64,000 bases of DNA, from contig CAMVKS010000006.1 in NCBI GenBank assembly GCA_947167995.1, positions 1-64,000 of the forward strand, in the 5' to 3' direction. Position numbers and translations under genes: made by a program. The notes under the pieces are model-generated. The model was not told the origin of the DNA and did no database searches. It saw only the letters and a program-made list of their open reading frames with translations. Origin of the DNA: an uncultured Prevotellaceae bacterium. Its GTDB lineage: Bacteria; Bacteroidota; Bacteroidia; Bacteroidales; Muribaculaceae. Positions 1-64,000 of the stretch are shown one piece after another; positions within the stretch are counted from its first letter, which is position 1, and each line of letters starts with the position of its first letter.

Positions 1-210
1 GCCGAGAGCTGGCCCGGCACTGAGGTAGCAAGCTGGCCCGCCGAGAGCTGGCCCGAGACCGAGGTAGCAAGCTGGCCCGCCGAGAGCTGGCCCGAGACCG
101 AGGTAGCAAGCTGGCCCGCCGAGAGCTGGCCCGGCACCGAGGTAGCAAGCTGGCCCGCCGAGAGCTGGCCCGAGACCGAGGTAGCAAGCTGGCCCGCCGA
201 GAGCTGGCCA
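1..210. repeat. 39-bp tandem repeat (minisatellite), about 5.4 copies
   Basis: Five full copies start at 1, 40, 79, 118 and 157, with a 15-base partial copy at 196-210. The array probably continues left of the window. Copies differ only at the middle (ggcac or gagac, then t or c). Each unit carries the decamer AGCTGGCCCG twice, so it is itself an internal duplication. The unit is 13 codons long, so a reading frame would survive copy-number change. Confidence 0.95.
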
Positions 211-219
211 CAAGCCTAA
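1..219 (+). CDS. Possible 3' end of a repeat-protein gene (uncertain)
   Basis: Frame 1 is open from the window edge to a TAA at 217-219, giving about 72 residues made of the 13-residue unit AESWPETEVASWP. No start codon lies in the window. For: the repeat length is a multiple of three, and a strong plus-strand terminator follows at 247-284. Against: frame 3 is also open over most of the array, and GC-rich arrays are often open by chance. I do not recognise the protein. It may be a repeat tail of a larger protein or non-coding satellite DNA. Confidence 0.25.
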   Translation, partial: AESWPGTEVASWPAESWPETEVASWPAESWPETEVASWPAESWPGTEVASWPAESWPETEVASWPAESWPQA

Positions 220-246
220 ATACCTAATTGTTATGCATGAATTATT

Positions 247-284
247 CCAGTCTATAGCCTTCAAGGCTGTAGGCTGGTTTTTTT
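247..284 (+). terminator. Rho-independent terminator, plus strand
   Basis: A 13-bp stem (247-259 with 265-277, two G-U pairs) and a 5-base loop are followed by seven T at 278-284. The T-run is on the plus strand only, so it serves something transcribed from the left, probably the repeat region. The stop codon of the minus-strand symporter (261-263) lies inside the loop. Confidence 0.75.
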
Positions 285-1667
285 ATCATTCTCTTTTTTG
301 TGGAAGTAAATCTTTGCAGCTTCTTTCACCCTTGGCGACAGCAGCAGCAACGCAGTCATCGTGCAGCATGCCATCAAGAAGAAGGCGATGTCCATGAATC
401 CCACGACTACCTTCAAGGGCACTACTGCTGCCACTACTATCATTATAAGATAATAGTAGTTGTAGTACTTGGCATTGTGTGCGCCAAAGAGGAAGTTGGT
501 ACACTTCAAGCCATAGTAGCTATAGGTGAACATGGTGGAGAACGCAAAGAAGAACACGATAATCATGAGCAGATAGTGCCCGATGTTGGGAATGAGCTGC
601 TGCCAGGCTCCCAAGGCTATCGACAGTCCCTTTGGATCATTGCCCACACCTATATAGTTGCCGGCAATGATGATGGGTATTGCTGTGAGGGTACAAATCA
701 AGCCCGAGTCGATAGCGGGACCAAGCATGGCGATGAGACCCTCGCGCACTGGCTCGGTATTCTTGCTGGCACCGTGCATCATCGACGCAGTACCAATACC
801 AGCCTCGTTGACATAGGCCGCACGACGGGCTCCAATGAGTGCCACATAGGCAAAGCCGCCCAATCCGGCCTCAAAGGAGAATGCCCCTTCAAAAATCGAG
901 GAGAACACTCCAGGTATCTTGTCGTAGTTCATAGCCATGATCACCAGCACCATGATAAGGTAAAGTGCGACCATGAGTGGCACCATCTTCGAGGCTATTG
1001 CCGCAATGCTCTTGATGCCTCGCAATATCACTGCTGCCACAATGGCAACCATCACGAGACCCATCACGAGACGCAGCCATGGGGTGTTCTCAATACCCAT
1101 GGGCGTCGTGAACACTGTGGTCACGCTCTCAACGAGCTGGTTGGATTGCCACACACACAGTGTGCCCACCAGTCCAAAGACGGCAAACGCCGTGGCAAGC
1201 GGTTTCCATTTCTTGCCCAGTCCCTGTGTGATGATATACATGGGGCCACCTTGCACCTCGCCGGCGCTGTCCTTGCCCTTGTACATGATGGCGAGTGTGC
1301 CTTCAAAGAATTTGGTGGTCATTCCCACCAGTGCGCTCACCCACATCCAGAATATCACTCCGGGGTTGCCGTTGCCCACGGTCAGAGCCACAGCCACACC
1401 GGCGATGTTGCCCATGCCCACGGTGGCGGCAATGGCGCTCATCAAGGCTTGAAACGAACTGATTTGACCTGTCGACTTGCCACTGTCGGCGGCCTGCTTT
1501 TCACGTAGCACTCCTATGGCCTGCGGCAGTCGCCTTATCGACACCGCACCCGAATAGAAAAACAGAAACAGACCTCCGCCAATGAGCAGAATAAATTCAG
1601 GATACTCACACAAGGAATCGGCCACAGCAATAATAGCTTCACCTATTCTGTTAAAGATGTCACTCAT
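261..1667 (-). CDS. AgcS family alanine/glycine:sodium symporter
   Basis: A 468-residue inner membrane protein of the AGCS family, which imports alanine or glycine together with sodium ions. The length is normal and about ten hydrophobic segments are visible. Family hallmarks include the N-terminal stretch GGGLFLFFYSGAVSIRRLP, AAATVGMGNIAGVAVAL, the GGPMYII loop and the NEAGIGTASMMHGASKN segment. The start at 1667 lies 30 bases after the preceding TPM gene, so it is probably the last gene of the lemA/TPM operon. Its last codons overlap a terminator hairpin that points the other way. The exact substrate cannot be read from sequence. Confidence 0.9.
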   Translation of the reverse strand: MSDIFNRIGEAIIAVADSLCEYPEFILLIGGGLFLFFYSGAVSIRRLPQAIGVLREKQAADSGKSTGQISSFQALMSAIAATVGMGNIAGVAVALTVGNGNPGVIFWMWVSALVGMTTKFFEGTLAIMYKGKDSAGEVQGGPMYIITQGLGKKWKPLATAFAVFGLVGTLCVWQSNQLVESVTTVFTTPMGIENTPWLRLVMGLVMVAIVAAVILRGIKSIAAIASKMVPLMVALYLIMVLVIMAMNYDKIPGVFSSIFEGAFSFEAGLGGFAYVALIGARRAAYVNEAGIGTASMMHGASKNTEPVREGLIAMLGPAIDSGLICTLTAIPIIIAGNYIGVGNDPKGLSIALGAWQQLIPNIGHYLLMIIVFFFAFSTMFTYSYYGLKCTNFLFGAHNAKYYNYYYLIMIVVAAVVPLKVVVGFMDIAFFLMACCTMTALLLLSPRVKEAAKIYFHKKENDKKTSLQP

Positions 1668-1697
1668 AGTTAATTGTGATTTTTATTACTCTTTTTA

Positions 1698-2564
1698 TTA
1701 AAATTTTGTGCTGGCACCGCCGCCGCCAAAGTCGCCACCACCGTATTTATATTTGTATTGCTCGGCTTCGTCGGTCGCAGGTTTTGAATCCTCATCGTCA
1801 TCTTCATCTTCCTCGTTTTCTTCTTCGTTATCTTCGTCATCAGCTTCTTTGCCATTTTCGGGTTTCTCTTCCTGCGAGGGGGTCTCGCCCTCTTTGAGAT
1901 TGGAGGCTTGAGGTTGCTGTTGTGCGTTGAGACCTTTCTTATTGCGCTTGCGCAGGATGGCAATGAGCCCTATCACCGCAATTATCACCGCAAGATAAAA
2001 CCAGCCGTTGCCGCTGCCGCTCTTCTTCTTGCCATTGTCGGCAAGCGACTGGACGTGCTTGTAGTCTTTGAGGACTACAGGCACTATCTCGTCGATGGCA
2101 GCCTTGATGCCTCCAGCATAGTCTCCTTCCTTGAAGTGAGGCACCATGTAGTCGTTCTGCAGGCGCTTGCAGAACACATCGGGGAATGCACCTTCCAAAC
2201 CATATCCCACGGCAAACGCAATCTCGCCATCGCCCTGGTCGTTCTTGGGTTTGACAAGCATCACGAGTCCGTTGTTTTGACTCTTCCCGCCAATGCCCCA
2301 CTTCTGTCCAAGCTCGGTGGCAAACTGCTTGCCATCCATGCCGCCCAAGTCGTTGACGGTGACCACCACTATCTGGTTTTGGGTTTTCTTCGACAGGCTG
2401 TCGAGCTGGGCATTCAGGGCGGTAACAAGGGAGTCATTATTGATAATGCCAGCCATGTCGACCACTGGTGATGCCTGAGCTGGCCTCTCTGGCACCTGTG
2501 CAAAGCCCCTGCCGCACAAGAGTGCGACAAGAGCAAAAAATATAATTCTGTGTAATACCTTCAT
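1698..2564 (-). CDS. TPM-domain protein with acidic tail
   Basis: A 288-residue secreted or membrane-anchored protein. A signal peptide ends near residue 22 (cleavage after CGRGFA). The TPM domain (TLP18.3/Psb32/MOLO-1 fold) covers about residues 30-165 and carries the motifs VDMAGIIN, NQIVVVTVNDL, GQKWGIGGKSQNNGLVMLV and VGYGLEGAFPD. A transmembrane helix lies near 192-208. A long Glu/Asp-rich tail follows and ends in a Gly-rich patch. TPM proteins with a C-terminal anchor are common beside lemA; their biochemical role is unsettled (phosphatase activity is reported for the plant homologue). It is the fourth TPM gene in this operon. Confidence 0.85.
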   Translation of the reverse strand: MKVLHRIIFFALVALLCGRGFAQVPERPAQASPVVDMAGIINNDSLVTALNAQLDSLSKKTQNQIVVVTVNDLGGMDGKQFATELGQKWGIGGKSQNNGLVMLVKPKNDQGDGEIAFAVGYGLEGAFPDVFCKRLQNDYMVPHFKEGDYAGGIKAAIDEIVPVVLKDYKHVQSLADNGKKKSGSGNGWFYLAVIIAVIGLIAILRKRNKKGLNAQQQPQASNLKEGETPSQEEKPENGKEADDEDNEEENEEDEDDDEDSKPATDEAEQYKYKYGGGDFGGGGASTKF

Positions 2565-2614
2565 TATCTCAACCTTCCCAAAAACTTACCACTTATAACT
2601 TACTACTAAAAATA

Positions 2615-3412
2615 CTACCAGCTGCCGCCGCCACCGCCGCCGCCAAATGAGCCGCCGCCGAAGCCGCCCCAGCCACCGCCGCCGAAACTGCCACCGCCGC
2701 CCCAGCTGCTCGAACTGCGTCCGCTCCCGAAGGTGCCAGGGAAGATAACGGGACCGCCAGTGTAGGTGCGGGTGTTGTTGCCGCTGCCTGTGCCATTATT
2801 GCTGCTCATCACCACAAAGACAAAGCATAATATCATCAACACCACTATCACCGACAGCACTGCATCGCCGGCATCGTCACTGACATATTCATCAACATCA
2901 AATTCGCCCTGAAGCGCTGGCTTGATTATCTCTAATGCAGCCCAAATTCCACCGGCATAGTCTCCATCCTTGAAATGAGGTACCATCTCCTCGTCTACAA
3001 TCTTGCTGCACAGCAGGTCGGGCAACGGACCTTCGGCTCCATAGCCTGTGCTGATGAAGGCACGGCCCTTACCCTTGGCATCGTCGCCGGTCTTGGGCTT
3101 GATGAGCACAACAACACCATTGTTTGAGCCCTTGTGACCCACGCCCCACTTCTCACCCACTTCCTGCCCAAACTCGGCAAGCTGCATGCCGTCGAGAATT
3201 TCGTTGGTAATGGTCATCACCACAATCTGGTTGCTGGTTGTGCGAGAAAAATACTCGAGCGAGTCTTCAAGCATTTGCTTCTGGTCTGCGCTGAGAACGC
3301 CGGCATTGTCCCATACAAGCTTTTTCTCGGTGGGCTTGTCGGGCACTTGAGCGTTCATGCTCAGCATGAAACAGAGCATGAACAGTGCGGTCAATATTTT
3401 GTTGCGGCTCAT
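2615..3412 (-). CDS. TPM-domain protein with glycine-rich tail (YgcG-like)
   Basis: A 265-residue envelope protein. Signal peptide about 1-21 (ending SMNA), TPM domain about 30-165 (WDNAGVLSADQK, NQIVVMTITNE, GEKWGVGHKGSNNGVVVLI), a transmembrane helix near 186-204, then a Gly/Ser/Trp-rich tail with repeated GGGSFGGGGWGG blocks. This layout (signal, TPM, helix, GG-rich tail) is the classic YgcG form, with the TPM domain outside the inner membrane. It is the third TPM gene of the operon, 50 bases from the next gene and 11 from the one before. Confidence 0.87.
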   Translation of the reverse strand: MSRNKILTALFMLCFMLSMNAQVPDKPTEKKLVWDNAGVLSADQKQMLEDSLEYFSRTTSNQIVVMTITNEILDGMQLAEFGQEVGEKWGVGHKGSNNGVVVLIKPKTGDDAKGKGRAFISTGYGAEGPLPDLLCSKIVDEEMVPHFKDGDYAGGIWAALEIIKPALQGEFDVDEYVSDDAGDAVLSVIVVLMILCFVFVVMSSNNGTGSGNNTRTYTGGPVIFPGTFGSGRSSSSWGGGGSFGGGGWGGFGGGSFGGGGGGGSW

Positions 3413-3423
3413 GGGCTTAAGTA

Positions 3424-4011
3424 TTAATCTTTATCTCCTGTGAGGATGTCTTTAATCTTGTCGAGGACGTCTTCAATGCCCTCGCCATACTTGTTTTGCT
3501 TGAACTTGGGCACCATCTCTTCTTCAATCATGCGCAGGCACATGTCGTTATCTATAATCTTTTCCATGCCCAAGCCTGTGGCTATTGCTGCCTTGCCTTT
3601 GCCTTCGGGGGTGTCGTCAACTTTGGTCTTTACCACGATGGTGATGCCGTTGTTGGTCTCTTTGTTACCCACACCCCATTTTTTGCCAATCTGAGTGGCA
3701 TAGAAATGAGCGTTCATCCCCTTGAGGTCATTGGTGATGACCACCGCCACCTGGGCCAGCTTGAGGCTGTCAAGTTCTATTATCTTCTTGACGATTTCGA
3801 GGGAGTCCTCTTTGCTGAGAACGCCAGCCATGTCGAGAATGGGGCACTGCGGTGCCTCGGGAAGTCCTTCGACAATGGCCACATCGGTTTTTTGTTCTTG
3901 AGCGCTTGTCGTTGTTGTACTTTGTTCTGCGCTCTTGTTTGTGTCGTGGCAGGCAGTGATTGTCAATAGCAGCACTGCCATGACACATGAAAATAGCAGT
4001 TTACTCCTCAT
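3424..4011 (-). CDS. TPM-domain lipoprotein
   Basis: A 195-residue predicted lipoprotein. The lipobox LTITAC places the lipidated Cys at residue 21. A short Ser/Thr/Gln-rich linker leads to a TPM domain (about 55-185) with LDMAGVLSKED, QVAVVITNDLKG and GKKWGVGNKETNNGITIVV. Unlike its two downstream paralogues it has no C-terminal helix or glycine-rich tail, so the lipid anchor replaces the helix. Its start overlaps the end of the upstream TPM gene by 11 bases, suggesting translational coupling. Confidence 0.85.
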   Translation of the reverse strand: MRSKLLFSCVMAVLLLTITACHDTNKSAEQSTTTTSAQEQKTDVAIVEGLPEAPQCPILDMAGVLSKEDSLEIVKKIIELDSLKLAQVAVVITNDLKGMNAHFYATQIGKKWGVGNKETNNGITIVVKTKVDDTPEGKGKAAIATGLGMEKIIDNDMCLRMIEEEMVPKFKQNKYGEGIEDVLDKIKDILTGDKD

Positions 4012-4438
4012 AAGATATCTCGTTGCTCAGTTCGTTCTCATCATCTTCCTCGATGGGGAAGAAGGTTTTCAGTTTATCGCCCACACTGGCTATCACTCTG
4101 CACAAACCCGTGGCAGGATCCCCTGCCTTGAGGCACTCAAGCAAGACGTCTTTCTCTTGCTCCCAGTAATTCTCGGGCACCACGGCATTGATGCCGGCGT
4201 CGCCCAGGATGGCAAACTTGCGGCTCTCAAATGCCACATAGATGAGCACGCCATTGCGGTGGCGAGTCTTGAACATCTTCAGTCGGTTGAAGGTCTTGGC
4301 GGCTTCTTTCATCACGTCGTTGCCGCACTTGGGAGTGAGATGCACGCGTATCTCCCCCGAGGTCATCTTCTCGGCTTCGCCTATGGCGTCAACCACGCGA
4401 CCTTGGTCGGGAATGCTGATAAAACTGTCGAGTTGCAT
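4001..4438 (-). CDS. Short TPM-domain protein without signal peptide
   Basis: A 145-residue protein consisting almost only of a TPM-like domain, lacking a signal peptide and membrane helix. Visible motifs are VVDAIGEAEKMTSGEIRVHL, FKTRHRNGVLIYVAFESRKF and AILGDAGINAVVPENYW, which match the short YgcG-related subgroup that usually sits next to lemA. If it is cytoplasmic it is the only TPM member of this operon on that side of the membrane. It is the first TPM gene after lemA, separated by 91 bases that contain a hairpin. Confidence 0.85.
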   Translation of the reverse strand: MQLDSFISIPDQGRVVDAIGEAEKMTSGEIRVHLTPKCGNDVMKEAAKTFNRLKMFKTRHRNGVLIYVAFESRKFAILGDAGINAVVPENYWEQEKDVLLECLKAGDPATGLCRVIASVGDKLKTFFPIEEDDENELSNEISYEE

Positions 4439-4474
4439 AGGTTTTTGGGGGTTAAGAGGGAATTGAAGAAAAGG

Positions 4475-4499
4475 AAGAGGGAGAGGGATTCTCCCTCTT
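4475..4499 (-). terminator. Intercistronic hairpin (possible attenuator)
   Basis: A perfect 10-bp inverted repeat (4475-4484 with 4490-4499, 5-base loop) lies between lemA and the first TPM gene. On the minus strand it is followed by a short pyrimidine-rich stretch with four T. It could partly terminate after lemA or protect the mRNA end, giving more LemA than TPM protein. Confidence 0.5.
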
Positions 4500-4529
4500 G
4501 TTTGTCCATTCTATCTTATTCTTAAGAAA

Positions 4530-5246
4530 TTAATCGTTGAGGACGCTTTCCAGGTCGGGAGCCTTGTCGGCACCTTCCTGAGCACTGAAATAAGCACGTT
4601 CCTTGAATCCGAAGATGCCGGCCAAGATGTTCTTTGGGAACTTGCGGATGCTGATGTTGAACTCTTTTGCAGTCTCGTTGAATTTCTTGCGCTCGGTAGC
4701 CACGCGGTTCTCGGTGCCTTCGAGCTGAACTTGCAAGTTCTCGAAAAGCTTATCAGACTTAAGTTCCGGGTAAGCTTCATGAACTACGTTAATGGCGAGT
4801 TGTGCATCCTTGAGCATCTTGTCCTGAGCTGCAGCATACTGTTGTAGTGACTTAGCATCGCTTGGGTCAACTTTAACTTTCGACAGCGAGTCGGCTGTAG
4901 CCTCAACGGCTTGCATCTGATTGTGAGCACGCGCATTGGCAGTTCCAAGTTGGATCTCTTTCTCAGTATTTGCATACTTCTTGGCACTTGCAGCAACGTT
5001 CTTGATCAGGTCGATGCGGCGCTGATACTGGTTCTCTACCTGCGACCAGGCGGTCTTGACTTCCTCTTCCTGTGTCACAAGGCCGTTATAACCTGTGTAA
5101 ACCCAAATACCAATTACTATTGCCAAAGCAACGAGAACGCCACCTGCTGTTCCCAAGCCAAAGCATCCTTTGGCTGCCTTTCCAGCCGAGAGATTGTTGG
5201 CTGGATTCACGTTGTTCATGTTTTGATTGTTAGTGTTCAAATCCAT
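4530..5246 (-). CDS. lemA: LemA family protein
   Basis: A 238-residue LemA protein. An N-terminal Asn-rich stretch (about 1-25) precedes one membrane helix near 34-52 (LGTAGGVLVALAIVIGIWVY). The typical LemA helical domain follows with YNGLVTQEEEVKTAWSQVEN, QYQRRIDLIKN, AYPELKSDKLFENLQVQLEG and ENRVATERKKFNE. LemA proteins are anchored with the short N-terminus inside and the coiled domain outside; their function is not established. It is the first gene of the operon with four TPM genes. The extra Asn-rich N-terminus is longer than usual for the family. Confidence 0.93.
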   Translation of the reverse strand: MDLNTNNQNMNNVNPANNLSAGKAAKGCFGLGTAGGVLVALAIVIGIWVYTGYNGLVTQEEEVKTAWSQVENQYQRRIDLIKNVAASAKKYANTEKEIQLGTANARAHNQMQAVEATADSLSKVKVDPSDAKSLQQYAAAQDKMLKDAQLAINVVHEAYPELKSDKLFENLQVQLEGTENRVATERKKFNETAKEFNISIRKFPKNILAGIFGFKERAYFSAQEGADKAPDLESVLND

Positions 5247-5600
5247 AGTTTTAATGTCTTAAATGGTGATTAATCGATATTTTTTGTAAAAGTAATGCTT
5301 TTTGTTGAAATAATCACAAATTTTGTGCCAAAAAAACAACTTATTGTTAAAAATGGCGATGCTTTGCCCTTTTCATTCCATGACCGGGTGTTGTGGATGC
5401 GATGGCTTGGTTTCTCCATTTGGAATAGCAGGCAGTGCTTTTATTCGTGCGTTTTTGTTAAAAATAGTAATATAATTGCATTGGGGGTTAAAATTACCAC
5501 TTTTTTCGTGTTATTGAACACGACACACGTTGGTTTTTATTTACTTTTGCAACGATTTTGAAAAAGCTTAAAAAATATACAATAAAATAAAAAGAGTAGT
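5247..5600. promoter_or_regulatory. Divergent promoter region, lemA operon and FadL-like gene
   Basis: This gene-free stretch separates two divergent transcripts. On the plus strand TACTTTTG at 5542-5549 matches the Bacteroidetes -7 element, with no clear -33 element at the right distance. On the minus strand TACTTTTA (5294 to 5287) with TTTG 22 bases upstream (5320 to 5317) is a weak promoter candidate for lemA. Nothing else stands out. Confidence 0.45.
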
Positions 5601-7073
5601 ATGAAAAAGTATTTCTTAGTGTTTGCGACCGCTTTCTTGTCGCTCACCGTGCAGGCTGGTGGCCTGTTACATAACACCAATCAGCACATCGCATTCCAGC
5701 GCATGATGGCGAGAGGTGCAAGTCACGAAATCGACGCCGTCTACACCAACCCCGCCGGCATCGCTTTCATGGATCACGACGGATGGACTCTATCACTCAA
5801 TATCCAGAGCGCCTATCAAACCCGTAACATCGATGCAACAGTGATGACGCCCGCAGGAATGGGCCTCTTTGAGAATGACACCTATCACAAGAAGTATAAA
5901 GGCAATGCCGCAGCGCCCATCCTTCCCTCGGTATATGCCGCCTACAAAACTCCCAAGTGGGCCATCTCAGGTTTTATTGGAGTCGTGGGTGGCGGCGGCA
6001 AGTGCACCTTCGACGACGGGCTGCCTCTCTTTGATGCGGCAGTCATGGCAGGGCTCTATAAGCAGTCGGCTCAGATGCTGCAAGAATTTCCTATGGTTGC
6101 TCCAGTGTTTGGTGGACCCATCACCCCCGACCAGTACTACCTCGATGGCTACATGAAAGGTAGACAATACATCTTTGGCGGACAATTAGGTTTCTCCTAC
6201 AAGTTCAACGAACATTTCTCGGGCTATGCCGGATTCCGTGCCAACTATTTCAGTGGAAACTATACGGGACACGTCAATGCTACCGCTGGCGAGGCTCTTG
6301 CCACCAAGATGCAACAAGTGGCTGCTGTGGCAGGACCTGTCAATCCTGCACTTGCACAGATGCTCATGGGAATGAGCGGTGAGAACGGACTCGCTCACAT
6401 CGCCATCGACTGCACTCAAACTGGATGGGGACTCACCCCAATCCTGGGTGTTGACTTCAAGTGGAGAGGTTTGACTCTTGCGGCAAAATATGAATTCAAG
6501 ACCAACCTCAATATCGAGAACGACACCAAGACCCTTGAGGCTCCTGCAGCTTTCGAGAGCTCTCTTGAGCCCTACAAGCACGGCGTGAACACTCCAAGCG
6601 ACATCCCCAGTGTGCTCTATGTGGCTGCTGGCTACGAGTTCATCCCCAATAAGCTGCGTGGTACTGTCGAGTATCACTACTACGACGACAAGCACGCCGA
6701 TATGGCCGGAAACAAAAACAAAGAGCTCAAGCACGGCACTCATGAGTTCCTCGCCGGTGTGGAGTGGGACATCAACAAGACCTTTACCGTTAGTGCTGGT
6801 GCACAGCGCACCGACTATGGCCTGAGCGACAAGTATCAGAGCAACACTTCGTTCTCGTGCGACAGCTATTCCATTGGATTTGGTGGAGCAGTCAACGTGT
6901 CTAAAAACGTGAAGCTCAATGTGGGTTACTTCTGGACTACCTACAGCGACTACAAGAAAGAAATGCCTGCCGAGGCGGGAGGTTACAACGGCGTCTCGCC
7001 ATTAATCACTGGTACCGATGTCTACAGTCGCACCAACAAAGTGTTTGGCGTAGGAGTAGACTACAAGTTCTAA
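5601..7073 (+). CDS. OmpP1/FadL/TodX family outer membrane protein
   Basis: A 490-residue outer membrane beta-barrel of the FadL family, which carries long-chain fatty acids or other hydrophobic compounds across the outer membrane. A signal peptide ends after about residue 19 (TVQAGG). The N-terminal part has the conserved region AVYTNPAGIAFMDHDGWTLSLNIQS (the NPAG hatch motif), and the C-terminus ends in an aromatic strand (FGVGVDYKF), as expected for barrel insertion. Repeated aromatic strands are spread along the length. The cargo is unknown. It appears monocistronic: hairpins follow it. Confidence 0.87.
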   Translation: MKKYFLVFATAFLSLTVQAGGLLHNTNQHIAFQRMMARGASHEIDAVYTNPAGIAFMDHDGWTLSLNIQSAYQTRNIDATVMTPAGMGLFENDTYHKKYKGNAAAPILPSVYAAYKTPKWAISGFIGVVGGGGKCTFDDGLPLFDAAVMAGLYKQSAQMLQEFPMVAPVFGGPITPDQYYLDGYMKGRQYIFGGQLGFSYKFNEHFSGYAGFRANYFSGNYTGHVNATAGEALATKMQQVAAVAGPVNPALAQMLMGMSGENGLAHIAIDCTQTGWGLTPILGVDFKWRGLTLAAKYEFKTNLNIENDTKTLEAPAAFESSLEPYKHGVNTPSDIPSVLYVAAGYEFIPNKLRGTVEYHYYDDKHADMAGNKNKELKHGTHEFLAGVEWDINKTFTVSAGAQRTDYGLSDKYQSNTSFSCDSYSIGFGGAVNVSKNVKLNVGYFWTTYSDYKKEMPAEAGGYNGVSPLITGTDVYSRTNKVFGVGVDYKF

Positions 7074-7095
7074 TAAATCTAACATTGCTATACTG

Positions 7096-7145
7096 CACAC
7101 TCAAAGATGCACCCGCCATGCGCGCGAGGTGCATCTTTGAGTGTG
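7096..7145 (+). terminator. Long hairpin after the FadL-like gene
   Basis: An 18-bp perfect stem (7096-7113 with 7128-7145) with a 14-base loop begins 23 bases after the stop codon. There is no T-run, so it may act as an mRNA 3' stabiliser or a weak terminator. Confidence 0.6.
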
Positions 7146-7162
7146 TGGAGTCTCACCTTCCA

Positions 7163-7222
7163 CTATTCTCCGAAAAAAATCGGTGATTATTTTCTCTATT
7201 CTCCGAAAATTTTCGGAGAATA
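7163..7222. repeat. Two related dyads, one a perfect 26-bp palindrome
   Basis: The direct repeat CTATTCTCCGAAAA occurs at 7163-7176 and 7196-7209. The second copy is part of a perfect palindrome (7197-7222) followed by a T-run; the first continues into an imperfect dyad (AAATCGGTGAT). It could be a terminator, an operator or a small dispersed palindromic element. The rest of 7074-7389 holds only the hairpin above and the DUF3098 promoter. Confidence 0.7.
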
Positions 7223-7310
7223 ACTTTTTTTATTAGCCGAGGTAGCTAAATGTTGATTCTAATAAATGCTCACCAACACCTTACTTTATAGCAAAAAAAC
7301 GTGAAAACTA

Positions 7311-7341
7311 TTGACAAACGCTCTTCAATATTGTATTTTTG
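7311..7341 (+). promoter_or_regulatory. Promoter for the DUF3098-uppP operon
   Basis: TTG at 7311-7313, a 20-base spacer and TATTTTTG at 7334-7341 fit the Bacteroidetes vegetative sigma consensus. The start codon is about 50 bases downstream. Confidence 0.7.
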
Positions 7342-7389
7342 CACCGAAATTAGGGCAATAGCGCCCAACAACAATCTAAAAACATTGAA

Positions 7390-7677
7390 ATGAAACAAAA
7401 AAATCATTCTTTCTCTAAAGAGACTGGCAAGAAAGCAGCAAAGGAGACTTTGCCTTTGAACAAGATGAATTATATAATGATGGGAGTGTGCTTGTTCCTG
7501 ATCGTTTTGGGATTCTTCCTCATGAGCGGCAGCAGCAACGAGGGTAGCACCTTCAACGCCGATGTGTTCAACTCCACACGCATAGTGGTTGCCCCATTCA
7601 TCACCTTTTTAGGATTTGTTCTCATGGTCCCCGCAATCCTCTATCGCGGCAAGAACAATAAAGAGATTGAACAATAA
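7390..7677 (+). CDS. DUF3098 family small membrane protein
   Basis: A 95-residue protein with two hydrophobic segments, near 33-48 (IMMGVCLFLIVLGFFLM) and 65-85 (RIVVAPFITFLGFVLMVPAI), joined by a polar loop with the SSNEGSTFNADVFNSTRIVVAP signature of DUF3098. The N-terminus is Lys-rich. The family is found in Bacteroidetes, usually just before uppP as here (71 bases). Its function is unknown; the constant location suggests a link to the envelope or to cell division. Confidence 0.87.
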   Translation: MKQKNHSFSKETGKKAAKETLPLNKMNYIMMGVCLFLIVLGFFLMSGSSNEGSTFNADVFNSTRIVVAPFITFLGFVLMVPAILYRGKNNKEIEQ

Positions 7678-7748
7678 AAAATAGTTGTGAGCTGCATCAA
7701 TCAAGGTGTAGCACATTCTCACATTTTATATTAAAGCATTGATAATAT

Positions 7749-8606
7749 ATGGATTGGCTTGAGACCATCATCATTGCCATTGTTGAGGGACTGACCGAGT
7801 TTCTCCCTGTCTCATCAACGGGTCACATGATTATCACCCAGAATCTGCTGGGCGTTCCACAAGGGGATGCCTTTGTTCATGCTTTCACGTTTATCATCCA
7901 GTTTGGCGCCATACTTTCGGTAGTGTGCCTCTACTGGAGAAAGTTCTTTGTTCTTGACAAGTCACCAGCCCCACAGGGCAGTTCCATCTGGCGGCGACTC
8001 AAGCATAAATACAATTTCTACTGGCTATTGATTGTGGGAGTTGTTCCAGCAGTGGTAATCGGGCTTTTAGCAAAGAAGTCTGGACTGCTCGACTGGCTGC
8101 TCGACAGTGTGCTTGTTGTTGCTATCATGCTTGTGGTGGGAGGTGTGTTCATGCTCTTCTGCGACCGTCTCTTCAATAAGGGGAACGAAGCCAACAAGGT
8201 CACCGAGAAACGTGCCTTCAGTATCGGTCTCTATCAGTGTATCTCGGTCATTCCCGGAGTGTCGCGTTCAATGGCTACCATCGTTGGCGGCATGACGCAG
8301 GGGCTCACGCGTAAGCGAGCAGCCGAGTTTTCGTTCTTCCTTGCTGTGCCCACAATGGCAGGAGCAACACTGCTTGACCTCCTCGACCTCCTCAAGGAAG
8401 ATGCGGCATGGGCCACGTCGCACAACATCACCATGCTCATTCTGGGCTGCGTGGTGGCATTCGTGGTGGCATTGCTCGCCATGAAGTGGTTTGTCTCGTT
8501 CTTGACAAAGTATGGATTCAAGGCTTTTGGATGGTATCGAATTGTAGTGGGAGGCATCATCTTGGCATTGCTGTTCACAGGCCACTCACTCCAAATGGTG
8601 GATTAG
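7749..8606 (+). CDS. uppP: Undecaprenyl-diphosphatase UppP (BacA)
   Basis: A 285-residue integral membrane enzyme that removes a phosphate from undecaprenyl pyrophosphate so that the lipid carrier can be reused for peptidoglycan and surface polysaccharides. Motif 1 is visible at residues 14-27 (EGLTEFLPVSSTGH, with the conserved glutamates and His27), and motif 2 as PGVSRSM in the second half. About eight hydrophobic segments and normal length support the call. Overproduction of this family raises bacitracin resistance. It lies between DUF3098 and truB in the usual phylum order. Confidence 0.96.
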   Translation: MDWLETIIIAIVEGLTEFLPVSSTGHMIITQNLLGVPQGDAFVHAFTFIIQFGAILSVVCLYWRKFFVLDKSPAPQGSSIWRRLKHKYNFYWLLIVGVVPAVVIGLLAKKSGLLDWLLDSVLVVAIMLVVGGVFMLFCDRLFNKGNEANKVTEKRAFSIGLYQCISVIPGVSRSMATIVGGMTQGLTRKRAAEFSFFLAVPTMAGATLLDLLDLLKEDAAWATSHNITMLILGCVVAFVVALLAMKWFVSFLTKYGFKAFGWYRIVVGGIILALLFTGHSLQMVD

Positions 8607-8607
8607 T

Positions 8608-8643
8608 GATTCCAGCGATTCCAGTGATTCCAGCGATTCCAGT
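8608..8643. repeat. Four tandem 9-bp repeats after uppP
   Basis: The unit GATTCCAG(C/T) occurs four times in a row (8608, 8617, 8626, 8635), alternating C and T, so it is two copies of an 18-bp repeat. It starts one base after the uppP stop codon and lies about 45 bases before truB. Confidence 0.9.
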
Positions 8644-8688
8644 AAATATAGAATATCTATAAAGTATAGTTCAACTAAAAAAATCCTC

Positions 8689-9522
8689 ATGCTCAACCCC
8701 ATAGAAGGCGAAATATTCTACATCGACAAGCCGCTCAAGTGGACTTCCTTTGAGGTGGTGAAGAAGGTGCGTGCAAGGTTGCGCAAGAGGCTTGATATCA
8801 GGAGTCTGCGTGTGGGGCATGCGGGAACTCTCGACCCTCTCGCTACCGGCGTGCTGACCATCTGTACTGGCCGTGCCACCAAGCGCATCGAGGAGTTGCA
8901 GGCTGGGGTGAAGGAATATATCGCTCATGTCAGGCTGGGGGAGACCACGCCGTCGTTCGACCTCGAGACGCAAGTCGACGCCACCTATCCCTGGCAGCAC
9001 ATCTCACGCGAGCAGGTCGAAAATGTGCTGCAAGAGCAGTTCACTGGTACCATTGAGCAGGTGCCGCCGGCTTTCTCGGCGTGCAAAATCGATGGCAAGC
9101 CGGCCTACAAACTCGCACGCAAGGGCCGTGAAGTGGAAATCCGGGCCAAGACTCTCGTCATCGACGAGATAGAACTCGTGGAATGTGGACTGCCGCAAGA
9201 GCCTTCGCTCGTCATCAGGGTGGTGTGCAGCAAGGGCACCTACATCCGCGCGCTGGCACGCGACATAGGGCAGGCGTTGGGTAGTGGCGCTCATCTCACG
9301 GCTCTGAGGCGCACGCGAATTGGAGACACAAGGGTAGAGGACTGCCTGAGTGTGGAACAACTGCTCAACATTCTCGAGACCGAGGAAATGGTGTCGCCCG
9401 ACAGGGCCGAGCAGGAACGCCTGGAGCGAGAGCGCGAGAAAAACCGCGCCATGGCAAGGGAGCGGAAAGCTATGCGACAGGCCCACGACAAGGCACGCAA
9501 GGCAAGGCAGTCGCAGCTATAG
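8689..9522 (+). CDS. truB: tRNA pseudouridine(55) synthase TruB
   Basis: A 277-residue enzyme that converts U55 in the T-loop of tRNAs to pseudouridine. The catalytic aspartate is Asp49 within VGHAGTLDPLATGVL. The motifs YIDKPLKWTSFEVV (near 11-24) and SKGTYIRALARDIG (second half) are also typical. The C-terminus is a long charged helix rich in Arg, Glu and Lys (about 240-277), a common extension in this phylum. The ATG at 8689 begins at the expected start of the family. It is probably co-transcribed with uppP. Confidence 0.96.
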   Translation: MLNPIEGEIFYIDKPLKWTSFEVVKKVRARLRKRLDIRSLRVGHAGTLDPLATGVLTICTGRATKRIEELQAGVKEYIAHVRLGETTPSFDLETQVDATYPWQHISREQVENVLQEQFTGTIEQVPPAFSACKIDGKPAYKLARKGREVEIRAKTLVIDEIELVECGLPQEPSLVIRVVCSKGTYIRALARDIGQALGSGAHLTALRRTRIGDTRVEDCLSVEQLLNILETEEMVSPDRAEQERLEREREKNRAMARERKAMRQAHDKARKARQSQL

Positions 9523-9637
9523 AGGGAGTGCTTGACAGCACAACAAAAATAGCCCCTTTTTTATTGAAAAAATAGGCTTTTTGCATGTAACTTTTTATTC
9601 TTTAATCAGTCAAATATTAACATTCACAAAATACAGT

Positions 9638-10690
9638 ATGAAACTATCGGAATTTGACAATGGCATGCCTGGCGATCTTATCGCATTGCATCCAGCACAA
9701 AATCGTGATGAGGCAAGATTAATGGTTCTTCATCGCTCAACAGGAGAGATTGAGCACCGTAACGTCAAGGACATCATTCACTATTTTGACGACCAAGACT
9801 CTTTTATCTTCAACGACACCAAGGTCTTTCCTGCCAAACTCAATGGCAACAAGGAGAAGACAGGTGCCAAGATAGAGGTCTTCCTGCTTCGTGAGCTCAA
9901 CGAGGAGCACAAGCTTTGGGATGTGCTTGTTGAGCCGGCACGCAAGATCCGAATAGGTAATAAACTGTACTTTGGACTCGACGAGGGAATGGTGGCCGAG
10001 GTTATCGACAACACCACTTCGCGTGGACGCACCTTGAGATTCCTCTACGATGGCGATCACGACGAGTTCAAGCGCAACCTCTATGCTCTCGGGCACACTC
10101 CATTGCCTTATTATATCAAGCGTGAAGTGGAACCCGAGGACGAAGAGAATTATCAAACTATCTTCGCAAAGCACGAGGGGGCGGTTGTGGCTCCTGCCGC
10201 AAGTTTGCACTTCAGCAGGGAGTTGCTCAAGAGAATGGAGATAAAGGGAATTTGCGATGAGTACATCACTGTGCATTTGGGGCTGGGATGTTTCCGTAAT
10301 ATCGACGTCGAGGACCTTACCAAGCACCGCATGGACAGCGAGCAGATGATTATCCCAGAGGATGTTGCCGAGCGAGTGAATATTCGTCGTGAGAATGGTC
10401 ACAAGGTGTGTGCCATTGGTGTCTCTACTCTCAGGGCTATGGAAAGCTCGGTGAGCATGAATGGTCACATCAAGCCCTATGATGGATGGACCAATAAGTT
10501 CATTTTCCCTCCCTACGATTTCACTACTGCCGATGCGTTGGTGACCAACTTCCACCTGCCTTACTCGGTGATGCTCATGATTGCTTGCGCCTTTGGTGGA
10601 TATGAATGTGTGATGGATGCCTACAAGGTGGCTATTGAGGAGAAATACCGCTTTGGAGCCTATGGCGACGCTATGCTCATCTTAGACTGA
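9638..10690 (+). CDS. queA: S-adenosylmethionine:tRNA ribosyltransferase-isomerase QueA
   Basis: A 350-residue cytosolic enzyme that transfers the ribosyl part of SAM to 7-aminomethyl-7-deazaguanine in tRNA, making epoxyqueuosine. I chose the ATG at 9638 because the protein then begins [19 protein letters not shown], close to the usual QueA N-terminus; an in-frame ATG at 9581 would add 19 residues unlike the family. Conserved segments include [43 protein letters not shown] and [19 protein letters not shown]. It ends the DUF3098-uppP-truB-queA block. Confidence 0.96.
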
Positions 10691-10785
10691 TTTAGTTGGA
10701 AAGACTGTTCACAACATCAATATATCAGCTAAAATAGTCATTTCATCATTTAATGAACCGATGTTGTCATCTTTGACCACGAAAA

Positions 10786-10818
10786 TTTGTAGATAACGAT
10801 AGAGCATCAATATTTTTG
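10786..10818 (+). promoter_or_regulatory. Promoter for the secreted protein at 10906
   Basis: TTTG at 10786-10789, a 21-base spacer and TATTTTTG at 10811-10818. The predicted transcript has a leader of roughly 80 bases. Confidence 0.6.
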
Positions 10819-10905
10819 CATTGTGATATTTAGTTGACGTTTTTGGTCGACATTTCAAGTGTTTGATAACATAATTTTTTAATCTACATTTTTTCTGAAA
10901 AAACA

Positions 10906-12012
10906 ATGAAAAGGGCAGTTTTTTCTATTCTCGTGATGGTGCTGGCTCTGATGGCTGCCAGTACTGGCTACGCCAGGACAAGCAGGCGTGGCTCTTCTTC
11001 ATCTCTGGCTAAGGCCGAGAAGAAGGTGATTAGATTGGCCAAGGTCGATGCCGACCGAGTCGACTGGTTCGAGCAAAACGCCGCAGCTCTTGAGCAGTTT
11101 GAGAAGATTATCAAGGGCAATCCTCAGAGCCTCAGTTATGGGTTTGAGAGAATCAAAAAAAGCGGACTGGTCGACATCGAGCAATCGGCCGATGGCAATT
11201 TCCGTTTGTATCAGTGGGACACCGGCGGTGGCACGATGTCGTGCTATTGCGTGTGGCAGCAGTATCGAAAGCCCGATGGCAAGGTCGTGACCGAGAGATT
11301 GGGCACAGGGTCTGACGAGGAGTTTGATTGCTGCGGACGCAATGATGTGATTGGGCAGCTCAGGGCACCAAGTGGCGAGATGGTTTATCTTGTCAAATCC
11401 AATTTTCGCATCGATGGATTTCAAGCTGTTGCGTCGGTGAGAGCTGTCAAGGTGGGTAGCAAAGGGGCCCAACTTGTGAAGTTCACACGCGAGGGAGATG
11501 CTCGGGAAAGCATGGGTGTGGAGTTCTCAGATGTTCCTGGATGGTATTTTAAAACCTGCGAGCAAGGCTATGATTGGTTAATGGCCTATGACGAGAAGTC
11601 GCAAGACATCTATGTCTCCTTGAGCGACGAACTGCCTTTCCAGGGCATGAACGACGTGTTGCAGCTCACCGACCGTTACGACATCTACCATTTCGATGGA
11701 AATGAGTTCGTTTACAATCGCACGGGAGCGGGCTACTGGTTGCACAGCAGTCTTGACAGCTTCAAGAATCTTGAGGTGATAGGAATGTCGGGCAATCTCG
11801 TTCGCATCGACTGCATGAATGATGGCTCTTATCGTTATGCCGCTTGGAAAGAGGGCGACCCTATGTCGGCCGAGCCTGTCGCAGTGATGAACGGTGGCAC
11901 TTGGAACGAACCCGAGAATGCCTATATCTTCAAGGATGGGGCATCGAGTGTTGTCGTTGAAATGGATGAAGATGGCGACAGGATTAAAAAAATAAGAACT
12001 TCTTCAAATTAA
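10906..12012 (+). CDS. Secreted protein of unknown function
   Basis: A 368-residue protein that I do not recognise. A signal peptide is clear (about 1-24, ending GYA). A basic Ser-rich patch (TSRRGSSSS) follows, then an acidic, aromatic-rich body with alternating short strands (DGNFRLYQWDTGGGTMSCYCVWQQY, VYLVKSNFRIDGFQAVASVRAV, MVYLVKSNFR). It looks like a beta-rich periplasmic or surface protein. It has its own promoter, and 124 bases separate it from the next operon. Confidence 0.75.
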   Translation: MKRAVFSILVMVLALMAASTGYARTSRRGSSSSLAKAEKKVIRLAKVDADRVDWFEQNAAALEQFEKIIKGNPQSLSYGFERIKKSGLVDIEQSADGNFRLYQWDTGGGTMSCYCVWQQYRKPDGKVVTERLGTGSDEEFDCCGRNDVIGQLRAPSGEMVYLVKSNFRIDGFQAVASVRAVKVGSKGAQLVKFTREGDARESMGVEFSDVPGWYFKTCEQGYDWLMAYDEKSQDIYVSLSDELPFQGMNDVLQLTDRYDIYHFDGNEFVYNRTGAGYWLHSSLDSFKNLEVIGMSGNLVRIDCMNDGSYRYAAWKEGDPMSAEPVAVMNGGTWNEPENAYIFKDGASSVVVEMDEDGDRIKKIRTSSN

Positions 12013-12136
12013 TCATTGATAAAGCGTTTAAATAAATCAGTATCAAGACAGTAACGCAGTTGGACTTTAGAGCGTGACGCAACTATCCTGTTAAGAAATT
12101 CACAGTATAATCATCCCTTCTAAAAGACAAATCATT

Positions 12137-12685
12137 ATGGAAAGGTCTGCCTCGCACCCATGGCAATCACCATTGTGTGACTGGTTGGCTGTCGCTGTAA
12201 TCGTGATGGCAGCAATGCTCGCACCGGTACAGGTGTGGTCGCAGCAATTCTCCATCGAGCACAAGAGCGACTCCCTGTCGATGCTCAAGCTGCAATGTGG
12301 CAACCACATTGCCACTTGGGAGCTGCCTTACCCGGTATTCCGTTTCGAGACTGCCGACGTCAACGGCGATGGCTCTGTCGATGCTGTAGTGGGAGTGTAT
12401 AAGTCTTCACGATTCTTCCCTAATCCCAGCCGACGGGTGTTCATCTTCAAGAATTTTGACGGAGACATCCGCCCTTTGTGGCTGTCGAGCCGCTTGGGAG
12501 GAGAGCTCTACGACTTCACCGTAGTGGACGGCAACATCAGGGCTATCGAGGTCATGACGTGCGGTGGCGATTATGTCATCAACGACTATGCATGGCAAGG
12601 CTTCGGTATGGGGTATGTCAAGCAGGTGGCTGCTTTCAATAATCTTGAACAGTGTTATAATTTCCTAAATATCTTACCGTTATGA
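12137..12685 (+). CDS. Small secreted VCBS/FG-GAP-like protein
   Basis: A 182-residue protein with an N-terminal hydrophobic signal or anchor (about 17-34). It contains one FG-GAP/VCBS-like calcium-binding turn, FETADVNGDGSVDAVVGVY, near residues 74-92. The rest suggests part of a beta-propeller-like fold. The stop codon overlaps the start of the DUF3160 gene by the ATGA arrangement (12682-12685), so the two are translationally coupled and probably act together. The function is not known. Confidence 0.7.
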   Translation: MERSASHPWQSPLCDWLAVAVIVMAAMLAPVQVWSQQFSIEHKSDSLSMLKLQCGNHIATWELPYPVFRFETADVNGDGSVDAVVGVYKSSRFFPNPSRRVFIFKNFDGDIRPLWLSSRLGGELYDFTVVDGNIRAIEVMTCGGDYVINDYAWQGFGMGYVKQVAAFNNLEQCYNFLNILPL

Positions 12686-15105
12686 AACGTTTGGTTTTAG
12701 CTGCTTTAGCAGCTGTGCTTGTGCTCACAGCAGCAATGGCACGAAACAATGAGAGACCGAGCATCATCATCCCAGGCAATGCTCACATCGATGTTGAGAA
12801 GCTTCAGAGCAAGAACAGCATCAACCTGAACATGGATGTGTCTAAGCTCAATCTTTATGAGATTAGAATTCTGCGGGCTGCTATGGCTGCAAGGCAGGGT
12901 GATTGTATCATGCAGTCCGAGATAAGACGCCTCTTTGACGGGACTTCATGGTATACTAAGATCGCCGAGAAGCGATATGGATGTGTTTTTGATGAAGAAG
13001 GAAATCAAGTCACGGTCATTAGTCCTCCCATCAGCTACACGGCAAGGGAGCAGGCTTTCCTCAACAGGCTTGACGAGGCCGAGAAGAAACTGCTTGCTGG
13101 CAATATCTTGCCAGTGGCAAACGGCGGGCAACTGGGACCAAACCTCGACAACCTCGCCAATCCCATGCAGCTGCAAGAGATGCCCGCAGAGCTCAGAGCC
13201 GCGCTGGCAACCAATGGTTTTGCCATTGTACCAACCGATAACATCCAGTTGTTTCACATCTACGAGAACAATGACTATCATGAGTTCCCCAACTTTGTCA
13301 CGACCGACATCTTCCTGCAGGCGTTCCACATGTATTTTGACTACATGCTGCGCAACATGGAAGAGAATAAGATGCTCGAGGTAATGACCAGCTTCTCCAA
13401 GACCCTCTATGACGACATGCAAGACAAGGCTTCGTCCAATAATCTCAACATGAAGGAAGCTGCCTTGAGAAATGCTGCCTACTTTGCTGTCGCCTATTCC
13501 TTGTTCTCGGGCAGGCCACTGCTTGAGCTTCCCGAGCCTTACAAGACTATGGCACAAGAGGAAATTGACCATGTGAAGAATGCCAGCAACGACTATTCCA
13601 ACTTCCTTGACTATCACAAGGTGATGTTTGCCTACGACATCTACCGGCCTCGTGGGCATTACACCCGCAGCGAAGCCCTATCGCGGTATTTCCAGGGAAT
13701 GATGTGGCTGCAGAATGCGCCCTTTGGCTCCGACAAGCCAGCGCAGCTTCGGGCGGCTCTGCTCTTGGCGAGCGTGGTAGGCTCCAACCAGGAGTATACC
13801 GGCACCTACGAGTCGATTGACGAACCCATATCTTTCCTGATGGGCGATGCCGACAATTTGAGCATTTTAGACATTTATGAAATTCTTGAGAGTGATGGTG
13901 CTTCTATCTACAATATCATGATTGACGATAAGGTGCTGCGAAGGGTGGGCGAGAAAATAGAGAAAATAGATGATGAAAAAACTCGCATAAGACCAAAATT
14001 TGAGCATTCAAGTCATTGCAAAATCAATTTTATGCCGCAACGCTACACCCCCGATGGCGAAGTGCTCCAGGAAATGGTCGACTATGAGAATCTGGTAACC
14101 ATGCGTGACGCACCCAAGGGGCTGGACGTCATGGCGGCTATGGGAATCCCAGGAGCCGAGAAAATCCTCATTCAAGAGTTGAATGAGCCACAGCGATGGG
14201 ACAAGTTCACATTCAACTTGGACAGGATGAAACTGCGCATGGGAGAGATAGACTGGCAGTCGTGTGTCTCTAACTACTGGATGCTGTCGCTTCAAGCACT
14301 CAACGAAACAAGCGACAACATGCCCTATTTCATGAAGAATGAGCAATGGAACAAGAAGAATCTCAATGCGGCATTGGCTTCTTGGGCCGAACTAAAGCAC
14401 GATGCCATTCTCTATGCCAAGCAGCCAATGGCTGCCGAGTGTGGTGGCGGTGACCTGCCCGAGCCCTATGTGGTGGGATATGTAGAGCCCAATGTGGCTT
14501 ATTGGACCAAGGCCATCGAGTTGATTGAGAAGACAAGTGATGTTTTGCAGGATTACAAAATGATGACCAGTGAAATGGCCGATGTCACCAATCAGCTTGA
14601 GGAGATGGCGCAGTTCTTGCTCGATGTGAGCAACAAGGAACTTAATGGCACTCCGCTGTCGAAGGAAGAGTTTGATAACATCAAGGTCATTGGCTCTGCT
14701 TTTGAGTATATCACATTGCAGATTACAGGTGCACAGGCAGGAGCAAGCTGGGACAATGAAATCACCACTACCGATAAGAACATTGCAGTGATTGCCGATG
14801 TCTTTACCGCCAACGGCGACAACAACCCCAACAAGAGCGTGCTATATGAAGCTGTGGGTCCGGCTCACGAGATATATGTCGTTGTCGAGATTGGTGGATA
14901 TCTTTACCTCACAAAGGGTGCCGTGTTCTCTTACCGTGAGTTCCAGGAGGACTTGGCTACTCCTCGCATCACCGACGAGGAGTGGCAGCAACAGTTGCAA
15001 TCGCAACCCAACAAGGGTATTCCCGAGTGGATGAAAGAAGTGATAGTACCACTTGATAACAAACCGCTCGAAAATGAACATTATTTCTATAGCACAGGTT
15101 GCTAA
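12682..15105 (+). CDS. DUF3160 domain secreted protein
   Basis: An 807-residue exported protein with a signal peptide (about 1-20, ending AMA). Most of the length matches the DUF3160 family: PNFVTTDIFLQAFHMYFDYMLR, NYDYSNFLDYHK-type segments, YDIYRPRGHYTRSEALSRYF and GMMWLQNAPF are recognisable conserved blocks. The family is alpha-rich, mostly secreted, and of unknown activity. It begins inside the stop codon of the VCBS-like gene and overlaps the following CapA gene by 32 bases, so the three form a tight operon. Confidence 0.8.
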   Translation: MKRLVLAALAAVLVLTAAMARNNERPSIIIPGNAHIDVEKLQSKNSINLNMDVSKLNLYEIRILRAAMAARQGDCIMQSEIRRLFDGTSWYTKIAEKRYGCVFDEEGNQVTVISPPISYTAREQAFLNRLDEAEKKLLAGNILPVANGGQLGPNLDNLANPMQLQEMPAELRAALATNGFAIVPTDNIQLFHIYENNDYHEFPNFVTTDIFLQAFHMYFDYMLRNMEENKMLEVMTSFSKTLYDDMQDKASSNNLNMKEAALRNAAYFAVAYSLFSGRPLLELPEPYKTMAQEEIDHVKNASNDYSNFLDYHKVMFAYDIYRPRGHYTRSEALSRYFQGMMWLQNAPFGSDKPAQLRAALLLASVVGSNQEYTGTYESIDEPISFLMGDADNLSILDIYEILESDGASIYNIMIDDKVLRRVGEKIEKIDDEKTRIRPKFEHSSHCKINFMPQRYTPDGEVLQEMVDYENLVTMRDAPKGLDVMAAMGIPGAEKILIQELNEPQRWDKFTFNLDRMKLRMGEIDWQSCVSNYWMLSLQALNETSDNMPYFMKNEQWNKKNLNAALASWAELKHDAILYAKQPMAAECGGGDLPEPYVVGYVEPNVAYWTKAIELIEKTSDVLQDYKMMTSEMADVTNQLEEMAQFLLDVSNKELNGTPLSKEEFDNIKVIGSAFEYITLQITGAQAGASWDNEITTTDKNIAVIADVFTANGDNNPNKSVLYEAVGPAHEIYVVVEIGGYLYLTKGAVFSYREFQEDLATPRITDEEWQQQLQSQPNKGIPEWMKEVIVPLDNKPLENEHYFYSTGC

Positions 15106-16015
15106 GAAGCTTGTGGCCATCGCTCTTGTGGCGGTGGCTCCAGCGCTTCACGCAAGCGACACGTTGACGGTGACTTTCACTGGCGACGTGTTGCTTGACC
15201 GTGGCGTGCGGCAACTCATAGAGCGTCACAACGGCGATGCCGCTTGCCTTTTCTCGCCGTCGGTCGACTCGGTTTTTAAAAGCTCTAATCTGGTGGTCGC
15301 CAATCTGGAATGTCCGGCAACGAAGATAGAAAAACCAGTTTTCAAGAAGTTTATCTTCAGGGGAGAGCCCGAATGGCTCATGGCGCTCAAGGAGCATGGC
15401 ATTACTCACCTTAACCTTGCCAACAACCACAGCATCGACCAGGGAAGGGAGGGGCTGATGGATACCTATGAGAACGTTATCAATGCCGGAATGGTGCCTT
15501 TTGGGGCTGGCTGCAACATGGATGAGGCTGTAAAGCCTGTTTTGATAGCTACAGCTCCTCGCAATGTGTATATTGTTGCTTCGCTCAGGCTCACTCTGGA
15601 GAACACCGCCTATCTGCCGGCTCGACCAAGCGTCAGTCAAGAGGATTTTGACAGTATAGTTGAGCGTGTGAGAAGTCTCAAGGCAAGCGACCCAGGGTGC
15701 TGCGTCATCGTGTGCCTGCATTGGGGTGTCGAGCACGTGAAACGACCAGCCGTTCAGCAACGCTCACAGGCCCACAGGCTCATTGACGCAGGCGCCGATT
15801 GCCTGATTTGCCATCACACCCACACTTTGCAGACGGTGGAAATTTATAACGGCAAAGCTATCTATTACAGCATTGGCAATTTTATCTTCGACCAGAAACG
15901 GGACATCAACTCACAGGCGTGCATGGTGAAACTCACGATAACCCGCAACGAGGTGACGGCAACAACAATCCCTGTGATAATAAAAAACTGCGTTCCCGAG
16001 GTGCTTAATCAGTGA
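15074..16015 (+). CDS. CapA family protein (metallophosphatase-like)
   Basis: A 313-residue protein of the CapA/PGA_cap family, which has a calcineurin-like metallophosphoesterase fold and is named from poly-gamma-glutamate capsule synthesis. Conserved blocks are FTGDVLLDRGV, VVANLECPAT, LNLANNHSIDQGREGLMDT, VIVCLHWGVEH and LICHHTHTLQTVEIYNGKAIYYSIGNFIFDQ. I chose the ATG at 15074, which gives MNIISIAQVAKKLVAIALVAVAP, a plausible signal peptide; an upstream in-frame ATG at 15053 adds seven residues. No capB or capC is nearby, so a capsule role is unlikely and the substrate is unknown. Confidence 0.85.
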   Translation: MNIISIAQVAKKLVAIALVAVAPALHASDTLTVTFTGDVLLDRGVRQLIERHNGDAACLFSPSVDSVFKSSNLVVANLECPATKIEKPVFKKFIFRGEPEWLMALKEHGITHLNLANNHSIDQGREGLMDTYENVINAGMVPFGAGCNMDEAVKPVLIATAPRNVYIVASLRLTLENTAYLPARPSVSQEDFDSIVERVRSLKASDPGCCVIVCLHWGVEHVKRPAVQQRSQAHRLIDAGADCLICHHTHTLQTVEIYNGKAIYYSIGNFIFDQKRDINSQACMVKLTITRNEVTATTIPVIIKNCVPEVLNQ

Positions 16016-16059
16016 AAAATGTTGTAGCTCACCTTCCATGATATAGTGCAGGATAAAAG

Positions 16060-16096
16060 AATACAGGCCCTCAACAGTTGAGAGCCTGTATTTTAA
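16060..16096. terminator. Bidirectional terminator between convergent genes
   Basis: A 16-bp stem (16060-16075 with 16077-16092, one mismatch, very small loop) has A-rich sequence on the left and T-rich on the right. It can end both the plus-strand CapA operon and the minus-strand C10 protease gene. Confidence 0.8.
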
Positions 16097-16122
16097 TGAT
16101 TATCTAAATAATCTATCAGGAA

Positions 16123-19100
16123 TTATTGTCCTAACAGAATGTTATAGATTACTGTCACGTCGCCAGTTGTGATTTCACCGTCACCGTTTTGATCGCCGTT
16201 GACGATGGCGCTGTCGTCTTCACTGAGCAAGAAGTTGTAGAGTGCAGTGATATCAACACTGGTAACCTCGCCGTCGCCGTTAACGTCGCCAGGAACGGCT
16301 TGTTGCCCGCCTGCCTCGCCAGGAAGAAGGATGCTGGCATGACTGTCGAGGGCAACGATCTCCTTGAAGTAGGCGCGGAATGGGAGAACGGTTGCGCTGC
16401 ACCATTGTGCCACTGCACCAGCAGCGTCAACGTTGTAGATGTCGTTAAGGCTCTGCTGAGCAAATGTGCCAGCCATCAGGTATTGCTCGCCACTGGTGTA
16501 GGCAATGGACTCCGACTTGAGTGTCGCGTCGGTGGCAGTCCAAGTGATGGGAGTGCCGGTGATACCAGCAGCCTTGTTGAGGGCGATGATATAAGGCACG
16601 TTGGCCTCGATGTTCTCAACTTCCTCAAATTTCACAACGCCGTCCTCCTCTTGAGCGAAGCGCTCAATCCACATGCTGCCAGCGGCGGCGTTGCATGAAG
16701 CGGGAGCAAATGGCAGCACGATGGTGCTCCAGTTCTCGGCCACACCTGCTTGGCGAGCCTTGGTGAATGTGCGCTCATAGCTGATGGTCTGAGCAACGAA
16801 GCTCTGTGGAGTGAAGTAGGGGTAGCCGTCCTTCAATGCGATGCTTGGAGCAATAGAGCCAGTAACGATGTTGTGGCCAATGAGGCTTACAGGTGCCTGT
16901 GCACCCTCGTCGATGAAGTAGAGGGTGTTAGGATTGCTGTTTGGCACGATGTCGTTAAGGCTTAGGCTCTCGAGGCTCACAGCAGCCACGTCGGCAGCTA
17001 TTTGGAATCCCTCGACAGGCTTGTAACCGTTGCGCACGCCGTTGGCGTCCCATGTGATGATGCCAGGCATGATGTCGTAGTATTTCGACTCACCAGGTTT
17101 CACGATGTTGTCGACGTGAGAACCCTCTTCTTCGTCGGGACGGTTGTTGCGCGCATAGATATTCATGGCGTAGGTAGAGCCATAAGCAAGATTGTCGAAA
17201 CTGAAGTAAAGAGTCTTCGACTCGCCAGCCTCGAGCGAGAGTTGGCTCTGCTTGTAGGTCACCATGGTGCCCTTACCGTCTTCAACGATGAACAGAGGTG
17301 CGAGCACATACTTGCTGTAGGCACCGTTGCTGTTGTTGGTGATGGTTGCGCTGAATGTTGCGTGGCTGTCGTAGATGACGGGGTTGTTGCTTGGGTCGTC
17401 GGCAGGAACCGAGTTCTCGGCATTGATCACTACCGAGAGGTCAATTTCCTCGGCTTCCTCGCTCTGAGCGATGGTTACCGAGCCAGTGCCAATTGTGATG
17501 TAGTCGCCATACTGGTCGATGCGCATGAGCCTTACGCTCTTGTTGCCTGCCGAAGCGGGAGTGACGTTGAAGGTAACAACCGACTCCTGACCTGGCAGAA
17601 TCTCGGCTTGAACAACGGTAGTGTACTGTGAGTACTCATCGATTTGCTGTCCGCCAAAGTCGAGATACAGGTCGCCAAAGAAGCGGTCGACGCTGTTGTT
17701 CTTGACAGTCACGTTCACTTGCTCCTTCACGCCCACGCGCTCACCGCCGGTAAACTCCCAGTTGGTAGCTTGAAGGCTGATGGTGGGGTGTGCGCTTGCC
17801 TGGCAAGAGGTGCTGCTCATGTTCACCTCAATGTAGTGGCGGTCGGTCTCCTTCATGGCCTTCCACTCGGTGGTGCCTTCCACTTGGTAAACACCAATCA
17901 GGTGATAAGTGCCAGTGAGTCCAGCGCCAAAGGGTATTACCAGGTTAGAGTTAGAAGCCACGCCGCTACCGAAGCTGTGGGTCTGTCCCAGAGCCGATGT
18001 AGTGACTTGCATGTAGATGTTGTCCTCTGAGTTTGGCAGCACGGTGAAGGTGCCGTCGGCAGGATTCTGGAGGGCGAGGGCGGTCTTGAACTTCTTGCCC
18101 GAGCCCGAGTGGTCGCTGTAGCTCACCTTCACAATCTTCGACTTGTAAATCTTGAAGGGGTTAGACTGCGAGTCACGATCCCAGCCGCTGGGCCCGCTTG
18201 TCGCGGTAGCTGTGAGAGCTGGCTCCTCCTCGTCCTCGTGAGGGGGAGTGCCGCCAGGGATGATGTTGTAGACGATGTTTTGCTTCATGTTGTAGCCCTC
18301 GGCGCTCGACGAGCCGCCAATGCCGCTGGCATAGGGGTTCATGATCGCGAGTTGGAAGTAGCCATTGCCCATGCCACCCCAACCCCAGTTGATGTGGAAG
18401 TAGTTGCCATATTCATAGCCGTCGCAGATGAACGAATGTCCACCGCCACTGCCTGCTGTGCCGTTATAGATCATGGGTCGGCCAGCGGCGAGCTCTTGGT
18501 AGACCATGTTGTCCCACACCTCTTGAGTGTAGTCGTTGCGATAGGCGAGCTTAGAGCCGTAGCCAAAGATGCCAAATGCCTTGGGAATGTCGTCGGTGTA
18601 GGCACCGGTGGCACTCACGCCATATTGCGACTTCAGGGCGCAGCCCACGTAGAACATGAGGTGAGCCACAGCGCTGGTGTAGACCTCGTCCTCGGCACCG
18701 GTGTAGGTGTCGCGCATGTGAGCCCAGTCAAAGGTGGTGATGGGCAGCTCGGGCATATCAACGGTAGAGTAGTTGTAGTTGCCATCGCTATAGGTGAAGC
18801 TATAGGCGGGAATCACCTGCGAGGTCTGCTCGGGATATTTGTAGAAGTTCATCAGCTGCGACATTGAGGTTGCCACACAGCCGGTGTAGGCGAGCTCGTA
18901 GCCGTCTTCCTCGTTGTCGCTGTTCATGAATTGTGGGCACTCGTTCCAGTAGGGAGTAGCCTGGTCCCACTTGGTGGTGATCAGGGGAGCGATAGAGTTG
19001 CGGGTGTCGACGGTGTTCTCGGCCTTGGGGGCTGCAATGGCTTTAGCCAATTTGTCGGCGGGAATTTGGTCGAGAAGAGCGATTTGCTGGGCATACTCAT

Positions 19101-19434
19101 TGAGCCAGTTCTTCATGTTTGAAGGAGCCTTGGCCTCATCGAAGTAGCCTTCGTTGCTATAACCCAGGATGGGGTTGATGCGGTCATCACCCGAGACGAT
19201 AACGAAACCCTGGTTGTTGCCAACGTTGAAAATGTAGTAGGCAGCTTGATTTCCTGCCTTTAGCATGCTGTTGCTCAGGGCAACAGGTTTTAGACTTTGG
19301 TTGGAAGCCTGCTTGTTAAGCAGGAAATTGGAGGCCTCCTTACGAGCTTGTTCTTGTGAGATTGGAGCAGCTTGCGCAAGCAATCCAAAACTCATGCAGA
19401 GCATCAGCAGGACATAGAATCTTTTTTTTACCAT
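16123..19434 (-). CDS. C10 (streptopain-like) cysteine protease with dockerin tail
   Basis: An 1103-residue secreted protease. Order: signal peptide (about 1-22), Spi-type propeptide (about 23-150), C10 peptidase domain (about 150-390), long beta-sandwich-rich region, then two EF-hand-like dockerin repeats in the last 55 residues (DVNGDGEVTSVDITALYNFL and NGDQNGDGEITTGDVTVIYN). The catalytic pair is Cys186 in AYTGCVATSMSQLMNFY and His333 in GGGHSFICDGY, followed by FHINWGWGGMGNGYF. Streptopain-like proteases cleave host and self proteins outside the cell and mature by losing the propeptide. It stands alone with its own terminator. The tail suggests attachment to a surface partner not seen here. 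Confidence 0.92.
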   Translation of the reverse strand: MVKKRFYVLLMLCMSFGLLAQAAPISQEQARKEASNFLLNKQASNQSLKPVALSNSMLKAGNQAAYYIFNVGNNQGFVIVSGDDRINPILGYSNEGYFDEAKAPSNMKNWLNEYAQQIALLDQIPADKLAKAIAAPKAENTVDTRNSIAPLITTKWDQATPYWNECPQFMNSDNEEDGYELAYTGCVATSMSQLMNFYKYPEQTSQVIPAYSFTYSDGNYNYSTVDMPELPITTFDWAHMRDTYTGAEDEVYTSAVAHLMFYVGCALKSQYGVSATGAYTDDIPKAFGIFGYGSKLAYRNDYTQEVWDNMVYQELAAGRPMIYNGTAGSGGGHSFICDGYEYGNYFHINWGWGGMGNGYFQLAIMNPYASGIGGSSSAEGYNMKQNIVYNIIPGGTPPHEDEEEPALTATATSGPSGWDRDSQSNPFKIYKSKIVKVSYSDHSGSGKKFKTALALQNPADGTFTVLPNSEDNIYMQVTTSALGQTHSFGSGVASNSNLVIPFGAGLTGTYHLIGVYQVEGTTEWKAMKETDRHYIEVNMSSTSCQASAHPTISLQATNWEFTGGERVGVKEQVNVTVKNNSVDRFFGDLYLDFGGQQIDEYSQYTTVVQAEILPGQESVVTFNVTPASAGNKSVRLMRIDQYGDYITIGTGSVTIAQSEEAEEIDLSVVINAENSVPADDPSNNPVIYDSHATFSATITNNSNGAYSKYVLAPLFIVEDGKGTMVTYKQSQLSLEAGESKTLYFSFDNLAYGSTYAMNIYARNNRPDEEEGSHVDNIVKPGESKYYDIMPGIITWDANGVRNGYKPVEGFQIAADVAAVSLESLSLNDIVPNSNPNTLYFIDEGAQAPVSLIGHNIVTGSIAPSIALKDGYPYFTPQSFVAQTISYERTFTKARQAGVAENWSTIVLPFAPASCNAAAGSMWIERFAQEEDGVVKFEEVENIEANVPYIIALNKAAGITGTPITWTATDATLKSESIAYTSGEQYLMAGTFAQQSLNDIYNVDAAGAVAQWCSATVLPFRAYFKEIVALDSHASILLPGEAGGQQAVPGDVNGDGEVTSVDITALYNFLLSEDDSAIVNGDQNGDGEITTGDVTVIYNILLGQ

Positions 19435-19797
19435 AAAATAATAGTTGTGGTTAAAAGGTTAAAAAATAAATTATTGGTTTATTAATGACTTCCATAAGTT
19501 GGGTTTTCTCATAAAAGCGTGCAAATATACGCCATTAATTTTAAACAAAAAAATAAAAACCAATTTATTCAATAATTGTGTTTCAATAATGTACTCATGG
19601 GTAGCACTCTTCTTCCAAATGATGTTCTTGGCGATTTCTTGGCGATTTCGTCATCACATTTTGCTCTTTTTCATGAAATATTCCTTTTTTTCTAAAAAAA
19701 ACTTGTACTTTTGCGCCTGCGTCTCGGCTATCGTGATAAGAGATAGAGAAGGGAGACCGTGGATTGAACTTAACACTTTACACTTAATACTTAAGTT
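19435..19797. promoter_or_regulatory. Divergent promoter region, C10 protease and panB
   Basis: On the minus strand TATATTTG (19529 to 19522) with TTTG upstream (19549 to 19546, spacer 16, shorter than usual) could drive the protease with a leader of about 85 bases. On the plus strand TACTTTTG at 19706-19713 is a good -7 element for panB without a clear -33 element. The region is AT-rich and shows no gene. Confidence 0.5.
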
Positions 19798-20616
19798 ATG
19801 GCTTATTTAGTTAGTGACAATAAGAAGATTACCACCAAGCGCATCCGTGAGATGAAGCGCACTGGTGAGAAGATAGCAGTACTGACTTCCTATGACTACA
19901 CCATCGCCTCGCTGGTGGAGCAGGGTGGCATCGACATGATTCATGTGGGCGACAGTGCGTCGAATGTGATGCAGGGCAACGCCACGACGGTGCCCATCAC
20001 GCTCGACGACATGATAGTCTATGGCCGCACCGTGGCACGTGCCTGCAAGCGCGCCATCACCTGCATCGACATGCCATTCGGCACCTATCAGGGCGACCCC
20101 TACAAGGCCCAGGAGAATGCCGTGCGCCTGATTCAGAGCACCGGCATCGACTCGGTGAAATGTGAGGGTGGCAGCGAGATAAGGGAGGCCCTTGAGTTAA
20201 TAATCCGCGCCGGCATTCCCGTGTGTGGTCACCTGGGCTTGACGCCTCAGTCAATCTACCAGTTTGGCACCTATGCCCTGCGTGCCCAAGAGGAGGCCGA
20301 GGCTCAAAAGCTGATTGACGATGCCCGCATGCTTGAGGAGATAGGCTGCTATGCCGTAGTGCTTGAGAAGATTCCCGCCGCCCTCGCCAAGCGCGTGACC
20401 GAGGCGATAGGCATCCCCACCATTGGCATTGGCGCCGGTGTGGGTTGTGACGGCCAGGTGCTCGTGATCCAAGACATGCTGGGCATGAACATGGGCTTCA
20501 AACCCAAGTTCCTGCGTCACTACAACAATCTGGGCGAGCAAATCATCGACTCGGTGAATCACTATGTCGAGGACGTGAAAAAAGGCCTCTTCCCTAACGA
20601 TGCCGAGAGTTATTAA
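19798..20616 (+). CDS. panB: 3-methyl-2-oxobutanoate hydroxymethyltransferase PanB
   Basis: A 272-residue cytosolic enzyme that adds a hydroxymethyl group from methylenetetrahydrofolate to 2-oxoisovalerate, the first step of pantothenate and coenzyme A synthesis. Typical segments are LTSYDYTIASLVEQGGIDMIHVGDSASNV (metal-binding Asp), TCIDMPFGTYQ, VKCEGGSEI, GIPVCGHLGLTPQS and IGIGAGVGCDGQVLVIQDMLGM. Length is normal. It is not next to panC or panD and appears to be a single-gene unit. Confidence 0.97.
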   Translation: MAYLVSDNKKITTKRIREMKRTGEKIAVLTSYDYTIASLVEQGGIDMIHVGDSASNVMQGNATTVPITLDDMIVYGRTVARACKRAITCIDMPFGTYQGDPYKAQENAVRLIQSTGIDSVKCEGGSEIREALELIIRAGIPVCGHLGLTPQSIYQFGTYALRAQEEAEAQKLIDDARMLEEIGCYAVVLEKIPAALAKRVTEAIGIPTIGIGAGVGCDGQVLVIQDMLGMNMGFKPKFLRHYNNLGEQIIDSVNHYVEDVKKGLFPNDAESY

Positions 20617-20647
20617 CATGTTTTTTTTGAGAAAAAACGGGTGTTTT

Positions 20648-20678
20648 TTTGGTAATTGAGAAATTTGATATATCTTTG
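20648..20678 (+). promoter_or_regulatory. Promoter for the first tRNA-Asp gene
   Basis: TTTG at 20648-20651, a 19-base spacer and TATCTTTG at 20671-20678 are an exact match to the Bacteroidetes promoter pattern, 35 bases before the mature tRNA. Confidence 0.75.
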
Positions 20679-20713
20679 CAGCGCAAAAGTCAGGGAAATG
20701 ACTGCTGCTGAAC

Positions 20714-20787
20714 GGTGCGTTAGTTCAGTTGGTTAGAATGCCTGCCTGTCACGCAGGAGGTCGCTGGTTCGAGTCCTGTACGCACCG
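20714..20787 (+). tRNA. tRNA-Asp (GTC)
   Basis: A 74-base cloverleaf. The acceptor arm GGTGCGT pairs with ACGCACC (20780-20786), the discriminator base is G, the anticodon arm is CCTGC-CTGTCAC-GCAGG with anticodon GTC, and the T-loop GGTTCGAGTCC is standard. The 3' CCA is not encoded. A second identical copy lies at 25782-25855. Confidence 0.97.
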
Positions 20788-20793
20788 CAATGA

Positions 20794-20836
20794 AACATCC
20801 CTTATGGGCACTTAGCTCACGAGGGATGTTTTTTAT
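20794..20836 (+). terminator. Terminator after the first tRNA-Asp
   Basis: The arms AACATCCCT (20794-20802) and AGGGATGTT (20822-20830) are followed by a T-rich run. Confidence 0.8.
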
Positions 20837-20878
20837 TAAGGACATTTTCCTCTACGTTTCAATGGCCAGCTTCGCTAA

Positions 20879-21376
20879 TTAGTTGCCGCCGGTGATGCCT
20901 TGAAGGTCGTCGAGGGTCATGGTGCCGTAGATGATGATGACCGAGGTCTGCTCGTCTTGAGCGAGTAGCAGGAACACGTTCTTGCCTTCGTCAGAGGTGA
21001 ATTGTGCCGATTCGTCAATCTTAGCGTAGATTGAAGCCTGGTTGCCATTTTCATCCACATCGATAACGCTCTCAAAACCTTCGCCCTCAATGAGTTTGTG
21101 ACAGGCTGACAACAGTTCATGCGAGGCTTCGGGTGTGCTTGCCGCGACGATTTCGAGTCGGTCGACCTTGTCGGCAAAATTGCCCATCAAGATCTTGCCG
21201 CTGAATCCTTCGCGACCGAGCTTGCCTTTTTGCGACATCATCTTCATTGCCGCCTTGCCAATTGTGACGCAAGCAAATCCGTCTTTACCTTTGAATTGCT
21301 TGGCAAACGAGTCCTGTGCGCTTGCCACCATGCTCACCATGAGCATGAGAAGTAGTATAGAAATGGTCTTTTTCAT
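20879..21376 (-). CDS. DUF4252 domain exported protein
   Basis: A 165-residue protein with a signal peptide (about 1-20, cleavage after ASA). The body matches the DUF4252 type: FAKQFKGKDGFACVTIGKAAMKMM at the start, a central KVDRLEIVAAS strand, and a Met- and Asp-rich end. It is the last gene of a four-gene minus-strand cluster that also holds an ECF sigma factor, its likely membrane regulator and a second DUF4252 protein. DUF4252 genes often sit beside ECF sigma genes in this phylum; their function is unknown. Confidence 0.82.
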   Translation of the reverse strand: MKKTISILLLMLMVSMVASAQDSFAKQFKGKDGFACVTIGKAAMKMMSQKGKLGREGFSGKILMGNFADKVDRLEIVAASTPEASHELLSACHKLIEGEGFESVIDVDENGNQASIYAKIDESAQFTSDEGKNVFLLLAQDEQTSVIIIYGTMTLDDLQGITGGN

Positions 21377-21382
21377 GATTTT

Positions 21383-22087
21383 TTATAATAATTGCTTAAT
21401 AGTGTTGTTGATATTATCTATTTTCTCGCCGGCATTGTTGAGCTGATCCATGCCCTTGTTGAGAGTTGTCGAGAACTTCTCGAGGGCAGCGAGAGCAGCG
21501 CTCTCATCTTCGGGCGAGAGGATTTCGTCAGTAGAGTTTTGCGCAAGATGCGATGCCCGTCGTGCAACTTCCTGAGGTCGAGAAACCCTTGCCGGCCTAT
21601 TGCTCTTGCGTGACTCGTCAACGGCAAGTTGACATTCTTGCTGTGGTAGCGTGACCGCGTCATCAACCGGTGGCTTGGGTTTCTCAACGCCAGCATTGTC
21701 TTGAGGGATGGTTTTCTCCACTTTGGCAATAACGGGAGGCGTGTCGCCTGTATTCAGTTTTGAATGGTTGCGCATGAACCAGTAACCAGCCACCGCCAGC
21801 ACTGCCACGCTTGCCGCTGCTGCCCACCACGATGTGCGTCGCCACATCGATGGAGCGATTTTTGCCTCTTGCCGCTCGTCGTCATCCCACTGGTCGATTA
21901 AGTCGCTGAGATTTGATTCCAAGTCGGCAGGTACCTCAATCTCGTTGTCAACACCTTCGAGCTCTTTCATGAGCAAGGCATCGACGCTGTCGTCGCTGAG
22001 GACATTGCGAAGCTGCAGCTCCTCGTCGAGAGATGTCTCGCCGCGGTAGTACTTGCTCAGCAATTGGTCTATTTCATTCTTGTTCAT
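21383..22087 (-). CDS. Likely anti-sigma factor (membrane protein)
   Basis: A 234-residue protein. I chose the ATG at 22087, which overlaps the stop of the sigma gene (ATGA arrangement) and gives MNKNEIDQLLSKYYRGETSL; the longer in-frame reading would run into the sigma gene. The N-terminal part is acidic and helical, as in cytoplasmic sigma-binding domains, and a single transmembrane helix lies near residues 92-110 (WWAAAASVAVLAVAGYWFM). The rest is a Pro- and Arg-rich periplasmic part. No zinc-binding HxxxCxxC motif is visible. Role inferred from order and topology. Confidence 0.72.
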   Translation of the reverse strand: MNKNEIDQLLSKYYRGETSLDEELQLRNVLSDDSVDALLMKELEGVDNEIEVPADLESNLSDLIDQWDDDERQEAKIAPSMWRRTSWWAAAASVAVLAVAGYWFMRNHSKLNTGDTPPVIAKVEKTIPQDNAGVEKPKPPVDDAVTLPQQECQLAVDESRKSNRPARVSRPQEVARRASHLAQNSTDEILSPEDESAALAALEKFSTTLNKGMDQLNNAGEKIDNINNTIKQLL

Positions 22088-22587
22088 GATGATTGGTGTT
22101 TTAGAAATTGGTTTCTCAGTGATTTTCTTGCCCGGCTCAGTAGCACTCTTGCGTTTACTGCCGTGAGGCCTGTGACTTTCTCTATCTCCTGCATTGAGCA
22201 TCCCGCCAGGTCGCGCATTCGCAGCACTTGTTGCTGCTGTGCCGGCAGGCGTGCCAGGCAACGGTTGAGCAGTTGGGTGGTCTGTTGTTGCTCTATGTGC
22301 CGTGAGGCGTTGTCATCGCCCGCTATGGGCAGTTCCTCGGGTGGCTTGTCGACGACCTTGAGCGATGCCGCTCGGTGACGGTCGAGGCACATGTTCTTGA
22401 CGATAGTGAGGCAGTAGGCGAGCTGATTGTCAACGGCGGTTATATTGTCGCGCATTTTCCAGAGTTTAAGGTAGGCATCCTGCACCACATCCTTGGCGTC
22501 GTCCTCGTTGCCCATTAGCTTGAAAGCCATGCGGTAGAGGCTGGCGTTGAGCGGCAGCAGTTGCTGTTTAAACTCGGTAGCGTTCAT
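22084..22587 (-). CDS. ECF RNA polymerase sigma factor
   Basis: A 167-residue sigma-70 family protein of the extracytoplasmic function group. Region 2 is visible as LYRMAFKLMGNEDDAKDVVQDAYLKLWKMR, and region 4 as LNRCLARLPAQQQQVLRMRDLAGCSMQEIEKVTGLTAVNARVLLSRARKSLRNQ, a helix-turn-helix. There is no region 3, as usual for this group. It is coupled to the downstream membrane protein, its probable anti-sigma partner, and 19 bases separate it from the upstream DUF4252 gene. The inducing signal is unknown. Confidence 0.93.
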   Translation of the reverse strand: MNATEFKQQLLPLNASLYRMAFKLMGNEDDAKDVVQDAYLKLWKMRDNITAVDNQLAYCLTIVKNMCLDRHRAASLKVVDKPPEELPIAGDDNASRHIEQQQTTQLLNRCLARLPAQQQQVLRMRDLAGCSMQEIEKVTGLTAVNARVLLSRARKSLRNQFLKHQSS

Positions 22588-22606
22588 CGTGATAAATTAA
22601 CCCTAA

Positions 22607-23062
22607 TCAATTGCCTAATTTTACCAAATTGCCTATATCTCCAATGTTGATTTTGCCGTCAATGTACACAACCACCGCCTCGCTGTAGTTATCGCGGTCA
22701 TTGACAACAATGATGAGCAGCTTGGTGGCAACGTCGCCCGACGTGCTTGCGTAGATCGACACCTCGCCGTGCTCATTAACATCGAGAATGAGATCCATGC
22801 CTTCAATCTCAGCATCTAAGAATTTTCGTGCAACGCTAAACTGCTGGGCTGTTGGATCTTTTATATTGACTACTCTCAATGCATTGATGTCCTTTACATT
22901 ACCTGGCATCTTGCCATCCATCATCTTCAACATGTCCTTGTCGAGATTCACTTTCTCCACATTGTCGGCATCGGGAAAAGCGTTGAACACATCATCTACT
23001 GTAATTGCGTGGGCTGTTGCCATCGCCAAAGCCATAAAGGCTAAAATTAAAATTTTCTTCAT
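22607..23062 (-). CDS. DUF4252 domain exported protein
   Basis: A 151-residue protein with a signal peptide (about 1-19, ending AHA) and a DUF4252-like body (VDDVFNAFPDADNVEKVNLDKDMLKMM near 22-48, ISIYASTSGD-like strand, LLIIVVNDRDNYSEAVVVYIDGKINIGDIGNLVKL at the end). It is the first gene of the sigma module and a distant paralogue of the protein at 20879. Having one DUF4252 gene at each end suggests that both are part of, or targets of, the sigma pathway. Confidence 0.8.
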   Translation of the reverse strand: MKKILILAFMALAMATAHAITVDDVFNAFPDADNVEKVNLDKDMLKMMDGKMPGNVKDINALRVVNIKDPTAQQFSVARKFLDAEIEGMDLILDVNEHGEVSIYASTSGDVATKLLIIVVNDRDNYSEAVVVYIDGKINIGDIGNLVKLGN

Positions 23063-23259
23063 TATTATTGTTTTTAGTGTGAATAATTTGTCCGTTCATT
23101 AATCATGACGTAAAGGTAAATGAAATTGTTACAATAGAAACCAACTTTTTTCAAAAAAAAATATCGTGTGGTGTGAAATTGGAGTAAAAATATTATCTTT
23201 GTAGACTGAAAGAAAATGGAAGTTCAGCACTCCAGGAAATTAAACAATAATTGCACCTT

Positions 23260-25074
23260 ATGAGCGAGAATTACATAGTATCGGCACGAAAGTACCGTCC
23301 GTCGACTTTTGCGACTGTGGTGGGCCAGAAGGCCTTGACACACACCCTCAAGACTGCTATCAAGAACGAACAACTGGCGCATGCCTATCTGTTTTGCGGG
23401 CCTCGTGGAGTGGGAAAGACCACCTGCGCGCGCATCTTTGCCAAGGCCATCAACTGCGAGCATCTCACGCCCGACGGTGAGCCATGCAACGAGTGCGAGT
23501 CGTGCAAAGCATTCAACGAGCAACGCTCCTACAACATCCTGGAGCTCGATGCCGCCAGCAACAACTCGGTGGATGAAATACGCAATCTCACCGATCAGGT
23601 GCGTGTGCCGCCCCAGGTGGGCCGTTATCGTGTGTTCATCATCGACGAGGTTCACATGCTGTCGCAGGCGGCGTTCAATGCGTTCCTCAAGACCCTTGAA
23701 GAGCCACCCGAGTATGCCATCTTCATTCTTGCCACTACCGAGAAGCAGAAGATTATCCCCACCATCTTGTCACGCTGCCAGATTTATGACTTTGCACGCA
23801 TCACGGTCCCCGATATTGTCGAGCAGCTGCAGTACATCTGTCAAGACAAGGGCGTTACCGCCGAGCCAGCAGCTCTTAATGTGATAGCACAGAAGGCCGA
23901 TGGTGCCATGCGTGACGCACTCTCAATCTATGACCAGGTGTTGGCGTCGAGCGATGGCAATATCACCTACCAGAGCACTATCGAGAACCTTAATGTTCTC
24001 GATTATGACTACTACTTCCGCCTTGACCAGACCTTCCTCGTTGGCGATGTACCACAGGCTCTGTTGATCTATAAGGAGATACGCGACAAGGGTTTTGACT
24101 CTCTGTTTTTTATTAACGGACTGGCTCAGCACCTGCGCGACCTGATGGTAGCGAGCACTCCACTGACTGTGGGCTTGCTCGAGATGAACAACGACATTGC
24201 CCAGCAGCATGTGAAGCAGGCGGCGGCTTTCAACCCACGATTTTTCTATATGGCGATGGATTTGTGTAACACCTGTGACCTTCAATACCGCGAGACAAGC
24301 AATAAGCAGTTTGTGGTAGAACTCACTCTCATCAAGTTGTGTCAAGTGATGGGTGGTACTCCTGTCCAGCAGCCAGCACCGCCCACAGTGAAGCGGGTAG
24401 AATCATCACAAGGCAAGGCACCCACATCTAATGCCCCGGCACAGCAGCAAGCCCAGCCAGCTGCTCAACCTGCACCCCAGCCAACCCCATCCCAACAGGT
24501 GCTTCGGCAGGCGACTCAGCAGGCACCTCGCAGTGTGTCGCAGCCTTCGGTGGCCCCTGCTCAGCCATCGGTAGCTCGTACTGGTGCAACCAGTCAGCCT
24601 GGTCCAAGCCGCATGTCGGTCTCGGCTCCACGCATTCTCATCAACAAGCCATCGCCCACTCCTGCAGCAGGTGCTGCTCCAGCTGCTCCGTCTCAGGCTG
24701 CCACTGTGCGCACGGGCAGTTTCTCTCCCGAGCAATTTGTGGCTGCATGGAACCAGTATATTGAACAAAATCCTGGTGAGATAATTCTTCTCAGCGCCAT
24801 GCGGAACTCCGTGCCACAAAAGATTGATGACAACACCTATCAAATAGAAGTGGAGAACAATGCCCAGGTCGAAGCAATCAGCAGCAACATGACCAAGCTC
24901 ATGCAGTTCTTGCGCGATGCCGTGGGCAACGACATGGTGGCTCTGGACATCAAGCTGTCGGAGAGAGATGTCACGGCAATGGCAAAAACCGACAGGGAAA
25001 TCATCGAAGACATGCGCAACAGAAATCCTCAATTTGCGCAGATTATCAAGGATTTCAAGCTGTCGATGTATTAG
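23260..25074 (+). CDS. dnaX: DNA polymerase III subunit gamma/tau DnaX
   Basis: A 604-residue clamp-loader ATPase that loads the sliding clamp and ties the replicase together. I chose the ATG at 23260 (MSENYIVSARKYRPSTF), the standard family start; a TTG nine bases upstream is in frame but less likely. The Walker A motif GPRGVGKTT is at 47-55, a four-Cys zinc site lies near 64-82 (CEHLTPDGEPCNECESC), Walker B is VFIIDEVHML and sensor 1 is LATTEKQKIIPTILSRC. A Pro/Gln/Ala-rich linker (about 370-480) leads to the tau-type C-terminal domain. No obvious slippery frameshift site was found. TATCTTTG at 23194-23201 is the likely -7 element. Confidence 0.96.
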   Translation: MSENYIVSARKYRPSTFATVVGQKALTHTLKTAIKNEQLAHAYLFCGPRGVGKTTCARIFAKAINCEHLTPDGEPCNECESCKAFNEQRSYNILELDAASNNSVDEIRNLTDQVRVPPQVGRYRVFIIDEVHMLSQAAFNAFLKTLEEPPEYAIFILATTEKQKIIPTILSRCQIYDFARITVPDIVEQLQYICQDKGVTAEPAALNVIAQKADGAMRDALSIYDQVLASSDGNITYQSTIENLNVLDYDYYFRLDQTFLVGDVPQALLIYKEIRDKGFDSLFFINGLAQHLRDLMVASTPLTVGLLEMNNDIAQQHVKQAAAFNPRFFYMAMDLCNTCDLQYRETSNKQFVVELTLIKLCQVMGGTPVQQPAPPTVKRVESSQGKAPTSNAPAQQQAQPAAQPAPQPTPSQQVLRQATQQAPRSVSQPSVAPAQPSVARTGATSQPGPSRMSVSAPRILINKPSPTPAAGAAPAAPSQAATVRTGSFSPEQFVAAWNQYIEQNPGEIILLSAMRNSVPQKIDDNTYQIEVENNAQVEAISSNMTKLMQFLRDAVGNDMVALDIKLSERDVTAMAKTDREIIEDMRNRNPQFAQIIKDFKLSMY

Positions 25075-25199
25075 CAAGTAAGTGCCAAGTAGTAAGTTTT
25101 AAGTGTTGATTGAAGCAGCGTTGTGGCTGGGTCGGTTGACACGCTTGGCTCACACTAAATGATAGGTTTAATACCTTTAAAGACTTTAACACCGGGCAC

Positions 25200-25227
25200 A
25201 AAAAACCATTCCAGAGTTTGGAATGGT
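25200..25227 (-). terminator. Terminator for the LuxR-type HTH gene
   Basis: A 9-bp perfect stem (25205-25213 with 25219-25227) with a 5-base loop, followed on the minus strand by six T. It lies 38 bases past the stop codon of the gene at 25265. Confidence 0.8.
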
Positions 25228-25264
25228 GGTAGTAGGATTAGAAAACGCGATGATTCAAATATCA

Positions 25265-25480
25265 TCAATCAAAATCAATCAACCTTAACCTATAGGCCTT
25301 GCCTATTAGTTCGGCAACGTTGCGCGAGTCAGTCTTGTGCAACAATTGCTTGCGGTGATACTGAACAGTATTTATAGAGATGTATAGTTTCTCGGCTATT
25401 TCCCTACTGCTCATACCCTCAACAAGAAACTTCAGAACTTCACGTTCTCGCACCGTTAAGTCTTTACTGGTGTTAGTCAT
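25265..25480 (-). CDS. Stand-alone LuxR-type helix-turn-helix protein
   Basis: A 71-residue DNA-binding protein consisting only of a LuxR/GerE HTH domain: LTVREREVLKFLVEGMSSREIAEKLYISINTVQYHRKQLLHKTDSRNVAEL has the invariant Glu and Gly and the recognition helix SINTVQYHRKQLL. Normal members carry an N-terminal receiver or ligand domain; GerE of Bacillus shows that the domain can work alone. Upstream (25481-25781) there is no matching receiver domain and the DNA is very AT-rich, so it looks like a complete small gene rather than a truncated one. It has its own terminator. Targets unknown. Confidence 0.85.
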   Translation of the reverse strand: MTNTSKDLTVREREVLKFLVEGMSSREIAEKLYISINTVQYHRKQLLHKTDSRNVAELIGKAYRLRLIDFD

Positions 25481-25733
25481 ATAATGTTATTGTTAATAAG
25501 TTGCAAATACTCAACGCAAAATAAAAGTATAATGGTATAATTTCCAAATAATTAGATTGATTTTTTAAACTTTTTCGTTAAAACTACTTCTTTTAGTAGC
25601 AAAATAATGATAGTTTTTTGAATATTTATGTTGTCGCTGGTCTGCACACTACTAATTATCGCCTATAGTTTGTAATAGCTGCTGATTTTCGGGCCTCTTT
25701 TTTAGATTTTTTGAAAAAAAATGGAAAAAAAAT

Positions 25734-25764
25734 TTTGTCAGTTAAAAAAATGTATGTAACTTTG
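25734..25764 (+). promoter_or_regulatory. Promoter for the second tRNA-Asp gene
   Basis: TTTG at 25734-25737, a 19-base spacer and TAACTTTG at 25757-25764, 17 bases before the mature tRNA. Confidence 0.75.
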
Positions 25765-25781
25765 CACCGCAATTTCGACAC

Positions 25782-25855
25782 GGTGCGTTAGTTCAGTTGG
25801 TTAGAATGCCTGCCTGTCACGCAGGAGGTCGCTGGTTCGAGTCCTGTACGCACCG
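25782..25855 (+). tRNA. tRNA-Asp (GTC), second copy
   Basis: Identical over all 74 bases to the copy at 20714-20787, with the same acceptor, anticodon (GTC) and T arms. It has its own promoter and its own terminator, so the two copies are separately expressed. Confidence 0.97.
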
Positions 25856-25871
25856 CAAGTGGAGAGAGGAG

Positions 25872-25914
25872 AAGAGCGAAGATGTGCTTCGGCACTATTC
25901 GCTCTTTCTTTTTA
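25872..25914 (+). terminator. Terminator after the second tRNA-Asp
   Basis: The outer stem is AAGAGCGAA with TTCGCTCTT (25872-25880 and 25898-25906); an inner GTGC-TTCG-GCAC stem is closed by a stable tetraloop. A T-rich run follows. Confidence 0.85.
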
Positions 25915-26029
25915 TATTTGTGTAAAAAAATGAGGCTTTTATCGGCATTGTTTTTTGGCATATTTTTTGCACCAATGAATAGTGTTGATTAATTTTGTGA
26001 CATCAAATAATTGATTTCTGTTGTCTTTC

Positions 26030-28771
26030 ATGGCGAAACAACATCTATACATAGGACTGACCGACGAGCAGGTTCTCTCGAGCCGCAATCGTTATGGGGC
26101 CAATGTCCTCACACCCGTCGATAAGGAACCATGGTGGAAGAAGCTCTTGGAAAAATTCCAGGATCCACTCATCGTGATTCTGTTGATTGCAGGTGTGCTA
26201 TCGGTGGGTATTTCTTTCTATGAGTATTATGGACTTCACAAGGGATCCATGGTGTTCTATGAGCCCATTGGAATTTTTGTGGCTATCATCCTTGCCACTG
26301 GTCTTGCATTCATCTTTGAATATAAGGCCGAGAAGGAATTTTCCATCCTCAACAAGGTTAATGACGACGAGCCCGTTCAGGTTATAAGAAACGGAAAGGT
26401 CAAGAAAATTGCGCGCCGTGAGGTCGTGGTTGGCGATGTGGTGATGCTCAACACAGGCGAAGAGGTGCCTGCCGACGCCACCCTGCTCGAGGCCAACTCG
26501 CTCAGGGTTGATGAGTCGTCGCTCACGGGTGAACCGCAATGCAGCAAGACTACCGACGAGGCCCTCTTTGACCCGCAGGCCACCTATCCCAGCAACCATG
26601 TTCTTAAAGCCACCAAGGTGATTGAAGGACACGGTATAGCCCAGGTGACGGCAGTGGGTGACGCTACCGAGAATGGAAAGGTGATGGAGAGCGCGCAAAT
26701 CGACTCGAGCGTCAAAACTCCGCTCAACGAGCAACTCGACGGACTTGGCAAGTTGATCTCACGCATGAGCTACATCATTGCCGGCCTTGTGATAGTGGGA
26801 AGGATTTTGGCCTATTTCATCAACACCCCCAATGCAGCTTTCGACCTCGATTTTGTCACCTTCCTGTTGCAGAGCTTCATGATGGCAGTGACTCTTGTTG
26901 TTGTGGCGGTACCCGAGGGATTGCCCATGGCGGTAACGCTGAGTCTTGCCTACAGCATGCGACGAATGCTCAAGACCAACAACTTAGTGCGACGCATGCA
27001 CGCCTGTGAGACAATGGGCGCTGCAACAGTTATATGTACCGACAAGACCGGTACTCTCACTCAAAACCAGATGCGTGTGCATTATGCTTGCTTCTATGGA
27101 ATTAGAGGCGGATGGCTTTATGACGACCAGCAGGCGATAATAGTGAGTGAGAGCATTGCTGTGAACTCTACCGCCCACCTCTCGACCGAAGAGTCGACGG
27201 CACGGACCGAAGTGCTGGGAAATCCCACCGAGGGGGCACTGTTGCTATGGCTCAAGAACCAGGGCGTGGACTACTTGGGCGTGAGAGAGTACTGTGAGGT
27301 GGTTGCCGATGTTCCTTTCTCTACCGAGCGCAAGTTCATGGCTACGGTGGTGTGGAGTGAGGCACTGGAAAGGAATGTCCTGTATGTAAAAGGTGCTCCC
27401 GAGATAGTCTTTGGCATGTGTGACGGTATCGATGGTGATATTGACGAGGGCACTTTGCGTGACGATATCATGGCTTACCAGAGCAAGGCGATGCGCACAT
27501 TGGGATTTGCCTATAAAGTGCTGGAACCTGGTGAGGAGCCTATTCAGGACAATAAAGTGGTAGTCGACAATCTCTTATTCTTGGGATATGTGGCTATAGC
27601 CGACCCAGTGCGTGACGATGTACCAGCGGCAATAGAGGAGTGCTTGAAAGCTGGTATTATGGTGAAGATTATCACTGGCGATACTGCGGGCACTGCCAAG
27701 GAGATAGGGCGGCAGATAGGCCTCTGGAACGATGATTCCGACGGCAGTCGAAACATAGCCACCGGACCCGAGATTGAGGCGATGAGCGATGAGGAACTCG
27801 ACTCGGTGGTGATGGACCTGAAAATCATTGCGCGTTCACGACCTCACGACAAGAAAAGGGTTGTCGAGGCACTGCAGCGATGCAATCAAGTGGTGGCAGT
27901 AACCGGCGATGGCACCAACGACGCCCCAGCGCTCAAAGCGGCTCATGTGGGTCTCTCGATGGGCGATGGCACAAGTGTCGCCAAGGAGGCCAGCGATATC
28001 ACTATTATCGACAACTCGTTTGCCAGCATTGGAAATGCTGTCATGTGGGGACGCTCGCTGTATCGCAACATTCAGCGATTCCTTCTTTTCCAACTCACAG
28101 TTAATGTGGCGGCATGTTTAGTGGTTCTTGCTGGTGCCTTCATGGATACCGATGCTCCGCTCACTGTCACTCAGATGCTTTGGGTGAATCTTATCATGGA
28201 CACCTTTGCTGCAATGGCACTGTCGTCGCTGCCTCCTAACAAGAGTTTGATGCGTCAAAAACCTCGTGACCGTCAGGCATTTATTATCGACAAACACATG
28301 GTTAGTCAGATTCTCTGGGCAGGCTTGTTGTTTAGTGCCGTTCTGATAGCTCTGTTCTATGTCATCAAGCATTGCGACTTGAGGACGATAAATAGTCTTG
28401 AAGACTTGTGGAAAATGCTGGTTAGCGGCAGTTATATAAAAGCTCCGCGGCATGCCATAACTCCCTATGAGAGCGCTCTGTTCTTCACCACGTTTGTGAT
28501 GATACAGTTCTGGAATCTGTTCAATGCGCGTGCCTATAGGTCGGCCTATTCGGCATTAAGGCTTAAAAACTGCAAGGGATTTGTGTTTATAGCATTACTC
28601 ATCTTTGTGGGGCAACTGCTCATTGTCAACGTGGGAGGAGCCATGTTCAATGTCGAGCCCATCGATGTGCAAGACTGGATGTTTATCTTTGTGGCGACCT
28701 CGCCGGTGATTTTGCTGGGAGAAGGCGTGAGAAAAATCAAGAAATTATATTTTAAAAAGGTGAAGAAATAG
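26030..28771 (+). CDS. Calcium-translocating P-type ATPase (PMCA type)
   Basis: A 913-residue inner membrane ATPase that pumps calcium out of the cell. I chose the ATG at 26030 (MAKQHLYIGLTDEQV); an in-frame TTG nine bases upstream is less likely. The phosphorylated aspartate is Asp338 in CTDKTGTLTQNQM; TGEP lies in the actuator domain (SSLTGEP), PEGLPMAVTLSLAYSM is the membrane metal-binding segment, and VAVTGDGTNDAPALKAA is the hinge motif. About ten membrane segments are visible. There is no calmodulin-like tail. It appears monocistronic. Confidence 0.93.
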   Translation: MAKQHLYIGLTDEQVLSSRNRYGANVLTPVDKEPWWKKLLEKFQDPLIVILLIAGVLSVGISFYEYYGLHKGSMVFYEPIGIFVAIILATGLAFIFEYKAEKEFSILNKVNDDEPVQVIRNGKVKKIARREVVVGDVVMLNTGEEVPADATLLEANSLRVDESSLTGEPQCSKTTDEALFDPQATYPSNHVLKATKVIEGHGIAQVTAVGDATENGKVMESAQIDSSVKTPLNEQLDGLGKLISRMSYIIAGLVIVGRILAYFINTPNAAFDLDFVTFLLQSFMMAVTLVVVAVPEGLPMAVTLSLAYSMRRMLKTNNLVRRMHACETMGAATVICTDKTGTLTQNQMRVHYACFYGIRGGWLYDDQQAIIVSESIAVNSTAHLSTEESTARTEVLGNPTEGALLLWLKNQGVDYLGVREYCEVVADVPFSTERKFMATVVWSEALERNVLYVKGAPEIVFGMCDGIDGDIDEGTLRDDIMAYQSKAMRTLGFAYKVLEPGEEPIQDNKVVVDNLLFLGYVAIADPVRDDVPAAIEECLKAGIMVKIITGDTAGTAKEIGRQIGLWNDDSDGSRNIATGPEIEAMSDEELDSVVMDLKIIARSRPHDKKRVVEALQRCNQVVAVTGDGTNDAPALKAAHVGLSMGDGTSVAKEASDITIIDNSFASIGNAVMWGRSLYRNIQRFLLFQLTVNVAACLVVLAGAFMDTDAPLTVTQMLWVNLIMDTFAAMALSSLPPNKSLMRQKPRDRQAFIIDKHMVSQILWAGLLFSAVLIALFYVIKHCDLRTINSLEDLWKMLVSGSYIKAPRHAITPYESALFFTTFVMIQFWNLFNARAYRSAYSALRLKNCKGFVFIALLIFVGQLLIVNVGGAMFNVEPIDVQDWMFIFVATSPVILLGEGVRKIKKLYFKKVKK

Positions 28772-28933
28772 CCTTTTGGGCTCTTTTTACTCTCTTTTCT
28801 TGCATGGTTGAATAATTATGCTTTACTTTGTGTCCCGAAAACAAAATGAGATTAATAGTTCTTTTTTGTTGATAAAGCCTTAACAAGTAAACCCTTATCA
28901 CATTATATTTTTTTAATAACTAATTTATCTTCT

Positions 28934-30265
28934 ATGACAAAGAAATTTACACTTGTAGCACTTGCTATGCTGGCCTTATGCCTCACGGCCAATGCCGACC
29001 CAATCAAAATTAAAGGAGTTTACAACAACAACCGTTATGACGACCATGCCGACCACTGGTACAGCACTTATGTGGGCTGGAACAGCACTCTTGGCAAGGC
29101 CATCTTCGTAGTAGAGAACGGTATCTATGCTATGGAGGTTGAGGGCAACACAGTTACCACTCCTGAGAAGGAGCCCGCTGTAGTTGTTAGCGACTTCTAT
29201 TCAAATGGTCAATTCACCAATGATGCTATGGCTCTTTGGGCCAACAATTTCAACCTTATGTTTGGCAACTCGGGTGCAGTGAAAGCTGGCGACCGCATTG
29301 TTACCGTAACTTCTCGCTCGGGCGACGAGGTAGAGGACAACGAGCGCTTTGTAGTGCGCAAGTGGAACGCCGAGACTGGCGACCTGCTCAACTCTCCTAA
29401 CGAGTACCATGCTAAGAGCGAATGGCTCGAGAGCGCTGGTATGTGCGTGAACCCCAAGGACAACAAGGTTTACGGCTTGTTCTATCTCACCGACGTTCAG
29501 CTTCCCGATGAGATTATCAACGATCCCGACTTCTTTGGCGACAGCATCGACTCTGGTTATGCAATCTGCACCATCGACCTCGACAATATGGCTGTAACCC
29601 CCATTACTCCAGGTCTCTACTACGAAAACTTCGTTACCTTCGCTATCAACAGCGAGGGCCGCGCATTTGCTATGACTGCCGGCTCAACTGCTGGTTATGA
29701 GGGTGAGGACGGCAAGTTCTATGACATTGATGGCAACCTCACTGGTGCTCACGTGATTGAGTTTGACCTCGCTTCTGGTCTCATTCTGAATGACTTTGGT
29801 GCTACTGGTTACTGCTCGCAGGCTAAGCGTCAGAGCGCTTGCTTCAGCATGAAGGATCCTAACAAGATGTACTGGAACGGTTTTGTAAACAGTGGCATGG
29901 GCTATAACGACTATGGCAACTGGGCTCCACTGTCCGACAACAACTGGTTGAACAACGGCAAGTACGACACTGCTCTCTATGAGGTTGACCTCACCACTGG
30001 TGAGACCACTCGCATTGCAAAAATCGACAACCGCTTCTCATTCTCTTGCATGTGGGTAGAAGAGGACGACGAGCCCATCAACGTTGTTGACGGTGATGTG
30101 AACGGTGACGGCTTCGTTACCAGCGCCGACATTACTGCTCTTTACAACTGGCTGCTCAACGATGACGACAGCGCTATCGTTAACGGCGACCAGAACAAAG
30201 ACGGTGATATCACCACTGGCGATGTAACCTATGTTTACAACATCCTCCTTAACGGCGACAACTAA
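28934..30265 (+). CDS. Secreted protein with dockerin-like C-terminus
   Basis: A 443-residue exported protein. The signal peptide ends near residue 21 (ANA). Residues 25-380 form a beta-rich domain that looks like a propeller (repeated short strands such as AIFVVENGIYAMEVEGN, KVYGLFYLTDVQLPDE, GYAICTIDLDNMAVTPITPGLYY); I cannot name the family. The end (about 386-440) has two EF-hand-like dockerin repeats, DVNGDGFVTSADITALYNWL and GDQNKDGDITTGDVTYVYN, nearly the same as in the C10 protease at 16123. It probably shares the same surface-attachment route. Confidence 0.8.
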   Translation: MTKKFTLVALAMLALCLTANADPIKIKGVYNNNRYDDHADHWYSTYVGWNSTLGKAIFVVENGIYAMEVEGNTVTTPEKEPAVVVSDFYSNGQFTNDAMALWANNFNLMFGNSGAVKAGDRIVTVTSRSGDEVEDNERFVVRKWNAETGDLLNSPNEYHAKSEWLESAGMCVNPKDNKVYGLFYLTDVQLPDEIINDPDFFGDSIDSGYAICTIDLDNMAVTPITPGLYYENFVTFAINSEGRAFAMTAGSTAGYEGEDGKFYDIDGNLTGAHVIEFDLASGLILNDFGATGYCSQAKRQSACFSMKDPNKMYWNGFVNSGMGYNDYGNWAPLSDNNWLNNGKYDTALYEVDLTTGETTRIAKIDNRFSFSCMWVEEDDEPINVVDGDVNGDGFVTSADITALYNWLLNDDDSAIVNGDQNKDGDITTGDVTYVYNILLNGDN

Positions 30266-30300
30266 TCTATACCCGATATAGATATAATTAATCATAAAAA

Positions 30301-30341
30301 GCGACAGGCATCTTTAGTCACGTGGTGCCTGCCGTTTTTTT
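30301..30341 (+). terminator. Terminator after the dockerin protein gene
   Basis: The arms at 30301-30310 and 30326-30334 (one mismatch) are followed by seven T at 30335-30341. Confidence 0.85.
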
Positions 30342-30445
30342 ATTTGGGTTTATCTATTATTTATTACTCTACTTAGCTGGCAATTTATGGGCTTGGGTAT
30401 TAAGGTGACAAAATGGGTGAAAAGTACTTTTTTAATGTGAAATCT

Positions 30446-30476
30446 TGTGAGAAAGCAAAATTATGACTAACTTTGA
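30446..30476 (+). promoter_or_regulatory. Promoter for sufE
   Basis: TTG at 30446-30448, a 20-base spacer and TAACTTTG at 30469-30476, 28 bases before the start codon. Confidence 0.65.
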
Positions 30477-30504
30477 CCGATTTATACACATATTATATAT
30501 ATAA

Positions 30505-30927
30505 ATGACTGAAATCAACAAAATTCAAGACGAGATAATCGACGAGTTCAGTGACATGGACGACTGGATGGACCGTTATGCCTACATCATTGAGCTGGGA
30601 AACGGACTCGACGCGCTCGACGAGAGCCAGAAGACCCCCGACAACCTCATTGACGGATGCCAGAGCCGCCTGTGGCTCGACGCACAATACAGTGATGGGG
30701 TGGTGACCTATCGCGCCGACAGCGACGCCATCATCGTCAAGGGCATCGTGGCGTTGCTCATACGCGTGCTCAGCGGCCAGAAACCGCAAGATATAGTCGA
30801 CGCCGACCTCTACTTCATCGACCGCATTGGCCTGCGCGACCACCTCTCGCCCACACGCAGCAACGGCCTCCTCTCCATGCTCAAAAACATGAAAGCCTAC
30901 GCTATGGCCTTCACAATGAAAAAGTAG
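30505..30927 (+). CDS. sufE: SufE family cysteine desulfuration protein
   Basis: A 140-residue cytosolic protein that accepts sulfur from the cysteine desulfurase SufS and passes it to the SufBCD scaffold for iron-sulfur cluster assembly. The acceptor is Cys52 in LIDGCQSRLWLDA, the family hallmark; RADSDAIIVKGIVALLIRVLSGQ and IDRIGLRDHLSPTRSNGL are the other conserved blocks. Length is normal. The other suf genes are not in the window. Confidence 0.95.
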   Translation: MTEINKIQDEIIDEFSDMDDWMDRYAYIIELGNGLDALDESQKTPDNLIDGCQSRLWLDAQYSDGVVTYRADSDAIIVKGIVALLIRVLSGQKPQDIVDADLYFIDRIGLRDHLSPTRSNGLLSMLKNMKAYAMAFTMKK

Positions 30928-31006
30928 CTAGCCAACGGCAGCAATCGATGAGTTTACCATCAAATGTAAAGCAATAAATTTTTAACCATTAATAAATAAA
31001 CTGACT

Positions 31007-32671
31007 ATGTTACTAGATTTATGGAACAACAATCGCATGGTGTTTATGCTTATTGCGATATTAATTGTTGTACTGCCTTTCCTCATTTACTATTTAATTG
31101 AGGCAAGAAAAAAACACCCAAAGGGCCTTATTTCAGCAGCTTTGTCTAACATGGGCGAGCGTTTTGGCTATTACATCATGAATGCAGTGTTACTGCTGTT
31201 CTTGTGCTCAAAGTTTGGCATCAGCGATGACGCTGCTGGCTGGATTTATGCCGTGTTCTATTTCCTCATTTACGTTCTTAGCCTTCCTGGTGGAATACTA
31301 GCCGATAGGTTACAGAATTACAAAGGCATAATCATGTTAGGCCTTATTGTTATGGCTACGGGCTATTTAATTCTGTCGGTTCCCGTGTTTGGAGGCAACC
31401 CAGGCTCGGTTCCCACATGGATTCTCGTGTTAACCTGTTTTGCACTCTTGCTCATTGCTTCTGGTAATGGTTTGTTCAAGGGTAACCTTCAAGCTATTGT
31501 GGGCCAACTATATGATAACTTTGAGGCCGAAGCTGCAAAGAAGGGTCCCGAGGAACTTGCAATTGCCAAGTCGCGTCGTGACAGTGGCTTCCAAATTTTC
31601 TATGTGTTCATCAATATTGGCGGTGTGATTGCGCCTTTCGTTGCGCCATTGCTGCGCAGCGCATTGCTTAAGATGGATGGATTCATCTATAATGCCGACC
31701 TTCCTCGCTTGTGCCACGGCTTCATCGAGGGAACGCTTAAAGGCGACGACATGCAGAACCTCACCACTCTTGCTCAGGGTTCAGTTTTAAATGGAGGCCA
31801 GGTGGGTGACATGGCAACTTTCTGCACTAACTATCTTGAAAGTTTCAACACTGGTGTGCACTACTCGTTTATTGCATCGGCTGTAGCAATGTTGATATCA
31901 TTCTTCATTTTCGTGGCTACTCGCAAATCTCTGCCTAACCCTGTGAAGAAAATTAAAGAAGCAACAACAGTTAGCAAGGAAGAAGTAACTGCCGATGCTA
32001 AGGAGATTAAGCAGCGCATGTATGCTTTGTTTGCAGTGCTTGGCGTAGCTGTATTCTTCTGGTTCTCGTTCCACCAGAATGGTCAGTCGCTGTCGGTATT
32101 TGCCCGCGACTTCTGTAACACCAGCTCAATTGCTCCTGAAATATGGCAATGCATCAACCCATTCTTTGTGATTGTGCTCACACCTATCATTATGATGATT
32201 TTTGCTTCATTGGCACGTAAAGGCAAAGAAATCTCTACTCCTCGCAAGATTGCATTTGGTATGTTTTTGGCAGCTAGTGCCTACATCTTCCTCATCGTAA
32301 TCGCAGCCAACAATGGTTTCCCCTCGGGTACCGAATTCAAGAGTCTGCCCGAAGCCATGAAGGAATCAATGAAGGCAGGTCCATGGGTACTGATTGTCAC
32401 CTATTTCTTCCTTACCGTTTCAGAGTTGTTTATTTCTCCACTCGGTTTGTCATTCGTTTCTAAGGTGGCTCCCACCCACTTGCAAGGCGTGTGCCAAGGT
32501 TGGTGGCTGACAGCTACAGCAGTAGGCAACCTTTTCATTGCCTTAGGTGTGACAATGCTCAATAAGTTCCCACATCAGTGGCAGTGCTGGGCAGTATTTG
32601 CTGCTTTCTGCCTCATCTCGATGTGCGTGATGCTTGGAATGGTAAAATGGCTCGAACGAGTTACTAAATAG
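31007..32671 (+). CDS. POT/PTR family peptide transporter
   Basis: A 554-residue proton-coupled oligopeptide transporter of the major facilitator superfamily with about 12-14 membrane helices. The family signatures are visible: ALSNMGERFGYYIMNAVLLLFL at the start (ExxERFxYY type), GNGLFKGNLQAIVGQLYDN, and a FYVFINIGGVIAPF helix. It imports di- and tripeptides into the cell. A paralogue follows 136 bases downstream, separated by a terminator, so the two are probably controlled apart. A polar insert near 225-280 is longer than in the paralogue. Confidence 0.93.
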   Translation: MLLDLWNNNRMVFMLIAILIVVLPFLIYYLIEARKKHPKGLISAALSNMGERFGYYIMNAVLLLFLCSKFGISDDAAGWIYAVFYFLIYVLSLPGGILADRLQNYKGIIMLGLIVMATGYLILSVPVFGGNPGSVPTWILVLTCFALLLIASGNGLFKGNLQAIVGQLYDNFEAEAAKKGPEELAIAKSRRDSGFQIFYVFINIGGVIAPFVAPLLRSALLKMDGFIYNADLPRLCHGFIEGTLKGDDMQNLTTLAQGSVLNGGQVGDMATFCTNYLESFNTGVHYSFIASAVAMLISFFIFVATRKSLPNPVKKIKEATTVSKEEVTADAKEIKQRMYALFAVLGVAVFFWFSFHQNGQSLSVFARDFCNTSSIAPEIWQCINPFFVIVLTPIIMMIFASLARKGKEISTPRKIAFGMFLAASAYIFLIVIAANNGFPSGTEFKSLPEAMKESMKAGPWVLIVTYFFLTVSELFISPLGLSFVSKVAPTHLQGVCQGWWLTATAVGNLFIALGVTMLNKFPHQWQCWAVFAAFCLISMCVMLGMVKWLERVTK

Positions 32672-32691
32672 TAATTATTTATAATACCATA

Positions 32692-32732
32692 AAGGCCGAG
32701 GGGCTGAACAATATCAACCCCTCGCCTTTTTA
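32692..32732 (+). terminator. Terminator between the two POT transporter genes
   Basis: AAGGCCGAGGGGCTGA pairs with TCAACCCCTCGCCTTTT across a 6-base loop and runs into five T. Confidence 0.85.
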
Positions 32733-32807
32733 ATTTTAACAACAACTTTATGTTCTCTGTATGTTGCGATGCCATCGCAACAAATAACTAAAAACAAAAA
32801 ATAACCC

Positions 32808-34358
32808 ATGTTCAGAAATCAACCTAAAGGCTTGTATGCCCTTGCGCTTGCCAACACTGGCGAACGCTTTGGCTACTACACTATGCTTGCGATTTTTGCC
32901 TTGTTTATGCAAGCGAAATTTGGATGGAGCGAGGCTCATGCAGGACAAGTATATGCTATTTTTCTTGCAGTAGTTTACTTTGCGCCGCTTTTCGGTGGTA
33001 TGCTTGCCGACAAAATCGGATACGGCAAGTGTGTTACCGTTGGTATGTTTACAATGTTCTTGGGATACTTAGGACTTGCGATACCCACAGCAGCCGACAC
33101 GGTGGGAGAAATAACCATGTATGCCGGTCTGGCATGTGTGTCTCTCGGTACAGGTTTGTTTAAAGGCAACTTGCAGGTAATGATTGGTAACCTTTACGAT
33201 AATCCCAAATATGCCGACCGCCGTGACGATGCATTCTCACTATTCTACATGGCTATCAACATTGGCGCCATGTTTGCACCATCTATGGCAAAGTGGATTA
33301 CTAATCAATATCTTAGCAACTATGGCTTCACCTACGATGCCGCCAACTTCTCGCCCGACTACCTCCAAGCCCTTTATGGAGGTTACGGACTGTGCTTCGG
33401 AGTAGCTTGTGTTTCGCTTGTATTGAGTGCTGTTATCTATTTCGCTTGCAAGAGCTGGTTCAAAGACGCTATGAAGACTGCAAAGCAGGCTAAAGAAGAT
33501 AATGCTACTGTTGAAGAACTCACTCCAGCTCAGACCAAAGAGCGTATCACAGCCCTGTTGCTTGTGTTTGCCGTTGTTATCTTCTTCTGGATGGCTTTCC
33601 ATCAGAACGGTTCGGCGCTCACTTTCTTCGCCAAGAAATATACCAATCTCTCTATCTCGGGAGGCATGCGCATCTGGTTCAACATTTTCTCTTTGGCATT
33701 AATTGCGCTGGCTGTTTACACTGGTTTTGCAACTTTCCAAAGCAAGCTGAAGAAGACTCGCATCATTTGTGGAGTATCTACAGTGGCACTTGTGGCTTTG
33801 GCGATAGTTTTATTCTTGGGAATGGACAACCCGACCATGGCTCAACCCAGTGATTTCCAGCAGTTCAACCCATTCTTTGTAGTGGCTCTCACACCGTTCA
33901 GCATCCTCTTCTTCGGTGTCCTGGCAGCGCGCAATCATGCTATTAGCGCTCCTGCTCGCATTGCCTGGGGTATGCTCTTGGCGGCAGTGGGATTTGGTGT
34001 CATAACTCTTGCTTCTATTGGATTGACATCTCCTATGGACTTAGGTGATAATACCCAAAGCATTCTCTCGCCATCGTGGCTCATCGGCACCTACTTCACT
34101 CTCACTATTGCCGAGTTGTTCCTATCGCCTATGGGCATCAGCTTCGTGTCGAAAGTCGCACCACCAAAATACAAGGGTCTTATGATGGGAGGCTGGTTTG
34201 TGGCTACTGCTATAGGTAACTACTTGAGTTCTATTCCATCAATGTTGTGGAAAAAAATACCTCTCATGTGCAACTGGGCAATTCTCATCGCCTTGTGTAT
34301 CATTGCAGCAATCTTCATGTTTGCAATGCTCAAGCGCCTCGAGAAAGTAGCGAAATAG
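32808..34358 (+). CDS. POT/PTR family peptide transporter (paralogue)
   Basis: A 516-residue proton-coupled peptide transporter with the same signatures as its neighbour: ALANTGERFGYYTMLAIFALFM, GTGLFKGNLQVMIGNLYDNP, LFYMAINIGAMFAPSMAKWI. Both share the C-terminal ELFLSPMGISFVSKVAP-type helix. The two copies are clearly different proteins (different middle loop, different C-terminal length), so the duplication is old and they may prefer different peptides. Confidence 0.93.
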   Translation: MFRNQPKGLYALALANTGERFGYYTMLAIFALFMQAKFGWSEAHAGQVYAIFLAVVYFAPLFGGMLADKIGYGKCVTVGMFTMFLGYLGLAIPTAADTVGEITMYAGLACVSLGTGLFKGNLQVMIGNLYDNPKYADRRDDAFSLFYMAINIGAMFAPSMAKWITNQYLSNYGFTYDAANFSPDYLQALYGGYGLCFGVACVSLVLSAVIYFACKSWFKDAMKTAKQAKEDNATVEELTPAQTKERITALLLVFAVVIFFWMAFHQNGSALTFFAKKYTNLSISGGMRIWFNIFSLALIALAVYTGFATFQSKLKKTRIICGVSTVALVALAIVLFLGMDNPTMAQPSDFQQFNPFFVVALTPFSILFFGVLAARNHAISAPARIAWGMLLAAVGFGVITLASIGLTSPMDLGDNTQSILSPSWLIGTYFTLTIAELFLSPMGISFVSKVAPPKYKGLMMGGWFVATAIGNYLSSIPSMLWKKIPLMCNWAILIALCIIAAIFMFAMLKRLEKVAK

Positions 34359-34386
34359 TCTCACCTACTTTTTTCAAGATATTCAT

Positions 34387-34420
34387 CCAGGCGGGCACAG
34401 TGATGCTCGCCTGGTGTTTT
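34387..34420 (+). terminator. Terminator after the second POT gene
   Basis: CCAGGCG (34387-34393) pairs with CGCCTGG (34408-34414), with an inner GCA/TGC extension; a T-rich run follows. Confidence 0.8.
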
Positions 34421-34472
34421 CTGTCGTAAGTAGCCGTGGAATCAAAATGCAGTTCAACTATTTGTCTGAAAA

Positions 34473-34507
34473 TTTGGTAATTTGCCAATTTTGTGGTAAA
34501 TTTGCCA
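34473..34507 (+). promoter_or_regulatory. Promoter with two operator-like dyads (repressor gene)
   Basis: TTTG at 34473-34476, a 20-base spacer and TAAATTTG at 34497-34504 form the promoter of the gene at 34535. Two near-perfect dyads cover it: TTGGTAATTTGCCAA (34474-34488) over the -33 box and TGGTAAATTTGCCA (34494-34507) over the -7 box. Their centres are about 19.5 bases apart, close to two helical turns, as expected if the encoded repressor binds cooperatively to shut off its own gene. Confidence 0.65.
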
Positions 34508-34534
34508 CGTCAATCACGATAAAAGATTCTTTCT

Positions 34535-35233
34535 ATGGATAACAACGCAGTTGCCGAACGCATTAAGTTCTTGATGAAGGAGTTGAACTACCGTCAGGTA
34601 GATTTTGCTCAAAAGATAGATATCGACACATCTAACCTGTCGAAATACCTCAACGGACGTCTTGCCATGAGCGAGGCGTTGATAAACAAGATTGTGGTAA
34701 ACCTTGGAGTGTCGAAGCAATGGCTTGAGACTGGCGAGGACCTGCCTTTTGCCAAACAACAGCCACAGCAGCTGGTCACTGTGCCCGAGTCGCGCATTGT
34801 CACCGAGCCTTCGGTAGCAGCGGCCAAGCGTGGCACGCCTGTCTACGATATCGACGTCACTGCAGGCTACATGCCCCAGGCACGCATGTTTACCGACGAC
34901 CAGATTGTGGGCTTTGTGGACCTGCCCGACATGACAAGCACTCAGTGCCGCATTGTGCGCGTCAGCGGCGACTCGATGAGCCCGGTGATTCGCAATGGCG
35001 ACTATATAGCCGTGCGCGAGCTCACCAACTTGCGGCAAATCTTCTGGGGGCAGATTTATGTCGTCATCCTCGACGACTACCGCATGGTCAAGTACATACG
35101 CCGTCACGACAATCCTGGCATGGTGATACTCCGCAGCGAGAACAAGCGCTACGACGACATGATAATCAACCGCGATGAAATTCGCGACCTCATGTTCGTC
35201 CAGAACATCATCCATGTCGACACGAGAATGTAG
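34535..35233 (+). CDS. CI/LexA-like repressor (XRE HTH plus S24 peptidase)
   Basis: A 232-residue transcriptional repressor. An XRE helix-turn-helix occupies about residues 7-62 (KELNYRQVDFAQKIDIDTSNLSKYLNG). A linker leads to an S24 autopeptidase domain with the Ser147/Lys186 pair (VSGDSMSP and YRMVKYI). A candidate self-cleavage Ala110-Gly111 bond (VTAGYMP) is present. Such proteins are inactivated by RecA-stimulated self-cleavage during DNA damage, or act as prophage repressors. No prophage genes are adjacent, and the dyads on its own promoter suggest autoregulation. Other targets are unknown. Confidence 0.9.
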   Translation: MDNNAVAERIKFLMKELNYRQVDFAQKIDIDTSNLSKYLNGRLAMSEALINKIVVNLGVSKQWLETGEDLPFAKQQPQQLVTVPESRIVTEPSVAAAKRGTPVYDIDVTAGYMPQARMFTDDQIVGFVDLPDMTSTQCRIVRVSGDSMSPVIRNGDYIAVRELTNLRQIFWGQIYVVILDDYRMVKYIRRHDNPGMVILRSENKRYDDMIINRDEIRDLMFVQNIIHVDTRM

Positions 35234-35287
35234 CTTTAAGTGTTAAGAAAAAAGTGGGTAGTTAATATTGTTTTTGGGGAATAAAAC

Positions 35288-35318
35288 TTGTTTTTTCTGA
35301 TATATTCTTATATTTTTG
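35288..35318 (+). promoter_or_regulatory. Promoter for the AAA/DUF4143 ATPase gene
   Basis: TTG at 35288-35290, a 20-base spacer and TATTTTTG at 35311-35318. Transcription would start just before the 33-bp repeats, placing them in the 5' leader. Confidence 0.65.
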
Positions 35319-35331
35319 CAGAAATTTTTTA

Positions 35332-35409
35332 GAAAAAGTGGCATGACATTTCAAAAAGTCGCTTGAAAAAGTGGCGTGACATTTCAAAAAGTCGCTTGAA
35401 AAAATGGCA
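35332..35409. repeat. 33-bp tandem repeat in an mRNA leader
   Basis: Two copies (35332-35364 and 35365-35397) differ by one base, followed by a 12-base partial copy. Each holds the inverted pair TTTCAA / TTGAAA across the junction and a GAC/GTC stem. The repeat lies between the promoter and the chosen start codon of the ATPase gene. The unit is 11 codons, so an in-frame upstream ATG at 35363 reads partly through it. Confidence 0.9.
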
Positions 35410-35434
35410 CATAATACCCGATTGGTTGATTAAG

Positions 35435-36763
35435 ATGCAGATACTCAGGAGAAAAATAGAGAAAGGCCTAAATGATTGGAAACGCAAGTCTGATCATCTA
35501 CCTCTTGTCGTTAAGGGGTGTCGTCAGTGTGGCAAGACTTTTTCGGTGCTGAAATTTGCTCGTGAGCACTACAGACATGTGGTCTATGTGAATTTTGTAG
35601 ATGACGAGGATGCCGTCATTGCTTTCAAGCATTTTAGAAAGGTTGATGACCTGATAATGGGAATCACCTCGACGATTAATGGTTCTTTTTTCGTGGCAGG
35701 CGAGACGTGCTTGATACTCGATGAAATTCAGGAGTGTCCTCAGGCGAGAATGTCACTCAAATTTTTCCATCTTGATGGTCGATTCGATGTCATCGCTACA
35801 GGTTCACTGCTTGGCGTTAAAGGCTACAAGAGTGGTAATAATGATTATTCGGTACCCGTAGGTTATGAAGAGATGTTGGATATGTATCCTCTTGATTTTG
35901 AGGAGTTCATGTGGGCAAATGGCGTGCCTGACGAAGCGATTGCGAGAATGAGAAATTGTCTTGATAAAGTCGAGGCGGTTCCCGAAGTGTTGCATGAACG
36001 TTTCAGGAAATTACTTTTACAATACACGATAGTTGGCGGTATGCCACGTGTGGTAAATGAATTTCTTCAAACCCACGACATGAACAGTGTGGTAAGACAG
36101 CAGCGTGCTATTATCGATGAATATAAAGACGATATGATGAAGTATGCCGAGAATATCTACAAGCCTCGCTTGAGAGAGGCTTTTGAGTCGATACCTCGTC
36201 AGCTTAGCAAGGATAACAAGAAATTCCAGTATTCAGTTATAAAAAAAGGCGCTAAAGCGGCTCATTATATTGATGCTCTGCAATGGGTAGAAGATGCTGG
36301 TATAATCTGTCGTTGTCGCAATTTGCATATTACAGAGCTACCATTGGACGGCAATGCCATCAATGACCATTTCAAGGTGTATATGGTTGATACAGGGCTT
36401 TTTATGTCGATGCTTGAAGATGGCACGCAATTCAAAGTATTGCAAGGAAACTTAATGAGCTATAAAGGGGCAATTTTTGAGAATCTTATTGCCGATATCT
36501 TCAGTAAGATGAATCGTAAGCTTTATTACTTCAGCAAATCTTCGGGTCTCGAAGTGGATTTTGTCATAAGATATAAAGGAGAGGCAACTCTCGTAGAGGT
36601 GAAATCATCCACAGGTAATGTAAAAAGCACCAAAACAATATTGAAACATCCTGAGAAATATCACGTTACGAAAGCAATAAAATTAGGGAATTATAATGTG
36701 GGAATAAGCGGAGGCATCTTGACTTTGCCACTTTATATGGCATTTCTGCTTCAGGAACCATGA
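35435..36763 (+). CDS. AAA ATPase with DUF4143 C-terminal domain
   Basis: A 442-residue ATP-binding protein of the AAA_14/DUF4143 type. I chose the ATG at 35435 (MQILRRKIEKGLNDW), because the 24 residues of the longer reading from 35363 come from the leader repeat and are unlike the family. Walker A is GCRQCGKT at 28-35, Walker B is TCLILDEIQECP near 91-102, and the C-terminal half has the DUF4143 nuclease-like motif (FENLIADIFSKMNRKLYYFSKSSGLEVDFVIRYKGEATLVEVKSS, with the D...EVK pattern of PD-(D/E)XK folds). These genes are abundant in Bacteroidetes and their role is not established. GC content is lower than in the neighbours, which suggests recent transfer. Confidence 0.87.
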   Translation: MQILRRKIEKGLNDWKRKSDHLPLVVKGCRQCGKTFSVLKFAREHYRHVVYVNFVDDEDAVIAFKHFRKVDDLIMGITSTINGSFFVAGETCLILDEIQECPQARMSLKFFHLDGRFDVIATGSLLGVKGYKSGNNDYSVPVGYEEMLDMYPLDFEEFMWANGVPDEAIARMRNCLDKVEAVPEVLHERFRKLLLQYTIVGGMPRVVNEFLQTHDMNSVVRQQRAIIDEYKDDMMKYAENIYKPRLREAFESIPRQLSKDNKKFQYSVIKKGAKAAHYIDALQWVEDAGIICRCRNLHITELPLDGNAINDHFKVYMVDTGLFMSMLEDGTQFKVLQGNLMSYKGAIFENLIADIFSKMNRKLYYFSKSSGLEVDFVIRYKGEATLVEVKSSTGNVKSTKTILKHPEKYHVTKAIKLGNYNVGISGGILTLPLYMAFLLQEP

Positions 36764-36841
36764 TGTTGTGGATTTAATAATTCACGAACCTTAGAGGAGT
36801 TTCATGATTATTGAACAGAAAGAAGATAATTAGTAAAAGCT

Positions 36842-38071
36842 ATGAATAACAACGAAAATATAACGCTTCACACTCTGCCCAACGGGCTGCGCATGGTTCA
36901 TGTGCATCGCAGCTCGCCGGTGGGGTGGTGCGGACTGGCAGTGAATGCTGGCAGCCGCGATGAGCTGGAAGGACAGTACGGTTTGGCGCATTTTGTCGAG
37001 CACACCATTTTCAAGGGTACAAAACGTCGCTCTTCGACGCGCATCAACAATCGCATGGAGCAGGTGGGAGGTGAGTTGAATGCCTATACTACCAAGGAGA
37101 GCACCATGCTCTACTGCATCTTCCCTGTTGAACATCTCGAGCGTGCTGTGGAGCTTCTTGCAGACCTTGTAGAAAACTCGGTGTTTCCCGAGCATGAACT
37201 CTCGACCGAGCTCGATGTGGTGCTCGAGGAGGTGGCAAGCTATCGCGATGCACCCAGCGAGGCAGTCTACGATGACTTTGAGGATATGCTTCTCGCTGGC
37301 AGTCAGTTAGGGCACAATATTCTGGGCGAGGAAAAAGACCTGCGACTGCTCACGGCAGGCCATTGCCTCGACTGGCTCAAGCGCTTGTATGTGCCCAGCA
37401 ATATGGTGTTCTTCTCGCTTGGAAGCACGCCGTCTCACAAGGTGTTTGGTCTTGCCGAGCGATATTTCGGCATACTCTCCCATGCCAAGAAGGGCATCAA
37501 GCGCAAAGCACCTGTCGCAATCGAGCCGCAGCGCAAAGTGGTAGACTTGGGGCTTCACCAGTCGCACACCATCGTGGGTGCAAGGGTTCCAGGCATGTAT
37601 GACGACCAGCGATTTGCATTTGCTTTGCTCAACAACATCCTGGGTGGGCCAGGCATGAACTCGTTGTTGAATGTGAGTCTGCGTGAGAAGCGTGGATTGG
37701 TCTACACCGTGGAATCGTCGTTGGTTACTTTCACCGATTGTGGAATGATACAAATCTATTTGGGTTGTGAGCACGAGAAGCTGAAGAAGGCCCTTCGTCT
37801 TATCGCCAACACCATCGACTCGCTTGCACAATCGCCCATGACCGAGCGGCGTGTCGATGCCTACAAGCGACAATATTGCGGACAGATGCTCGTTGCCAAC
37901 GATAGCTCGGAGGTATCGGCTATGGCATCGGGGCGAGGGCTCTTGTATTACAACGACGTGAGCACGCTGCAGGAAAACATCGACTGCATCCTCGGCGTCA
38001 CACAGGCTCAGCTACAGCAGGCAGCACAACAACTAACATTGGAAAATTGCTCAATCCTTACTTTCAAATGA
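36842..38071 (+). CDS. M16 family zinc metallopeptidase
   Basis: A 409-residue peptidase of the pitrilysin/insulinase family. The inverted zinc motif HFVEH is at residues 50-54 (His50, Glu53, His54), with a downstream acidic cluster (STELDVVLEE, near 121-130) supplying the third ligand. Two M16 domains in one chain match the single-subunit processing-peptidase type. There is no clear signal peptide, so it may be cytoplasmic. It precedes the CDF transporter by 31 bases, so the two may be co-transcribed. Confidence 0.92.
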   Translation: MNNNENITLHTLPNGLRMVHVHRSSPVGWCGLAVNAGSRDELEGQYGLAHFVEHTIFKGTKRRSSTRINNRMEQVGGELNAYTTKESTMLYCIFPVEHLERAVELLADLVENSVFPEHELSTELDVVLEEVASYRDAPSEAVYDDFEDMLLAGSQLGHNILGEEKDLRLLTAGHCLDWLKRLYVPSNMVFFSLGSTPSHKVFGLAERYFGILSHAKKGIKRKAPVAIEPQRKVVDLGLHQSHTIVGARVPGMYDDQRFAFALLNNILGGPGMNSLLNVSLREKRGLVYTVESSLVTFTDCGMIQIYLGCEHEKLKKALRLIANTIDSLAQSPMTERRVDAYKRQYCGQMLVANDSSEVSAMASGRGLLYYNDVSTLQENIDCILGVTQAQLQQAAQQLTLENCSILTFK

Positions 38072-38102
38072 TTGGGGTTTATTTAAAATTCAATTATTTT
38101 TC

Positions 38103-38990
38103 ATGACACGAGAGAGAGAAATACAGAAAGTGACCCTTGTGGGATGTGCAGGAAATGTCGCGCTGATGATTTGCAAACTCATCGCGGGACTTGTGGGGCA
38201 TAGCTCGGCGATGATTGCCGACGCGGTGCACTCGCTCTCTGATTTTGTTACCGACATTATTGTGCTGGCCTTTGTCAGTGTCAGTGCCAAGCCACAAGAC
38301 TCGTCTCACGACTACGGACACGGGAAATTCGAAACTATTGCCACTTTTTTCATTGGACTCGCTTTAGTGGCGGCAGCTACGGGCATTATAGTGTCGGGGG
38401 TGCTCTCGCTCATCGACTGGGCAAGTGGGGCAAGCCTTGAAGCACCTGGACCCATGGCATTGTGGGCGGCTTTATTGTCAATAGTTGTCAAAGAGGCGCT
38501 TTATCAATACACAGCCTATAAAGGCAAGAAGCTTAACTCTCAGGCTGTTATAGCCAACGCTTGGCATCATCGCAGCGACGCGTTGTCGTCGATAGCAGCA
38601 GCCATAGGCATTGGAGGTGCTATCTTGCTGGGAGACCGATGGACGGTGCTCGACCCCATTGCTTCGATTGTTGTGGGATTGTTCCTCGTGAAGGTGGCAG
38701 TAGAGCTGTTGAAGAAAAGCATTGGCGAACTCACCGAGAGCTCTCTGCCTCAAGACACGGAGCAGGAAATAGAAGATATCATCACCTCGTTTCCCGAGAT
38801 TAGCGAGCCCCACAATCTGCGCACTCGTCGCATTGGCAACCGCATCGCTGTAGAGGCCCACATCCGCATGGACGGCAACATGCCGCTCATCGATGCTCAC
38901 AACCTCACCAGCCGAGTGGAGCATAAGCTCAAAGAGCGTTTTGGCGACGACACACACATCACCCTGCACATGGAACCAATTAAACCTTGA
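38103..38990 (+). CDS. Cation diffusion facilitator (CDF) family metal exporter
   Basis: A 295-residue inner membrane protein with six hydrophobic segments that exports divalent metals (zinc, iron, manganese or similar) in exchange for protons. The metal-binding motifs are HSLSDFVTDI in helix 2 and HHRSDALSSIAA in helix 5 (the His/Asp pairs of site A). The C-terminal cytosolic domain (about 210-295) includes HNLRTRRIGNRIAVEAHIRMDG and ends HITLHMEP. The specific metal cannot be told from sequence. Confidence 0.94.
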   Translation: MTREREIQKVTLVGCAGNVALMICKLIAGLVGHSSAMIADAVHSLSDFVTDIIVLAFVSVSAKPQDSSHDYGHGKFETIATFFIGLALVAAATGIIVSGVLSLIDWASGASLEAPGPMALWAALLSIVVKEALYQYTAYKGKKLNSQAVIANAWHHRSDALSSIAAAIGIGGAILLGDRWTVLDPIASIVVGLFLVKVAVELLKKSIGELTESSLPQDTEQEIEDIITSFPEISEPHNLRTRRIGNRIAVEAHIRMDGNMPLIDAHNLTSRVEHKLKERFGDDTHITLHMEPIKP

Positions 38991-39108
38991 GTGGACGAGC
39001 ACTGATTATTCACTTTTTTGGCATTTTTCTTGCAGTGGTGATAAAAAATTTATATTTTCGTGACGTTTTTCAAAAATACGATATTTCTAACTTAAAATAT
39101 ATACTATT

Positions 39109-39669
39109 ATGGCAGACGTAAAAACATTTCTTGATGCAGCCGAGAAAAAGATGAACGAGGCTGTGGCTTATCTCGACGAGACCCTGTCGCGTGTGCGCGC
39201 CGGCAAGGCCAATCCCAAAATCCTCGATCCCGTGAAGGTGGAATACTATGGCTCGATGATGCCCATCGCCAACGTGGCCAACGTAGCAGTGCCCGATGCT
39301 CGCAGCATCACCATCACTCCATGGGAGAAGCCCATGATTAAGATTATCGAGAAAGCGATTCTCGACTCCAACATAGGCATCACACCCGAGAACAACGGTG
39401 AGATCATCCGCCTCAACTTCCCACCCTTGACCGAGGAGCGCCGCAAGCAGCTGGTGAAGGATGCCAAGTCGGAGACCGAGAAAGCCAAGGTGAGTGTGCG
39501 CAACGCACGCCGCGAGATGATCGAGAGCCTGAAAAAGGCCGTAAAAGACGGTATGCCCGAGGATGCTCAGAAGGACGGCGAGGAGAAAGTTCAGAAGCTC
39601 CACGACAAGTTCCTCAAGAAAATCGACGAGGTTTTCGCTTCCAAAGAAAAAGAAATTCTCACTGTCTAA
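39109..39669 (+). CDS. frr: Ribosome recycling factor
   Basis: A 186-residue cytosolic factor that with EF-G splits the ribosome after translation stops. Conserved blocks include [28 protein letters not shown] near residues 25-52 and the highly basic [25 protein letters not shown] helix. Normal length. A TTG ... TATATTTTCG pair at 39030-39060 is a plausible but imperfect promoter. Confidence 0.97.
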
Positions 39670-39708
39670 ATTACTCTTGACATACTTCAAAAAGAGTATC
39701 AAGCATCA

Positions 39709-39742
39709 ATGGTGTGTCATTACCTCTGGCACACCATCCTTT
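39709..39742 (+). terminator. Weak hairpin after frr
   Basis: ATGGTGTG (39709-39716) pairs with CACACCAT (39730-39737), loop of 13 bases, followed by a short pyrimidine run. It may be a weak terminator before the PepSY-like gene. Confidence 0.45.
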
Positions 39743-39825
39743 CTAATTAGAGGGTGCCAGGGTGGATGTTCCTTCAGCAAAATCAATAAATAACTACGAC
39801 CAAGTTTAACAATTATAACACAACT

Positions 39826-40263
39826 ATGAAGAAATTTCTCATTTTAGCAGCAATAGCCATTATGTCGCTCTCGTGCTTTGCCGACGACAACATTGTTGAG
39901 ATTCCTTTCAACAAAGTGCCCGACCTGGGACAAAGAGTAGTAACAAGCTATTTCACGGGCAATACTGTGACAAAAGCTGTCAAGTATAAAAGCAAGGACA
40001 TGAAAAACCGCACTTGCGTGACCCTCGACAATGGTGCTACTATCGAGTTTGACAAGGAAGGAAACTGGATGATAGTTGATTGCCGCCAGAGCGAGGTGCC
40101 CATGCGCATGGTGCCAGGCAAAATCCAGATGTATCTCAACAACAACCATCCCGGCGTGAGTGTTGTTTTCATGAGCCGTGAAATCAAGAATGGCGACATC
40201 ACATTCCTGTTGAAAGACGGCACCGAACTGCATTTCACCAATGAACATGAATTGATTCAGTGA
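39826..40263 (+). CDS. PepSY-like (DUF2874) exported protein
   Basis: A 145-residue exported protein with a signal peptide (about 1-19, ending CFA). The body looks like tandem PepSY-like (DUF2874/PF11396) units: VDLGQRV-type helix, AVKYKSKDMKNRTCVTLDNGATIEFDKEGNWMIVDC, then a second ITFLLKDGTELHFTNEHELIQ. Such proteins are common and highly expressed in Bacteroidales; they bind no known partner with certainty. The U32 gene follows 10 bases downstream. Confidence 0.8.
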   Translation: MKKFLILAAIAIMSLSCFADDNIVEIPFNKVPDLGQRVVTSYFTGNTVTKAVKYKSKDMKNRTCVTLDNGATIEFDKEGNWMIVDCRQSEVPMRMVPGKIQMYLNNNHPGVSVVFMSREIKNGDITFLLKDGTELHFTNEHELIQ

Positions 40264-40273
40264 ATGATTGATA

Positions 40274-41587
40274 ATGAATAGCTCAGATTTCTCAAATAGC
40301 GCAGCAACAACCATTACTGATTCTCAATCCTCGATTCCCTCGATGTCGCGCGGCGATTTTGAAATCATGGCACCGGTGGGGTCGTGGGAGTCGTTGGTGG
40401 CGGCACATCAAGGTGGTGCCGATGCCATATATTTTGGTATAGAGAACCTTAACATGCGCTCCAAGTCGAGTGTCAACTTCTCTATCGACGACCTGCACAC
40501 TATCGCCCGCTGGTGCGATGAACACAACATAAAAACCTATCTCACAGTCAATACCATCATCTATGATGAGGATATTGACTATATGCACCGCATTGTCGAT
40601 GCTGCACGCGATGCCAAGCTCACCGCCATCATTGCCAGCGATATGGCCACTATCCTCTATGCACGCAGCATTGGGGTAGAAGTCCACATCTCAACGCAGG
40701 TCAACGTGAGCAACCGCGAGGCAGTGAAATATTATGCCCAGTTTGCCGACGTCATGGTTCTTGCCCGTGAGCTGAACTTAGACCAGGTAGCCGCCATCCA
40801 CAAGAGTATCACCGAGCAGGGCATCACAGGTCCGCATGGCAATCCTGTGCGACTCGAGATGTTTTGCCACGGAGCACTGTGCATGGCAGTGAGCGGCAAG
40901 TGCTATATGAGTCTGCACGAGGCCAACTCCAGCGCCAACCGTGGCGCCTGTCGCCAGATTTGCCGTCGCAGCTATGTCGTCACCGACCGCGACACAGGCG
41001 ATGAACTCTCAATCGAGAACAAATATATCATGTCGCCCAAGGACTTAAAGACCATCCACTTCCTGAACAAGATGCTTGACGCTGGCGTGAGGGTGCTCAA
41101 GATTGAAGGCAGGGCACGTGGGCCGGAATATGTGCGCACCGTGGCAAGCTGCTATAACGAGGCTCTCAACGCCATTATCGAAGGCTCCTACAGCGAGGAG
41201 AAAATCGCACAGTGGGATGAGCGTCTGGCACGCGTGTTCAACCGCGGATTCTGGGACGGATACTACTTAGGACAGCGCTTAGGGGAGTGGACCTCGAAAT
41301 ATGGTTCCAGTGCCACACACGTCAAGGTCTATGCCGCCAAGGGTATACGTTATTTCTCCAAGATTGGTGTCGCCGAGTTCCAGATGGAGGCAGGAGAGCT
41401 GCATGTGGGCGATGAGATTATCATCACTGGCCCCACTACTGGTGCATTGCCCATGAGCATCGAGGAAATAAGAGTCGACCTCAAGCCGGTAGAAAGAACC
41501 GTCAAAGGCGAGCGTTTCTCTATCAAGACAGGCGAGAAAATACGCCCCAGCGACAAACTGTTCCTCTGGAAACCAGTGGATAAATAA
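40274..41587 (+). CDS. Peptidase U32 family protein
   Basis: A 437-residue protein of the U32 family. The family signature is clear at EMFCHGALCMAVSGKCYMS, with further conserved cysteines in NRGACRQICRRSYVVTDR. I chose the ATG at 40274 (MNSSDFSNSAA); a TTG six bases upstream is in frame. Members of this family include RlhA and TrhP, which introduce 5-hydroxycytidine or 5-hydroxyuridine in rRNA or tRNA, so the older peptidase name may mislead. It is probably co-transcribed with the PepSY-like gene. Confidence 0.9.
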   Translation: MNSSDFSNSAATTITDSQSSIPSMSRGDFEIMAPVGSWESLVAAHQGGADAIYFGIENLNMRSKSSVNFSIDDLHTIARWCDEHNIKTYLTVNTIIYDEDIDYMHRIVDAARDAKLTAIIASDMATILYARSIGVEVHISTQVNVSNREAVKYYAQFADVMVLARELNLDQVAAIHKSITEQGITGPHGNPVRLEMFCHGALCMAVSGKCYMSLHEANSSANRGACRQICRRSYVVTDRDTGDELSIENKYIMSPKDLKTIHFLNKMLDAGVRVLKIEGRARGPEYVRTVASCYNEALNAIIEGSYSEEKIAQWDERLARVFNRGFWDGYYLGQRLGEWTSKYGSSATHVKVYAAKGIRYFSKIGVAEFQMEAGELHVGDEIIITGPTTGALPMSIEEIRVDLKPVERTVKGERFSIKTGEKIRPSDKLFLWKPVDK

Positions 41588-41637
41588 CCCCAATCTTATT
41601 AGCTGAGGGCTACACACTCGTCTTAGAGAGAATAAAT

Positions 41638-41685
41638 TATTGGACCAATGGGACTTGTCAGCCTTATTGGTCCAATAGTTTTTTC
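41638..41685. terminator. Bidirectional terminator between convergent genes
   Basis: A 12-bp perfect stem (41638-41649 with 41666-41677) is followed by six T on the plus strand and preceded by an A-rich stretch, so it can end the U32 and the EEP-nuclease transcripts. Confidence 0.85.
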
Positions 41686-41701
41686 AATGACCGCTTGCGA
41701 T

Positions 41702-42829
41702 TTATTGAGCTTCCTTCACGAGGAATATCTCGGTGGGGAAGTGGTCGCTGTATCCGTTGAGGAACACTCCCGAGCTGTAGGTGCGCAGTGGATAGCCTTT
41801 TCGGTCACCTTCCTGAGTCTTGAGGAAGTCTCGGTTCAAGGCTTCGGCTCTGACAAAGGTGAGCTGCGGCTTGTCTTTTCCCTCGCGGTACTTAGTGAAG
41901 AATCCGTTACACATGATTTGGTCGAAGAGGTTCCATTGTCCCTTGTAAGCCAGGGTACCAATGCCTCTTGCCAGGATGTTCCAGAAAGGATTGAACATTT
42001 CGCCTGGTTGATTCACTTCTTCAATATTACGCTTACCTCCCACGCTCTCGGCGCAAGCCTTGTCCATTGGGTCATCGTTAAGGTCACCCATGAAGATGAT
42101 GCCAATGTGCTCGCCGTGAACGTTCACCAGCGAGTCGATGGTGCGACGGCACATGTAGCCGGCAGCCTCACGCTTGGGGCTTGACGCTTCCTGACCGCCC
42201 AATCGTGATGGCCAGTGGTTTACTATCACTGCCACTGTGTCGCCAGCGAGCAATCCCACAACGCACATCTGGTCGCGTGTGCGGAAGTTGTCGTTCCACT
42301 CATACTCCCCCTTGCGGCCTTCGTCGGCGGCAGCACGGGCCCTGTCAAAATCCTCCTCGCTCAAGCGCTGGTTGGTGACATTGAGCACACTGAAGTAACG
42401 GGGGTTGTAAAGCAGACCCACGTCCACACCACGACGGTCGGGGCTGTCGTGATAAGGAGCTATCTGCAATCGCCAGTTGCGAATCTGTGGGTCGCGAACG
42501 AGATCCTGCAACACTGTTATGTTCTCGATCTCGCTAACACCAATAATAGCAGGTCCATAGGGGGTGTTGTCGGTTTTCATTTGTGAAATGGCATAAGCCA
42601 TTCTATCGATTTTCATCCAATACTTGCGACCGTCCCACTGACGTGCACCATTGGGCGAAAACTCCACGTCGTAGGTGCCATTGGCATTGATAGTGTCGAA
42701 CAAGTTTTCAAGGTTGTAGAACATAACGCCATACATCTTGTAGCGTTTCTCTTGTTGTACACTTTGCTGCGCATTCATCATTGGTATCAAGACCATTGCC
42801 GCCAATGCGGCGAGAAGTATTTTTTTCAT
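41702..42829 (-). CDS. Secreted endonuclease/exonuclease/phosphatase (EEP) family protein
   Basis: A 375-residue exported enzyme of the EEP fold (DNase I-like). Signal peptide about 1-20. Catalytic blocks include FYNLENLFDTIN near residue 40, IIGVSEIEN (the metal-binding Glu), IMGDLNDDP (Asp and Asn) and GYSDHFPTEIF (the final His). The fold serves nucleases and phosphodiesterases alike. It is the first of three secreted nuclease-type proteins on this stretch. Confidence 0.87.
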   Translation of the reverse strand: MKKILLAALAAMVLIPMMNAQQSVQQEKRYKMYGVMFYNLENLFDTINANGTYDVEFSPNGARQWDGRKYWMKIDRMAYAISQMKTDNTPYGPAIIGVSEIENITVLQDLVRDPQIRNWRLQIAPYHDSPDRRGVDVGLLYNPRYFSVLNVTNQRLSEEDFDRARAAADEGRKGEYEWNDNFRTRDQMCVVGLLAGDTVAVIVNHWPSRLGGQEASSPKREAAGYMCRRTIDSLVNVHGEHIGIIFMGDLNDDPMDKACAESVGGKRNIEEVNQPGEMFNPFWNILARGIGTLAYKGQWNLFDQIMCNGFFTKYREGKDKPQLTFVRAEALNRDFLKTQEGDRKGYPLRTYSSGVFLNGYSDHFPTEIFLVKEAQ

Positions 42830-42943
42830 AGTGCAGTGTATGTTATAGAGTTTATATTTCTGGAAAAATCAATTATTTTCCAAAAATACTACTTTTTCTT
42901 GAAACGACACACAATTTGCCCTAAAAATGTTGAAAAAAAGAAT

Positions 42944-42980
42944 AAAGAGCGGTTTTGACTTTCGACCAAAACCGCTCTTT
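42944..42980 (-). terminator. Terminator for the NUC1/chitobiase gene
   Basis: A 14-bp perfect stem (42944-42957 with 42967-42980) with a 9-base loop. On the minus strand it leads into TTTATTCTTTTTTTC. Confidence 0.85.
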
Positions 42981-43001
42981 TGTAACAATTACTCTGGGCA
43001 A

Positions 43002-44891
43002 CTAATTGCCGCTGAAATCCCAGTAGGATGCTGTGGCTTCGACAGTGGCCTCGATATCGTCGGGCAGGTTGCAGAAGAAATCGATGCCCGTTCGCCGCTC
43101 CAGCTCGTCGATGGAGATGCGGTTATTGATTACTGTTGCTGCAGCATCGTTGTTGGACTGTTTCTGCTCGGTCCACAAAGCAAAGGCTTTGTAGTTATTG
43201 GCCGATTTGTCGTAATACAAGAACGCCATGTAGAAGTACTTGGGGACTACCAGTGTGTGACCCTGAGAATCGGTTGTGGTGGTGATGATGCCAGTGCTTG
43301 TGGTGTTGTTGAGAGTGACATTGGCTATGGTAGCAGCTTTAACAACATAGAGGGTGTCGGTGTTGTTGGAAGGTTGCCATTTCGTCCTTACATAGCCCTC
43401 AAGGGTTGCCCAGCAAGCTGAACCATTGTGATTCTGATATTGCGGTTGCATATTGGTCATATAGAACGTCTGACTGTTCTGGTCTCTTGAAGCTACTCTA
43501 TCGGCACTTGGGCAAAGATGCCCTCTAGAGTAAGTACTGCTATTGGTATAGGAATCAGATGGTGATACAGTAACGGCATCATCTGCCTTGAATGCATCTT
43601 TGCGGCCCACATTCGTTGCATTATTCTTTGCGCACATGGTGTAGCAAGTCCAGCGGTTGGCAATCTTGTTGTTGTCCCATTCAAGCGAGTAGGTTATGCC
43701 GTAGGTGCTCACCGCTTTCACCACGCGCTGGTTTCCGCTGGCGGTGTTGATGTGCGGGTACTCAAGACGCCATGCGTACTCATCGGTACTCTTATTGGTG
43801 AATGTCGGGTCGGCCTTCGACTGTGGGATTCCACTGCCCGCGATGTTCCAGTTTGCATTTACGTTGTTATTGCCGTCAGAGCCGATGATATAGGTTGCCG
43901 TAGCCACTGTGCTCGACACGCCGCCCTTGACTGCGATGGCCTTGATGGTCATGTTGCTGCTCACCGTGATAGCGCCAGTGTACTGATTAGAGCTGCTTGT
44001 GGGTGTGGTGCCGTTGGTGGTGTAGTAGATGGTTGCACCGCTTGTTGTGGTGCTGATAGTTACATTCTGCGCCGAGGTGTAAGTGCCACCAGCAGGCGAG
44101 AAGGTGGGCGCAGCAACAACACTTGCCGCACTGCCATCGTCCTCAACGTAGAGATGGATGGGTTGTTGGCTGGTTTTATAGCAAGAGAAACGTTGCTGAC
44201 CAGATGACTTATTATATTGAATGGTGTAATTTGTATTCCCCACGTTAGCAATTATAGCTTTGTTGTTTTCACCTATCGTAATTGTCCAAGTACTGTTCTC
44301 TGTACCAGTCGTTAAAGTATTTTTATCACCTGTGTGGTTCAACAAAGCACCGTCCAAGGCCAAAGTCCAAGCTTCGCTTGTGCCACCAAGGGTCAAGATT
44401 TTAACGGCAGTTCCTTCGGTTAATTGAACAATTCCGTCATCATAAGCGAAATTTTCACTTCCAGTTACCGAGATTCCCGAACTGGTGCCTGATGGGTTAA
44501 TCGCTCCCATTGCAGCTGGTTCATGTTCTTGATCACCTTCATAAACAAGGATATACCTCTTGCCAGCAACAAGTTGAGAAGCACTTGTCACGCGCGTGAA
44601 GATGTCGCTGGAAACCACTGGTTGGGTGTCCTCTACAACGTTGGTGATTTGAGAGTAGAGATAATCAATGCTTTGGGTTTGGCCCTTGAGGTAGATTTTC
44701 ATGCCTATGGCGCCATTGTCGCCAAATTTTCCGCCCACAAAGCGCACGCTGTCCATATTGGAAGCGGCATAGGAAACGGTGTTGCCGTTTTTCAGTGTTA
44801 TTGTCATCGACACTGGTGTGTTGTCGATAGCTGCCATTGCGGTAGCGATTGTCATCAAGCCCATGAGGGCAACAAATAATATTTTCTTCAT
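43002..44891 (-). CDS. Secreted DNA/RNA non-specific endonuclease with chitobiase-type domain
   Basis: A 629-residue exported nuclease. Order: signal peptide (about 1-21), beta-rich N-terminal region (about 30-255) with SMTITLKNGNTVSYAASNMDSVRF at its start, one chitobiase/beta-hexosaminidase C-terminal-type domain (about 260-340, PTFSPAGGTYTSAQNVTISTTT and TNGTTPTSSS), and the NUC1-type ba-beta-alpha-metal nuclease domain (about 350-625). The catalytic motif is YSRGHLCPSADRV (the DRGH-type His) with a metal-binding Asn in FYMTNMQPQYQNHN. It ends RRTGIDFFCNLPDDIE..., as does its paralogue at 55659. Likely roles are DNA scavenging or defence. Confidence 0.9.
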   Translation of the reverse strand: MKKILFVALMGLMTIATAMAAIDNTPVSMTITLKNGNTVSYAASNMDSVRFVGGKFGDNGAIGMKIYLKGQTQSIDYLYSQITNVVEDTQPVVSSDIFTRVTSASQLVAGKRYILVYEGDQEHEPAAMGAINPSGTSSGISVTGSENFAYDDGIVQLTEGTAVKILTLGGTSEAWTLALDGALLNHTGDKNTLTTGTENSTWTITIGENNKAIIANVGNTNYTIQYNKSSGQQRFSCYKTSQQPIHLYVEDDGSAASVVAAPTFSPAGGTYTSAQNVTISTTTSGATIYYTTNGTTPTSSSNQYTGAITVSSNMTIKAIAVKGGVSSTVATATYIIGSDGNNNVNANWNIAGSGIPQSKADPTFTNKSTDEYAWRLEYPHINTASGNQRVVKAVSTYGITYSLEWDNNKIANRWTCYTMCAKNNATNVGRKDAFKADDAVTVSPSDSYTNSSTYSRGHLCPSADRVASRDQNSQTFYMTNMQPQYQNHNGSACWATLEGYVRTKWQPSNNTDTLYVVKAATIANVTLNNTTSTGIITTTTDSQGHTLVVPKYFYMAFLYYDKSANNYKAFALWTEQKQSNNDAAATVINNRISIDELERRTGIDFFCNLPDDIEATVEATASYWDFSGN

Positions 44892-44899
44892 AGTTGTGT

Positions 44900-44905
44900 C
44901 CTCCT
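44900..44905 (-). promoter_or_regulatory. Perfect Shine-Dalgarno sequence (AGGAGG)
   Basis: AGGAGG lies 8 bases before the ATG of the nuclease gene at 44891. Strong Shine-Dalgarno sites are rare in Bacteroidetes, where start regions usually rely on A-rich leaders, so this one stands out and confirms the start. Confidence 0.7.
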
Positions 44906-44910
44906 AAAGC

Positions 44911-47007
44911 TTAAAATTTTACAATCTTTTTACCATTCACAATATAAATGCCTGGCGGCAACGAGCTTAGCGGTAGCGTGAGCCTTGCTCCTATCAGGTT
45001 GTAGATGACCGCTTCCTGTGGAGCGTTGTTGTCGAAGCGGATATCGGCGATAGCTGTCACCACTTCGTTACCACCCAAATCAAGTTTCACGCCAGCACCT
45101 TCAGGGATAGTGATATATGCCTCGGTGCCGCTGATGTCGGTGTTGTCGAGTAGCGAAGTCCAGCTCAAAGTGTTGTCATCGATAAGCTTCACTGTTGACT
45201 CATCCTTTGGCAAAGTTTTTGGTGAATAGGTCCCCACAAGTGTATAGTCGCCCACATAGGCAGGTGTCTCATTAGCCATCAAGTTGATGCCAGGGGCATT
45301 TTGTGGAGCAGCAAGAGAAAATGTTACCGAGCCCGCAGGGTCACTTTTCAGCTCAACACCACTCAGAGTCATTTCCTGCTGCGAGGTGTAGGGTCTTACA
45401 AGATAGGGAGTACCTGGCTGCAGGTTGCCGTAATAGTCCTCGAAGTGCATCACGCCACCCTGAATTGGGTAGGTGACGCCGTTCATCTCGTAGGCTCCCA
45501 CCTGACCGAGTGTCACACCTGTATATTCCAGCACATCGCCCTCAAAACCCTCAATCTCGAATGGCACGGTGAGCAGGCTCCAATCTTGTGACGAGAGATT
45601 GCGTTTGAGCCTTACCTGAGCGTTAGAAATCGAAGCCGAAGGGCTAACAAAATCACGCTGGGCATCTACCACGTAGGTGAGTGGATAGAAATTGTTCTGA
45701 TTGATGGGGAATATCTCCTGACTATTATTGTAAGGAGCAGCAATGCCAGTGATATCGACTATGGCTCCCTTGTATGGTTGCTGATAGCCTTCGGGGGTAT
45801 ATTTGTTATAAATCAAAAACTCGTTGTTGTTAATGTCGCTTGCTGTTGCGGTATTATTGTTCAAAGCAGTAACTTCCAGGTCGCTGATTGTAACCCAGTC
45901 GGCATAGTGGCGGCTATCAAAGCCATCGGCGTCAATCTCCACTGGCTCCACATCGAGTTCCGTCACGGGCTTAGCAATAACGAGATAGCAGCTGTTGGTC
46001 GCCGACGAAGCGGTAAACTCAGGCAGACCGTTGTAATTGGTGTAAGTGCCAATAATCCAGCCAGCTATGTGCTGATTGTACTCGAGTGGCGGATTGGTAG
46101 TTACATTATAAATGCATATCGCACCCGTTTTGTCGCGTACAAAAGCCTCTTTCTTGTTAGTATTCACGTAAAGAGTGCGAGCATTATAGTTATCGGGCAA
46201 GTACAGTCTCGCTGTGGTGCCACTTGCCAAGTTCTTGAAGGCGCTGATGCCTGTAACCGTTTGACCGAGAGTGTAAGTCTTGCTCACTACCGAGCTCGTT
46301 TGATTGCCAACGTAAGAAATTGCTTTCACAGTGGTTGTTCCACTGATGTTGATAGTAGTAGCAGCAGTAATCTCAGTGCCGTTAGTTTGCGAGGGAGTGC
46401 TGCCATTGGTGGTATATCGCACCGTGTTGCCACTAGCAGGAGTAATCGTCACCTCAGCACTCGCTGGGTCGTTCATTACCGGCCAGAACGCAAACTCGTC
46501 GGTAAGAGTGGGAAGCTCAACGGAGGCTTGTGAACCAGTGGTGTAAGTCACTGTGATGTTCTTAATATAAAATGCCTTAGAAGAAGTTTGCGACATGGAT
46601 ATCACAATAGTTCCTGAAGAACTACCAGTTCCTATATAATTTGCGGCACTTGAAGTCAATGACTGATTAGAAAGATAACTCGTCCCTCCAACCGAGATAC
46701 TTATAGTTCCGACTCCATCATTTGCCATGCTGGCATTTACAGTAACACTTTGAATAGTTCCAGAAATTCCAGTAGTGGAAAGCGACAAAGATTTATATGG
46801 TGCTTTACTACTACCAAATTGCTGACCCTTGGTTTCGTCATATCCCCAATAGCCACCATCACCAGCTAAAGTCCAGCTCACTCCTCCCAAGTCCTTAGTG
46901 CCATTAGAAGAGAATTGTTTACTCTCAAACGTATAAGAATAGGTTTCAGCCCACCCGACGCTTGCGGCGAGGGTGGCGAATAAAAATAGTGTTATTAGCT
47001 TTTTCAT
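44911..47007 (-). CDS. Secreted protein with chitobiase-type domain and T9SS-like tail
   Basis: A 698-residue exported protein of unknown activity. I chose the ATG at 47007 (MKKLITLFLFATLAASVGWA, a clean signal peptide); the longer reading adds a leader-derived stretch. An N-terminal carbohydrate-binding-like beta-sandwich (about 25-160, TYSYTFESKQFSSNGTKDLGGVSWTLAGDGGYWGYD) is followed by a chitobiase-type domain (about 165-250, FAFWPVMNDPASAEVTITPASGNTVRYTTNGSTP). OB-fold-like segments come after that. The end, NLIGARLTLPLSSLPPGIYIVNGKKIVKF, resembles a type IX secretion sorting domain. The gene ends 20 bases before the nuclease gene, so the two are co-transcribed. Confidence 0.78.
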   Translation of the reverse strand: MKKLITLFLFATLAASVGWAETYSYTFESKQFSSNGTKDLGGVSWTLAGDGGYWGYDETKGQQFGSSKAPYKSLSLSTTGISGTIQSVTVNASMANDGVGTISISVGGTSYLSNQSLTSSAANYIGTGSSSGTIVISMSQTSSKAFYIKNITVTYTTGSQASVELPTLTDEFAFWPVMNDPASAEVTITPASGNTVRYTTNGSTPSQTNGTEITAATTINISGTTTVKAISYVGNQTSSVVSKTYTLGQTVTGISAFKNLASGTTARLYLPDNYNARTLYVNTNKKEAFVRDKTGAICIYNVTTNPPLEYNQHIAGWIIGTYTNYNGLPEFTASSATNSCYLVIAKPVTELDVEPVEIDADGFDSRHYADWVTISDLEVTALNNNTATASDINNNEFLIYNKYTPEGYQQPYKGAIVDITGIAAPYNNSQEIFPINQNNFYPLTYVVDAQRDFVSPSASISNAQVRLKRNLSSQDWSLLTVPFEIEGFEGDVLEYTGVTLGQVGAYEMNGVTYPIQGGVMHFEDYYGNLQPGTPYLVRPYTSQQEMTLSGVELKSDPAGSVTFSLAAPQNAPGINLMANETPAYVGDYTLVGTYSPKTLPKDESTVKLIDDNTLSWTSLLDNTDISGTEAYITIPEGAGVKLDLGGNEVVTAIADIRFDNNAPQEAVIYNLIGARLTLPLSSLPPGIYIVNGKKIVKF

Positions 47008-47045
47008 TATTATGTATTGAATTTTAGTTTCAATTGAAAAACATG

Positions 47046-47078
47046 CAAAGTTAACGAAAAGCATTGAAAAATAGGCAA
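47046..47078 (-). promoter_or_regulatory. Promoter for the chitobiase-domain/nuclease operon
   Basis: On the minus strand TAACTTTG (47053 to 47046) lies about 40 bases upstream of the start codon at 47007, with TTG at 47078 to 47076 (spacer 22). Confidence 0.55.
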
Positions 47079-47100
47079 TTTTAAGTTTTTTTTATGTGGT

Positions 47101-48819
47101 TTATGGGTTGAGCAGTGCGTCGTAGATGCTTGTGATGTCGGCAGCGCTGATGTTTCCGTCGAAGTTTGGATCGAGGAACTCATTGTATTGTGGTTCGACA
47201 CCGAAGAGCAGCACATCATAGATTCTTGTGATGTCGGCCGCGGTAACTACTCCGTCGTTGTTGACATCGCAGATGTGGTGATGAATCCAGGTGTCGAGCA
47301 GCGGTAACCGTTTAGTGAGCCACTCGGTGATGTACTGCTTTTCCTCGACGAAGTTGAGAGGGTGCCCATAGAGGTCGCTGTCGCCATTCCATCGTTGTTC
47401 TTCTCGCGCTGCTGCTCCACATTCAATGAGCTTGTCGATGGCATCGCTGTAACGCCCCACCAAACTTTCCTCGCTGAGCCATGTTGCCCTGAGTTCGTCA
47501 TATCTATCGAGGAATTCCTGACGGTAGCGGCTTCGGTTGTGGAACATCATTTTGAAAAGCCAGTTATAGGGGAGCTTGAAAAAGTCGTAGGCTGTGAGTG
47601 GTGGCCTCCAGTCGGCTGGTGACCAGCTTTGTCCCACCGATGCGTCAAGGTCCCACACTGCAAGCGAGAGCCTTGGGTCAACGGCTCGGTCATGACAGAA
47701 CCAGTAGATGTTTCTTGCCGAGTTGTCGTTGGCGTTAAGAGTGAGGTAGAAGATGGTGTAGTCGATCACAGGCGGCATATCGAAATACTTGTTGGCATGA
47801 TAGTTATAATAATAGATGGTACCGCTCATCCCCATCGCATTGATGGCATCATACAAAACCTTATAGCTCGTTGGCATCACCTCGTCGGGGTCGGGGTATT
47901 TAGTCTCAAATCCACAGTACATGGGCAGCGAATCGTTGTATTCCTCGGCCCATCTGAATCCCGCCACTCCGTTGAATTCATTGGTTTTCCATAGTCCTCC
48001 ATGGAACACATTGTTGATGGTGTCGTGCTTGACGAGCTGTAGTTGCTTGCGGTCCATAGCCTCGGTGAGAGCATAAATGCCTCGGTACTCGTCGCCGAGG
48101 AACAGCTCCACCATCTCTCCACGCACTCCGGTTAGAGCGTCGGGGTTCTGGTCGATGTAGTGTGGTGGACGCGCCATGTCGATCCACAACTCGGTGGCAA
48201 CTCGATTCCTTATCCTCGCCATGTCGGCTTGTCCGGCGTCAAGAATCCAGTGGTTGTCGCGTCTCATTCCCAATATTTTGCGGTTTTGTTTTTCTCCATT
48301 AGGGTAGACAAACTGGATGCTGTAGTTGCGCTTGTGCTTCTCGGGGGTGTTGGTGGTGTTGCCTCTCCATTTCACCCGTGCCGTCATCAGTTCGCTTGCC
48401 TGCCTACCTGGCTCGGCAATCACCACAGTGCCGCCCGTGTAGTCATATCCAAAGTCGCCTTCGAGAGCTACTATAGGCAGGAACGTGAACTGCAACGAAT
48501 AGTCTTTCTGGCATCCCTGTGCATCGCTGCATGTGATTTTCCACGACTTCTCTCCGCTGATGTCGTTGAACACCCATGAGCCGTCGTCAGCCAAAGGCAC
48601 ATCGTCAATCATGAGCACCTGGCAGCCCTCGTTGCCCGCGACAATGGCCGTGACCGTAGCACCAAACCACTGCTGAGGCACCGAGACAAGCAACGAGCAT
48701 GCCGCCGAGTCGCAAAAAGTGGGGCAGTTGTCAATAGACAGAACTACTTTTGCGTTACCCATGCTGCAGCACATCATCGACAGCAACAAGAAAACGAAGT
48801 TCTTAAATATTTTGTTCAT
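47101..48819 (-). CDS. CotH kinase family protein with dockerin (first copy)
   Basis: A 572-residue exported protein. I chose the ATG at 48819 (MNKIFKNFVFLLLSMMCCSMGNA, signal peptide). The CotH domain spans about 140-480: RVKWRGNTTNTPEKHKRNYSIQF, GMRRDNHWILDAGQADMARIRNRVATELWIDMA and VWDLDASVGQSW, where the DLD pair matches the metal-binding DxD of CotH kinases. The last 55 residues are two dockerin repeats (CDVNNDGVVTAADITRIYDV and PNFDGNISAADITSIYDALL). CotH of Bacillus is a spore-coat protein kinase; in Bacteroidales these proteins are secreted and their substrate is unknown. A paralogue lies directly upstream. Confidence 0.87.
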   Translation of the reverse strand: MNKIFKNFVFLLLSMMCCSMGNAKVVLSIDNCPTFCDSAACSLLVSVPQQWFGATVTAIVAGNEGCQVLMIDDVPLADDGSWVFNDISGEKSWKITCSDAQGCQKDYSLQFTFLPIVALEGDFGYDYTGGTVVIAEPGRQASELMTARVKWRGNTTNTPEKHKRNYSIQFVYPNGEKQNRKILGMRRDNHWILDAGQADMARIRNRVATELWIDMARPPHYIDQNPDALTGVRGEMVELFLGDEYRGIYALTEAMDRKQLQLVKHDTINNVFHGGLWKTNEFNGVAGFRWAEEYNDSLPMYCGFETKYPDPDEVMPTSYKVLYDAINAMGMSGTIYYYNYHANKYFDMPPVIDYTIFYLTLNANDNSARNIYWFCHDRAVDPRLSLAVWDLDASVGQSWSPADWRPPLTAYDFFKLPYNWLFKMMFHNRSRYRQEFLDRYDELRATWLSEESLVGRYSDAIDKLIECGAAAREEQRWNGDSDLYGHPLNFVEEKQYITEWLTKRLPLLDTWIHHHICDVNNDGVVTAADITRIYDVLLFGVEPQYNEFLDPNFDGNISAADITSIYDALLNP

Positions 48820-48829
48820 AGCAGTGTGG

Positions 48830-50560
48830 TCAGTATCCAAGTATTATATTATACAAAATTGTCAGGTCGGATGCTGTGATGTTTCCATCGCCGTTGACAT
48901 CGAGATTGTAGTCATAATTGTCGGTGCCCTCAAAGAAATAAAACAGCAGTGCCGATATGTCGTAGGCAGTGACTGCGCCATCGCCGTTCACATCGCAGGG
49001 ATGTCGCATGAGAGTGCGGTCAAGGTGTGCAAGTCTTTTCTTTATCCAGTCGATGATATAATCTTTCTCGGCCACGATGTCGAGAGTGAGCCCGTTGATG
49101 TCGCTGTCGCCGCTCCATCGCTCCTGCTCACGCATCACCGCTCCACTTTGCACAAGAGGGTCGACAGCCTTGTTCACTCTCTCGGCGAGGTTTTTCTCGT
49201 TGAGCCAGGACTCCCTCAGCTCCCAATATCGCTCTAAGAACTCCTTGTGGTAGATGCATTCAGGCATTGAGAACATTCTGAACTCAATACTCGAGTACTT
49301 GAGATTGTAATCAGGCTCGGCTCTCCCTCCCCTGAAGTCGGGAGAATCGCGGTTGGTTCCCAGCGTCCAGTCCAAGTCCCAAACCGCCAGTGTGAGCCTT
49401 TTGTCGACTTCGCGGTCATAGATGGCCCAGTAGATGTTGTTCACGCTATTGTCCACGGCATCGAGCACTTGAATGAAGATGGCATAGTCAATAAGCACAG
49501 GAATGTCGAAATACTCATGGGCTTTAGCGTTGAACGAATTAACGTCGCCATAAGCAACAAAAAGCACGGCATCGGACAAATCCTTGTGTTGGGTGGGGTG
49601 CACATCCTCAAAGTCGGGGTACTCGACGACAAAAGTGCTATAGTTGGGACTGTTGTTGTCGTAGTGCACCCAGCTCTTGAATTCGGCCACCTTGCTCCAG
49701 CTTGCAGCGTTCCAAATCATACCGTGAAAGACATCGTTGTCCTCGTCATACTGTGCGACCTGCAACTGCTTTCGGTCAACGCACTCCATAAGGGAGTAGA
49801 TGCCCATGTAGGTGCCGTTGGTAAAGACTTCAACCATCTCGCCACGAGCTCCCGTGAGAGCGTCGGGTGCTTGCTCGTAGTAATAGGGTGGTCGGGCCAT
49901 ATCGAGCCACAGGTCGGTAGCGACACGGTTCCTCACTCGCGAGAGGTCGACCTGTGCCGCATCGAGCTTCCAGTGGTTGTCGCGTCTCATGTTTAATAGC
50001 TTGCGGTTCTGCTTGTCACCGTTGGCGTCGACAAACTTGATGCTGTAGTTGCGTTTGTGCCTGCCTGGCATGTTGGTGTATCCTCCTCTCCACTTCACTT
50101 GTGCCGTCATGCCCTCGTCGATAGTCCCTTCGGGGGTCATGAGTGTGACAGTTGCATCTACAAAGTCATAACCCACATCTCCCTCGATGCTCATGATGGG
50201 CAAAAAAGTGAACATCAGTCTCTTGACAATGGGCTTGTTGTCGCATGTCGCCCTCACTAAGAACACTTTGCCGCCCTCGATGTCTTGAAAAGTGATGGGA
50301 TGGTCGGTGAGAGGCTGTCCGGCAACGGTGATGTCTTGCCAGTGGCTTGCCGTGTCGACTTGAACCGTGGCCGTAAGGTCTTGTCCAAAAGACTCTTGTG
50401 GTAGTGAGTACAGGATTGTGTTGGACAGACTGTCGCTGAAAGTGGGATTGCCGTTAATGAAAATCTGTCCTGAGGCTATTGCAGGGCATAGCGATAATGC
50501 ACCAAGCATAATGGCTTGGCACAAGAAAACTGTCAACTTCGCTATGTGCCCTGATTTCAT
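48830..50560 (-). CDS. CotH kinase family protein with dockerin (second copy)
   Basis: A 576-residue exported protein and paralogue of the next gene, 10 bases away, so the two are one operon. Signal peptide about 1-30. The CotH domain has AQVKWRGGYTNMPGRHKRNYSIKF, MRRDNHWKLDAAQVDLSRVRNRVATDLW and VWDLDWTLGTNRDSP. The tail has two dockerin repeats (CDVNGDGAVTAYDISALLFY and LDVNGDGNITASDLTILYNI). The two proteins share the same layout but differ widely, so this is an old duplication. There is no clear promoter in the 310 bases upstream. Confidence 0.87.
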   Translation of the reverse strand: MKSGHIAKLTVFLCQAIMLGALSLCPAIASGQIFINGNPTFSDSLSNTILYSLPQESFGQDLTATVQVDTASHWQDITVAGQPLTDHPITFQDIEGGKVFLVRATCDNKPIVKRLMFTFLPIMSIEGDVGYDFVDATVTLMTPEGTIDEGMTAQVKWRGGYTNMPGRHKRNYSIKFVDANGDKQNRKLLNMRRDNHWKLDAAQVDLSRVRNRVATDLWLDMARPPYYYEQAPDALTGARGEMVEVFTNGTYMGIYSLMECVDRKQLQVAQYDEDNDVFHGMIWNAASWSKVAEFKSWVHYDNNSPNYSTFVVEYPDFEDVHPTQHKDLSDAVLFVAYGDVNSFNAKAHEYFDIPVLIDYAIFIQVLDAVDNSVNNIYWAIYDREVDKRLTLAVWDLDWTLGTNRDSPDFRGGRAEPDYNLKYSSIEFRMFSMPECIYHKEFLERYWELRESWLNEKNLAERVNKAVDPLVQSGAVMREQERWSGDSDINGLTLDIVAEKDYIIDWIKKRLAHLDRTLMRHPCDVNGDGAVTAYDISALLFYFFEGTDNYDYNLDVNGDGNITASDLTILYNIILGY

Positions 50561-50652
50561 TCTCGTTAGGGTATAACTATCCTAACTATAAAAACGTTAA
50601 AACAAGTATTGGTATTGCATTTTCGGCCTTATATTTTTCCATTTTATGTATG

Positions 50653-50685
50653 GTGAAAACAAAGTGAAAACAAAGTGAAAACAAA
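50653..50685. repeat. Three tandem 11-bp repeats
   Basis: The unit GTGAAAACAAA occurs at 50653, 50664 and 50675. The period is about one helical turn of DNA, so A-tracts face the same side; the array could bend DNA or bind a protein. Confidence 0.9.
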
Positions 50686-50703
50686 GCCGTCAACTAAACT
50701 TTT

Positions 50704-50732
50704 CGGACAAAGGGGACGGTTCTTTTTGTCTG
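50704..50732. repeat. Palindromic element, copy A (REP-like)
   Basis: A hairpin with several G-U pairs around the core GGGACGGTTCT. It shares the core and layout with copy B 105 bases downstream. Similar GGGACGGTTCT hairpins recur in many bacterial genomes, so this may be a dispersed palindromic element. Confidence 0.6.
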
Positions 50733-50808
50733 ATTTTTCGAGTTATAGACTATTTTAGGGCTTTTTTGTTCTGTTTATGACCAATTTGGCTCAAAAATAT
50801 TGAAAAAA

Positions 50809-50841
50809 ATCGAACAAAAGGGACGGTTCTCTTTGTTCGAT
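50809..50841 (-). terminator. Palindromic element, copy B; terminator of the capsid-like gene
   Basis: A 14-bp stem with one bulged base (50809-50823 with 50828-50841) and the loop CGGT, with T-runs on both sides. On the minus strand the run of T lies just beyond the stem, 32 bases past the stop of the gene at 50873. Confidence 0.75.
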
Positions 50842-50872
50842 TTTTGGAGGGGTTAGAGGAAAGGTGTGTGTG

Positions 50873-52285
50873 TTACACCTTGACGATGCGCATGTGGGCT
50901 TTTGGGTATCGGAGTACAAGGCAGCTGGTCTCGGTGAGCACTGTGGCATCGACATTTCTCACGCCGCTGGCTTTGAGATTCAGTGTCTCGGCGCTGAAGG
51001 GCTGGTGTGTGTACTTCTGCAGATATTCGGGGTCGATGACCATTCCCTCGCTTGCCATTCCACACTCGTCAAAGACCTCGCTCAGCAACACATAGAGAGT
51101 TCCAAACTTGGATCTTATCTCGGTGAAGTCGATGCCCCACTTGGTCACGGTGTGGGTCGATGTCACCACTCGCTGGTAGTCGAGTTTGTTGAGTTGGGCA
51201 ATGAGTTCCGAGCCACCAATGAGGATTTTCCTCTTGCTGCCGGCGTTGCCAGTGAAAGCCTCCCTCATGAGGTCGACGATAGAGCCTTGCGTGAAGCCCT
51301 CGTCGTCGTAGACAAACTCCTTGCCAGCCTGTCTCCAGATGCCTCCAGTGAGCATCACATTCTCCTTCTTGTTGCTGTCCCAGATGCGTCCTTTCACCCC
51401 GAAGAGGAAGCACTTCTCCATTCCCAGTCTCATGTCGTAGATTGCAGCTTCTTCCTGGTCGTTCATGGTCCAGCCCACTTCTTTGTTGGCGATTTTCTGC
51501 ATAGTTGATTGTTCCACCTGCATCTTGAATATCTGGCAAAATTGCTGTGCCTTGCGTGGCATCGCCTCAAACTGTGGCGACATGACGTCGAGTTCGGTGG
51601 CCGCTCTTCCCATCCTGATGAGAGTGGTGCCTGCCGGTATGCTTGGCACGCATCCCTGCACGTCACCAATCTTCTTGCCGTTGACTGCCAGCACTTTCAA
51701 CTCGTTGTTGTCGCCGCGTGCAATGACATAGAGCACGAGTTCCTGGCTGGAGCTTGTCACACCGTCGGGCTCATAGCCAAACACTCCCTGCACGAGAATA
51801 GTGTCGGAGACGTCAAACATCTCGTTCTTAGCTGTGCGAATCTCGGCTTTCACGCTCTCGTCATCGACGCTTTGAGCGGTGGGCTCGTCATAGTCTTGTG
51901 TGGTAGTGGTTTTTGTGGGCTTGGTGTCGACGTTGTAGTAGTCGACAATCATGCTTCCTGCGTGTTTAGAGCCAGCACATCTCGAAAGCTGGTCGATGGG
52001 TGTCGCCATGGGTCGTACTTTGACAATCTGCTGGTCTATCTCGTTGAGCAACAGTCCAGGAGAAGTCTCGTTGGCGAGGTCGGTTGTGAGAGGCTCGTCG
52101 ACCACATGCTTGCCATCGGCGACTCCTGCTATCACCATGGCGAGCATCGCGCTGTGTTCTCCTGCGATGCATCCACCCAAGATGAGCATTATCACGATTG
52201 CCAAAAGCAACAGCAGCAGCTGGCGGTTGTTTTTCATCCAAGTGCGTGTATTTTTCACACGCTGAATAGTGTTTTTGATTGACAT
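50873..52285 (-). CDS. Phage major-capsid-like protein with N-terminal membrane segment
   Basis: A 470-residue protein. A hydrophobic segment at about 23-40 (QLLLLLLAIVIMLILGGCI) is followed by a second short one at 47-55. If translation begins at Met17, the segment reads as a lipoprotein signal (LGGC, Cys39). From about residue 57 on it resembles the SU10-type major capsid family (DUF5309): DEPLTTDLANETSPGLLLNEIDQQIVKVRPMATPIDQLSR at 63-102, then SMIVDYYNVDTKPTKTTTT. The C-terminal 140 residues (ILIGGSELIAQLNKLDYQRVV, EIRSKFGTLYVLLSEVFDECGMASEGMVIDPEYLQKY) match the end of that fold. No terminase, portal or tail gene is nearby. Alternatives: domesticated prophage relic or nanocompartment shell. 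Confidence 0.6.
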   Translation of the reverse strand: MSIKNTIQRVKNTRTWMKNNRQLLLLLLAIVIMLILGGCIAGEHSAMLAMVIAGVADGKHVVDEPLTTDLANETSPGLLLNEIDQQIVKVRPMATPIDQLSRCAGSKHAGSMIVDYYNVDTKPTKTTTTQDYDEPTAQSVDDESVKAEIRTAKNEMFDVSDTILVQGVFGYEPDGVTSSSQELVLYVIARGDNNELKVLAVNGKKIGDVQGCVPSIPAGTTLIRMGRAATELDVMSPQFEAMPRKAQQFCQIFKMQVEQSTMQKIANKEVGWTMNDQEEAAIYDMRLGMEKCFLFGVKGRIWDSNKKENVMLTGGIWRQAGKEFVYDDEGFTQGSIVDLMREAFTGNAGSKRKILIGGSELIAQLNKLDYQRVVTSTHTVTKWGIDFTEIRSKFGTLYVLLSEVFDECGMASEGMVIDPEYLQKYTHQPFSAETLNLKASGVRNVDATVLTETSCLVLRYPKAHMRIVKV

Positions 52286-52327
52286 AGAAGCTTTAGTTTT
52301 AAGTGTTAATAGATTTGATTTTTTTTC

Positions 52328-52717
52328 TCAATCCCAGAAACTGCGTTTGCGGTAGATGGGGAAGTTCACTGGTTGTGGTTGCTGTGCATCGCATGCATTG
52401 CTGGCTTCGTCGATGATTTCGTTTCGCCCTCGCACATAGCCTTGCGCCTCGGCGTTTTTCACGTCTTCGTCGTGGTTCAAAGCGCTTGCCACGAGCTTTG
52501 CGAGATTTTCGCCTGGCGACATGCCTTTCTCCAGAGGTTCAAGAATGGCTTTTGCCGAGGTGGCGATGTTCTCGGGCAGTCCCAAAGAGTCGATAATCTG
52601 GGTGATGCTGTGCGCCTTGTTGTCCTGTGGGGTGTTGTTGCAATCCTGCTGTGCATCGCATGCGGTGTCGTGGTTGGGCTCGCTGCCCTCTTGTAGAATC
52701 ATTTCATCGTTGTCCAT
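52328..52717 (-). CDS. Small acidic scaffold-like protein upstream of the capsid-like gene
   Basis: A 129-residue soluble protein. I chose the ATG at 52717 (MDNDEMILQEGSEPN); the longer reading starts in the leader. An acidic, Asn/Gln-rich N-terminal third (about 1-35) precedes a helical middle (ITQIIDSLGLPENIATSAKAILEPLEKG) and a charged segment ending AEAQGYVRGRNEIIDEA, then a basic, aromatic end PVNFPIYRKRSFWD. Its size, charge and place directly before the capsid-like gene are those of a phage scaffold or cargo-type protein. I know no family for certain. The gap to the next start is 42 bases. Confidence 0.55.
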   Translation of the reverse strand: MDNDEMILQEGSEPNHDTACDAQQDCNNTPQDNKAHSITQIIDSLGLPENIATSAKAILEPLEKGMSPGENLAKLVASALNHDEDVKNAEAQGYVRGRNEIIDEASNACDAQQPQPVNFPIYRKRSFWD

Positions 52718-52781
52718 AATAGAGATATTAGATTTTAATGTGTTAATAAATAAATTGTGGTGATTTAGAAATGTCACGTTG

Positions 52782-52789
52782 CAAAATTA
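52782..52789 (-). promoter_or_regulatory. Candidate -7 element for the capsid-like module
   Basis: On the minus strand TAATTTTG (52789 to 52782) matches TAnnTTTG about 65 bases before the scaffold-like gene. A matching -33 box is not clear. Confidence 0.4.
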
Positions 52790-52923
52790 CGACAGTGCCG
52801 TTGGGTGAAACCATATTAAAAAATCACACACTTAGTGTGGTTTAGTTACCCGTTTTTTCATCTATCAAAAAAGGTCATTCTTCTATGTGATGCTTTGGGT
52901 TTGTCTATCGATGGCGTAAAAAT

Positions 52924-52955
52924 TTTGGAAAAAGCCACATTTTACACTATCTTTG
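52924..52955 (+). promoter_or_regulatory. Promoter placed directly at the LytS start codon
   Basis: TTTG at 52924-52927, a 20-base spacer and TATCTTTG at 52948-52955 match the consensus exactly. The ATG of the kinase gene begins at 52960, only 4 bases after the -7 element, so the transcript would have almost no leader. Confidence 0.6.
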
Positions 52956-52959
52956 CAGT

Positions 52960-54036
52960 ATGGCAAAAAAGTTTTCATTTAATCGCAATACACTCATCCA
53001 CGTGTTGTGCTGGGGGCTTTTGATAGCCTTCCCCATCTTCATGTACCGTCAGAACGACACCATGACCGATGCCATGCGGCATTTTATGCGATCGTTGGGT
53101 GCTACTGTGGGCTACATGATTGTGTTCTATATCAATTATTGCTACATTGTGCCCAAACTGCTGTTTGAGAACAAGCGCAAGCGTTTTATTTTCTACAATG
53201 TGGTCTTGATTTTTTTGACAGTTGCTATCATGACCTGGTGGTGGCATGCCATGGGGAACACATTCCCTGCTTCAACCCCACAGCACAAACCCTTCAAAGC
53301 TCCTCCACAATGGACACGATTTGTGCAGATGTCCCTCATGCTCGTTCTGGTGGTGGGGTTGAGTGTGGCGTTACGCATGAGCCAGCGTTGGAGTAAGTTG
53401 CAACAGGCCAAGAAAGAAGCCGACCGATTGCGTACCGAGGCCGAGCTGATGAACCTTCGCAACCAGTTGAATCCACATTTCTTGCTTAACACATTGAACA
53501 ATATCTATGCCCTCATAGCTTTCGACCCCGAGAAAGCTCAGATTGCCGTGGGAGAACTCAGCAAACTGTTGCGCCACGCCCTCTACGACAACCAAAAGAA
53601 GTTTGTGCCACTCTATAAAGAGGTTGAGTTCATCGAGAACTATATCGAGCTGATGAAGATTCGCGTGACCAACAACGTGAAAATCAACACCGACATCGAC
53701 ATCGACGAGAATGACTCTACTCCCATTGCGCCTCTCATCTTCATCTCACTCATCGAGAACGCTTTCAAGCATGGTGTCTCTCAGGCTGGTGATGGAGAAA
53801 TCAGCCTTGTCATGAAGAACAATGAAGACAAGATTACTTGCGAGATTGTCAATACCAACCATCCCAAGCGCGACAACGACAAGAGCGGCTCGGGAATAGG
53901 GCTTGAGCAGGTGGACAAGAGGCTTGAACTCATGTATCCCGGGCGATATGAATGGGAAAAAGGCGTTGACAAAGAAACCAATAAGTATTATTCAAAAATA
54001 ACTCTATACAATGAAAATAAAATGCGCAATAATTGA
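52960..54036 (+). CDS. LytS/YehU-type sensor histidine kinase
   Basis: A 358-residue membrane kinase. Four hydrophobic segments lie in the first 140 residues (about 12-28, 47-66, 78-95, 120-137). A coiled linker (about 143-166) leads to the His_kinase domain with the phosphorylated His173 in LRNQLNPHFLLNTLNNI. The ATP-binding part includes PLIFISLIENAFKHG (N box), SGSGIGLEQVDKRLELMYPGRYEW (G box). This type pairs with LytTR regulators; here the regulator gene overlaps its end by 26 bases. The signal is unknown. Confidence 0.94.
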   Translation: MAKKFSFNRNTLIHVLCWGLLIAFPIFMYRQNDTMTDAMRHFMRSLGATVGYMIVFYINYCYIVPKLLFENKRKRFIFYNVVLIFLTVAIMTWWWHAMGNTFPASTPQHKPFKAPPQWTRFVQMSLMLVLVVGLSVALRMSQRWSKLQQAKKEADRLRTEAELMNLRNQLNPHFLLNTLNNIYALIAFDPEKAQIAVGELSKLLRHALYDNQKKFVPLYKEVEFIENYIELMKIRVTNNVKINTDIDIDENDSTPIAPLIFISLIENAFKHGVSQAGDGEISLVMKNNEDKITCEIVNTNHPKRDNDKSGSGIGLEQVDKRLELMYPGRYEWEKGVDKETNKYYSKITLYNENKMRNN

Positions 54037-54721
54037 CGACGAGCCTCTGGCAATAGAATTGCTGGTGAGCTATGTCAATAAGATTCCTTTTATGGACTTG
54101 CAAGGCAAGTATTCCAATGCTGTCGACGCTATGAAAGGCATTACCGACAATCCTGTTGACCTCGTCTTCCTCGATATTCAGATGCCTGAGCTCAACGGAA
54201 TGGAGCTGTCTAAAATGTTGCCCGAGTCGACACGCGTGGTGTTTACAACAGCCTTTGAACAATATGCCGTCGACGGATATCGCATCAATGCCCTTGACTA
54301 CTTGCTCAAGCCCATCACCTACCACGAGTTTCTCGAGGCATGCAACAAGGCATTGCAATGGTTCAAAATGGTTCAACAGGTTGAGGAGCCCAAGACTCCC
54401 GAAGCGACGAGCATCTTTATCAAGAGTGAGTACAAGCTGCTTCAAATCGAACTTGACGACATCCGCTACATCGAAGGCTTGAAAGACTATGTAAAAATCT
54501 ATACCGAGCAGTCGCCCCATCCCATCTTGTCGCTCATGAACATGAAAGCCATCGAACAGATGCTGCCTTCGTCTCGATTTGTGAGGGTTCACCGCTCCTA
54601 TATTGTTCAGAAGAGCAAGATTCGAGAGATTGACCGCAACCGCATTGTCTATGACGACAACCTGTCAATCCCCATTGGAGACAGCTATAAGCAAGCGTTT
54701 CTCGACTTCCTGGGCCAATAA
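54011..54721 (+). CDS. LytTR family response regulator
   Basis: A 236-residue response regulator. The receiver domain (about 1-120) has the phosphorylated Asp55 in LVFLDIQMPE, acidic residues Asp9 and Asp10, and LDYLLKP near 98-105. The LytTR DNA-binding domain (about 135-236) has SIFIKSEYKLLQIELDDIRYIEGLKDYVKIYT and FVRVHRSYIVQKSKI. It is translationally coupled to the kinase gene. The two repeat-protein genes begin 37 bases later without a visible promoter or terminator between, so they are probably one operon. Confidence 0.95.
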   Translation: MKIKCAIIDDEPLAIELLVSYVNKIPFMDLQGKYSNAVDAMKGITDNPVDLVFLDIQMPELNGMELSKMLPESTRVVFTTAFEQYAVDGYRINALDYLLKPITYHEFLEACNKALQWFKMVQQVEEPKTPEATSIFIKSEYKLLQIELDDIRYIEGLKDYVKIYTEQSPHPILSLMNMKAIEQMLPSSRFVRVHRSYIVQKSKIREIDRNRIVYDDNLSIPIGDSYKQAFLDFLGQ

Positions 54722-54758
54722 ACACCTAATTGGTTTTATTAAGCAGCAATAAAAAAAG

Positions 54759-55061
54759 ATGAAAAAGGTTCTCCTCTTAGCCACACTATTGATAATCGCT
54801 GCCGGCGACATTGCCGCTCAGCACATCTGTCGTGGCAACTCCACCTTCTACTCCAACATTGTCTACACCTACGACGACCGCTACATCTACAGCGGCAGCC
54901 AGCCCTACTATTCCAACATTGTGTACACCTATGACGACCGCTACATCTACAGCGGCAGCCAGCCCTATTATTCCAAAATCGTGTACACCTATGACGACCG
55001 TCACATCTATAGCGGCAGCCAACCCTACTATTCCAACATCGTGTATACCTTTATAAAATGA
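54759..55061 (+). CDS. Small secreted tandem-repeat protein (YTYDDRYIYSG repeats)
   Basis: A 100-residue exported protein of unknown function. After a signal peptide (about 1-20, ending IAA), nearly the whole chain is a 20-residue repeat: YSNIVYTYDDRYIYSGSQPY occurs three times in almost identical form, with a half copy at each end. At DNA level the 60-bp units are nearly identical, so they arose recently or are kept alike by gene conversion. The strand-turn-strand pattern suggests a regular beta structure. It follows the LytTR regulator and precedes a related repeat protein. Confidence 0.8.
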   Translation: MKKVLLLATLLIIAAGDIAAQHICRGNSTFYSNIVYTYDDRYIYSGSQPYYSNIVYTYDDRYIYSGSQPYYSKIVYTYDDRHIYSGSQPYYSNIVYTFIK

Positions 55062-55096
55062 CCCACCCACAATCAACCTTCTAAACATCAGCAAAA

Positions 55097-55471
55097 ATGA
55101 AACGAATCTTTATTATTTTGGCTTTACTAATAGCCTCAATGCCCCTCTTTGCCAAGGAGGCGAGGCACATTTTTAAAGGGACGTCAACCAAGTACTGGGA
55201 CATAGTCTATACATTTGACGATCGCTACATCTACAACGGCAACTCCACCAAGTACTGGGATGTGCTGTATACCTATGATGAGCACCACATCTACAAAGGC
55301 GATTCCACGAGGTATTGGGATGTCGTCTACACCTACGATGACCACTACATCTACAAGGGCAACTCCACCAAGTACTGGGATGTACTGTTCACCTATGATG
55401 GCGAATACATCTACAACGGCGACTCTACCAAATATTGGGATGTGATATTCACCATCGAGAGGGCAAAATAA
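55097..55471 (+). CDS. Small secreted tandem-repeat protein (YNGNSTKYWDVLYTYD repeats)
   Basis: A 124-residue exported protein of unknown function. Signal peptide about 1-19 (ending LFA). Five repeats of 20 residues follow, of the form YWDVLYTYDDHYIYKGNSTK, more diverged than in the upstream gene but clearly the same pattern (Y-x-x-I/V-x-Y-T-x-D-x-x-Y-I-Y-x-G). It lies 35 bases after the other repeat gene, so the two are co-transcribed. The last unit ends in a short basic tail (TIERAK). Likely a surface or periplasmic beta-repeat protein; partner unknown. Confidence 0.8.
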   Translation: MKRIFIILALLIASMPLFAKEARHIFKGTSTKYWDIVYTFDDRYIYNGNSTKYWDVLYTYDEHHIYKGDSTRYWDVVYTYDDHYIYKGNSTKYWDVLFTYDGEYIYNGDSTKYWDVIFTIERAK

Positions 55472-55658
55472 ATAACATACATTTTTGACAATCTATTCTA
55501 AAACCCGTTGGCAATGACTGCTCATTTCCAACGGGCAGTTGGTTGTGTGATAAAGCGTGTTTGCTGGGTTTTTTATGGTTTGGCTTGCTTAATTAGAGAA
55601 TAATTAGTAACTTGCACGACTTTAGAATAAAAACATTAACATTAAAACTTAAATAACT

Positions 55659-57767
55659 ATGGTTAAACGAATTTACTTACTCACTATGCTGGCGTGCATG
55701 AGCGTGGCGTTGAATGCTACCGCAGGGACCGTCACCAAGACTGCGGTATTCGACTTCAGCTCACCCGAGGCATTGACGCAACTCGGACTGCCCACGCCCA
55801 CAAGCAGCACGCCCACCTATCTGCAGAACAATATCACAGTGGGCGACATCACCTTTGTGCCCGGCAGCAGCTCGCCACGGTCAACATTCTATCAGAACCA
55901 ATACACTTTCTACACCGTCAGCGGCAATACCTTCTCGTTTCAAGCTGCCAGTGGCGCAACCATCAAGCGTGTTGATTTCGACGGTTTCTACTCTCAGCAG
56001 CGTTTCACTGCTTCGCCTGCCGGTTTCGATTCGGGCAACACCTACTGGAGTGGCTCGACAAGCAAGGTGACCTTCACCGGCACTGGAGGCAACTCCCTGT
56101 TCTCGATGACAGTGACCTATGAGATTACAGAGGCCGATTACGACCCATGTGACGTGAACTGCGATGGTTCGGTTACTGCGGCTGATATCACAGCTTTGTA
56201 TAACTACCTGCTCCAGGGAGACTTAACCTATGTGAACAGCCTTGATGTGAATGGTGACGGAGATATAACAAGTTCAGATATCACTGCGATTTACAATTAC
56301 CTTCTTAATGGTGGTCAGCCACCAACACCCACAGTGCCCATGCCCACCTTCAGCCATCCCTCAGGAACGGTGTTTAACACTCCAACTGAAGTGACGGTTA
56401 CAGGTCCTGCCAATAGTCGCATATATATCACTACCGATGGCAGCACACCAAGCACTACACACTATCAAGACAACGCTTACGGTTCAATCACTGTTATGGT
56501 AGGCTTCAATATGACCCTCAAGGCCATTGCCGTAGTCGATGGTCAGTCAAGTGCTGTGGCAACAGCGGTGTATTCACTGGTTGAAGTGCCAGGCCCCACC
56601 TTCAACCCACCTTCGGGCACAGTGTTCCAAGGCAATGGTTCGGTGACTATTACTGGCCCTTACGGCAGTATGATTTACTTCACACTTGACGGCACAACGC
56701 CCACCACAAGTCACTACTACACTCACGGCAGCTCGCCCTACACCATCGAGGAACTCGAAGTTGGCACTACAACCATCAAGGCTATCGCAGTGCTCAACGG
56801 AGTGTCAAGTCCTGTGATGACTGCCGTTTACACTGTGGAAGAAGTTACTGACAACAATGTCAATGCCAACTGGAGAGAGACGGCCTTCAACATTCCGGAA
56901 TCGGGACCAAAGCCCACAAGTTCGAGTGCCACCTACAACCAGGCTTGGCGCATTGAATATCCCCACATCGCTACAAGTTCCAACTACATGGTTGTGGTTA
57001 AGGCAACGTCCCAATATGGCGTATCGCTCTCGCTTGAGCTTGACAAGAGTCAGCGAGCCAATCACTGGACCTGCTTCACAATGCACGCAGGCACGCCAAA
57101 CAATGATGTGGGACGAACACCCTCATTCTCGGTTGACAGTAATGTGCCATCCGCTTATCAGGTTAACACGAGCGAGTACACCACCGGAAAGTACACCACC
57201 TCGGTCGTCAATCTTGACGGCAACAACATGACGATGTTTGCCCGCGGTCACATCTGCGCCAGCGAGGACCGTCAGTCGAGTAGTGAACAGAACAGCCACA
57301 CTTTTGTCACCAGCAACATCCATCCACAGTATCAGGCGCACAACGCCGGCCTGTGGCAACGCATGGAGACAAAGGTGCAGAACTGGGGTTACAGTAACAG
57401 CTTCCGCGACACGCTCTATGTGTGCAAGGGCGCTACCATCGGCGATGTTACGCTCAACGGTTCCACAACATCTGGACTCATTCCTAAATCAGAAGTACAA
57501 AGCCTATATGGAGTGAACATCACTGGAACTCTCCCTATTCCACGCTACTGGTATATGGCAGTATTGCGACTGAAAAACGGTCAATATGAGGCTATGGCCT
57601 ACTGGACTGAGCAAATCAACAGTTCATGCAGCTCAACAACATTGCAAAGCTGCATGATAACCATCGACGAGCTGGAGAGGAGGACAGGCATCGACTTCTT
57701 CTGCAACCTCCCCGACGACATCGAGGATGCGGTGGAGGCAATAGTACACTCCAGTGTATGGCAATAG
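55659..57767 (+). CDS. Secreted DNA/RNA non-specific endonuclease with internal dockerin
   Basis: A 702-residue exported nuclease and paralogue of the one at 43002. Order: signal peptide (about 1-22), beta-rich N-terminal domain (about 25-155), two dockerin repeats (about 163-218, CDVNCDGSVTAADITALYNY and LDVNGDGDITSSDITAIYNY), two chitobiase-type domains (about 225-395), then the NUC1-type nuclease domain (about 405-695) with FARGHICASEDRQSSSEQNSHTFVTSNIHPQYQAHN (catalytic His in RGH and Asn in SNIHP). The dockerin lies in the middle of the chain, whereas in the other dockerin proteins here it is at the C-terminus. Confidence 0.9.
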   Translation: MVKRIYLLTMLACMSVALNATAGTVTKTAVFDFSSPEALTQLGLPTPTSSTPTYLQNNITVGDITFVPGSSSPRSTFYQNQYTFYTVSGNTFSFQAASGATIKRVDFDGFYSQQRFTASPAGFDSGNTYWSGSTSKVTFTGTGGNSLFSMTVTYEITEADYDPCDVNCDGSVTAADITALYNYLLQGDLTYVNSLDVNGDGDITSSDITAIYNYLLNGGQPPTPTVPMPTFSHPSGTVFNTPTEVTVTGPANSRIYITTDGSTPSTTHYQDNAYGSITVMVGFNMTLKAIAVVDGQSSAVATAVYSLVEVPGPTFNPPSGTVFQGNGSVTITGPYGSMIYFTLDGTTPTTSHYYTHGSSPYTIEELEVGTTTIKAIAVLNGVSSPVMTAVYTVEEVTDNNVNANWRETAFNIPESGPKPTSSSATYNQAWRIEYPHIATSSNYMVVVKATSQYGVSLSLELDKSQRANHWTCFTMHAGTPNNDVGRTPSFSVDSNVPSAYQVNTSEYTTGKYTTSVVNLDGNNMTMFARGHICASEDRQSSSEQNSHTFVTSNIHPQYQAHNAGLWQRMETKVQNWGYSNSFRDTLYVCKGATIGDVTLNGSTTSGLIPKSEVQSLYGVNITGTLPIPRYWYMAVLRLKNGQYEAMAYWTEQINSSCSSTTLQSCMITIDELERRTGIDFFCNLPDDIEDAVEAIVHSSVWQ

Positions 57768-57891
57768 TGCCTCCCAACCAGTAGAGTCAACTTGAATTAC
57801 AAGTGCGAAGTGCTCATGTGCTTCGCACTTTTTTAGTTTCATACAGGTGGCATGAATTGTAGAAATCAAAATTTTCAATAAGGTGCATTTG

Positions 57892-57907
57892 TTGGAAAGT
57901 TTTCCAA
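57892..57907. promoter_or_regulatory. Palindrome upstream of nrdD (site 1)
   Basis: TTGGAAAGTTTTCCAA: 7-bp arms and a 2-base spacer. Its centre is 63 bases from that of site 2, which is close to six turns of the DNA helix. Confidence 0.6.
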
Positions 57908-57954
57908 AAATATTTTTAATATATTGATTTTCAGTATTGTAAAAATTCTTGAAG

Positions 57955-57970
57955 TGGAAAAAGTTTTCCA
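57955..57970. promoter_or_regulatory. Palindrome upstream of nrdD (site 2)
   Basis: TGGAAAAAGTTTTCCA: 7-bp arms and a 2-base spacer, 36 bases upstream of the -33 box. It resembles site 1 but does not match NrdR or FNR boxes. Confidence 0.6.
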
Positions 57971-58006
57971 AAATGAAAATTTGTTGATATTTTTATTGAA
58001 AAATAT

Positions 58007-58037
58007 TTTGCCATTTCTTCAACCTTTTATAGCTTTG
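58007..58037 (+). promoter_or_regulatory. Promoter for nrdDG
   Basis: TTTG at 58007-58010, a 19-base spacer and TAGCTTTG at 58030-58037, an exact consensus match. Confidence 0.75.
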
Positions 58038-58155
58038 CAGTGCAAATAAAAAGCAAAATGCATAATGCTCATTTTCCAATGCATGCATGTGCATTTTTTA
58101 GTGTCTAAAAAGAGAACCATAATATACACCTTATTTATATTATCATAATAGAATA

Positions 58156-60363
58156 ATGATACAGACAGTAGTAAAACGTGACGGACGCGTTGTTGGATAC
58201 AACGAGGAAAAAATCAAGGCTGCAATTCGCAAAGCAATGCTCGCTACCGATGGCGGAGACGACGAGGCACTCATTCAGCGCATCGCCGACCACATTGGCG
58301 CTCGTGGCAAGAGCCAGATGAGCGTGGAAGGTATTCAAGACATGGTGGAGCTGGAGCTTATGAAGAGCCCACGCAAGGAAGTTGCCAAATGCTATATCAA
58401 TTATAGACACAAACGCAGTGTGGCACGAAAAGCCAAGACACGCGACATGTTTTTGGAAATCATCAATGCCAAGCACAACGACATTACTCGCGAGAATGCC
58501 AACATGAACGCCGAGTCGCCTGCAGGAATGATGATGAAGTTTGCAAGCGAGACCACCAAGCCCTTCGTTGATGACTATCTGCTCAGCGACGAGGCTCGTG
58601 AGGCTGTTCGCGCCAACTATCTCCACATCCACGATAAAGACTACTATCCCACCAAGAGTCTCACCTGTGTTCAGCATCCACTTGACAAAATCTTGAACGG
58701 TGGCTTCTGGGCGGGTCATGGCGAGTCGCGTCCTGCCAAGCGCATAGAGACCGCCAGCGTGCTGGCTTGTATCTCGATGGAGACTGCGCAAAACGAGATG
58801 CACGGCGGTCAGGCGATACCTGCCTTTGACTTCTATCTGGCCCCCTTTGTTCGCAAGACTTTCATCGAGGAGGTCAAAATTCTTGAGAGTATAAATGGTG
58901 AAGACTATAAGGACATGTATGACATCAAGGTTGACGACTATATTATCAAGCCCCTCGAGGGCCTTAAAGGTCGCGACCGAGCTTTGCAGCATGCCATCAA
59001 CCGCACCGCCGAGCGTGTTCACCAGGCAATGGAGGCTTTCATCCACAACATGAACACCATCCACAGCCGTGGCGGAAACCAGGTGGTGTTCAGCTCTATC
59101 AACTATGGCACCGACATCAGTGCCGAGGGTCGTTGCGTGATACGTGAGCTGCTTCACTCTACATGGGAGGGTGTTGGCAATGGTTCAACCGCAATATTCC
59201 CCATCCAGATATGGAAGAAGAAGAGTGGCGTGAGCTACCTGCCCGAGGATCCCAACTACGACCTCTACAAGCTTGCTTGCAAGGTCACCGCACGCCGTTT
59301 CTTCCCCAACTTCGTGAATCTTGATGCCACCTACAACTACCACGAGCAATGGGACATCAACGATCCCGAGCGTTACAAGTATGAGGTGGCTACTATGGGT
59401 TGCCGTACCCGCGTGTTTGAGAACCGCTTTGGTCCCAAGACCAGCATAGGCCGTGGCAATATCTCTTTCTCGACCATCAACATTGTGCGTCTTGCCATTG
59501 AGTGCATGAAGATTGAGAATCAGGAAGAGCGCATCAAGGAGTTCTTCCACCGTCTCGACAACGTGCTCGACATCACAGCGCGCCAGCTCGACGACCGCTT
59601 CAACTTCCAGAAGACGGCGATGGCTAAGCAGTTCCCACTACTGATGACACAGCTGTGGAACGGCTGCGAGAATCTCAAGCCCAACGAGACCATCGAGAGC
59701 GTTATCAACCAGGGAACATTGGGCATTGGCTTCATTGGCCTTGCCGAGTGCCTTATCGCCCTCACAGGCAAGCACCATGGCGAGAGCAAGGAGAGCCAGG
59801 AGCTTGGATTGAAGATTATTGGACACATGCGTGAGCGCATCAACGAGTTCAGTCTGCAATACAAGCACAACTATAGCGTGCTCGCCACTCCTGCCGAGGG
59901 ACTTGCCGGCAAGTTCACACGTCGCGACCGCAAAGACTTCGGCGAGATTCCAGGAGTTACCGACAAGATTTATTACACTAACAGTAATCATGTGCCTGTC
60001 TACTACAAGTGCAGTCCCAAGCACAAGGCCGAGGTCGAGGCTCCCTATCACCCTCTGTGCGGTGGCGGTCACATCTTCTATGTGGAGATTGATGGCGACG
60101 CAACCCATAACCCACAGGCTATCATGGACATCGTGGACCTGATGCACAAGTACAACATTGGCTACGGCTCGGTGAACCACAACCGCAACCGCTGCATGGA
60201 CTGTGGATATGAGGATGCTACCGAAGACCTACACGAGTGCCCTGAGTGCCACGGCACCAACATCGACAAGCTCCAGCGCATCACTGGCTACCTCGTGGGC
60301 ACCACCGACCGCTGGAACAGCGGCAAGCTCGCCGAGCTCCGTGACCGAGTAGTACACAAATAG
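58156..60363 (+). CDS. nrdD: Anaerobic ribonucleoside-triphosphate reductase NrdD
   Basis: A 735-residue glycyl radical enzyme that makes deoxynucleotides from ribonucleoside triphosphates without oxygen. An ATP-cone domain covers about residues 1-92 (VVKRDGRVVGYNEEKIKAAIRKAM). The catalytic barrel follows. Near the C-terminus a four-Cys zinc site is visible (CMDCGYEDATEDLHECPECHG), and the radical glycine is probably Gly711 in RITGYLVGTTDRW, 24 residues from the end. It lies 62 bases before nrdG. Its regulation is probably by oxygen or nucleotide status through the upstream palindromes and the ATP cone. Confidence 0.97.
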   Translation: MIQTVVKRDGRVVGYNEEKIKAAIRKAMLATDGGDDEALIQRIADHIGARGKSQMSVEGIQDMVELELMKSPRKEVAKCYINYRHKRSVARKAKTRDMFLEIINAKHNDITRENANMNAESPAGMMMKFASETTKPFVDDYLLSDEAREAVRANYLHIHDKDYYPTKSLTCVQHPLDKILNGGFWAGHGESRPAKRIETASVLACISMETAQNEMHGGQAIPAFDFYLAPFVRKTFIEEVKILESINGEDYKDMYDIKVDDYIIKPLEGLKGRDRALQHAINRTAERVHQAMEAFIHNMNTIHSRGGNQVVFSSINYGTDISAEGRCVIRELLHSTWEGVGNGSTAIFPIQIWKKKSGVSYLPEDPNYDLYKLACKVTARRFFPNFVNLDATYNYHEQWDINDPERYKYEVATMGCRTRVFENRFGPKTSIGRGNISFSTINIVRLAIECMKIENQEERIKEFFHRLDNVLDITARQLDDRFNFQKTAMAKQFPLLMTQLWNGCENLKPNETIESVINQGTLGIGFIGLAECLIALTGKHHGESKESQELGLKIIGHMRERINEFSLQYKHNYSVLATPAEGLAGKFTRRDRKDFGEIPGVTDKIYYTNSNHVPVYYKCSPKHKAEVEAPYHPLCGGGHIFYVEIDGDATHNPQAIMDIVDLMHKYNIGYGSVNHNRNRCMDCGYEDATEDLHECPECHGTNIDKLQRITGYLVGTTDRWNSGKLAELRDRVVHK

Positions 60364-60425
60364 TTCGTTGATAAAAGTTCATAGCAACTCTTAGCTATTC
60401 ATAGTCGCTCTTAGTTATTCATAGT

Positions 60426-60917
60426 ATGGATAAATTACGAGTTTTACACATTGTGGAGGGCACCAGCGTGGATGGTCCAGGCTTGCGCACGTCGATTTAT
60501 CTGGCGGGCTGCAGCCACCATTGTCCTGGATGCCATAATCCGGAATCGTGGCGCAAGGATGGTGGCGAGGAACGAACACTCGATGAACTCATGGAGGTGA
60601 TAGCCTATAACGAGGCTCCGGTGACGTTCTCCGGCGGTGACCCTTTGGCGCAAGCTGTACCGCTGGCTCATCTCATCGACCGCATCAAGAGCGAGTTGGG
60701 CTACAATGTGTGGTGCTATACAGGCTACACCTGGGAACAGGTAAAGCAGAAAGCCGACCTCATGAGTGCCGTGCGGCAGCTCGACGTACTTGTCGACAGT
60801 CCCTTCATCATGGATGAGCTCAACACCAAGCTGCGCTTCCGCGGCAGTAACAACCAGCGCCTGATTGACGTCCAAGCCACCCTCGCTCAGGGTGAAATAG
60901 TGAAGTGGAACGATTAG
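60426..60917 (+). CDS. nrdG: Anaerobic ribonucleotide reductase activating protein NrdG
   Basis: A 163-residue radical SAM enzyme that makes the glycyl radical on NrdD. The iron-sulfur cluster cysteines are Cys29, Cys33 and Cys36 in GCSHHCPGCHNPESW, the CxxxCxxC motif; VTFSGGDPLAQ is the SAM-binding GGE-like motif. Length is normal. It is the second gene of the nrdDG operon. Confidence 0.97.
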   Translation: MDKLRVLHIVEGTSVDGPGLRTSIYLAGCSHHCPGCHNPESWRKDGGEERTLDELMEVIAYNEAPVTFSGGDPLAQAVPLAHLIDRIKSELGYNVWCYTGYTWEQVKQKADLMSAVRQLDVLVDSPFIMDELNTKLRFRGSNNQRLIDVQATLAQGEIVKWND

Positions 60918-60992
60918 GAGTAGCGGTTTGTTACAGCTAATGAAGAGTTGATAAGTGAGTTACTCGTAACAGCTGTGAACTATTATGGGACA

Positions 60993-61030
60993 AAAAAATC
61001 CCCTTTGCCATTGAGGCAGAGGGGATTTTG
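60993..61030 (-). terminator. Terminator for the DUF5689 lipoprotein gene
   Basis: A 15-bp stem with one mismatch (60995-61008 with 61015-61029) is followed on the minus strand by seven T. It lies 33 bases past the stop codon and may also slow plus-strand transcripts of nrdDG. Confidence 0.8.
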
Positions 61031-61062
61031 ATTATAGAGTTTTAATCTCTAAGTGCAGACAA

Positions 61063-63333
61063 TTACATGTTCTCCCAAGTTATGTTCCATATTGCGAAAC
61101 GGTCCTTGTTGGATGTCGACTGCGATGGACTCAAAGGTTTCACCTCAATCATGAGGTCGGGAGCATCGAGGTTGACTTCCTCCATGTAGTAGTAGGGAGT
61201 TCCTTTGACCACATTGGTGTTGGCGATGGTAATGGTCTTCACCAGGACAGGATTTGCCGATGCGTTGCTGTAGAAGTTCATCTGGAAGCTGACATTATTC
61301 TCGGTAAGTACACATCCATAAGCGAACGAGATGGTTTTGATGCCGCCATTGATTGATGGTGATATCAGGCGACCAGGAGCAGTGGTTTTACCATTGAGGT
61401 GCACAGCATAGGCCCATCTGTCGCTGCCGTCGGCCTTCTTGCCAAACATGGCGTAGGTGGGTGGTGCATCAGATGGACCACCATTGAGGAGACCGGCATT
61501 AGTAGCTTTCCATCCCTTGTTGGAAATCAGGTCGCTGAATGAGGTTTGAGATGTTGATACGCCACCGTTCATTGTCTCGAAATCGTCGATGGTCTGCAAC
61601 AGAGCCTTGCCACCAAACTTGAAGTTGTCGATTTGCCATGTGGTGTAATTTGGCTGCTGTTCCGATACATAGCGGAAACCAATGCAGTAAGTTCCCTCAT
61701 ACTGGCTCAGGTCGATAGTTCCCGAGTTGATGAAATCGGACTGTCCACCCTCGGCTGCTGTAGCAAGAGTTGGGTCAAGCTTTATGAGCTCGGCCGTTGC
61801 TGGGTCGTTGGTTGACATGAGATAAACTTCAAGCACGTCGGTTGCACGATAATAGCGAACTTTGCTCATGAAACTGAATTCTTTTCTTCCGGCATTCTTG
61901 ATGTCGAGTGCTGGTGTGATGAGCCATGCGTCGAATGGAGGAGTCTTGCCTGAGTAACCAGTAACAGAAGCATACTTGTTGCTGTCAAATTCATCGATGT
62001 ACCAGTCCTTATCACCCTTGCTCTTGACGAGTCGCCATCCATCGGGCATAGTGCCGTTCTTGACACATCCCTCAAAGTCCTCGTATAGCTCAGTTACGCC
62101 ACCGGTCATCATGGAGAGCTTATACTCATCGGTCGAGCCGGTGTTGTCGGTGATACCTGCCATGTCCATAAATGTGGCGAGTGTACCCTTAACCCAGATT
62201 TGAGTGCCGAGCAGTTGGGGGAATGCCGCCAGACTTGCGTCGCGTCGGAAGTTTGAGCCTTGTGGCAGAGCCACTGCAATACACTTGGTGTAGTCTTGCA
62301 CGTCGGGGCTTTCGGCAATCACGAGGGTGTTGTCGAGGGTTGTAGGAGCTTGCCACTCGATGTCGCTGTTGCTGCTCACTTGAGTGACTCCAGGAGCGAT
62401 AGCACCCACGATATATCCAGTAACCCAGCCTTTCTTGCCTTGGTTCTGGACTTCTATAGCCTCGGGCACAGTCCATGGGTCGGTGATATAGCCTTTAGTG
62501 TCGTTAGAGAATCCCATGCAGTCTCGTGTGTCGCGCAGGTACATTGCCCACTTGTCGTCGCCTGTCATGTAGAGGATTCCTTGCACATCGCCCTTGCCCA
62601 CTGGGAGGGGATCGCCACGGAAGTTGGCATAGTTGCTGTTAGAGACATTTAAAGCGTTGCCTTGTTCGTCCTTGAGGACACGAGTTGTCGACGAACCGCT
62701 CTCGCTATAGGGCAGCTCACCGTCGGCGCCTTCCCATTCAACGTTGCGTATGACAACGAAGCGCCCCTGGTACTTGAGCTGTGTCTCGCGGTCATTGTGT
62801 CCAACCACATCGCCTATCTCTACCTCGATGGGTGTGACATTCTCAACATTGGGCAATCCATTGATTTCTACGTGCTCTTTGAATTGGTCGAGAGTCATTC
62901 GTCCAGCTTCCCACACACTCTGAGCGGCATACCACTCGGGCTTGCCAATGAGATACTGACCGTTGTACTTACCAATCCAGAAGTCCTTCATGTTGATGAC
63001 GATTTCCTGTCCCACGCGGTAGGTGGTGTAGATGCTGTTGGCATCGATAGAGATACCAATACCCGCTGTCTCGTCCTGGATGTAGAGGTACTTGTAGATG
63101 TTGCCCTCTTCATCACTACTGGTAACCCATCCGTGGATGTAGGTATCTTCCTTGCAGGTGTCGATGAAGTTGCGACCGTCCTGCCAGTATTTAGCCTTGA
63201 ATTCGGCTATTGTCATGTTGGCCTGATGCTCGGCGTGTGGCACAACCATGGGGGGCATGTCGAAGTCTTCGTTACATCCCACAGCCACGAGCATGAGCAA
63301 CATTGCATTGAGGAATAAATTAAAACGTTTCAT
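61063..63333 (-). CDS. DUF5689/DUF6359 surface lipoprotein with choice-of-anchor domain
   Basis: A 756-residue predicted lipoprotein; the lipobox ending in VGC puts the lipidated Cys at residue 20. Two OB-fold-like units follow: a DUF5689-type domain (about 38-290, MTIAEFKAKYWQDGRNF, IHGWVTSSDEEGN, GIGISIDANSIYTTYRVGQEIVINMKDFWIGKYNGQYLIG) and a DUF6359-type unit (about 290-395, WTVPEAIEVQNQGKKGWVTGYIVG). A choice-of-anchor J beta-sandwich (about 415-560, FEGCVKNGTMPDGWRLVKSKGDKDWYID) and another beta-sandwich end the protein. It pairs with the TonB receptor gene directly upstream, so it is probably that receptor's surface ligand-binding lipoprotein. Confidence 0.85.
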   Translation of the reverse strand: MKRFNLFLNAMLLMLVAVGCNEDFDMPPMVVPHAEHQANMTIAEFKAKYWQDGRNFIDTCKEDTYIHGWVTSSDEEGNIYKYLYIQDETAGIGISIDANSIYTTYRVGQEIVINMKDFWIGKYNGQYLIGKPEWYAAQSVWEAGRMTLDQFKEHVEINGLPNVENVTPIEVEIGDVVGHNDRETQLKYQGRFVVIRNVEWEGADGELPYSESGSSTTRVLKDEQGNALNVSNSNYANFRGDPLPVGKGDVQGILYMTGDDKWAMYLRDTRDCMGFSNDTKGYITDPWTVPEAIEVQNQGKKGWVTGYIVGAIAPGVTQVSSNSDIEWQAPTTLDNTLVIAESPDVQDYTKCIAVALPQGSNFRRDASLAAFPQLLGTQIWVKGTLATFMDMAGITDNTGSTDEYKLSMMTGGVTELYEDFEGCVKNGTMPDGWRLVKSKGDKDWYIDEFDSNKYASVTGYSGKTPPFDAWLITPALDIKNAGRKEFSFMSKVRYYRATDVLEVYLMSTNDPATAELIKLDPTLATAAEGGQSDFINSGTIDLSQYEGTYCIGFRYVSEQQPNYTTWQIDNFKFGGKALLQTIDDFETMNGGVSTSQTSFSDLISNKGWKATNAGLLNGGPSDAPPTYAMFGKKADGSDRWAYAVHLNGKTTAPGRLISPSINGGIKTISFAYGCVLTENNVSFQMNFYSNASANPVLVKTITIANTNVVKGTPYYYMEEVNLDAPDLMIEVKPLSPSQSTSNKDRFAIWNITWENM

Positions 63334-63378
63334 AGTGTATATATAGTTTTTGTTTATTACAAATAGATAAAAGAGTGA

Positions 63379-64000
63379 TTAGAATCTGATACCCACATTC
63401 AAGTACATGCGGAATCCTTGAGCGTAGTAGTACTTGTTGGGGAACTTGGCAGTGGTGTAGTTCTTGTAGTCAAATCGTCCTTGCTGATAACCTCCGGTCT
63501 GTATGTTGGTGTTGTTGAGCAAGTTGTTCAAGCTCAAATTGAGGTTCAGTGATGAAGATCGGGTCAAGTAAATAACCTTGCCAATGCTCATGTTGACGAT
63601 AAACGCCTCGTTGAGTTTCTCTTGCTTGCCGATGTCGCGCATCATCTGCTCTAACTCTTGCTCGCTGGTAGCCATGGTGTAAAGCTCTGGCAATATCTCA
63701 TGACGGATGGGCGACAAGTCGACATAAGAGCGGTTCATCCACACTCCGTTAATCTCGAAGAACCACATGTTGGGAGCGCTCCAGTTGAAACCGAGGCTGT
63801 AGGCCTCTTGAGGAGTACCGCTCACGTAGAAGTTTTTCAGGTAAACGGTCTGGGTAACGTCGGCTACCGAGCCGTTCTCGAAGCTTCTTGTACCTGTTGG
63901 GCGGTTCTTGTATTGATAGCGTGCAATAGTTGCTGCTGCATTGAGTGTGAGCGATGGTGTGATCTTGAAGGCAGCACCTAACTCTACACCCTTGTGCTCC
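63379..64000 (-). CDS. TonB-dependent receptor, C-terminal part (gene runs off the window)
   Basis: The visible frame gives about 206 residues, reading in from the window edge (last full codon at 63999) to the stop at 63379. It is the C-terminal beta-barrel of a TonB-dependent outer membrane receptor: GVELGAAFKITPSLTLNAAATIARYQYKN, YSLGFNWSAPNMWFFEINGVWM, LNLNLSLNNLLNNTNIQTGGYQQG and the terminal strand GFRMYLNVGIRF ending in Phe. The gene is upstream of the DUF5689 lipoprotein gene with a 45-base gap, typical of a receptor/lipoprotein uptake pair. The substrate is unknown. Confidence 0.85.
   Translation of the reverse strand, partial: EHKGVELGAAFKITPSLTLNAAATIARYQYKNRPTGTRSFENGSVADVTQTVYLKNFYVSGTPQEAYSLGFNWSAPNMWFFEINGVWMNRSYVDLSPIRHEILPELYTMATSEQELEQMMRDIGKQEKLNEAFIVNMSIGKVIYLTRSSSLNLNLSLNNLLNNTNIQTGGYQQGRFDYKNYTTAKFPNKYYYAQGFRMYLNVGIRF

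Follow-up and report, generated by a model that had tools for sequence, protein, structure and literature searches.

Few gene transfer agents (GTAs) are known. RcGTA and the other alphaproteobacterial GTAs are vertically kept and occupy several chromosomal loci under host control, with the structural cluster lying largely in one place. Like the system described here, these agents are phage-derived (PMC7947584, in the part of the paper available), but they are built from other protein families and belong to another phylum. The nearest published case, likened here by gene content, is FpGTA of Faecalibacterium, a GTA of the short-tailed-phage type from gut bacteria, as the proposed system would be; according to the available part of that report, FpGTA encompasses terminase, portal, scaffold and capsid genes, with lysis genes in a second operon, and resides in a Gram-positive host in two compact operons, with particles and packaged DNA shown (PMC12946183). 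The system considered here, in contrast, belongs to Bacteroidales, is divided in the genome under study into five separate units that share a promoter-like motif, and is known from its genes alone. The same source, to the extent available, describes lateral transduction in Bacteroides and assigns 23 of 25 GTA-like events to Gram-positive families (PMC12946183). A literature search that covered titles and the beginnings of abstracts, with preprints and most subscription journals outside its range, found no GTA of Bacteroidota. Encapsulins, as outlined in the accessible portion of PMC8346489, resemble the present case in that a gene for an HK97-fold capsid resides in the host chromosome, but they are shells with dedicated cargo loading, whereas here portal, terminase, adaptor and tail genes are inherited together with the capsid.

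Among 50,697 phage records, the capsid protein examined here matches three Bacteroides phages at 40-42% identity. Homologous capsids in the same range are encoded by the Bacteroides temperate phages BF1-TP2 (PQ571263) and BS-TP4 (PQ571277), both of which also possess homologues of the gene at the scaffold position, the portal, the terminase and the adaptor; a homologue of the tail protein was found in BF1-TP2, the comparison with BS-TP4 covering positions 1-40000. The capsid, scaffold-like, portal, terminase, adaptor and tail genes are thus all homologous to genes of Bacteroides phages. In these phages, all the genes lie in one genome of 64-68 kb, together with giant structural genes and a gene for a putative rhomboid-type protease, and BF1-TP2 in addition carries integrase, repressor and recombination genes; in the system described here, by contrast, the genes are separated and the portal and scaffold proteins are shortened.

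The capsid gene, its partner and its neighbors

The window, that is, the entire stretch of 64,000 nucleotides of Prevotellaceae DNA that was analyzed, contains the following features:

50873..52285, minus strand: major capsid protein of the SU10/HK97 type, 470 aa (PF17236, phrog_26635, Foldseek matches to phage capsids)
52169..52285, minus strand: hydrophobic N-terminal leader of the capsid, spanning residues 1-39 (maximum Kyte-Doolittle value 3.19 over 17 residues, ILGGC box)
52328..52717, minus strand: shortened scaffold-like protein, 129 aa, with the conserved C-terminal end (..KRSFWD) retained (cluster c1)
50808..50842, no strand assigned: probable terminator 3' of the capsid gene, an inverted repeat of 11 bases with a T-run at either flank, read from the sequence
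52782..52822, minus strand: shared promoter-like motif TTTTTAATATGG-N25-TTTG, the sole match in the window
52960..54721, plus strand: LytS-type kinase (52960-54036; PF06580) and LytTR response regulator (54011-54721; PF04397, 1.3e-20; PF00072)

Both frames of the pair, of 470 and 129 residues, are intact, as had been noted originally. The identification of the longer product as an SU10-type capsid protein is borne out by its matches to the Pfam family PF17236 (SU10_MCP; residues 74-468, E=8e-52) and to phrog_26635 (residues 21-467, E=2.4e-90). The AlphaFold model, built from 28 sequences of the window and its relatives, is of moderate quality (mean pLDDT 60.2, pTM 0.58). In the PDB it is closest to phage capsids (VP1 with 1.3e-11, phicrAss001 and P22), with TM-scores of only about 0.2-0.3, followed from E of about 4e-3 by F1-ATPase chains, and its best match among viral structures is a Podoviridae protein (7e-22). 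Because the TM-scores of the model are low, the SU10-type assignment is carried by the sequence families; the structural check suggested in the original prediction, which turned on the presence of an HK97 fold, comes out in favor of an HK97-type capsid, supported by these families and partly by the model.

The 129-residue protein falls into the same single-linkage blastp cluster (c1) as the gene that precedes the capsid gene in Bacteroides phages and shares its C-terminus with the phage gene at the scaffold position (alignment A13). The match of phrog_22323 to this protein is weak (0.0054), compared with 8.4e-88 for the prophage copy in genome G049. Since it is about half as long as the phage gene and keeps the C-terminal end, the protein is read as a shortened scaffold protein; the scaffold-like partner proposed earlier is accordingly upheld as a relative of the phage gene, with the function itself inferred. 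The pair had also been credited with its own promoter candidate and terminator. The probable terminator stands, its loop being longer than the scan applied here allows; the sigma-70 scan performed near chance (4 sites compared with 2.7 expected), and the shared motif at 52782-52822 is the better promoter candidate.

The hydrophobic segment at the N-terminus of the capsid protein is real, but the accompanying statement that phage capsids carry none is incorrect for this family. Such a stretch is present in 51 of the 60 capsids scored, 38 of which have a lipobox-like cysteine (Cys39 in the window), with scores that are invalid for G043 and G045, where the frames are over-long, and for G048, a fragment. 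It is found in phages BF1-TP2 and BS-TP4 and in the prophages of G035 and G049, and is absent from the prophage of G012, which has another capsid type, and from orphan capsids of G030, G032, G034, G049 and G403. Because phages and prophages carry the leader while several orphan capsids are devoid of it, it is probably ancestral and dispensable, and a membrane anchor as a mark of domestication is rejected on the same grounds. In all five phages or prophages inspected, a gene for a small membrane protein adjoins the terminase gene; in two of the five the depositors named it rhomboid, and it contains GxSG in four and FFHxNxxHxxxN in all five, which we take to be rhomboid motifs. Pfam and PHROGs scans of one of these proteins gave no rhomboid match. 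One may speculate that the leader is cleaved by this rhomboid-type protein.

The neighbors named in the original prediction, CotH proteins and a LytS-type kinase, are indeed there, and a LytTR response regulator is present as well. A scan of contigs, with one genome per species, yielded 50 related loci at 56-86% identity, whose titles name Muribaculaceae, Prevotellaceae, Porphyromonadaceae, Bacteroidales, Coprobacter and others, many from ruminants; the viral contig collection, searched with the close-relative pattern method, yielded no relative. Across 53 loci (the 50 relatives, the window and two phages), the capsid gene is most often accompanied by the scaffold-like gene (32 loci), and no other neighbor recurs widely, the rest being variable. 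The LytS-type kinase gene lies near the capsid gene, on either side of the operon, in 16 of the 53 loci, the LytTR partner in 14 and CotH genes in 14, mainly in the window's clade, with the kinase also in L024 and L026; these neighbor clusters are single-linkage blastp groups, in which some families are split or merged. From linkage, it might be guessed that the LytS-LytTR pair regulates the system.

Companion genes and their arrangement

The first clue to further genes was a gene in L034, 1.8 kb from the capsid gene, that matches a phage portal protein. In the genome of the window, phage-type genes form five units on five contigs of at least 5 kb: the capsid pair (C6), endolysin and portal (C33), terminase (C13), tail (C75) and adaptor (C106). 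The contigs are short, so that the separation is known at the level of contigs. The portal, terminase, tail and adaptor genes are present in one copy each, on four contigs other than that of the capsid. The original prediction was thus right that the window holds no terminase, portal or tail gene, and that the capsid and scaffold-like pair stands apart from phage genes, is maintained and has been domesticated; it erred in regarding the pair as a two-gene module, given that other sites in the genome carry, and pass on with the pair, genes for portal, terminase, adaptor and tail that belong to the same phage type. The portal is of the P22 type (PF16510, 1.3e-19) and follows a peptidase M15 gene (PF08291, 3.1e-20; phrog_894 endolysin, 1.6e-39), the terminase large subunit matches phrog_2 (8.2e-19), and the adaptor match is weak (2e-8). 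Genes of host type, including those for LuxS, a GYF-domain protein, RuvC, MatE and SusD, flank the units, the nearest flanks of all five being host-type or family-less by Pfam; other loci were judged by inspection. Homologues do not always sit in complete prophages, as had been considered: the orphan loci lie between host-type genes. An intact prophage in the genome of the window is rejected, the five units being on five contigs rather than at one site. Contamination of the bin is disfavored, as the pattern recurs in the single-contig genomes G290 and G322 and across the 51 genomes surveyed.

These 51 genomes are that of the window and those of loci L001-L050. A portal profile, made from the L034 gene and two phage portals, matches 50 of them (the miss is G002), most with a single copy, and 49 when linked prophage copies are set aside, with a fragment in G045 and only a prophage copy in G049. 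Within the window's clade, most portal matches stop near position 485 of the 606 in the profile model. The terminase profile, from two phages, matches all 41 of the 51 genomes submitted, 39 apart from prophage copies (G035 and G049 have only such a copy). Matches to the tail and adaptor profiles were obtained in 31 and 27 of 32 genomes, respectively, the adaptor being without a match in five. For comparison, a search for the universal RpoB domain PF00562 succeeded in 26 of 30 of these genomes. G012, G035, G049 and in part G005 contain linked prophage copies. No small terminase subunit was identified, apart from a frame of 83-84 aa ahead of the terminase gene in two genomes, and a large ejection-type protein (cluster c73) is found in four of 32 genomes and is absent from that of the window. 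Internal stops are reported for the portal matches of G015 and G037, the terminase matches of G040, G033, G415 and G308, and the tail match of G048; several of these matches overrun the usual end of the protein, and the longest frame was used with nothing mended.

The gene set occurs in compact, partly split and widely separated form. In G181, tail, terminase, a frame of 131 aa in the place of the scaffold gene, capsid, adaptor and portal are contained in about 9.4 kb (L310:7269-16643), and in G403 terminase, tail, capsid and portal lie within about 13 kb. In the single contig of G290 (3.44 Mb), scaffold and capsid, terminase with ejection-type genes, and portal with tail occupy three sites spread across about 53 kb, whose adjoining or intervening genes include those for fumarase, a class II tRNA synthetase and an MFS transporter; in that of G322 (3.08 Mb), the capsid is 31 kb from the terminase, and portal and tail are some 245-260 kb from the capsid. 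SprA is also among the host genes beside units in these two genomes. In G006, a single contig carries the scaffold, portal, adaptor and terminase units in a stretch of about 67 kb; several relatives have portal and adaptor, or terminase and tail, on a common contig. The arrangements therefore run from clustered genes (G181, G403) by way of a partly divided set (G290, G322, G006) to genes on separate contigs, as in the genome of the window.

Promoter-like motif, spread and inheritance

The motif upstream of the scaffold-like gene is likewise found ahead of the other four units in the genome of the window (endolysin-portal, terminase, tail and adaptor); the element common to the five units is approximately TTTTTTAATRTKG, 22-23 bases, TAnTTTTGCA. 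Because the pattern was chosen after these five sites had been seen, that genome was left out of the exact-pattern test, in which 20 of 34 first genes from G001-G015 were preceded by the motif, as against none of 400 other genes in these loci, the orthologous upstream regions not being mutually independent. It precedes none of the second genes in these genomes (capsid 0/16, portal 0/3). A score matrix from the five sites picks many orthologous units in relatives and no second gene above the 95% background level (capsid 0/52, portal 0/13), in a scan that counts some places twice, as they are covered by two loci. Genome-wide, 165 sites were found in 13 genomes, compared with four for the reversed pattern. 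Where sites are few, as in seven of the genomes, 17 of 28 precede the units (by reading), as do five of 18 in the genome of the window. Because many further sites lie elsewhere, before unrelated genes, mainly in G001, G005, G006 and G010, the motif is best described as a putative promoter class that is not exclusive to the system.

The capsid profile matches 36 of 393 Bacteroidales genomes that are at least 80% complete, and 33 of the 36 fall into seven families (six in f1; five each in f19, f25, f64 and f102; four in f57; three in f83); these counts are of positives only, with the 337 unmatched genomes unlisted, and so give no share per family. The other three (G066, G341, G421) are single matches with all genes on one contig, in prophage-like fashion. 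Apart from that of the window, the 35 capsid-positive genomes yielded matches to terminase in 34, portal in 35 and tail in 31 or, with the three prophage-like genomes removed, in 31, 32 and 28 of 32; 20 capsid-negative genomes, from families other than the seven, yielded none for any of the three. The misses are G343 for terminase and G181, G273, G343 and G296 for tail; in G181, a tail-type frame was found upon reading of the locus, and the portal match in G296 is only a fragment.

Pairwise protein distances of capsid, portal, terminase and tail correlate with one another and with those of RpoB (r 0.84-0.98; 15-30 genomes per comparison, prophage-type copies excluded), and in each of the ten comparisons none of 2000 permutations reached as high a value. 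The median dN/dS, over pairs with dS <2, is 0.117 for capsid, 0.103 for portal, 0.156 for terminase and 0.166 for tail (RpoB, 0.038), and the genes of the system are under purifying selection. In the capsid tree of 34 rows, four viral capsids are parted from 30 orphan capsids with 100/100 support, which fits one domestication without proving it, three rows being long-branched; the orphan rows had been reduced from 39 to 30, and the G012 prophage capsid, which had a branch length of 10 earlier and looks like another capsid type, was omitted. The terminase residues KARQWG[GC]ST, [ST]EV, ESTANG, D[VI]GG, ESN and HDD are kept in all 10 sequences of alignment A8, two of which are from phages; the packaging ATPase and nuclease motifs are intact in these sequences, their roles presumably being ATP hydrolysis and DNA cutting.

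A putative gene transfer agent and the alternatives

Judged by comparison of sequences, the capsid and scaffold-like pair belongs to a set of five or more separate units that form a predicted phage-derived DNA-packaging system and are vertically kept in several Bacteroidales families. The best-supported reading is a GTA, and the pair probably represents the head operon of a GTA-like system; the predicted gene set points to an agent new to Bacteroidota. A phage of the short-tailed type would have been domesticated, probably in a single event, in an ancestor common to several Bacteroidales families, and scaffold, capsid, portal, terminase large subunit, head-tail adaptor and tail protein would have been retained, along with the peptidase M15 endolysin in the window's clade. 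In the window's lineage, the cluster would have broken into single genes or pairs tied together by the common promoter-like motif. A host signal would fire the shared promoters, scaffold and capsid would build a prohead on the portal, the terminase would pump in and cut chromosomal DNA, adaptor and tail protein would close the particle, and the endolysin would free it. Several observations count against a GTA: the shortening of portal and scaffold in the window's clade; the weak adaptor match in the window's genome, the gaps in adaptor recovery, and G343, which has neither terminase nor tail match; the lack of an identified small terminase subunit and the rarity of the ejection-type protein c73; the presence of the motif before unrelated genes in some genomes; the incomplete separation in some genomes, for example G006; and the placement of most GTA-like events in Gram-positive families, with lateral transduction described for Bacteroides (PMC12946183).

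The same separated genes would also suffice for a DNA-packaging particle that transfers nothing and serves, for instance, in killing or kin discrimination in the manner of PBSX, which packages host DNA without transfer (PMC7667829, in the part available). We regard such a particle as unlikely, given that no toxin, long tail or immunity gene was seen, by inspection, beside the units examined and that the retention of adaptor and tail fits delivery. Shortened portal and scaffold proteins, together with the capsid gene of L048, which is split into two frames, would be expected if the genes were slowly decaying prophage remnants, scattered by rearrangement and functionless today. Open frames in most genomes, median dN/dS of 0.10-0.17, recovery as regular as that of RpoB and the shared motif all speak to the contrary and make decay very improbable.

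It is no more credible that the host keeps head and packaging genes as spare parts that interfere with related prophages or are lent to them. The linked prophage copies in G012, G035, G049 and in part G005 are in line with such a role, but a full morphogenesis set with a common motif exceeds the needs of interference, and most of the 51 genomes contain one portal copy. The domesticated membrane-bound shell, similar in principle to encapsulins, that was put forward originally draws on the combination of capsid, scaffold and hydrophobic leader. Domestication holds, but a shell could do without portal, terminase, adaptor and tail. This explanation is rejected as exceedingly improbable because the capsid gene is inherited along with those for portal, terminase and tail. 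Moreover, the leader is also found in phages, and the one widely recurrent neighbor is the scaffold gene (32 of 53 loci), with kinase and CotH genes largely confined to the window's clade.

For the GTA, a more inclusive scenario can be offered tentatively, although as a whole we doubt it. One old domestication would have given rise to an agent of the short-tailed-phage type in several Bacteroidales families, which in some lineages was split to a gene or a pair per locus under a shared promoter, perhaps controlled by LytS-LytTR. Its capsid would first be made on the membrane by way of a cleavable leader, derived from phages that encode their own rhomboid-type protease. Bacteroidota would thereby have their first such agent, and genes in the gut and rumen a steady path of exchange.

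The range from compact to separate arrangements opens the break-up of a phage gene cluster to study. Finders that rely on clusters of phage genes would probably miss systems whose genes are scattered in this way. A gut data set with contigs showing patterns of generalized transduction or GTAs reportedly comes from mouse. Such patterns were seen on 46 contigs of this set, in which Bacteroidetes form the largest group of contigs, according to the portion of the report available (PMC7667829), and a Bacteroidales system could be one source of them. If several Bacteroidales families maintain a system of this kind, it would matter for how genes are exchanged in the gut and rumen.

Rhomboid-like proteins and the capsid leader

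In all five phages or prophages examined, a gene for a small rhomboid-like membrane protein adjoins the terminase gene:

L052:5986-6453 (-), rhomboid-like membrane protein
L053:5942-6460 (-), rhomboid-like membrane protein
L123:5741-6280 (-), rhomboid-like membrane protein
L125:4301-4912 (+), rhomboid-like membrane protein
L126:5194-5679 (+), rhomboid-like membrane protein

The GxSG motif is present in four of these five proteins; scans of one of the five against Pfam and PHROGs gave no match. The capsid proteins of four of the same five phages or prophages carry a hydrophobic leader. None of the papers searched mentions a rhomboid protease together with both bacteriophage and the term major capsid protein. 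Together, the rhomboid-like protein next to the terminase and the hydrophobic capsid leader suggest that capsids may be assembled while tethered to the membrane, with cleavage by a phage-encoded protease.

Gene content and arrangement in relatives

A conserved frame of 83-84 aa, located immediately 5' of the terminase gene in two loci, is a candidate small terminase subunit, and a family search with it yielded no clear match:

L119:3397-3648 (+), 83-84 aa frame
L304:438-689 (+), 83-84 aa frame

In the compact set of G181, the tail and terminase genes, a frame at the scaffold position, and the genes for capsid, adaptor and portal all fit into about 9.4 kb; this may be the system in its smallest form. 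The giant phage proteins comprise 3633 and 5391 aa; homologues of just 788 and 774 aa adjoin the domesticated terminase or portal.

L310:7269-16643 (G181), compact set
L055:12225-23126, giant phage protein
L056:1511-17686, giant phage protein
L303:16828-19194 (G290), short homologue
L309:10959-13283 (G322), short homologue

In L048, from a Coprobacter-titled MAG, the capsid gene is split into two overlapping frames (1281-1982 and 1949-2671, +), through either a frameshift or an assembly error.

Promoters, terminators and a candidate regulator

Genome-wide site scans of G001, G005, G006 and G010 revealed that the T-rich promoter class (TTTTTAATRTTG..TACCTTTG) occurs at numerous additional sites, which precede unrelated genes or no clear gene. 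Within one genome, several of these copies are near-identical, and they are possibly a repeat family or a separate regulon. Two similar hairpins, about 105 bases apart and sharing GGGACGGTTCT.TTTG, lie 3' of the capsid gene in the window and look like repeated terminators:

50703-50733, hairpin
50808-50842, hairpin

A LytS-type kinase and a LytTR regulator (window 52960-54721) adjoin the capsid operon. Such genes lie near this operon in 14-16 of the 53 loci (the window's clade as well as L024 and L026), ahead of it in some genomes and after it in others, and the pair is a possible regulator.
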